Source: a virus
Reading direction: 5' to 3' (one strand)
IMG/VR virus record: IMGVR_UViG_3300028837_000796
Location: 1-20,381 of that record
Length of the DNA stretch: 20,381 nucleotides
Under the pieces are notes generated by a model. That model did no database searches. It was not told the origin of the DNA and saw only the letters and a program-made list of their open reading frames with translations. This document shows, one piece after another, positions 1 to 20,381 of this stretch (positions are counted from its first letter, which is position 1; every line of letters starts with the position of its first letter). The translations under genes and the position numbers were made by a program.

Positions 1-39
1 GATCTGCTCGAGTAGGTCGGTTTGTGCTGAATACGACAT
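1..39 (-). CDS. DUF1320 / Mu gp36-like protein, N-terminal fragment (cut by window edge)
   Basis: Only the first 13 codons are inside the window (MSYSAQTDLLEQI). The ATG at 37-39 is preceded by AAAGGAG about 9 bases upstream. The opening M-S-Y-x-x-Q-T-D-L-L-E-Q-I is typical of DUF1320 (Mu gp36) proteins, which in Mu-like phages directly follow the gp35-like gene, exactly as here. These are head-completion or neck-type virion proteins by position. The rest lies left of the window. Identification rests on few residues plus strong synteny. Confidence 0.75.
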   Translation of the reverse strand, partial: MSYSAQTDLLEQI

Positions 40-54
40 TTCGCTTCGCTCCTT

Positions 55-131
55 TACGCATGGCGCATGGCGCATAGGGCATGGCGTAAAACCCTCTACG
101 CTTTGCGCTTGGCTCTATGCGCTATGCGCTG
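55..131. repeat. 7-nt-type GCGCAT/TTTGCGC repeat tract
   Basis: Imperfect tandem units of the kind GGCGCAT and CTATGCG run through the gap between the gp36-like and gp35-like genes. The tract supplies the last codons of the gp35-like gene (AGC GCA TAG). Similar tracts occur at 2870-2930, 11666-11736, 15608-15646 and 17919-17950. Confidence 0.8.
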
Positions 132-613
132 AGCAGTGCGATCAGTTCTGCTTTTCGGGCCTTTTTCGGGATCTCGATGCCGCGCTTCTCCAGCAATTCG
201 GTCAACTGTTTCACGGTCCATTCGTTGAAATCGACCACGGGTGTTACAGCTTCCGTTTCGATCGGCGCGGACCCGCCCGCCTCGCCTTGCGGGCTCGCAT
301 GGCGGGCAGGTTCCTCGACCGATTCCGCCGCTGTGTCCCCGGGCGTTGCTTCTGTTTCCTCGTCTGCGGCTTTGACCTCGGCTGTAGGCTTCTCCGCGCT
401 TTTATCGAGCGCGTCCGCCCGCTCTTGCTCCTCAACCGGGATTACCCTGTCGAGAGCCTCTAGGTCGAATGACTCCACGATCAGCATGGTCTCGGCCTTG
501 AGGATCTCGATCTCTTCTTCTGAGAATCGATCATCAGGATAAGCGACCGGCTTCTTTGGATGCGGCATACCACACCGTCTGAAGCCGGCTTTCTTGCTGG
601 TTATTCTGATCAT
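122..613 (-). CDS. Mu gp35-like head-region protein with C-terminal SAP/HeH-like motif
   Basis: A 163-residue protein. The N-terminus (MIRITSKKAGFRRCGMPHP, then YPDDRFSEEEI) resembles the Mu gp35/HI1506-type proteins found between the major head protein and gp36 in Mu-like phages. The middle (about residues 60-125) is a low-complexity Ala/Glu/Pro linker. Residues about 131-163 (WTVKQLTELLEKRGIEIPKK) look like a SAP/HeH helix-extension-helix motif, often a nucleic-acid-binding fold. The start is chosen because AAGGGG lies just upstream of ATG 613. The final residues come from the adjacent 7-nt repeat. The molecular function is not established. Confidence 0.75.
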   Translation of the reverse strand: MIRITSKKAGFRRCGMPHPKKPVAYPDDRFSEEEIEILKAETMLIVESFDLEALDRVIPVEEQERADALDKSAEKPTAEVKAADEETEATPGDTAAESVEEPARHASPQGEAGGSAPIETEAVTPVVDFNEWTVKQLTELLEKRGIEIPKKARKAELIALLSA

Positions 614-743
614 GATAAACCCCTTTTAATTGATAATTTTGGATTGCCCGCACTGACGCGCCAACTTTGGCAAATGCTCGGGTTCCCGAAAGCGAGGGCA
701 GGCAATCGTCAATTGTTATTAACCTATACTTATACTTGCTTTT
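614..743. other. Intergenic gap downstream of the major head gene
   Basis: 130 bases without a gene. It contains two small inverted repeats (TCGGGAACCCGA and GCCAACTTTGGC as read on plus or minus) but no stem followed by a clear T-run, so I do not call a terminator. The gp35-like ribosome-binding site lies at its left end. Confidence 0.4.
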
Positions 744-1625
744 TTACGCCAACCACGGCACCAATATCGGCTCCACTGTCTTATACCAGGGATTCGATGC
801 GCCGGCATCGTTGCGCTCGTTCACGATCAGCGTCCTCGCCGCGGATTCATTGGTGGGGCCATATACCAGGTGCGAGGGTAAGATCCCCAGCTTGGTGACC
901 TCGTCATCCTTGGTGTACGCCATCATGGCCGCACGGGCAGTCGCGTAATTGGCGGCGTTGAGGGTGTCCTTCGATCCATAGGCGATCTGCCAGAGGCCGT
1001 ACCCTACATTCTTCCGGTCATCCACCCCATAGCGGAATTTCTTTCGCAGGAACACGTTCTCGTCATCCGGCTTATCCTGCGCGACAAACTCAGGCCGTTT
1101 GCGAACCTGGAGAATGATCGGCTTGATCGCTTTGCGAAGATCCAGAAGGAACCAGGGATCGCCTGCGCCGGCGCCATCGTTGGATGCCGAGCCTTCTCCA
1201 ACCGGATGATCGTCGTCAAAAAAATACTGCCCGTCAAAGCAGAGGGTGTCGAAACCTGCCGCGAGAAGGGCAAAGACCAGGATATCCGGGTGGGCCTTTG
1301 CCGCCTGCGCGAGGCCCTGTATCACGGGCGTATATACGCCGATCTGATCATCGCTTATGTCATCCCGGTCCACCTCGATGGTAGCCTCATAGGGCTTGTT
1401 GGTGATTTCGTAATGGAATGCGGAAAGATCTTTGATGACCCGATCTCCGACCCACTCCTGCATCATCGGGTAATCCCCAAGCCATTTGTAATCCACACTG
1501 CGTCCGCTGCTGGGCGCCTCCATCGCCACCAGGGGCCAATCGGAGGGGGCCTTGTCGAAAGCCTGGTTGAAAATTGTTGAAAACGACTTGTAAATACCGC
1601 TTAGATTTGCTTGATTGATAATCAT
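744..1625 (-). CDS. T: Major head (capsid) subunit, Mu T-like (gp34)
   Basis: 293 residues, about the size of Mu gpT. The N-terminus MIINQANLSGIYKSFSTIFN and the internal WLGDYPMMQEWVGDRVIKDL stretch are characteristic of the Mu-like gpT major capsid family (HK97-like fold): a short N-terminal helix followed by an 'x-W-x-G-x-x-P-x-M-x-E-W-x-G-x-R' segment. A conserved 'FFDDDHPVG' loop is also seen. ATG 1625 is chosen over an upstream in-frame start (1652) because GGGAGGA lies 7 bases before it. The product assembles into the capsid shell. It follows the decoration-protein gene and precedes gp35/gp36, the usual Mu-like order. Confidence 0.93.
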   Translation of the reverse strand: MIINQANLSGIYKSFSTIFNQAFDKAPSDWPLVAMEAPSSGRSVDYKWLGDYPMMQEWVGDRVIKDLSAFHYEITNKPYEATIEVDRDDISDDQIGVYTPVIQGLAQAAKAHPDILVFALLAAGFDTLCFDGQYFFDDDHPVGEGSASNDGAGAGDPWFLLDLRKAIKPIILQVRKRPEFVAQDKPDDENVFLRKKFRYGVDDRKNVGYGLWQIAYGSKDTLNAANYATARAAMMAYTKDDEVTKLGILPSHLVYGPTNESAARTLIVNERNDAGASNPWYKTVEPILVPWLA

Positions 1626-1710
1626 GATAAATCCTCCCTCTTTATTATTCATTAATCGGTTAGGGTGACGATGCCCGTTTCGTCTGCCGGTTACGTCTGG
1701 CGTGTCTTTA

Positions 1711-1730
1711 CGTAACCGTAACCGTAACCG
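1711..1730. repeat. 6-nt tandem repeat (CGTAAC)n in the T/decoration intergenic gap
   Basis: Three head-to-tail CGTAAC units plus a partial unit, with more scattered copies of CGTAAC/TTACG between about 1690 and 1760. The gap 1626-1765 otherwise holds only the major head gene's Shine-Dalgarno. Confidence 0.7.
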
Positions 1731-1765
1731 ATACGGGTTTCGTAACCATTGCCATTACCGTGTTT

Positions 1766-2845
1766 TTACGATGTTAATGCCTTGCGCTTATACTCGATCC
1801 ACTGGCTGAGCATGATGACATCATCGGTGCCAAGCGTGCCGTCTTTGGGCTGGAGGGTAAGCTCCAGTGCCGCCGGATAGGCCGCCAGGCTTGCCAGGAC
1901 CAGGGTGAAGGTCACGTGCTGCACGGTTTTTGTCGCGGCGTTCCCGACCATCGCATCGGTGTCGCCGCCGAAATCATCGTCCGCGTCATAGAGCGTGGCA
2001 ACCACGTTGTTGAATGCCTGGATCGTGAACTTTGTCGCGTCGCCTACGGTGTCCCCGATTTTGGCCGCAAGGATATGAAGTGTCGCATCGGCGAGGATAT
2101 TCATATCGGGCGGGATCATGACCTTGGTCCCGACGGGCGTGGGTGTGCCGTGGTTGTTCCACCGGATGCCGAGCCCCTTGGATGTCACGCAAAATCCCGG
2201 CAGGGGATCTTCGGCATCCCCGAATACGGCCAGTGCGACTCCCGCATCCGTGATCGTGGGCATGGGAATGGCGATAATCCCCTTGGTCGTGATGATGTGC
2301 TGGTAGATCTCCTGGAGGGCCGCCTCTACTTCGATCAGTTCCGTGAACAGCCCGGCGTCTGCGACGCTGATGGCGGATGCCGCGTGTGCCCCGGCGGCGG
2401 AGGCGATGTGGGTGGCCACATCGGCCTGGCGGATGGCGGGCTCTATATCGATCCACGCATGCGTGGTGTCGATATATCCTGCGATGATGCCGCAGAAAAT
2501 GTTTTCATTCACATTGGCGGTCAGGTCCACGGTCTGATCGTCTGCCAGGAACACGTTATCGCCCACGTTGGCGATGGTGATGGCCGTACCCATGAGTGCC
2601 TTGAAAAGGCCGCGCCTCCGCAGGATTACTTTCTCGGTGCCACTTACGGCGCTGGAGTCAAGCACATACTCGGTGGCCACACCCTCAAAGATGAGTCCTG
2701 CCGTATCCGCACCAGGCTGTGCATAGCCGTTTGCATCCACACACACGAATGAGCCGGCAAAGATCTCAGCGCTTGCCAAAACCTCGAATGCCAGTAATAC
2801 ACCCTCGGTGTACTCCGTTTTTTTGTCTTCCTCTAATGCTCCCAT
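1766..2845 (-). CDS. Capsid decoration protein (DUF2190-like N-terminus) with extra C-terminal domain
   Basis: 359 residues. Residues about 12-135 (EGVLLAFEVLASAEIFAGSF, then a GLIFEGVA segment and a Gly/Val-rich beta pattern ending ...HAWIDIEP) look like the small DUF2190/head-decoration family that sits next to the major capsid gene. The family is usually a little over 100 residues, so this protein is about three times as long. Residues about 137-165 form an Ala-rich stretch (ASAAGAHAASAISVADAG) like linkers in phage adhesins and fibres. Residues about 190-359 are a beta-rich domain I do not recognise. SD-like GGAGATAAAT precedes ATG 2845. The role (shell stabilisation plus surface display) is inference. 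Confidence 0.7.
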   Translation of the reverse strand: MGALEEDKKTEYTEGVLLAFEVLASAEIFAGSFVCVDANGYAQPGADTAGLIFEGVATEYVLDSSAVSGTEKVILRRRGLFKALMGTAITIANVGDNVFLADDQTVDLTANVNENIFCGIIAGYIDTTHAWIDIEPAIRQADVATHIASAAGAHAASAISVADAGLFTELIEVEAALQEIYQHIITTKGIIAIPMPTITDAGVALAVFGDAEDPLPGFCVTSKGLGIRWNNHGTPTPVGTKVMIPPDMNILADATLHILAAKIGDTVGDATKFTIQAFNNVVATLYDADDDFGGDTDAMVGNAATKTVQHVTFTLVLASLAAYPAALELTLQPKDGTLGTDDVIMLSQWIEYKRKALTS

Positions 2846-2869
2846 GATTTATCTCCTTTTTCTCTATAG

Positions 2870-2930
2870 TTTATGGCGCATGGAGCATAACGTCTTTACG
2901 TTTTGCTCTGCCTTATGCGTTATGAACCTC
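2870..2930. repeat. 7-nt-type repeat tract at the end of the I-like gene
   Basis: Units related to GGCGCAT/TTATGCG lie between the decoration and protease genes. The tract encodes the last residues and stop of the protease/scaffold gene (CAT AAC GCA TAA). Confidence 0.65.
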
Positions 2931-3995
2931 CTTTGGTCCATACTTCTTCCAGGTGTCATCATCGATCCCCATCATCGTGTTGATTGATATCTGCGCATCA
3001 TCCAGGATATCACCGGAGTTGAGATCAATGATTCCCTTGATTTTTTTCAACGGAATTTCGCTTCCCACGGCCTTGGAGAGCACAACTCTTTTGAATTGTT
3101 CTGGATCTTTTATGGCCATTTCATTGCCCCAAGCCTCAAGCTGTGCGGGCGTTATTTTGCCCTCGTTACTCGCAAGCTTGACGAGATCTTCCTTTTTTAT
3201 TTCAGCGATATCAGAAGTCAGTTTCGCCACCTGGATGCTCAAATCCCCCGCCGCGATATGGCTTGCGTTCAGGCCCTCTATGGCTTTGACTACATCCTCT
3301 TTTGTGGCATCCTCTTTACATTTAAGCACGTCCAAGACCTCCTTGCAGGCCACGATGTCGCCGGTCTTGCCCTTCTCCAGCAGCGTATTTTTAGCCGTGA
3401 GCTTGTCGCAGGTTTTCTCAAGGTCTTTGTTTTTGGCCACGACCGCCTCAACGGCCTCGACTGCCTTTGCCTCGTCGGCATCCTCTGCCAACTTAAATAA
3501 TTTTTTGAGTTTCTCTAACATTTCTGTCTCCTTTCCTTTTTTTTGATTATTAAAATCGCTATTCATTTTCGCCGTAATCGGATGCAGATTATTGATCTTC
3601 GGGAAATTGGTAAGTGCAATGTTCTCGATTGATATGATCTTCCTGTCCGCCTTGCGCATCCAGAACACCGGCGAGAAATAGCGGTATTCCTTATTGGCGA
3701 GATATTGCTTCGCCTTTTCCGTCCATTCCACCGCGGCCCAGAGCCCTTCCTGGCCTTTTTTTACAAACTTGCGTACCCAGCCCGCGGCAGGGGCCTCTTT
3801 TCCGGTGAGGGTCTGGTGTTCGTAATCGATCACCATGTCGTTTCCCCGCCGCTCAAACTCCGCGATTATGGAATCCATCGCCTCCTCATCCACAAAGCCA
3901 TCCTCTTCGCCCTCTATCTCAACCGTGCCGTAGGGTAGGACTTGAAATTCCCCGGGAGCCCCGTCGATTGCCTTTAGGATAAAATGTGCCTTCAT
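2913..3995 (-). CDS. I: Mu I-like head maturation protease / scaffold
   Basis: 360 residues from ATG 3995, which has GGGGAG about 8 bases upstream; an upstream in-frame extension to 4109 lacks such a site and runs through repeat DNA. The N-terminal part contains MKAHFILKAIDGAPGEFQVL, DMVIDYEHQTL (a D-x-E-H motif typical of the Mu gpI protease family), the AAGWV and WTEKAKQYLANKEYRYFSPV segments, and a P-x-I-N-N-L motif. The C-terminal half (about residues 165-330) is a lysine/glutamate-rich coiled coil, as expected for the Z-type scaffold that overlaps I in Mu. Such proteins scaffold procapsids and cleave the scaffold and capsid. The last residues (HNA) derive from a repeat tract. Confidence 0.88.
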   Translation of the reverse strand: MKAHFILKAIDGAPGEFQVLPYGTVEIEGEEDGFVDEEAMDSIIAEFERRGNDMVIDYEHQTLTGKEAPAAGWVRKFVKKGQEGLWAAVEWTEKAKQYLANKEYRYFSPVFWMRKADRKIISIENIALTNFPKINNLHPITAKMNSDFNNQKKGKETEMLEKLKKLFKLAEDADEAKAVEAVEAVVAKNKDLEKTCDKLTAKNTLLEKGKTGDIVACKEVLDVLKCKEDATKEDVVKAIEGLNASHIAAGDLSIQVAKLTSDIAEIKKEDLVKLASNEGKITPAQLEAWGNEMAIKDPEQFKRVVLSKAVGSEIPLKKIKGIIDLNSGDILDDAQISINTMMGIDDDTWKKYGPKEVHNA

Positions 3996-4011
3996 TCGTT
4001 TTGCTCCCCAT

Positions 4012-4031
4012 TCAATTGAAAATTGACAATT
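4012..4031. repeat. AATTGA-type dispersed repeat
   Basis: TCAATTGAAAATTGACAATT, immediately upstream of the I-like ribosome-binding site. Related tracts are at 11346-11374, 12144-12200 and 13512-13546. Confidence 0.7.
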
Positions 4032-4052
4032 ATTCGCATAGCGCCGTTTCTT

Positions 4053-4244
4053 AGGAGCATGGGTATGTCTTTTTTTTGACTCATGCCCCCCTACCGGGAA
4101 TCCGTGCATGGCCGGTTCAAAAATGGTTTATGTAGCCAGGATCCTTAGCGCTAAGGTTTCTTTATAAATAAGCCATTTTTGAAACGGCCGTTCCTGTTTA
4201 TTCTATTTAGGGGCATGGCAAAAAAAAGATATATCCATGCTCCT
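4053..4244. mobile_element. 192-bp imperfect palindrome, MITE-like element
   Basis: The left end AGGAGCATGGGTATGTCTTT (4053 onward) matches the reverse complement of the right end (to 4244) with few differences. The pairing continues inward through CATGCCCC (about 4083-4089 with 4209-4216) and a 21-bp arm pair (about 4112-4132 with 4169-4189, around CAAAAATGG) to a central CTTAGCGCTAAG palindrome. There is no coding capacity. It sits 3 bases after the stop of the F/intein gene. Long terminal inverted repeats without a transposase suggest a non-autonomous MITE or REP-type element; it could also fold as a long RNA hairpin. The T-runs are near the ends of the arms, so it may influence transcription termination. 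Confidence 0.6.
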
Positions 4245-4247
4245 CTT

Positions 4248-5786
4248 TCATCCTTTCATCCCTTCGAATTGTTTTCTTAATTCATCCGGATACTTATCCA
4301 GGTCCGGGTGCCAGCGCTGCTTTGCCGGGTTGTGATCCCAGCCCTTGTCCGCGAGCAGGGGCCGGGCCGGCATCTTGTTGCCGGTGACCGGGTCAGTCGG
4401 CTCGATCAGGCCCCCGGTGGGATCCTCTTCTTCCACGGTAACGTCTTCATCCTTATGCACCGGGTTCACGCCGCACCGGCAATTATGCACTGTAGCCCCC
4501 TGGACTATGTACGTTTCGTCGGTTTCCACCGTCAGGTTGACAACAGTGCCGATGTATGGTATCCTTTGTATATCTTCTATCTCTCGGAGGATGCTGTGAG
4601 ACGCGGCCCAAGCCCTGAAATCATCCAACGAATCGAAACTATTGAGGGGGGCTCCATTATTGATGCCCTTACTTTGCGCTACGTCAAAGAAAAACTCTCC
4701 TATAGAATGCTTTGCGCTCGTTGGCGAATTGCTAACCATACCTTGATCAGGCTCATCAAGCATTTCGAGATCACACCCAGAAGAGGCAGCGATGCAATCA
4801 AGGCCCAATGGCTGCACGCCCCCGTCGAACGACGCAGAAATGCATCCGAGCGGCTGGCAAAACTTAGCCTGCAGCGCAAGAGAAAGGGGCTCCATTGGCA
4901 TCTCGGCAACACCAAGGATGTCGATGCGCGGACTAAGGCGGTGGCTGAGAGTCTCAAGATGTCCACTTCTGCCCGAAGACCGGAAGTCCGGCAAAAAAAC
5001 GCTATAGCACACAGGCTCGTCGTCCGCAGAAATCCTTTTGAACACGCTACAAGCAAAGCCCCTCCTACGCGGGCCGAAATGATTATAATCAATCATCTCA
5101 AAAACCTGGGCCTTGAGGTCATCCATAATCATATTGCATTTACATCCATCGGCCCGAAATGGTTGAACGCATTTATCCCCGCCCTGAACCTTGGAATCGG
5201 CTGCGAGGGATATGGTCGATTTCCCCTGGACTGGGACCGGCACGCAGCCATCTCCGCGCTCGGCATCCGTCATGTTTTTATTACCAATAAAAGAATTTAT
5301 CGAGACCAGTGGGAGGGTCTCGACAAATACATCTCCTGTATTCAGTTCGTCTGCCCTCACCCATCCGCGCATGGTCAAAATTCTGTGGTTTGGGGTCGCA
5401 TCAATCCGAGCGTTTTCAAGGACCAGCCTGACGAGTTGGCCGTCGAACATATTTCTGTGGACGAAGGACACTCGCTTCTCCTCACCACTACCCCCGATGA
5501 CCCGGTCCTCCGAGAGTATCGAACTTATTTTCTTCCATCCTGAACACGTCAGCACATTTGTCCACGGCGGGAAGCAGTTATATCCATTGGGCGGGTACCA
5601 AGTATCCCAGAAGGGATGATCCGCCGGGAAAATCTTGCCGTCCAGGGCCGCATGGCTGGGCCTGGTGTCTGCGTCATTTACCGCATCGTATTCCCAGTTT
5701 GGAAATGCCTCCTTTTGCTCTACCATTTGTTTGTACCGGCCCGTGTTGTAGGCGGTTTGCACGTTGGTGCGAAAGATGGTCTCCAT
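4248..5786 (-). CDS. F: Mu F-like (gp30) head morphogenesis protein interrupted by an intein; N-terminally short
   Basis: 512 residues: N-extein 1-70, intein 71-435, C-extein 436-512. The N-extein has the hallmarks of the Mu F domain: TIFRTNVQTAYNTGRY, YDAVNDADTRPSHAALDGK and FWDTWYPPNGYN. The C-extein opens CRCGV and contains the family's WDHNP. Ligated exteins would give a 147-residue protein, carrying essentially only the conserved domain. Mu F and most relatives are several hundred residues with a long N-terminal region, missing here. Only four codons (H-E-W-R) separate the portal stop from ATG 5786, in the same frame. The W-R before M-E-T-I-F-R looks like residual native F sequence, so the gene appears truncated by a repeat-associated event. 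F is a minor head protein; function requires splicing. Confidence 0.88.
   Translation of the reverse strand: METIFRTNVQTAYNTGRYKQMVEQKEAFPNWEYDAVNDADTRPSHAALDGKIFPADHPFWDTWYPPNGYNCFPPWTNVLTCSGWKKISSILSEDRVIGGSGEEKRVSFVHRNMFDGQLVRLVLENARIDATPNHRILTMRGWVRADELNTGDVFVETLPLVSINSFIGNKNMTDAERGDGCVPVPVQGKSTISLAADSKVQGGDKCVQPFRADGCKCNMIMDDLKAQVFEMIDYNHFGPRRRGFACSVFKRISADDEPVCYSVFLPDFRSSGRSGHLETLSHRLSPRIDILGVAEMPMEPLSLALQAKFCQPLGCISASFDGGVQPLGLDCIAASSGCDLEMLDEPDQGMVSNSPTSAKHSIGEFFFDVAQSKGINNGAPLNSFDSLDDFRAWAASHSILREIEDIQRIPYIGTVVNLTVETDETYIVQGATVHNCRCGVNPVHKDEDVTVEEEDPTGGLIEPTDPVTGNKMPARPLLADKGWDHNPAKQRWHPDLDKYPDELRKQFEGMKG
4537..4565 (+). promoter_or_regulatory. Candidate sigma70-type promoter for the antisense endonuclease gene
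   Basis: TTGACA at 4537-4542 (all six consensus positions), a 17-bp spacer, and TATCCT at 4560-4565 (four of six TATAAT positions). It points toward the plus-strand endonuclease gene, whose Shine-Dalgarno begins 20 bases after the -10. It lies inside the codons for intein block F (V-V-N-L), so part of the -35 could be coincidental to the conserved Val-Asn-Leu codons. Confidence 0.55.
4586..4590 (+). promoter_or_regulatory. Shine-Dalgarno GGAGG deciding the GTG start of the antisense endonuclease
   Basis: GGAGG ends 5 bases before GTG 4596-4598. The only ATG nearby (4591) is in another frame and meets a stop two codons later. Upstream in-frame ATGs (4308, 4455, 4485) lack a good site and would translate antisense splicing-domain codons. 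Confidence 0.65.
4596..5543 (+). CDS. Homing endonuclease, HTH + Vsr/EDxHD-like, encoded antisense inside the intein
   Basis: 315 residues from GTG 4596, the only plus-strand gene I accept. Residues about 24-64 (LRYVKEKLSYRMLCARWRI, then TLIRLIKHFEITPRRG) look like the helix-turn-helix modules that homing enzymes use to bind DNA. Residues about 85-135 are basic. Residues about 156-245 fit a Vsr/PD-(D/E)xK-type core of the EDxHD kind: PPTRAEMIIINHLKNLGLEV, a beta pair LNAFIPALNLGIGCEGYG, D-W-D-R-H, then an IRHVFITNKRIY strand. Compared with the expected pattern (xD-x-aIP... IE-x-DG), the copy has N191 and G202 in place of acids, so catalysis may be weakened. The last ~65 residues lie opposite intein blocks A-B and show no motif. 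Codon boundaries coincide exactly with those of the intein on the other strand. A chance antisense ORF is the alternative, disfavoured by the domain content, SD and promoter. Confidence 0.75.
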   Translation: MRRGPSPEIIQRIETIEGGSIIDALTLRYVKEKLSYRMLCARWRIANHTLIRLIKHFEITPRRGSDAIKAQWLHAPVERRRNASERLAKLSLQRKRKGLHWHLGNTKDVDARTKAVAESLKMSTSARRPEVRQKNAIAHRLVVRRNPFEHATSKAPPTRAEMIIINHLKNLGLEVIHNHIAFTSIGPKWLNAFIPALNLGIGCEGYGRFPLDWDRHAAISALGIRHVFITNKRIYRDQWEGLDKYISCIQFVCPHPSAHGQNSVVWGRINPSVFKDQPDELAVEHISVDEGHSLLLTTTPDDPVLREYRTYFLPS

Positions 5787-5791
5787 CCGCC

Positions 5792-5819
5792 ATTCGTGTT
5801 ATTTGTGTAAATTCGTGGC
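5792..5819. repeat. 28-bp dispersed CACGAAT repeat at the portal/F junction (copy 1)
   Basis: Matches 12936-12963 at 27 of 28 positions. It encodes the last residues and TAA stop of the portal gene and the spacer before the F start. Internal half-sites (ATTCGTG ... ATTCGTG) are direct repeats. Confidence 0.85.
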
Positions 5820-7367
5820 AACGGTATACCGGCCATATAAATCCGCAATATATATCGCCCGCGCCACGAGCTCCTGGAGATCCGCCGGGTCCATTTCGCC
5901 GTACGCGGAATAGATATTATCCCGGAGCTCCTCGAGGGATTTGGCATCGGTGATCATCTTTTTTATAGGCTCTCGCAAGCCAGATGCCGCCGACACGGCA
6001 TTTTCTACCCCTGCCGCGACCAATTCCTCGAGCTTTTGCTGTTCGGGCGAAAATTGGCCCTGTTTTGCCGTTATACGTTTCATGGCAAATGGACTCGATG
6101 GTCCTTCCAGGACTGTCTCACCTTTCTTGGGCATGGGTATCTTGAACCGCTCGGACACATGCTCTGCCGAAATGGGCTGGTTGATCCCATGCAGGTCTTT
6201 ATAAACAGCCGAGAGCATCTTCAGATCTTCCGGCATTTCATGCTTGAATTTGAGCCAGGGCAGCGGCTTGTCCCACCCAAAATTATAGCCCACCAGGGGG
6301 CGGATGAATTGATCCCGATAAGTTTTACTAAGCGATTCATTATCTGCCTTGACCAGGTCATGCCTGACCAGGTCCTGCGCCTTCTCATTGCCCAGCTTGC
6401 CGGGAGTTCCTTCTGTAGTTGCTGTCTGGCCCAGGATGGCCTTGGACATCTCCTTGTTGGAGAAATCTGCGAGCGCCTTGTATATATTCTCTTTGGCGGC
6501 AGCCTTTACGGTTTCGATGAATTCGATCTTGGTGTTCTCGGATATGATGCCGGCTGCATCGCTTCCCAGGCTCCGGATGGCGGTCACCAGGGCCTCTTTG
6601 TCTTCCGGGGTGGCGCCGGTATCATATTTGCCCAGGCGCAGGGGCATGCCGAACACCTCGGCAAAGGCCACCCAGTCCTTGATGGCGTAGTTTTTAAACA
6701 GATACATCCAGGCGCAGGTTCTAAGTATGCCTGCACGGGTGTCATAGCCTGAGCGTGCCTTGTATCTGTGATATATGAGCTTGAAAGGCGGCATATCCTC
6801 ACCCTTAACCTGCTCGGATTCGGTGATGATTCGAGGCATCTCGAATTGTTTTTCCCAGAGGCCTTTCTCATAATCTGAATAGAAGAGCGCACGTTTCTGA
6901 TGGATCCAATTGAACCCTGTGATAATCGCTGTTTTGCCCTGGATATCCCAGTTGATCTCGGAAAGCGCAAAACCCTTGCCTATGGCATCGAGCAGATCGA
7001 GCATAGCAACATCAAAGCCTTGGATGGAGGAGACGACATCGATCGTAAAATCCCGAATCCGCTTATCTTCGGCGCTTTCAGAGTATGGAAGGATCTCGTG
7101 TTCCAGGCCCAGCACCGCATTTTTCCTGGTCTGAAGCTGGGAAAAAAGATGGGTATCTTTCTCCTCCATCTCTTCAAAGAGCTCTGCCTGGCGATATACG
7201 CTGCCGGCGTCTGCTTCCTTGAAAATCGTACCCAGGCTCTGCGGGGTGAGGCCCTGGCTGGGATAGCCGGACCACCTGTCCCGGATCGTGGTGACGGCGA
7301 TCTCCCTGGTTTCGGGCCTTTTCTCGACCTTGATTTCTCTGCCGAATTGATCAAGAATCACACCCAT
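5799..7367 (-). CDS. Portal protein, Mu gp29-like (DUF935)
   Basis: 522 residues, the usual size for the DUF935 portal family. It opens MGVILDQFGREIKVEKRPET and contains family-like blocks: LFEEMEEKDTHLFSQLQTRK, FALSEINWDI, then a GMPLRLGKYDTGAT segment, LGQTATTEGTPGKLGNEKAQ and YNFGWDKPLPWLKF. Twelve portal subunits form the DNA channel at one capsid vertex and bind the terminase. The ATG overlaps the terminase stop by one base (TAATG), giving translational coupling. The C-terminus (ADLYGRYTV then ATNLHK) ends in residues encoded by a dispersed 28-bp repeat, so the native end may have been replaced. Its stop is in the same reading frame as the F-like gene that follows. Confidence 0.93.
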   Translation of the reverse strand: MGVILDQFGREIKVEKRPETREIAVTTIRDRWSGYPSQGLTPQSLGTIFKEADAGSVYRQAELFEEMEEKDTHLFSQLQTRKNAVLGLEHEILPYSESAEDKRIRDFTIDVVSSIQGFDVAMLDLLDAIGKGFALSEINWDIQGKTAIITGFNWIHQKRALFYSDYEKGLWEKQFEMPRIITESEQVKGEDMPPFKLIYHRYKARSGYDTRAGILRTCAWMYLFKNYAIKDWVAFAEVFGMPLRLGKYDTGATPEDKEALVTAIRSLGSDAAGIISENTKIEFIETVKAAAKENIYKALADFSNKEMSKAILGQTATTEGTPGKLGNEKAQDLVRHDLVKADNESLSKTYRDQFIRPLVGYNFGWDKPLPWLKFKHEMPEDLKMLSAVYKDLHGINQPISAEHVSERFKIPMPKKGETVLEGPSSPFAMKRITAKQGQFSPEQQKLEELVAAGVENAVSAASGLREPIKKMITDAKSLEELRDNIYSAYGEMDPADLQELVARAIYIADLYGRYTVATNLHK

Positions 7368-8908
7368 TAATATGCTCCCTTCATGGCTGCGAACCGGCGT
7401 TGTGTGACGGTTTCGTATTCGATTATCCCGGCGCCTCCCTGCAGCATGCTTACTGCCGCTTCCAGGGCGTCGGGGCCGTCGTCGTTAATGTTTGAGTCCA
7501 GGATGTAGATGAGCTGCTCGATGAGTAGATCCTGATCGGACTGTCCCTTGGTGAATCGCAGCTTGCCGAATTCGATGAGGGGTGAGAGACGGTTGACGAT
7601 CCGGGCAATTTTATCGGTGACATGCCGCTCTTTTTGCAGCCTTATGAATCGTCCCACGCGCTCTGCATGGGCCTTATAAGAGTCGATGAGAAAATCTTCA
7701 AACATGTTGATCTCAATTCCCATGCCGCAACCGAATTCCTCATCGATCTGCCACGCCATGCTCCACATCTCGTTTGTTGTGGCATGACGGATCCAGGCAT
7801 GAAGCACATCCATTAATCTCGTATCAGGGTCCCGGCCAACTGCCACGATGGCCTTGAGGTCATTGGTTTCGCCGCTCTTGCCGGAGGGATCCAGAAACGC
7901 CGCGATCTGCCACTCCTTTCGAACCAAAATCTCAACCGGGTTCACGTAGATAATCCATGATTCCCTGATGGGACTATCCTCTGCGCCCACGCGGTTGCGC
8001 ATTTCTTTGTTGAACCGCACCGTGCCCATCTGGCGCCGGCGCTTCTCCAGGCGCTCGACCGACCAGAGCGCAGGCCACATCGGGGTGTCGTCCTCGCGGA
8101 TGGCATCGTATTCTTTCCCATATGGATAGAGGCGTTCGCCGGTTTCCTCGTCCTTTGCGCTGAGCAGCTGATCAAGGATGGAGCGGGGCGCGAATTTATT
8201 GCCCACCATCAGGAATGAAAATCCGTCGGCAAGCGAGCCGAGCACGGCCTGGAGCAGCCAGTCCAATCCCTCTTTCACGAGCCGCGGATTCTTCACGTTC
8301 TGATCATTTTCCAGATCATCCACGATCACACGGTCCGGACGGTACTGGCGATACTTCAACCCCCGCACTCTTTCCCCTTTACCCCGCGCAAGCACTCGAA
8401 TATTATTTGCCGTAATAAAATCATTCTTTGTCCATGTCACACTTCTTCGTCCATAAGGGCTTCGCAATTCCCCAAAGTCGTGTTTGATGCGCGGGTTTTC
8501 CTCGAGTTCCGCCCGGATCGGCAAAGTGAATCCCGTGGCCTGATCGTTGGTATCGGAAATGATTATGATAAAATGCTTGACCTCATAAGCGATATCGTGA
8601 ACCGGCACCCCGAAGCTAAAGAAGGTGCTTTTTGCGTGCTCCCGGGGCGCGGCGATCGGCACGATTTCATCATCTATGTCTGCCAGCTCGGACCACTCCT
8701 CATGAAAATCCTCGAACTCAGCATAGAAATAATGGGGTAGATAGGTCTTAAAAAAGTAGAGCTTATCCCAGCGTGCACGTTCTTTGCGCCGGGCTTGTTT
8801 TTCCGGGGTATCATCTTCAAACGGCGACACGGCCTCCTGGATCCAGGCCTTGAGCTGGTCCGCCCATTTATCGAACTGATACTCGCTGAGTTTAGGTCGC
8901 CTGCGCAT
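7367..8908 (-). CDS. Terminase large subunit (Mu gp28-like)
   Basis: 513 residues. The ATPase half has a variant Walker A, APREHAKST (residues 87-95), followed by a strand IIIISDT (about 114-120) and a Walker B VIVDDLEND (194-202). The nuclease half has the RNase H-like acids expected of large terminases: FLDPSG (D340), GIEINMFEDF (E399) and NDDGPDALEA (D477 or D480). The enzyme powers DNA translocation into the procapsid and cuts packaged DNA, working with the portal encoded next. The ATG lies inside the end of the small-terminase gene (17-base overlap), indicating coupled translation. All key residues are present and length is normal. Confidence 0.93.
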   Translation of the reverse strand: MRRRPKLSEYQFDKWADQLKAWIQEAVSPFEDDTPEKQARRKERARWDKLYFFKTYLPHYFYAEFEDFHEEWSELADIDDEIVPIAAPREHAKSTFFSFGVPVHDIAYEVKHFIIIISDTNDQATGFTLPIRAELEENPRIKHDFGELRSPYGRRSVTWTKNDFITANNIRVLARGKGERVRGLKYRQYRPDRVIVDDLENDQNVKNPRLVKEGLDWLLQAVLGSLADGFSFLMVGNKFAPRSILDQLLSAKDEETGERLYPYGKEYDAIREDDTPMWPALWSVERLEKRRRQMGTVRFNKEMRNRVGAEDSPIRESWIIYVNPVEILVRKEWQIAAFLDPSGKSGETNDLKAIVAVGRDPDTRLMDVLHAWIRHATTNEMWSMAWQIDEEFGCGMGIEINMFEDFLIDSYKAHAERVGRFIRLQKERHVTDKIARIVNRLSPLIEFGKLRFTKGQSDQDLLIEQLIYILDSNINDDGPDALEAAVSMLQGGAGIIEYETVTQRRFAAMKGAY

Positions 8909-9347
8909 GGGCTTTAAAATCCTTTATGATGCCTTCAATATTGCGGGCAAAAAACTTGAATGCTTTTGGATCCCGCTCCTTGAGTCGTTCTGCAATAAAT
9001 TGCGTATTCTCCAGAAACAGCCGGGGCCGGTCGATCTCGGCTATACGGTTTTCCTTTTTGAATTCCTTGATCTTAACGGCCTTCCAGGCATGGATTATCT
9101 GGGGATCCTGGGTATCTATCGCCTTATTTGTCAGTTTTAATTTTAGGTCGACGGTTTTTCGTTCTATCTCCCTGAGGGCCTTTTGATATTCTTTTCTCTG
9201 TGCAGTCCAGGCTTCTTCTTGCGACCAGCCCTTGAGCGCCTGGATGGAGATGCCGGTTTCCCCGGCTACTTCTTCGAGAGTGAGGCCCCCTAAAATAAAC
9301 AGATTTTCCGCGCGTTCCCTGAACTCAAAGGAGATGGGCTGGGCCAC
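8892..9347 (-). CDS. Terminase small subunit-like (DUF1804/gp27-type) DNA-binding protein
   Basis: 151 residues, starting at GTG 9347 with GAGGGGA about 7 bases upstream. The N-terminus has a helix-turn-helix (ENLFILGGLTLEEVAGETGI, then SIQALKGWSQEEAW, residues 14-47), the usual DNA-recognition module of small terminases. A charged helical middle and C-terminal part follows (RERDPKAFKFFARNIEGII). It lies directly before the large terminase and overlaps it, the standard arrangement. It probably recognises phage DNA for packaging. The exact family is not certain from sequence alone. Confidence 0.82.
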   Translation of the reverse strand: MAQPISFEFRERAENLFILGGLTLEEVAGETGISIQALKGWSQEEAWTAQRKEYQKALREIERKTVDLKLKLTNKAIDTQDPQIIHAWKAVKIKEFKKENRIAEIDRPRLFLENTQFIAERLKERDPKAFKFFARNIEGIIKDFKAHAQAT

Positions 9348-9349
9348 AA

Positions 9350-9610
9350 TTATTCCCCTCCCAGGTCTTTCCTGATTTTCCTGATCACGGCCAGGAGCTC
9401 GTGATATTTTTGCATATCGTCGACGAGCTGATTCATGGCCTCGGAGGCCACGAGGATCTCCAGGTCCTCGATCTTGATATATGGATCCAGGCTGGTCCGC
9501 ACCGTATCCCTGGAGGCCATGATCCGTAATTCCAGTTTCTTGGCCTTTTGTTTTTTTTCCAGCAACAGGCCCTCGTGCTGCAGCCGTTCTCTGCGTAATG
9601 AATCGCTCAT
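9350..9610 (-). CDS. Small helical phage protein (Mu gp26-position)
   Basis: 86 residues from ATG 9610, with GGGGAA about 7 bases upstream; an in-frame extension to 9658 would run through a GGCGGG repeat and is not preferred. The protein is almost wholly helical, with basic-acidic heptads (LRRERLQHEGLLLEKKQKAK, then SLDPYIKIEDLEIL and YHELLAVIRKIRKDLGG). Similar small coiled-coil proteins with a 'DPY-x-x-x-E-D-L' motif sit before the small terminase in Mu-like phages. Its stop is only 2 bases from the terminase GTG. Function is unknown. Confidence 0.72.
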   Translation of the reverse strand: MSDSLRRERLQHEGLLLEKKQKAKKLELRIMASRDTVRTSLDPYIKIEDLEILVASEAMNQLVDDMQKYHELLAVIRKIRKDLGGE

Positions 9611-9635
9611 ATGGGTTCCCCGTTCTGGGTTTTCA

Positions 9636-9655
9636 CCCGCCAGAATTATGGCGGG
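9636..9655. repeat. REP-like CCCGCC...GGCGGG palindrome
   Basis: CCCGCC, an 8-base loop, GGCGGG. Related copies are at 11293-11317 (variant), 13059-13078, 14067-14085 and 16598-16619. In this copy it lies between the coiled-coil gene and the upstream membrane-protein gene. Confidence 0.75.
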
Positions 9656-9698
9656 CAAGGTTCAGGGTTAACCTTTGAACGCTGAACCTTTGAACCTT

Positions 9699-10019
9699 TT
9701 AACCTCGTGGTCCTTTTGCCTGCTTTTGTAGGCGGACCTGCGGGCAATACTGGTTCGTATTGATACTGTCCGCGAGCTTGGTCATAGTCTGGGTGTTCAT
9801 CACGATGATATCCTTAAGATCGCCCGCCAGGTTCTCATAGGCCCTGACCAGCTTCACGTTGCTCTCGTACATGCGCCGGGCCTCGGTCACATCGGCCTTG
9901 TACCGGTCCAGGATCTTGTAGACCTTTTTCGAATCTATCCACCAGAGCACGATGACCAGGCCCACGATCCCGAACTCTTTGAGCAGCCCGAGAAGCCATG
10001 TCAGATTTATGCCTTCCAT
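9699..10019 (-). CDS. Single-pass membrane / coiled-coil protein of the lysis region
   Basis: 106 residues. A hydrophobic segment at about residues 7-27 (TWLLGLLKEFGIVGLVIVLW) is followed by a long amphipathic helix to about residue 88 and a short basic tail. GAAGGAAAG precedes ATG 10019. The topology (N-terminal anchor, coiled coil) fits inner-membrane lysis accessory proteins or spanin-like proteins, and it directly follows the holin-like gene. No lipobox or catalytic motif is seen, so the lysis role is inferred from position. Confidence 0.65.
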   Translation of the reverse strand: MEGINLTWLLGLLKEFGIVGLVIVLWWIDSKKVYKILDRYKADVTEARRMYESNVKLVRAYENLAGDLKDIIVMNTQTMTKLADSINTNQYCPQVRLQKQAKGPRG

Positions 10020-10079
10020 CTTTCCTTCGCCTGCTATTTACGGTTTTGTGCCAAGAGATCCGTTTTCTCTTTGCTCGAT

Positions 10080-10625
10080 TTACTTTACTTCAACCTTAGC
10101 CTGCTTGAGCTTATTCCTGCCCCACGCAGTAATTCCCAGAATTGCCCCGGGGATCCCAAACAAGGTTGCAAACGCGCCGATGATTACCGGGATCATACCG
10201 AGTGCTGTCATATCATTTGCACTGACCACGCGGTAAGCAAGGATACATACGAAAACACAGACAACCAGAAACGCCCCTGCTGAAATTATTCCCCATAAGG
10301 GCCTCCACAACCACTGAGGCCAGTGTTCGCTTTTTGCCTCGACCTGCATTGTTTGGTTGATTATCGATAATTGTTGGATTGCAAGTCTTTGCAGCTCCAC
10401 CTCGCATTCGATCTCCAATTCTTTGAGTTTAAGCACATTATCTGGATTCTGAATAATCTCAGAGAGCAGTTGTGGTGTAAGATCCTTTTCCTCACAACCC
10501 AGCTTTGAGGCAATAAGACTGCCTGCGGCCTTGCCAGCCAAACCACCGAGGGGACCGCCTAAGATCGTGCCCAAAAGTGGCACACCTGCTTCAATAAATT
10601 GCTTTCCTACGGTTTTCCAGTCCAT
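10080..10625 (-). CDS. Holin of the 3TM family
   Basis: 181 residues. The N-terminus is Gly-rich and helical (LLGTILGGPLGGLAGKAAG), then a charged helix leads to EHWPQWLWRPLWGIISAG, the W-P-x-x-x-R-P motif typical of the 3TM holin family (related to gene-transfer-agent release holins). Two strong membrane segments follow (about 112-132 and 143-165) before a lysine-rich tail. GGAGGAA lies 8 bases before ATG 10625. The protein would permeabilise the inner membrane to trigger lysis. It sits just after the DUF5675 gene. Confidence 0.82.
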   Translation of the reverse strand: MDWKTVGKQFIEAGVPLLGTILGGPLGGLAGKAAGSLIASKLGCEEKDLTPQLLSEIIQNPDNVLKLKELEIECEVELQRLAIQQLSIINQTMQVEAKSEHWPQWLWRPLWGIISAGAFLVVCVFVCILAYRVVSANDMTALGMIPVIIGAFATLFGIPGAILGITAWGRNKLKQAKVEVK

Positions 10626-10637
10626 GAAAAATTCCTC

Positions 10638-11207
10638 CTATGCTTTTTGTCCCAAATAAAAATCCACAAATGCCGCCTTGTCGTCGAACCGGATGCTGGG
10701 CACAACCACCTGCTGAAACCGCCGGTATGCCTTGCGGCTGTTGAGAATGGCCCGCACGCGCTTCTTTTTCTCCATCAGATACCCCGGCTCATAGGCCAGG
10801 AGCACGCACATGGTGCTGTGCTTCTCGACACAGCCGTTGTGAAAGAGCACGGCGAAGTGATCGGGCACGATGACCTCGATGGTGTTTTTGAACTTGGTGC
10901 CCGAAAAATGCTTGATCGGATGAATGCCAGGCGGGATCTGGTTGCGCTCCGGGTCCCCGGCGTCGGGCTCCAGCGTGGTGCAGAAGAGCCGGCCGTCAAA
11001 AAGCAGGGTGCCCAGGGCGCCCTCGCCGGTCTGCTCCATCCGCAGAGTGATAAGGCGGATGTGCGGATCGCTGAATGTGTCCTTGTCCAGAAGAGTCAAG
11101 GCATTCTCTATGCCGGCCAGCCGATGATCGGCGTGCTTGAGTGAATATCTCGCATCCATGACGCCGTTTCGGACCAGATGATTGAGATCCTCGTTTTTAA
11201 AGCTCAT
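10638..11207 (-). CDS. DUF5675-like lysis-region protein
   Basis: 189 residues from ATG 11207 (a TTG one codon upstream is an alternative). Residues about 52-145 carry a pattern like DUF5675 proteins: LITLRMEQTGEGALGTLLFD, then a GRLFCTTLEP segment, a NQIPPGIHPIK turn, a beta strand IEVIVPDHFAVLFHNG and 'CVLLA'. These domains often occupy the endolysin position of phage lysis cassettes, and a hydrolase role has been suspected but I cannot assign a reaction. No other muramidase or amidase is visible, so this gene or an unlisted one must supply cell-wall hydrolysis. The ATG overlaps the stop of a short upstream ORF (TGATG). Confidence 0.7.
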   Translation of the reverse strand: MSFKNEDLNHLVRNGVMDARYSLKHADHRLAGIENALTLLDKDTFSDPHIRLITLRMEQTGEGALGTLLFDGRLFCTTLEPDAGDPERNQIPPGIHPIKHFSGTKFKNTIEVIVPDHFAVLFHNGCVEKHSTMCVLLAYEPGYLMEKKKRVRAILNSRKAYRRFQQVVVPSIRFDDKAAFVDFYLGQKA

Positions 11208-11281
11208 CAATTAAAACTCACCCAGATCCAGATTGGGATCGGTTTCTTGAATGTTAAGAACCAAAGCCCGGATATTTTCAT
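11207..11281 (-). CDS. 24-residue leader-like peptide upstream of the DUF5675 gene
   Basis: The short ORF reads MKISGLWFLTFKKPIPIWIW plus VSFN. It has a strong Shine-Dalgarno (GGAGGAG, 7 bases before ATG 11281), better than that of the following gene. It ends TGA overlapping the next ATG (TGATG), an arrangement typical of translational coupling. The peptide is hydrophobic and tryptophan-rich. It may be a coupling leader, a tiny membrane peptide of the lysis cassette, or a decayed gene end. No homologue is recognised. Confidence 0.45.
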   Translation of the reverse strand: MKISGLWFLTFKKPIPIWIWVSFN

Positions 11282-11322
11282 TCTAATCTCCTCCGCCTTC
11301 GCCAAGGCTATGGCGGGCATGC

Positions 11323-11384
11323 AAAAAAAAGCGCCCGATCAATAGTCAATTGAAAATTTTCAATTGAAAATTGACTGGGCGCTT
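11323..11384 (-). terminator. Rho-independent terminator between the early/middle block and the lysis genes
   Basis: Read on the minus strand: AAGCGCCC (11384-11377), an AATTGA-repeat interior that can itself pair (GTCAATT with AATTGAC), then GGGCGCTT (11336-11329) running into a T-run of eight (11330-11323). Stem, GC content and T-tract are all good. It would stop transcripts coming from the Com-like gene. Confidence 0.8.
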
Positions 11385-11388
11385 AAAA

Positions 11389-11429
11389 CGCCCTGCAGCG
11401 TACCACAGGGGGGCAACTCTGGCCGCTCG
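11389..11429. repeat. 41-bp perfect direct repeat, copy 1
   Basis: Identical to 11446-11486; the two are 16 bases apart. Each contains a near-palindrome CCCTGCAGCGTACCACAGGG. It lies between the Com-like stop and the terminator. Confidence 0.9.
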
Positions 11430-11445
11430 TTTAAACGCCTGCTAG

Positions 11446-11486
11446 CGCCCTGCAGCGTACCACAGGGGGGCAACTCTGGCCGCTCG
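11446..11486. repeat. 41-bp perfect direct repeat, copy 2
   Basis: Second copy of the 11389-11429 repeat. It is flanked by GCTAG on both sides (11441-11445 and 11486-11490), giving CTAGCG...CGCTAG as short outer inverted ends. Confidence 0.9.
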
Positions 11487-11490
11487 CTAG

Positions 11491-11715
11491 TTATATTGTA
11501 TAATTATTGAAACTTTTCTTTCTGAATGTCAAGCTTTTTTCTATATATACGAATTTTCTGCATCGCTTACACCACATCTTGACAATTGTGGTATTTTGCT
11601 GTTTTTCCCATTTACCCAAAAACTTCCCGCAAATCGGGCAGAGGATAGCATTAATTTCTTTCCCTTGCGCTCTGCGCTCTGCGCTTTGCGCTCTGCGCTT
11701 TTCGCTATGCGCCAT
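11491..11715 (-). CDS. Com-like four-cysteine zinc protein
   Basis: 74 residues. Residues about 25-58 contain CPICGKFLGKW, then MWCKRCRKFVYIE: two C-x-x-C pairs (C26, C29, C49, C52), the arrangement of Mu Com, a small zinc-binding RNA-interacting translational activator. The residues before the domain (MAHSEKRRAQSAERRAQGKE) are encoded entirely by a 7-nt repeat tract and show a 7-residue period, so the true domain may begin near residue 20 and the repeat has supplied the start codon. The ATG overlaps the GemA-like stop by 11 bases within that repeat. No mom homologue is visible downstream, so the regulated target is unknown. Low-GC codons distinguish it from the GC-richer neighbours. Confidence 0.68.
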   Translation of the reverse strand: MAHSEKRRAQSAERRAQGKEINAILCPICGKFLGKWEKQQNTTIVKMWCKRCRKFVYIEKSLTFRKKSFNNYTI

Positions 11716-11736
11716 GCGCTGTGCGCCTTGCGCTTA
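11666..11736. repeat. 7-nt-type repeat tract (TGCGCTC/TGCGCTT units)
   Basis: About ten imperfect heptamer units on the plus strand (TGCGCTC, TGCGCTT, TATGCGC). The tract encodes the GemA-like C-terminus with its TAG stop and also the Com-like start codon and N-terminal 18 or so residues. Confidence 0.9.
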
Positions 11737-12142
11737 TGGCTTTTATCGCTTCGATCACCTTGATGGCCTGGTCCGTGCTGAGAAAGTTCTCATGGTCGAC
11801 GCGGAAGCGTTTCTTCAAAAATCCCCGCAGGGCCGGCTTCTCCTTGCCCGGCTCGTAGTAGGTGCCGGCCAGGGTGTACCACAGGGCGTAGATTTTGGTA
11901 ACCAATTTCAATTTGGGATCGGTTATCCGTTGTCCGTTGTCCGTTGTTAAAGGATATTGAGTGCGAGACTTAAACCCTCGCTCCTCGAGATGGTGAACGA
12001 GCTTGCACCAGTCCTGATATTTCATTTTCGTCAGCGAGCGGAAACCGGTAAACTCCTCCTGGATCAGATGCCGGTCATCCTCGGTGATCCCCAGCTCTTT
12101 GCATGCCACATGCACTAGCGCGATTTGTTTACGGGTTAACAT
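11705..12142 (-). CDS. gemA: GemA / Mu gp16-like regulatory protein (DUF1018)
   Basis: 145 residues. The opening MLTRKQIALVHVACKELGIT, then DDRHLIQEEFTGFRSLTKM and the C-terminal GFLKKRFRVDHENFLSTDQA and IKVIEAIKAI segments match the GemA/DUF1018 family that follows the early region of Mu-like phages. In Mu, GemA modulates host gene expression. Two parts are unusual. Residues about 62-75 (QYPLTTDNGQRITD) are encoded by a dispersed repeat (CCGTTGT units, 11921-11957) inserted in frame, and the last nine residues (ARRTAHGA and neighbours) come from a heptamer tract. AATTGA repeat DNA replaces the expected Shine-Dalgarno upstream. Confidence 0.85.
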   Translation of the reverse strand: MLTRKQIALVHVACKELGITEDDRHLIQEEFTGFRSLTKMKYQDWCKLVHHLEERGFKSRTQYPLTTDNGQRITDPKLKLVTKIYALWYTLAGTYYEPGKEKPALRGFLKKRFRVDHENFLSTDQAIKVIEAIKAISARRTAHGA

Positions 12143-12143
12143 A

Positions 12144-12200
12144 TGTCAATTGAAACTTGATAATTATAAATTGAAAATTGATAATTATAAACTGACAATT
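12144..12200. repeat. AT-rich tandem repeat (TTGATAATTATAAA units)
   Basis: Three degenerate units of TTGA(A/T)AATTATAAA and AATTGAAA fill the space between the upstream gene's stop and the GemA-like ATG. No Shine-Dalgarno for GemA is visible. Confidence 0.75.
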
Positions 12201-12876
12201 AATTCACTTTCCCAATCAGCTCCGATAGCTTCGCCGACAAATCCCGCATGTCCTCAAACATCTCCTTAGGCATAAGGACCTGGCCGAACTTCTTGCGCAG
12301 GAGCGTGATCTCGTGGCTGAATTTCTCGGGCTCCCTGGTCATCTTTTCCAGGAATGCGGTGATGACCGTAACGGGGGCCGGCTCGGGCGCCAGGGGCCTG
12401 ATGGGCACAATTCCCGGCCGCCTGGTAGTCTTAAGCTCTTCGAACTCGAAGGTGAGCTGCTTGACCATGTCTGCCAGCACGGCCTGCTTGCCGCGGGCCG
12501 CTTTAGTCATGCCAGTCATGGCACGCTTGCGGAATGTCTCGTAGAACTCATCCACCTCTTGCTGGTTGTCGGCCAAATAGTACCCGCCGTGTGTTCCGGC
12601 CTTGCTCATGATGGGCTGGTCGTGGGCGATGATCAGGTGGTTTACAACATACCGGATATCGCGTTTCCACATGGCGATTCCTGATCTGAGTTCATCATAT
12701 GAAGCTTGCCGGTCCTCCATCGCTTCATGGAAAAACAATGCTAACTCATTGGCCGATATCTTTTTATCCTTGCCGATGTGATCGGCCAGGATCCCCATCA
12801 TGGCGGCCTCGGCCTCGGTGAATGCCTGGCTGTGCTCACCGGTTTCCGGGTTCATACCCATGTCTTGTAATCTCAT
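12199..12876 (-). CDS. Phage protein with winged-helix-like region, function unknown
   Basis: 225 residues from ATG 12876 (GGAGGAA 5 bases upstream); an upstream ATG at 12888 is weaker. Residues about 40-110 (ISANELALFFHEAM ... IRYVVNHLIIAHDQPIMSKA ... GGYYLAD) have the helix-strand-'wing' look of a DNA-binding winged helix. Residues 150-225 are helical and charged. It precedes gemA in the semi-early block. It could be a replication or transcription regulator in the role Mor or C would play, but I see no Mor/C motif and assign no function. Confidence 0.7.
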   Translation of the reverse strand: MRLQDMGMNPETGEHSQAFTEAEAAMMGILADHIGKDKKISANELALFFHEAMEDRQASYDELRSGIAMWKRDIRYVVNHLIIAHDQPIMSKAGTHGGYYLADNQQEVDEFYETFRKRAMTGMTKAARGKQAVLADMVKQLTFEFEELKTTRRPGIVPIRPLAPEPAPVTVITAFLEKMTREPEKFSHEITLLRKKFGQVLMPKEMFEDMRDLSAKLSELIGKVN

Positions 12877-12935
12877 AACTTCCTCCATTGCTTGCCACGA
12901 ATCTCACGAATTTCCACTTATTTGTTTTAAAAAAT

Positions 12936-12963
12936 ATTCGTGTTATTAGTGTAAATTCGTGGC
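12936..12963. repeat. 28-bp dispersed CACGAAT repeat (copy 2)
   Basis: Differs from 5792-5819 at one position. Additional partial units (CACGAAT at 12897-12912) extend it leftwards. It fills the gap between the winged-helix gene and the CPHC gene, whose stop codon overlaps its last base. Confidence 0.85.
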
Positions 12964-13490
12964 TAACCTTCCTTTCCGATTTTATCCAAAAGACTCTTGA
13001 TTCCATGCCGGGCCTTATAGTCGGCAACGGTGCTCTCGTTCTCGTTCGCTTTGCGCTCCCCGCCAGAAGTACGGCGGGCAAGTTCTCTTGCCTGCTCCTC
13101 CTTTGCGGTGAGGCCCTCGGCGCTGACCCGCGCGGCGGATTTCTTGAGCATCACCTTCAGGTAGTTATGATTCTTGAAACCCCATTTGCCGACATTGCAG
13201 ATTTCGGTGATCGCTCCCAGGATATCAGGCCAATTCGTGCGATATGTTTTGCCTTGATAGCGGAACTCGCAGGTATCGAAAAGCCGGGACAAATCTTTAA
13301 AGATCCGGACTCGCCTGGTTAATTTGACACCGCCATATTCAGACTGTCTGAAACAATCGGAATATTCATATATGATCCGCCACGACCTGCCGAATTTTGC
13401 CGCAATGTCATTAGCTTCCTGATGTTCCAGTTCTGTGACAGCCTGTTCGAATTCAATCGAACTTCCGCAATGGGGGCAGATTAGTTTCAT
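12963..13490 (-). CDS. Phage protein with N-terminal CPHC zinc-knuckle, function unknown
   Basis: 175 residues. It starts MKLICPHCGSSIEFEQAV, a single C-x-x-C knuckle as in half a zinc ribbon. Later blocks ('YSDCFRQSEYG', 'RTNWPDILGAITEICNVGKW', 'GFKNHNYLKVMLKKSA') have the look of a phage family with a helical DNA-handling core. The C-terminal tail (about 125-175) is charged, and residues about 138-145 (RRTSGGER) are encoded by a REP-like GGCGGG palindrome inserted in frame. Upstream of the ATG lies an AATTGA repeat and only a weak GAGAG ribosome-binding site. A replication or regulatory role is inferred from position only. Confidence 0.72.
   Translation of the reverse strand: MKLICPHCGSSIEFEQAVTELEHQEANDIAAKFGRSWRIIYEYSDCFRQSEYGGVKLTRRVRIFKDLSRLFDTCEFRYQGKTYRTNWPDILGAITEICNVGKWGFKNHNYLKVMLKKSAARVSAEGLTAKEEQARELARRTSGGERKANENESTVADYKARHGIKSLLDKIGKEG
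13059..13078. repeat. REP-like CCCGCC...GGCGGG palindrome inside a gene
   Basis: Same architecture as 9636-9655 (also followed by GCAAG), here within the coding region of the CPHC protein without breaking its frame. Confidence 0.75.
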
Positions 13491-13511
13491 TTTCGATTTC
13501 TCTCGCCACCT

Positions 13512-13546
13512 TCAATTGAAAATTTTCAATTGTCAATTTTCAATTG
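13512..13546. repeat. AATTGA-type palindromic repeat
   Basis: TCAATTGAAAATTTTCAATT followed by GTCAATTTTCAATTG; self-complementary and related to 4012-4031 and 11346-11374. It lies between the CPHC gene and the small membrane genes. Confidence 0.75.
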
Positions 13547-13563
13547 TTTGTGGCAATCCATAA

Positions 13564-13716
13564 TTAAAGGATGCATGCCAAGCAAAAGCCGATAGCGCCG
13601 CCAAGTATCACGCACATAACGTAATTCAAAAAGCGTATGTGGCGGGTATTTGCCGGCGGCATATCCATCGATTGTGCCGCTGCCCGGACCATCCTGATTC
13701 GTTCGGTTTTATTCAT
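13564..13716 (-). CDS. 50-residue small membrane protein
   Basis: The peptide opens MNKTERIRMVRAAAQSMDMP, then NTRHIRF and a hydrophobic segment of about 20 residues (YVMCVILGGAIGFCLACIL) at the C-terminus. The ATG overlaps the stop of the upstream small membrane gene (ATGAATAA), which supports translation. A basic N-terminus and C-terminal anchor suggest an inner-membrane peptide. No family is recognised. It could act in superinfection exclusion or lysis control, but nothing in the sequence proves that. Confidence 0.6.
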   Translation of the reverse strand: MNKTERIRMVRAAAQSMDMPPANTRHIRFLNYVMCVILGGAIGFCLACIL

Positions 13717-13873
13717 TGATGAATCTCTCCCAATCTCGTTTCTTCCGCCACCATCTCACCTCCTGGCGGATCAGGTCCCACATCACATATCCCAATAAAA
13801 TTGCGAGGCCGATTACCAGCAGCCGCCCCAGCCACCACCAGGATTGATTAATAGCCATTATGAGATGTTCCAT
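13709..13873 (-). CDS. 54-residue small membrane protein
   Basis: It starts MEHLIMAINQSWWWLGRL, followed by a transmembrane segment (LLVIGLAILLGYVMWDLI, about residues 18-35) and a basic tryptophan-rich tail (RWWRKKRDWERF). GGAGG lies 6 bases before ATG 13873, which is why it is preferred over an in-frame start at 13897 that runs through 'GTTCTGGGTT' repeat DNA. It overlaps the next small membrane gene by 8 bases. The function is not known. Confidence 0.65.
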   Translation of the reverse strand: MEHLIMAINQSWWWLGRLLVIGLAILLGYVMWDLIRQEVRWWRKKRDWERFINE

Positions 13874-13893
13874 GTGAAACCTCCGTTCTGGGT

Positions 13894-14013
13894 TCACCGT
13901 TCTGGGTTCAGGGTTTTCCTATCAGCTATCAGCTTAGAGCTGAGTTGCTCTATAAGTTCCTTGCCCTTTTTGCAGTGCTCGCACTTTTTCATGCCTTTTT
14001 TATACCGGTGCAT
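13894..14013 (-). CDS. Possible 39-residue C-x-x-C peptide
   Basis: Reads MHRYKKGMKKCEHCKKGKEL, then a short helical tail ending in residues encoded by repeat DNA (CTGATAGC and CCAGAACGG units). One C-x-x-C knuckle in a basic context resembles half of a Com-type zinc site. No good Shine-Dalgarno is seen at ATG 14013. It may be a remnant. A further tiny frame starting GTG 14103 (reading VTNNDKPATNTADKPFWCFG) precedes it in the same phase and ends at TAG. Confidence 0.35.
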   Translation of the reverse strand: MHRYKKGMKKCEHCKKGKELIEQLSSKLIADRKTLNPER

Positions 14014-14066
14014 GCACAGATACGGAAAGATCTACTGATGGTACCCAAAACACCAGAATGGTTTAT

Positions 14067-14085
14067 CCGCCGTATTTGTGGCGGG
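14067..14085. repeat. REP-like CCGCC...GGCGG palindrome
   Basis: A shorter copy of the 16598-16619 palindrome, in the gap between the HNH gene and the small membrane genes. Confidence 0.6.
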
Positions 14086-14104
14086 CTTGTCGTTGTTGGT
14101 CACT

Positions 14105-14917
14105 TCACAACTCCCTCTGATGGGACTTTTCTCTCTTCCAGGTCTTAACCTCCAGCGTTGATAAAGCCAGAACACTCGGCTTGAGATCAGCCGGCATGTC
14201 TTTATAGCCGTGCCGGTTCAAGTTCAGTAGTTCGGCCCTCGAGATAAGCATCAGGTTTTCCGGCTCGCAGCGGGTTTTATCACCGTTGATAAAAGCTACG
14301 ACCATGCCCTTTGGCACCGGGCCGTGCGCCTGCTCCCAGTCATGCACGTGCTTGTGCTTATAGCGGGTCGGGAACCCGGTATAAGGATTACGCTCGGGGA
14401 TCTTCATCAATATATATCCGTCTTTCGAATCTATCCGTTCCGTCCCGATGGGCTTGCGGTTTGAAGGTACATCTCCTTTTTTGAAGCTCGTTTTGTTCGC
14501 GCTCGTCAGACCCTTTGTGCCCATGTTCCAGGGCTTATTCCCCTTGGGAAAGCAACCGGTCCGGCCGGACGTGAAGCCCTGCCTGGCCACAAAGTTTTTA
14601 ATTTGTTGCCTCGTCCTATTGGTCCCGAAGCGGGCATTGAATAAAGCAGCCATCTCCAGTATGCTCCGGTCTTTGTAGCTGTCGCGAATGAACCGGGCCT
14701 GTTCTTCGGTAAATAGGCGGCTCCGTGTTATAAACCTGTCCCTGGGCGCCCTGCCGCATGTGATGTCATGATTTGATAATGTACTTTTGATCTGTACTTC
14801 GGTTTTTTCCATACCGAACCGGGCCTTAAACGCCTGCGCAAGGCTCCGGACATTCATGGTCATATATCCGCTCTGCAGGAACGCAAGATGTTCGTCGGTA
14901 TAGATGCGTTTAGCCAT
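14105..14917 (-). CDS. HNH homing-type endonuclease with duplicated HTH repeats
   Basis: 270 residues. Two homologous N-terminal units (residues about 5-57 and 69-120: 'YTDEHLAFLQSGY...ARFGMEKTEVQIKSTL' and 'FTEEQARFIRDSY...ARFGTNRTRQQIKNFV') look like SANT/HTH-type DNA-binding modules. A Gly/Lys/Pro-rich linker follows. The HNH core is at about 160-230: GYILMKIPE, KHKHVHDWEQAHGPVPKGM with H190/H192, VVAFINGDKT with N211, and EPENLMLISRAEL with N221. This matches the phage HNH endonucleases that move as free-standing homing genes or join DNA packaging. ATG 14917 overlaps the upstream stop (ATGGCTAA). It is a second, unrelated homing-type nuclease in the window. Confidence 0.85.
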   Translation of the reverse strand: MAKRIYTDEHLAFLQSGYMTMNVRSLAQAFKARFGMEKTEVQIKSTLSNHDITCGRAPRDRFITRSRLFTEEQARFIRDSYKDRSILEMAALFNARFGTNRTRQQIKNFVARQGFTSGRTGCFPKGNKPWNMGTKGLTSANKTSFKKGDVPSNRKPIGTERIDSKDGYILMKIPERNPYTGFPTRYKHKHVHDWEQAHGPVPKGMVVAFINGDKTRCEPENLMLISRAELLNLNRHGYKDMPADLKPSVLALSTLEVKTWKREKSHQREL

Positions 14918-15158
14918 CGCCTTCATCGCTCGATACAACCCCTATCATTTTCGGGGCCGCGTTGATGAGTCCGTCGTTTATGTATGTCTGAGCCTTTAAA
15001 GCGAGGTTCGCGTTGTTGATAATCTGAGCGGCTATATTGCTTACACTTTTGGCGCGACCCACCTCTTCCGTCAACGCATCGCCCTTCAGATCCTCATCGG
15101 ATAACCGTTCGATCTCCGCAAACAGGTGATCATTTAAATCGATCAGTTTATTTTTCAT
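14910..15158 (-). CDS. Small helical phage protein upstream of the HNH gene
   Basis: 82 residues from ATG 15158 with GGAAGG 8 bases upstream. MKNKLIDLNDHLFAEIERLS, then DEDLKGDALTEEVGRAKSVS and an Asn/Ala-rich helix. Similar short 'LNDHLFAQLERL' proteins recur in the semi-early region of Mu-like prophages, with no known function. The end overlaps the start of the HNH gene by 8 bases. Confidence 0.75.
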   Translation of the reverse strand: MKNKLIDLNDHLFAEIERLSDEDLKGDALTEEVGRAKSVSNIAAQIINNANLALKAQTYINDGLINAAPKMIGVVSSDEGDG

Positions 15159-15385
15159 GATTTTTCCTTCCTTCTTATATCCACCCCCTGGGGGCAATTC
15201 ACACATTCCGACGGGATCTCCCGGGCGTATTTCCAGCTGCCCCCGAAATTCCTAAGTCCGACAGTTTGCCGTTTTACACAGATCGATTTTTTCATCCGCG
15301 TGTGCGTACGCTCGCACGTGAAAAAATCCGGCCCGGAGAGGATGTCGCTAACGAGCACTTTATTTTCTGCGAGAACCATGTCCAT
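15155..15385 (-). CDS. Four-cysteine putative zinc-binding phage protein
   Basis: 76 residues, with C24 (FFTCERTHTRM), C36 (SICVKRQ), and C61/C64 (SECVNCPQG), a spacing repeated in small Mu-like phage proteins with C-x11-C...C-x2-C-PQG. It overlaps the ASCH-like gene by 26 bases and the next gene by four. No clear Shine-Dalgarno is seen at ATG 15385; an internal start at residue 31 would drop the first cysteine, so the long form is preferred. The role is unknown. Confidence 0.65.
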   Translation of the reverse strand: MDMVLAENKVLVSDILSGPDFFTCERTHTRMKKSICVKRQTVGLRNFGGSWKYAREIPSECVNCPQGVDIRRKEKS

Positions 15386-15605
15386 GCGCTTTGCCCATTC
15401 TCAATCCATTTATGATAACCTCATCAGGTACATCAAAAATCTTCAATTGGCCTTTGTATGGAATAGGCATCCTAAACAAACTAGGATTTTTCAGAACAAA
15501 TCCATAGGGGCCAAAGAACCAGGGACTCGGATGATGTTCGACAAAATCAATAATGGTAACGATGCCCAAAATTGCCTGTGGTTGTGTTAAGCTAAGTACT
15601 TTCAT
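15360..15605 (-). CDS. ASCH-domain protein, internally shortened
   Basis: 81 residues. The first nine residues MKVLSLTQP are the start of the phage ASCH family (usually MKVLSLTQPWATLVA...), but they run straight into sequence belonging to the second half of the domain: ILGIVTIIDFVEHHPSPWFF, then GPYGFVLKNPSLFRMPIPYK and GQLKIFDVP. Full-length relatives are about 130-160 residues, so roughly 50-70 residues, including the R-x-E-x-R region that faces RNA or nucleotide ligands, appear deleted in frame. It may be a non-functional remnant. The rest of the fold's C-terminal barrel strands is well kept. Just upstream lies a heptamer repeat tract. Confidence 0.7.
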   Translation of the reverse strand: MKVLSLTQPQAILGIVTIIDFVEHHPSPWFFGPYGFVLKNPSLFRMPIPYKGQLKIFDVPDEVIINGLRMGKAHGHGSRRK

Positions 15606-15607
15606 TC

Positions 15608-15646
15608 CTCTGCCCTATGCGCTCTGCGCTCTGCGCTTTGCGCTTA
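15608..15646. repeat. 7-nt-type repeat tract after MuB
   Basis: Heptamer units TATGCGC, TCTGCGC, TTTGCGC directly after the MuB-like stop and before the ASCH-like start. Confidence 0.85.
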
Positions 15647-16651
15647 GCCTTTAAGCAGAAACTGATCCGCTTCTTTGAGCAGGTCCAGATCCATCGGCGT
15701 GCCGAAATCCTTGTGCATGCTGATGGCCACCTGGAGCAGCTTGGTAACGGTGCGGACCTTGCCCTTGCCCTGGGCTTTTTTCAGGAGGTAATCTATGCAG
15801 CCCCTGTCCAGGCCCGGACGGATTGAATCTGCAACCAGCTTGATGTCTTCGCGTTCGATCGGGAGATCATCCCGCTTGATGGAGATGCGGGAATAGATCT
15901 GGTCGAACAGAAATGACTTGCCGCTGGTTCCCTTCATCTGATCGTAGAGCCGCTCCATGCCCACGTATACGATGCCCACGCCGGCGCAGTCGTGGATCTT
16001 GCGGATGACCTCGAACGCCTCCCAGGTGAGGAAATGAGACTCATCGATGATGATAAGCCGGCGGGAGTTTTTGAGCCGGTCGATAATGGCATGGAGCAGG
16101 GCACTGTTGGAGCCTACCCCGTGCGGCGTGCCGCCCACCTTTTTGGCGATCATCCGGAGGACCGAGCCCACGGACCGGGTGGCGATATCGGCGGTGACAA
16201 AGATGGTGTTTCGATTGACGCGCTTGTATTCATTGCAGGTGATGGTCTTGCCGGATCCGGCCGGGCCGACCGCCACGCCCATGTCGCAGTTTTCATCGCA
16301 GAACTGAAATACCTCCCACATGAGGCGCGATGCCAGGGTGTTGCAGAACACCCGGGGCATGGTGGTGAACTCGAGCTGTTCTTCCCGGCGCAGGAGGTTG
16401 GCGATGTCCTTCTCGATCTCGGCGATGTTTCCTTCGTATTGATAACTGATATATTGTGAGACCAGGGCAGTGCTCCGGTTAATCATGCCCGCAATTTGCT
16501 TTAGGGAATTCCCGCTCTGATCCTTCCACAGGACGAACCGCTCATGAAGGCCTTCGTCGTAATTTTTACTCCCGGTTCTGGGTTTAACCGCCTTTTTACC
16601 CGCCATATTTCTGGCGGGTAAATCTTCTTTTAATGCCGCTTGAATCGTCAT
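15644..16651 (-). CDS. B: MuB-like transposition ATPase / target-DNA activator
   Basis: 335 residues. An N-terminal helix-turn-helix region (about 48-78: SLKQIAGMINRSTALVSQYI) precedes an AAA+ core with Walker A GPAGSGKT (129-136) and Walker B RLIIIDESHF (198-207), then a C-terminal helical domain (about 255-335). This matches MuB, which binds target DNA in an ATP-dependent way and stimulates the MuA transposase. A near-perfect AAAGGAGG precedes ATG 16651. Residues about 11-28 (LPARNMAGKKAVKPRTGS) are encoded by a REP-like GGCGGG palindrome plus a CCAGAACC repeat, an in-frame extension absent from the usual family N-terminus. Confidence 0.92.
   Translation of the reverse strand: MTIQAALKEDLPARNMAGKKAVKPRTGSKNYDEGLHERFVLWKDQSGNSLKQIAGMINRSTALVSQYISYQYEGNIAEIEKDIANLLRREEQLEFTTMPRVFCNTLASRLMWEVFQFCDENCDMGVAVGPAGSGKTITCNEYKRVNRNTIFVTADIATRSVGSVLRMIAKKVGGTPHGVGSNSALLHAIIDRLKNSRRLIIIDESHFLTWEAFEVIRKIHDCAGVGIVYVGMERLYDQMKGTSGKSFLFDQIYSRISIKRDDLPIEREDIKLVADSIRPGLDRGCIDYLLKKAQGKGKVRTVTKLLQVAISMHKDFGTPMDLDLLKEADQFLLKG
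16598..16619. repeat. REP-like ACCCGCC...GGCGGGT palindrome inside the MuB-like gene
   Basis: Seven-base perfect arms around an 8-base loop, translated as part of the MuB N-terminus. Confidence 0.8.
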
Positions 16652-16666
16652 TTAAGATCCTCCTTT

Positions 16667-17158
16667 CTATGTAATTAATCTGTACACTTTTGGCTGTAAG
16701 TTTTTCTTTAGATATAATGGGTGCCTCGGTGCTCCGGTTTTGGTCAGAGATAAACAATAGGGCTCTGTTAAAAAATTCGTCACATCAGTGTCTCGGCACA
16801 TATAGTTACCATGAGCCCCCCATGCCACAATCGTAAGCGTAGACTTTGCACTTGCACATCGAAGGTGAAAATCGTTGTCTGGACCTACGGGATCATTAAC
16901 CTTATAAAGGCTTTTCGGGTCTGTTGATCGGTACGCAAATAGATTCAACATAATCAAGCCACCATAACCCCAATTACGTGCATAATTAATACACCGCCTG
17001 ATAGTTGGATCATCAATGGTTTCATCGGCAGTAGATGGATTCAATCCGACAAATGCCACATATCCATTAGCTTGATTCCAGAAACGCCATAACGAGTATC
17101 GATAAATCCTATCTGGTGAAAATTCGGCGCCCTGTTCTATAAAAAGAGAGCTTTGCAT
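16667..17158 (-). CDS. DUF1643-family protein between MuA and MuB
   Basis: 163 residues. Family features: YRYSLWRFWNQANGYVAFVG, NPSTADETIDDPTIRRC (the N-P-S-x-A-D and D-x-T-x-R-R motif), WGYGGLIMLNLFAYRSTDPK and IVAWGAHGNY. These define DUF1643, common in phages and mobile islands with unproven biochemical function. It is lower in GC than the flanking transposition genes and splits the usual A-B gene pair, which suggests a later insertion of cargo. TAA-rich flanks give only weak ribosome-binding sites. Length and motifs look intact. Confidence 0.87.
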   Translation of the reverse strand: MQSSLFIEQGAEFSPDRIYRYSLWRFWNQANGYVAFVGLNPSTADETIDDPTIRRCINYARNWGYGGLIMLNLFAYRSTDPKSLYKVNDPVGPDNDFHLRCASAKSTLTIVAWGAHGNYMCRDTDVTNFLTEPYCLSLTKTGAPRHPLYLKKNLQPKVYRLIT

Positions 17159-17177
17159 AATAGCTGGATATACAGAA

Positions 17178-19217
17178 TCACTCCTTAATCCCCGGCATGT
17201 TCAGTTTGAAGGGCCGGACGTATGTTTCTTTCTTTCGCTTTCGCTCCTCGAGCCGGCGCCGGGTCATCTCGTTGAATTGTTCGCGGAAATTGAATGGCTC
17301 CTGTTCGGCCTGCCTTGAGCCTGTCGAAAGGTCGATTTCGTCCTGGGTATGATCGAGCGGGGTCCGTAATACTCTGAGCACTTTCGCCGGTTTGTCCTCA
17401 TGCTCCCCGCTGGGCTCCTGTTTCTGGTAGCCGAACTCCACCTGCACCAGGTTCTCTGCGGCCTCGCGCTGGGCCTTGATGGCCCGGAGCTTTTTCTTCT
17501 CGATCTTTTTAACTTCGTGATAGGCGTCTTCATCATCCCAGGCCGTGCGGTGGGTGCGTTCGGCCGTGCAGATGAATTCGTTCTGCTCCGTATATATATA
17601 AAGGATAGAGACATCGGCCGGATCATATCTGAAAACCACAAATTTCCCCTGGTGATCCATAACCGGTGAGCTCCGGTACCGCTCGCCGAATGCGGTGATC
17701 CCGAACCGGCCGACCTTCACACGCTTTGATTTCATCATGAGCAGCCTGAGCGAGTTGGGCGATACCCTGCGCTGGGCGTGCGTCTCGAAATATTCATTCC
17801 ACACCTGGTTGGGCGTTCTGCCATTCATGGCATGGCCCTGGTGTTCGTGATCCTGGTTATAATTCTCAATATGATTCTCCAGGCATCCAACAAACTCATC
17901 CCACTCCAAAATATAATTCGCTTTGCCCTTTGCGCTTTGCGCTATGCGCCCATCCACTCCCTCCGGGCGGTTTATGATGTTATTTCCCCGGTAGGTGGGA
18001 AAGGCCTTTTGAAAATTCTGCTCCTGGGTCCAGAACCATCGCTCGATATTTTTTGCCTGGGCATTGGCCGGTATACAGAAATGCGGTTCGATGCTTAAGA
18101 GTTTGTAAATGCCGATGAGTTCGTTTTCCTGTACCTTAAAGCGGAAGCGTTTGGTCTGACCCCCGGTGAAATGCTTGGCCGAAAAATCCCGGCCATTATC
18201 GATGACAATATGCTGGGGGGCGCCGTATCGCTCGATGCTGTATTTCAGAGAGAGGTTGATGGTGTTGCTTGAAGGGGTATCTGCCAGGACCCAGCCCAGG
18301 ATCTTACGGGTGCGCATATCCTTCCAGGCCGTGAGCCAGGGAAAGATAGTGCGTCCGGACGGATGCTTTACCGCCACATTTATTTGCTCATGATCGGAAA
18401 CGTAGAGTTCGCCTGGATCCATTTGCTCGTAATCGCGGAGCACGGAAGGAAGATAATGTTCTTGCCAGTATCGTTTGCCCTTGCGGTAGCGATCGCGTGT
18501 TTCCTGGGGGATGCGCTGGACATACCGGCGCATGGTGACAACGGAGGGCAGGTTCCATCCGCGCTTTTTCGCTTCGGTTTTTAGCTGCTGGATACACCAC
18601 GATGCAGTGGGCTGGTTGATGTTGCAATATTTCTGAAAGAGATATGCCTGGGCTTCCTCCGGCCAGGCCTTGAATGAATTGCTGCTGCCGAATTGATTGA
18701 TTAATCCTTCGATGCCTGAATTGCGGAATTGTGAGATCTTCCGGAAGAGGGTCTTATGGCTGAAGGTGCGATCCTGGGGATGGTCGATGCGCCAGAGCCG
18801 CACGAAATCCTGCGCCGCCTGGCAGCGCTTGCCGATGGTTTTGGCATGCTCTTCGAATGCGGCGATGATGGTGAGCCACCGGAGCGCCTCCAGTTTTTTG
18901 TATTCCGGCTGCCGGTCGAAGCCATCGAAGGCTGCCTCGGGGATCCCCACCTGTTCGGAATCCACCTTCCTGGCCTCGACCGAACGAAAAAATCGCGCCC
19001 TCGCCTCGGTGCTGAGACACGAGAGCGCGATCTCTAATTTTTTGCCGCCGCGACCGCCGCCTTTTCCGGATTTTACGGTTCTGATGTATTTATAGGATTT
19101 AGCAGCAATTCGGTTCCGAATTGCCCTTTCTGTTACATTTTCGAGTTCCGCCACCCCTTTTTGGTCTATCCAGATCTCATCCATACTCAACCGCCCGAAT
19201 TGATTACATAATTTCAA
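17178..19217 (-). CDS. A: MuA-like DDE transposase
   Basis: 679 residues. The N-terminal Mu-type DNA-binding winged helix is at about 14-70 (IWIDQKGVAELENVTERAIR). Further end-binding helices span about 105-235. The RNase H-like DDE core contains D275 (LYVSDHEQIN), D340 (HIVIDNGRDF) and E392 (NAQAKNIERWF), nearly the spacing of Mu transposase D269/D336/E392. A beta-barrel follows (about 495-560), then a charged C-terminal tail where MuB and ClpX contacts occur in Mu. I chose TTG 19217 because AGGGGA sits about 7 bases upstream and the codon overlaps a preceding small ORF stop (TTGA); ATG 19184 is the alternative. An in-frame heptamer repeat encodes residues about 423-433. It would catalyse replicative transposition of the phage. 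Confidence 0.94.
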   Translation of the reverse strand: MKLCNQFGRLSMDEIWIDQKGVAELENVTERAIRNRIAAKSYKYIRTVKSGKGGGRGGKKLEIALSCLSTEARARFFRSVEARKVDSEQVGIPEAAFDGFDRQPEYKKLEALRWLTIIAAFEEHAKTIGKRCQAAQDFVRLWRIDHPQDRTFSHKTLFRKISQFRNSGIEGLINQFGSSNSFKAWPEEAQAYLFQKYCNINQPTASWCIQQLKTEAKKRGWNLPSVVTMRRYVQRIPQETRDRYRKGKRYWQEHYLPSVLRDYEQMDPGELYVSDHEQINVAVKHPSGRTIFPWLTAWKDMRTRKILGWVLADTPSSNTINLSLKYSIERYGAPQHIVIDNGRDFSAKHFTGGQTKRFRFKVQENELIGIYKLLSIEPHFCIPANAQAKNIERWFWTQEQNFQKAFPTYRGNNIINRPEGVDGRIAQSAKGKANYILEWDEFVGCLENHIENYNQDHEHQGHAMNGRTPNQVWNEYFETHAQRRVSPNSLRLLMMKSKRVKVGRFGITAFGERYRSSPVMDHQGKFVVFRYDPADVSILYIYTEQNEFICTAERTHRTAWDDEDAYHEVKKIEKKKLRAIKAQREAAENLVQVEFGYQKQEPSGEHEDKPAKVLRVLRTPLDHTQDEIDLSTGSRQAEQEPFNFREQFNEMTRRRLEERKRKKETYVRPFKLNMPGIKE
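17919..17950. repeat. 7-nt-type repeat tract inside the MuA-like gene
   Basis: Heptamer-like units (TTTGCCC, TTTGCGC, TATGCGC) translated in frame as GRIAQSAKGKA between the DDE core and the downstream helical segment. Confidence 0.8.
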
Positions 19218-19303
19218 CTGATTTCCCCTGAAATTCCGCTATTTTTGACTTCCTCCACCTGTTCCGCCACCTGGGCCGAGGTGGAGGAAGTGCGGATCTT
19301 CAC
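19214..19303 (-). CDS. Possible 29-residue peptide bridging the leader genes to MuA
   Basis: GTG 19303 overlaps the stop of the preceding gene (GTGA), and the TGA stop overlaps the TTG start of MuA (TTGA). It reads MKIRTSSTSAQVAEQVEEVK plus NSGISGEIS. The tight overlap at both ends suggests continuous translation. The peptide includes a 12-bp tandem repeat (CAGGTGGCGGAA, CAGGTGGAGGAA). No family is recognised. Confidence 0.4.
   Translation of the reverse strand: MKIRTSSTSAQVAEQVEEVKNSGISGEIS
19248..19291. promoter_or_regulatory. 13-bp perfect inverted repeat before the MuA-like gene
   Basis: ACTTCCTCCACCT (19248-19260) and AGGTGGAGGAAGT (19279-19291) with an 18-base loop. No T-run follows on the minus strand, so it is not a classic terminator. 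It could be an operator or an mRNA structure controlling MuA translation; the second arm holds AGGTGGAGG. Confidence 0.45.
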
Positions 19304-19485
19304 AAATTCGCGATATATTCGCCCCGTGATCGGTCCCGAAACATGCGATCCATGACCTTCTTGGCCTCCGGTCCCATCATGTCGTATGTCACATGAATGT
19401 TCTCACGAGGATCGTGGAGCTCCTTCTTCTCGCTCCGCTCAATCTTAATCTCTCTGGTGATCTTTCGCCCTGCTCGTCTTCCCAT
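19300..19485 (-). CDS. 61-residue early phage protein, unknown
   Basis: MGRRAGRKITREIKIERSEK, then 'HDPRENIHVTYDMMGPEAKK' and a basic C-terminus. GAGGGAG lies 6 bases before ATG 19485. It overlaps the upstream small gene by 41 bases in another frame, plausible for compact early operons. The basic composition suggests nucleic-acid contact, but no motif is recognised. Confidence 0.6.
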   Translation of the reverse strand: MGRRAGRKITREIKIERSEKKELHDPRENIHVTYDMMGPEAKKVMDRMFRDRSRGEYIANL

Positions 19486-19651
19486 TTTTCTCCCTCAATA
19501 ATGCTCTCATATCCTCGATCTCTTTAACATGGGCCTCATATTGATGATCCAGGTCGGCCAGCGTGATCCCATGCTTAAGCCCTAGGAGATATCCATCCAA
19601 TGTAGGATAGATTTTTTCCAACTCTCTTAAATAAGGCCTTAACTCATTCAT
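19445..19651 (-). CDS. 68-residue early phage protein, unknown
   Basis: MNELRPYLRELEKIYPTLDG, then YLLGLKHGITLADLDHQYEA and a basic coiled tail. The ATG overlaps the upstream stop (ATGA), indicating coupled translation. The 'YLLGLKHGITLADLD' helix pair is helix-turn-helix-like but weak. The role is unknown. Confidence 0.6.
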   Translation of the reverse strand: MNELRPYLRELEKIYPTLDGYLLGLKHGITLADLDHQYEAHVKEIEDMRALLREKNGKTSRAKDHQRD

Positions 19652-20106
19652 TTCTCTGCCTCCTTAAGGAATAATTGGCGTTTCTGGCGCTGTTTTTGGA
19701 GTCGTTTAATCTCTTGCTCTATTTTGTTGATCTCAGCTCGCAGGGCCTCCGGCCCAGGGAGCATAAAAACGCCGGCCTTTTCAGCCAGGATCCGGAGCGG
19801 CTCAAATGAGCCTACGGCCTCGCAAAAAGCCGGCAGAAATTCAGCAGGAAATCGGTGGTATTCCTTGCTTTCCGCTGTCCATGTATCCAGCATATATTTG
19901 CTGATATCTTGGTTTAGGAGTTCACCCATCTTGCCGGCGATCTCCCAGCGGGAAAGCGGGCAATGCTTGATGCAATCGGAGATCACTGCCTGTAGTTGGA
20001 ATTGGATGTTGAGTGATCCTGGTCCTGGATCGGTAGGTTTTTGAAGATCGGAAATCAGATCAAAAAGGCTGTATTGCGTATCAGTTATTTTTTTTAACTT
20101 AGACAT
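19648..20106 (-). CDS. Early Mu-like phage protein (putative regulator), unknown function
   Basis: 152 residues from ATG 20106; an upstream in-frame TTG (20142) lies inside the preceding gene and is less likely. 'CPLSRWEIAGKMGELLNQDI' looks like a helix-turn-helix, followed by MLDTWTAESKEYHRFPAEFL and PAFCEAVGSFEPLRILAEKA, segments that recur in early proteins of Mu-like prophages. The last 40 residues form a basic coiled coil (EINKIEQEIKRLQKQRQKRQ). A DNA-binding or transcription role is likely but unproven. It stands second in the leftward early operon. Confidence 0.7.
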   Translation of the reverse strand: MSKLKKITDTQYSLFDLISDLQKPTDPGPGSLNIQFQLQAVISDCIKHCPLSRWEIAGKMGELLNQDISKYMLDTWTAESKEYHRFPAEFLPAFCEAVGSFEPLRILAEKAGVFMLPGPEALRAEINKIEQEIKRLQKQRQKRQLFLKEAEK

Positions 20107-20128
20107 TGACAAGCTTCGCAAATAAAAT

Positions 20129-20381
20129 TTATAAAATACCAAGGGCCTGAAGACGTTTGTCTGTTTCAGCCTCGACCTGGCACCGGATCTCCTCAGCGAT
20201 TAGCTTTTTAAGGAAGATATCCGAATCCGGTCCCCAGATCAGCTCATAGGGATAACCCAGCCAGGAGGCAAGTTTCTCACGGATGTGGCGACATTCGCGG
20301 AACTTGACCTCGCCGCGCTTGGTAACATAGGGCGCCTTTACAACCATCTTCTCAAAGGAGTGGTACCCGACCCCTATGGCC
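20129..20381 (-). CDS. Early regulator-like protein, possibly Ner-type, cut by the window edge
   Basis: The frame is open to the right edge (GVGYHSFEKMVVKAPYVTKR, then 'ECRHIREKLASWLGYPYELI' and 'WGPDSDIFLKKLIAEEI'). The pattern helix, basic strand, helix, L-G-Y-P-x-x-x-I-W-G resembles the end of Ner-like DNA-binding proteins (which finish ...E-x-I-W-P). An internal ATG at 20347 exists but has only a weak GAGAAG before it, so the true start is probably beyond the edge. If correct it would shut off early or repressor transcription as Ner does in Mu. Confidence 0.5.
   Translation of the reverse strand, partial: AIGVGYHSFEKMVVKAPYVTKRGEVKFRECRHIREKLASWLGYPYELIWGPDSDIFLKKLIAEEIRCQVEAETDKRLQALGIL

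Follow-up and report, generated by a model that had tools for sequence, protein, structure and literature searches.

Long simple sequence repeats were surveyed in 2007, in a study said to be the work of Mrazek. In the passages of later papers that cite this survey, heptanucleotides are said to outnumber the other long-repeat classes in most genomes, contact of the polymerase with 7 nt is mentioned as a proposal, and no locus-level or phage case appears (PMC4679880; PMC4692102). Slippage of the polymerase on a 7-nt contact is a published proposal, as reported in the introduction of MacGregor (2015, PMC4679880). According to the passages of that paper on TAACTGA, direct repeats of this heptamer occur in marine Beggiatoaceae, some cyanobacteria, and Bacteroidetes. 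Like the arrays analyzed here, these are 7-bp tandem arrays scattered over the genome and mostly intergenic, some of them lying over the stop of an upstream ORF or over protein ends, and a 7-residue peptide is discussed there (PMC4679880). They differ in having one dominant unit, whereas the many units found here share only their period. The text of PMC4679880 contains no word beginning with 'phage', a count confined to words with that beginning, 'bacteriophage'-type words being outside its scope.

Tandem heptamers and octamers also constitute the paired multicopy sites of Geobacter metallireducens (genome paper 2009, PMC2700814). As set out in the passages on these sites, the tandem repeats lie mostly in strand-switching pairs with a variable gap, a further family of four heptamers occurs between and within genes, and the sites, which have few units, were read as putative binding sites of global regulators or as RNA elements (PMC2700814). 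GGGNATC-type heptamer arrays in Xanthomonas and Nostoc are, in the relevant part of Rehm (2015, PMC4692102), dispersed and over-represented in non-coding DNA, as is the family of the gemA-com array; they differ from it in their G-quadruplex-forming unit, a preference for four copies, and their location in bacterial chromosomes. No case from a phage gemA or com gene was found in open-licence PMC papers. Rickettsia palindromic elements, which are longer than 7-bp tandem arrays and, unlike these, palindromic, enter genes and end up as protein sequence at sites that tolerate them. Heptamer arrays located at the ends of ORFs have already been published, and the gemA-com array seems to be a well-positioned example of a repeat type already known, not a novel device, since similar repeats crowd some bacterial genomes.

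The array at the gemA-com junction

The window, which is the whole 20,381-bp stretch analyzed, is an IMG/VR virus record of a Mu-like phage with recognizable genes for MuA, a MuB-like ATPase, GemA, terminase, portal, protease, and capsid. The gemA gene (11705..12142, minus strand) encodes a 145-aa protein of the Mu GemA family (PF06252, E 1.5e-18; phrog_286, E 9.2e-25), which scored 68.3 bits on the Pfam GemA model (cut-off 27). A 74-aa zinc-ribbon protein is encoded at 11491..11715 (minus strand). Its four Cys are invariant in all nine aligned Com-like proteins, the window protein included, and its C-x2-C...C-x2-C core aligned with Mu Com (hhalign probability 96, E 4.9e-9, 31 columns). Zn_ribbon_19 matched below its cut-off, and the Pfam Com model PF10122 was not reported for this protein at E 0.001; on the same model, the homologue in contig L003 reached 18.5 bits against 22.9. 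The protein was termed Com-like because it aligned with Mu Com but did not reach the Pfam Com model. Searches of viral contigs for relatives of this protein, and of phage records for distant DNA matches, found none.

Other features of the window were recorded alongside these genes. A Mu F-like head protein (4248-5786, minus strand) is split by an intein-like domain (PF14890, E 1.5e-9), with junctions read by eye, and marked here by slashes, as NGYN/CFPPWTNVLTCSG...TYIVQGATVHN/CRCGVNP. The interval separating MuA from the MuB-like gene codes for a DUF1643 protein (E 3.3e-46; 16667-17158, minus strand). Downstream of the com-like gene, inspection by eye revealed two copies of a ~40-bp sequence (gagcggccagagttgcccccctgtggtacgctgcagggcg; 11400-11490, minus strand), followed by a GCGCCC...GGGCGC hairpin, whose loop is a CAATTGA-type array, and a T run.

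The junction of gemA and the com-like gene is spanned by a heptamer array of 9.9 copies, with AGCGCAN units and GGCGCA variants (11666..11734, minus strand). TRF called this array at period 7 (80% matches, score 75) and also at period 21 (11665-11734, score 91). On the minus strand, the units read AGCGCAA GGCGCAC AGCGCAT GGCGCAT AGCGAAA AGCGCAG AGCGCAA AGCGCAG AGCGCAG AGCGCA, and self-identity was 50/62 at lag 7, 38/48 at lag 21, and 7/66 at lag 3. A first-pass annotation of this DNA had placed the tract correctly, apart from a range that ran 2 nt beyond the array.

As that annotation had claimed, the repeat supplies the gemA stop codon, a TAG at a GCGCATAG unit junction (11705..11707, minus strand), and the likely start of the com-like gene, a putative ATG at a GCGCATGG unit junction (11713..11715, minus strand). 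The two genes share 11 nt. The last conserved motif of GemA is IxxR, here ISAR; the array starts inside this motif and supplies the terminal SARRTAHGA of the protein as well as the stop (...SARRTAHGA*). Within the array, the Com-like frame opens with MAHSEKRRAQSAERRAQGKEINAILCPICG / MAHSEKRRAQSAERRAQ, and the first 16-17 residues of the Com-like protein are array-encoded; the GemA ending and this opening peptide read as the annotation had given them. In any heptamer array, three 7-nt units yield one 7-residue unit.

No ATG, GTG, or TTG other than the array ATG was present in the Com frame upstream of the zinc ribbon, so that the array ATG is the likely com start. By eye, it is not preceded by a good Shine-Dalgarno sequence, only by AAGG 10 nt upstream. 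Translation of the Com-like protein would, to judge from these frames, start at the array ATG. A single repeat encodes the tail of GemA and, most likely, the head of the Com-like protein. The first Cys is at position 26 in the window protein vs ~6-9 in L011, L003, and Mu Com (starts inferred). Long N-termini without this repeat were found in the Com-like proteins of L012, L006, L036, L009, and L010 (starts chosen by the author), so an N-terminal extension alone is not unusual. The broader proposal that the repeat supplies protein ends was supported by the array-encoded GemA tail, by the late first Cys relative to L011, L003, and Mu Com, and by a bacterial parallel (gene 1, below).

Period-7 arrays were not expected by chance. 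At a threshold of TRF score 40 and 2.5 copies, they occurred in 0/200 windows simulated with an order-1 Markov model and 0/200 with an order-3 model, whereas the real window has six; the top simulated score for any period up to 15 was 53 (order-1) and 48 (order-3). At score 30, order-3 simulations (n = 200) gave on average 0.085 period-7 arrays per window and never more than 2, whereas the real window has 7. Four of the six score-40 arrays are of the GCGCA type, one is GGACAAC, and one is of the TCAATTG type. GCGCA-type arrays recur at 57-130, 11666-11734, 15608-15644, and 17919-17949. According to TRF, the first of these regions (57..130, no strand assigned) holds two GCGCATR-type arrays, inverted by eye around a 12-bp spacer; a GCGCAGA-type array separates the MuB-like gene from the start of the next ORF (15608..15644, minus strand), and a GCGCAAA-type array lies in the MuA linker (17919..17949, minus strand). 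Further TRF arrays comprise a second heptamer array near the junction (GGACAAC; 11922..11947, minus strand), in the gemA linker, an array of 7/14/21-bp period (CAATTGA/AATTGAA type; 12148..12200, no strand assigned) that ends 5 nt upstream of the gemA ATG, and a TCAATTG-type array upstream of ORF 12963-13490 (13511..13547, no strand assigned). With head-to-tail 7-bp units beyond chance and a recurring unit type, the junction tract fits the dispersed heptanucleotide tandem repeats. It is a single array, not a Geobacter-type inverted pair; the arrays at 57-130 do pair in that way (by eye).

Heptamer arrays in related phages

TRF was applied to 21 GemA homologues including the window, ten closer and eleven more distant. 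Outside this set were L008, treated as a copy of L007 because the two agree in identity and length, and L012, with a partial gemA; L242 was left out because it is cut by its contig end. The nearest GemA relatives are ~60% identical to window GemA, and there is thus no before-and-after pair for the gemA-com junction. Period-7 arrays were present in the GemA linker, between the two conserved halves of the protein, in 5/21 homologues, all among the ten closer; the units are GGACAAC in the window, AACTCGC in L005, and of the GGTTCA type in L002, L004, and L006. In place of period 7, the linker carries a period-8 (CCAACCGG) array in L009 (4180-4217) and a period-9 (GGGAAAAGC) array in L010 (4176-4210). 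A period-7 array lies over the gemA stop in 2/21, namely the window and L010, whose gemA TGA (4586-4588) is within a 2.6-copy GAAGACT array. In the eleven more distant homologues, TRF detected no heptamer array in or just after gemA, except for a GC-rich 14-bp row in L038.

The com gene directly follows gemA in the window and in L003, L011, and L012. The com gene of L003 has a TTG start that overlaps the stop of gemA, and that of L012 begins ~35 nt inside gemA; neither junction has a TRF array, and two GATCGGA-like heptamer copies were seen by eye in L012. In L011, com starts ~15 nt past the gemA stop, again with no TRF array at the junction. In Mu, gemA and mor overlap by 4 nt. The first-pass annotation had held that the repeat created the translational overlap; this was rejected, as the genes of L003 and L012 overlap in the absence of a TRF array.

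The MuA linker has an array in the window, none in L159, and a different repeat in L160. Insertion of a whole array in MuA was not obvious, because the region is just 2 residues longer in the window than in L159. By eye, a CCTTCGAC...CTCAGGGC-type repeat was observed in L003, L006, and L160, where it is translated into RSGQ, RRAQG, and RQAQG peptides in linkers and ends of GemA and MuA. The heptamer motif GCGCARA occurred in exact form at 14 viral loci on 13 contigs; only one of these loci showed a relative in a comparison with 12 window proteins, which indicated that the repeat is not confined to a single phage lineage.

Array turnover in a repeat-rich bacterial genus

GCGCARA occurred in 16/297 genomes of the phylum holding Desulfobacteraceae bacterium UBA5616, vs one match in all for the reversed control; weaker hits in the phylum from a separate search were left out of the examination. 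Most matches were in genomes G151 (90, overlapping), G027 (34), and G208 (8). All nine genomes of the genus of G151 carry the motif, with 3 to 90 matches each (control 0). Arrays were counted with TRF, since counting exact runs of 12 matches proved too stringent where units are imperfect. In pieces of four genomes of the genus (G151, G690, G691, and G692, the pieces of the last three evenly spaced), 173 of 236 short-period arrays (period ≤15) were heptamers; 8/12 G151 pieces had been picked for the motif, and the other four held 3.16 arrays per 10 kb vs 3.96 for all. The 173 heptamer arrays lay outside ORF calls (141), across an ORF end (17), or inside an ORF (15), with ~80% of the DNA called coding by crude, longest-ORF gene calls.

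Based on the same crude calls and gaps of at least 20 bp, 22 arrays lay in convergent gaps, 22 in divergent gaps, and 94 in tandem gaps, vs 20.4, 31.4, and 86.2 expected by length. A clear preference for one gap type was dropped as an explanation, these counts being near the gap-length expectation. In tandem gaps, arrays leaned mildly to the upstream stop (quintiles 24, 24, 18, 17, 11). Placement near the gap-length prediction is more in keeping with tolerance of the arrays than with a role for them.

Units recur within and between the four genomes above the random-unit expectation, which was based on a rough figure of ~1170 heptamer classes. TCAATTG-type units of the window were absent from the sampled unit vocabulary of the genus. 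Neighboring arrays at most 150 bp apart (n = 109 pairs; G151, G690, G691, G692; L119-L130, L170-L209) were inverted in 35, direct in 0, and neither in 74 pairs; among random array pairs, 6-9% were inverted and 5-8% direct. Since inverted copies occur in 35/109 pairs, many neighboring arrays could form long imperfect hairpins. Arrays of different unit were nested in some cases (L123, by eye).

Two genes were compared between species of the genus; paralogues (48-52% for gene 1, 38% for gene 2) were set aside. In G151, the gene 1 stop falls within a CGCATAG array (GCGCATAG array); in G693, the array around it is AGGTGTC, and no period-7 TRF row lies near it in G689, G691, G694, and G696. With a different array in two species and none in four, array-made protein ends turn over. 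The gene 1 case is an event of the gemA-com type, in which sister species differ in the unit and in whether an array is there at all. Only in G690 does an array, of CAGAGGA units, encode the terminal peptide of gene 2. Arrays lie 29 nt (G694, CAGCAGG) and 51 nt (G151, TTACCGT) past its first stop base; a 14-bp row of two copies is all that G693 shows, and TRF called no row in G692, G689, and G696, with heptamer-like tracts visible by eye in G692 and G696. This distribution supports the view that one species gained an array-made end.

The phage host was sought with MuA. Window MuA had no match at E 1e-30 in 12 genomes of the family of G151 and 3 of the order of G027, an empty answer that is uninformative, and a further MuA search yielded one weak match in 16 (27% identity). 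Terminase relatives with 55-59% identity were detected in 6/389 searched genomes of the class; among the surrounding pieces, one had one period-7 array and five had none. No period-7 array was found in pieces of the prophage relatives G651, G443, G496, and G478 (20 kb each) and G596 (10 kb), in pieces of 40, 40, 40, and 37 kb from four other hosts (two of them G651 and G496), or in Mu. The prophage region G001ph has 2 arrays in 20 kb and its own host none in 37 kb; G488ph has one in 17 kb and its own host none in 40 kb. These two cases argue against a strict rule that arrays follow the host.

Origin and meaning of the junction array

A dispersed heptamer array probably either grew in place at the gemA-com junction of the Mu-like phage or was copied there, and rewrote the GemA tail and the Com head. 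The tract would be a member of the family of dispersed 7-bp arrays that crowd certain bacterial genomes and are present in other phages. The junction would tolerate a (GCGCANN)n array because the last GemA residues and the Com residues before the zinc ribbon are unconserved. The GCGCATAG and GCGCATGG variants happen to carry TAG and ATG, so that the array encodes the end of GemA with its stop and would also provide the start of Com and a Com head with a 7-residue period. The phage array may derive from the bacterial process or from the host of the phage, which was not found, and the outcome would be close to neutral.

Translational control was judged unlikely. In this scenario, a GCGC hairpin holds the com AUG and is opened by ribosomes finishing gemA, thereby coupling the two genes, for which the geometry of the overlap is suitable. 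A 91-nt RNA was predicted to fold at -34.7 kcal/mol (z -4.44; 0/200 dinucleotide shuffles as stable), with the com AUG in an internal loop between GCGC stems. However, this stability is mostly a by-product of any GCGC-containing heptamer array: the 69-nt array alone was only slightly more stable than unit-permuted arrays (permuted mean -32.4 vs -33.5; 8/500 as stable). The slight excess leaves room for selection on structure, but the RNA hairpin was set aside as evidence of function, since the z of -4.44 shrinks to this small excess under unit permutation. Further points against coupling are the lack of a TRF array at the junctions of L003, L011, and L012, the other contigs with com next to gemA, and the near gap-length placement of arrays in the repeat-rich genus.

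Heptamer-driven phase variation of a surface protein is said to occur in another bacterium. Here, gain or loss of 7-bp units would shift gemA off its stop and move or remove the com start, and a single unit shifts the frame. We nevertheless regard phase variation as very unlikely at this locus: with 80% matches the array is imperfect, which should slow slippage; all three frames of the minus strand give similar repeating peptides, so that many shifts would change little inside the array; and no variant of the gemA-com locus was seen. It is highly improbable that the N-terminal 7-residue-period peptide of the Com-like protein is a selected, functional helix. AlphaFold2 predicted a helix at residues 3-17, but with a pLDDT of ~55-62 in this block (overall 65), the peptide sequence is dictated by the DNA repeat, and the repeat peptide is absent from the eight other aligned Com-like proteins.

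Rather doubtfully, an active process in these lineages might repeatedly write 7-nt-period arrays with a shared unit vocabulary, in many cases as inverted pairs, at the same permissive sites of chromosomes and phages, gene ends and protein linkers among them. Termini would then be continually rewritten, with the period kept and the unit replaced, and the gemA-com tract would be a phage product of this process.

At the gemA-com junction, the end of one protein and, most likely, the beginning of its neighbor can be read directly from one repeat. Alongside the comparison of sister species, this case shows protein ends being rewritten by heptamer arrays within a bacterial genus, and it makes an old puzzle testable: why period 7 is favored, and how different units reach the same gene ends.
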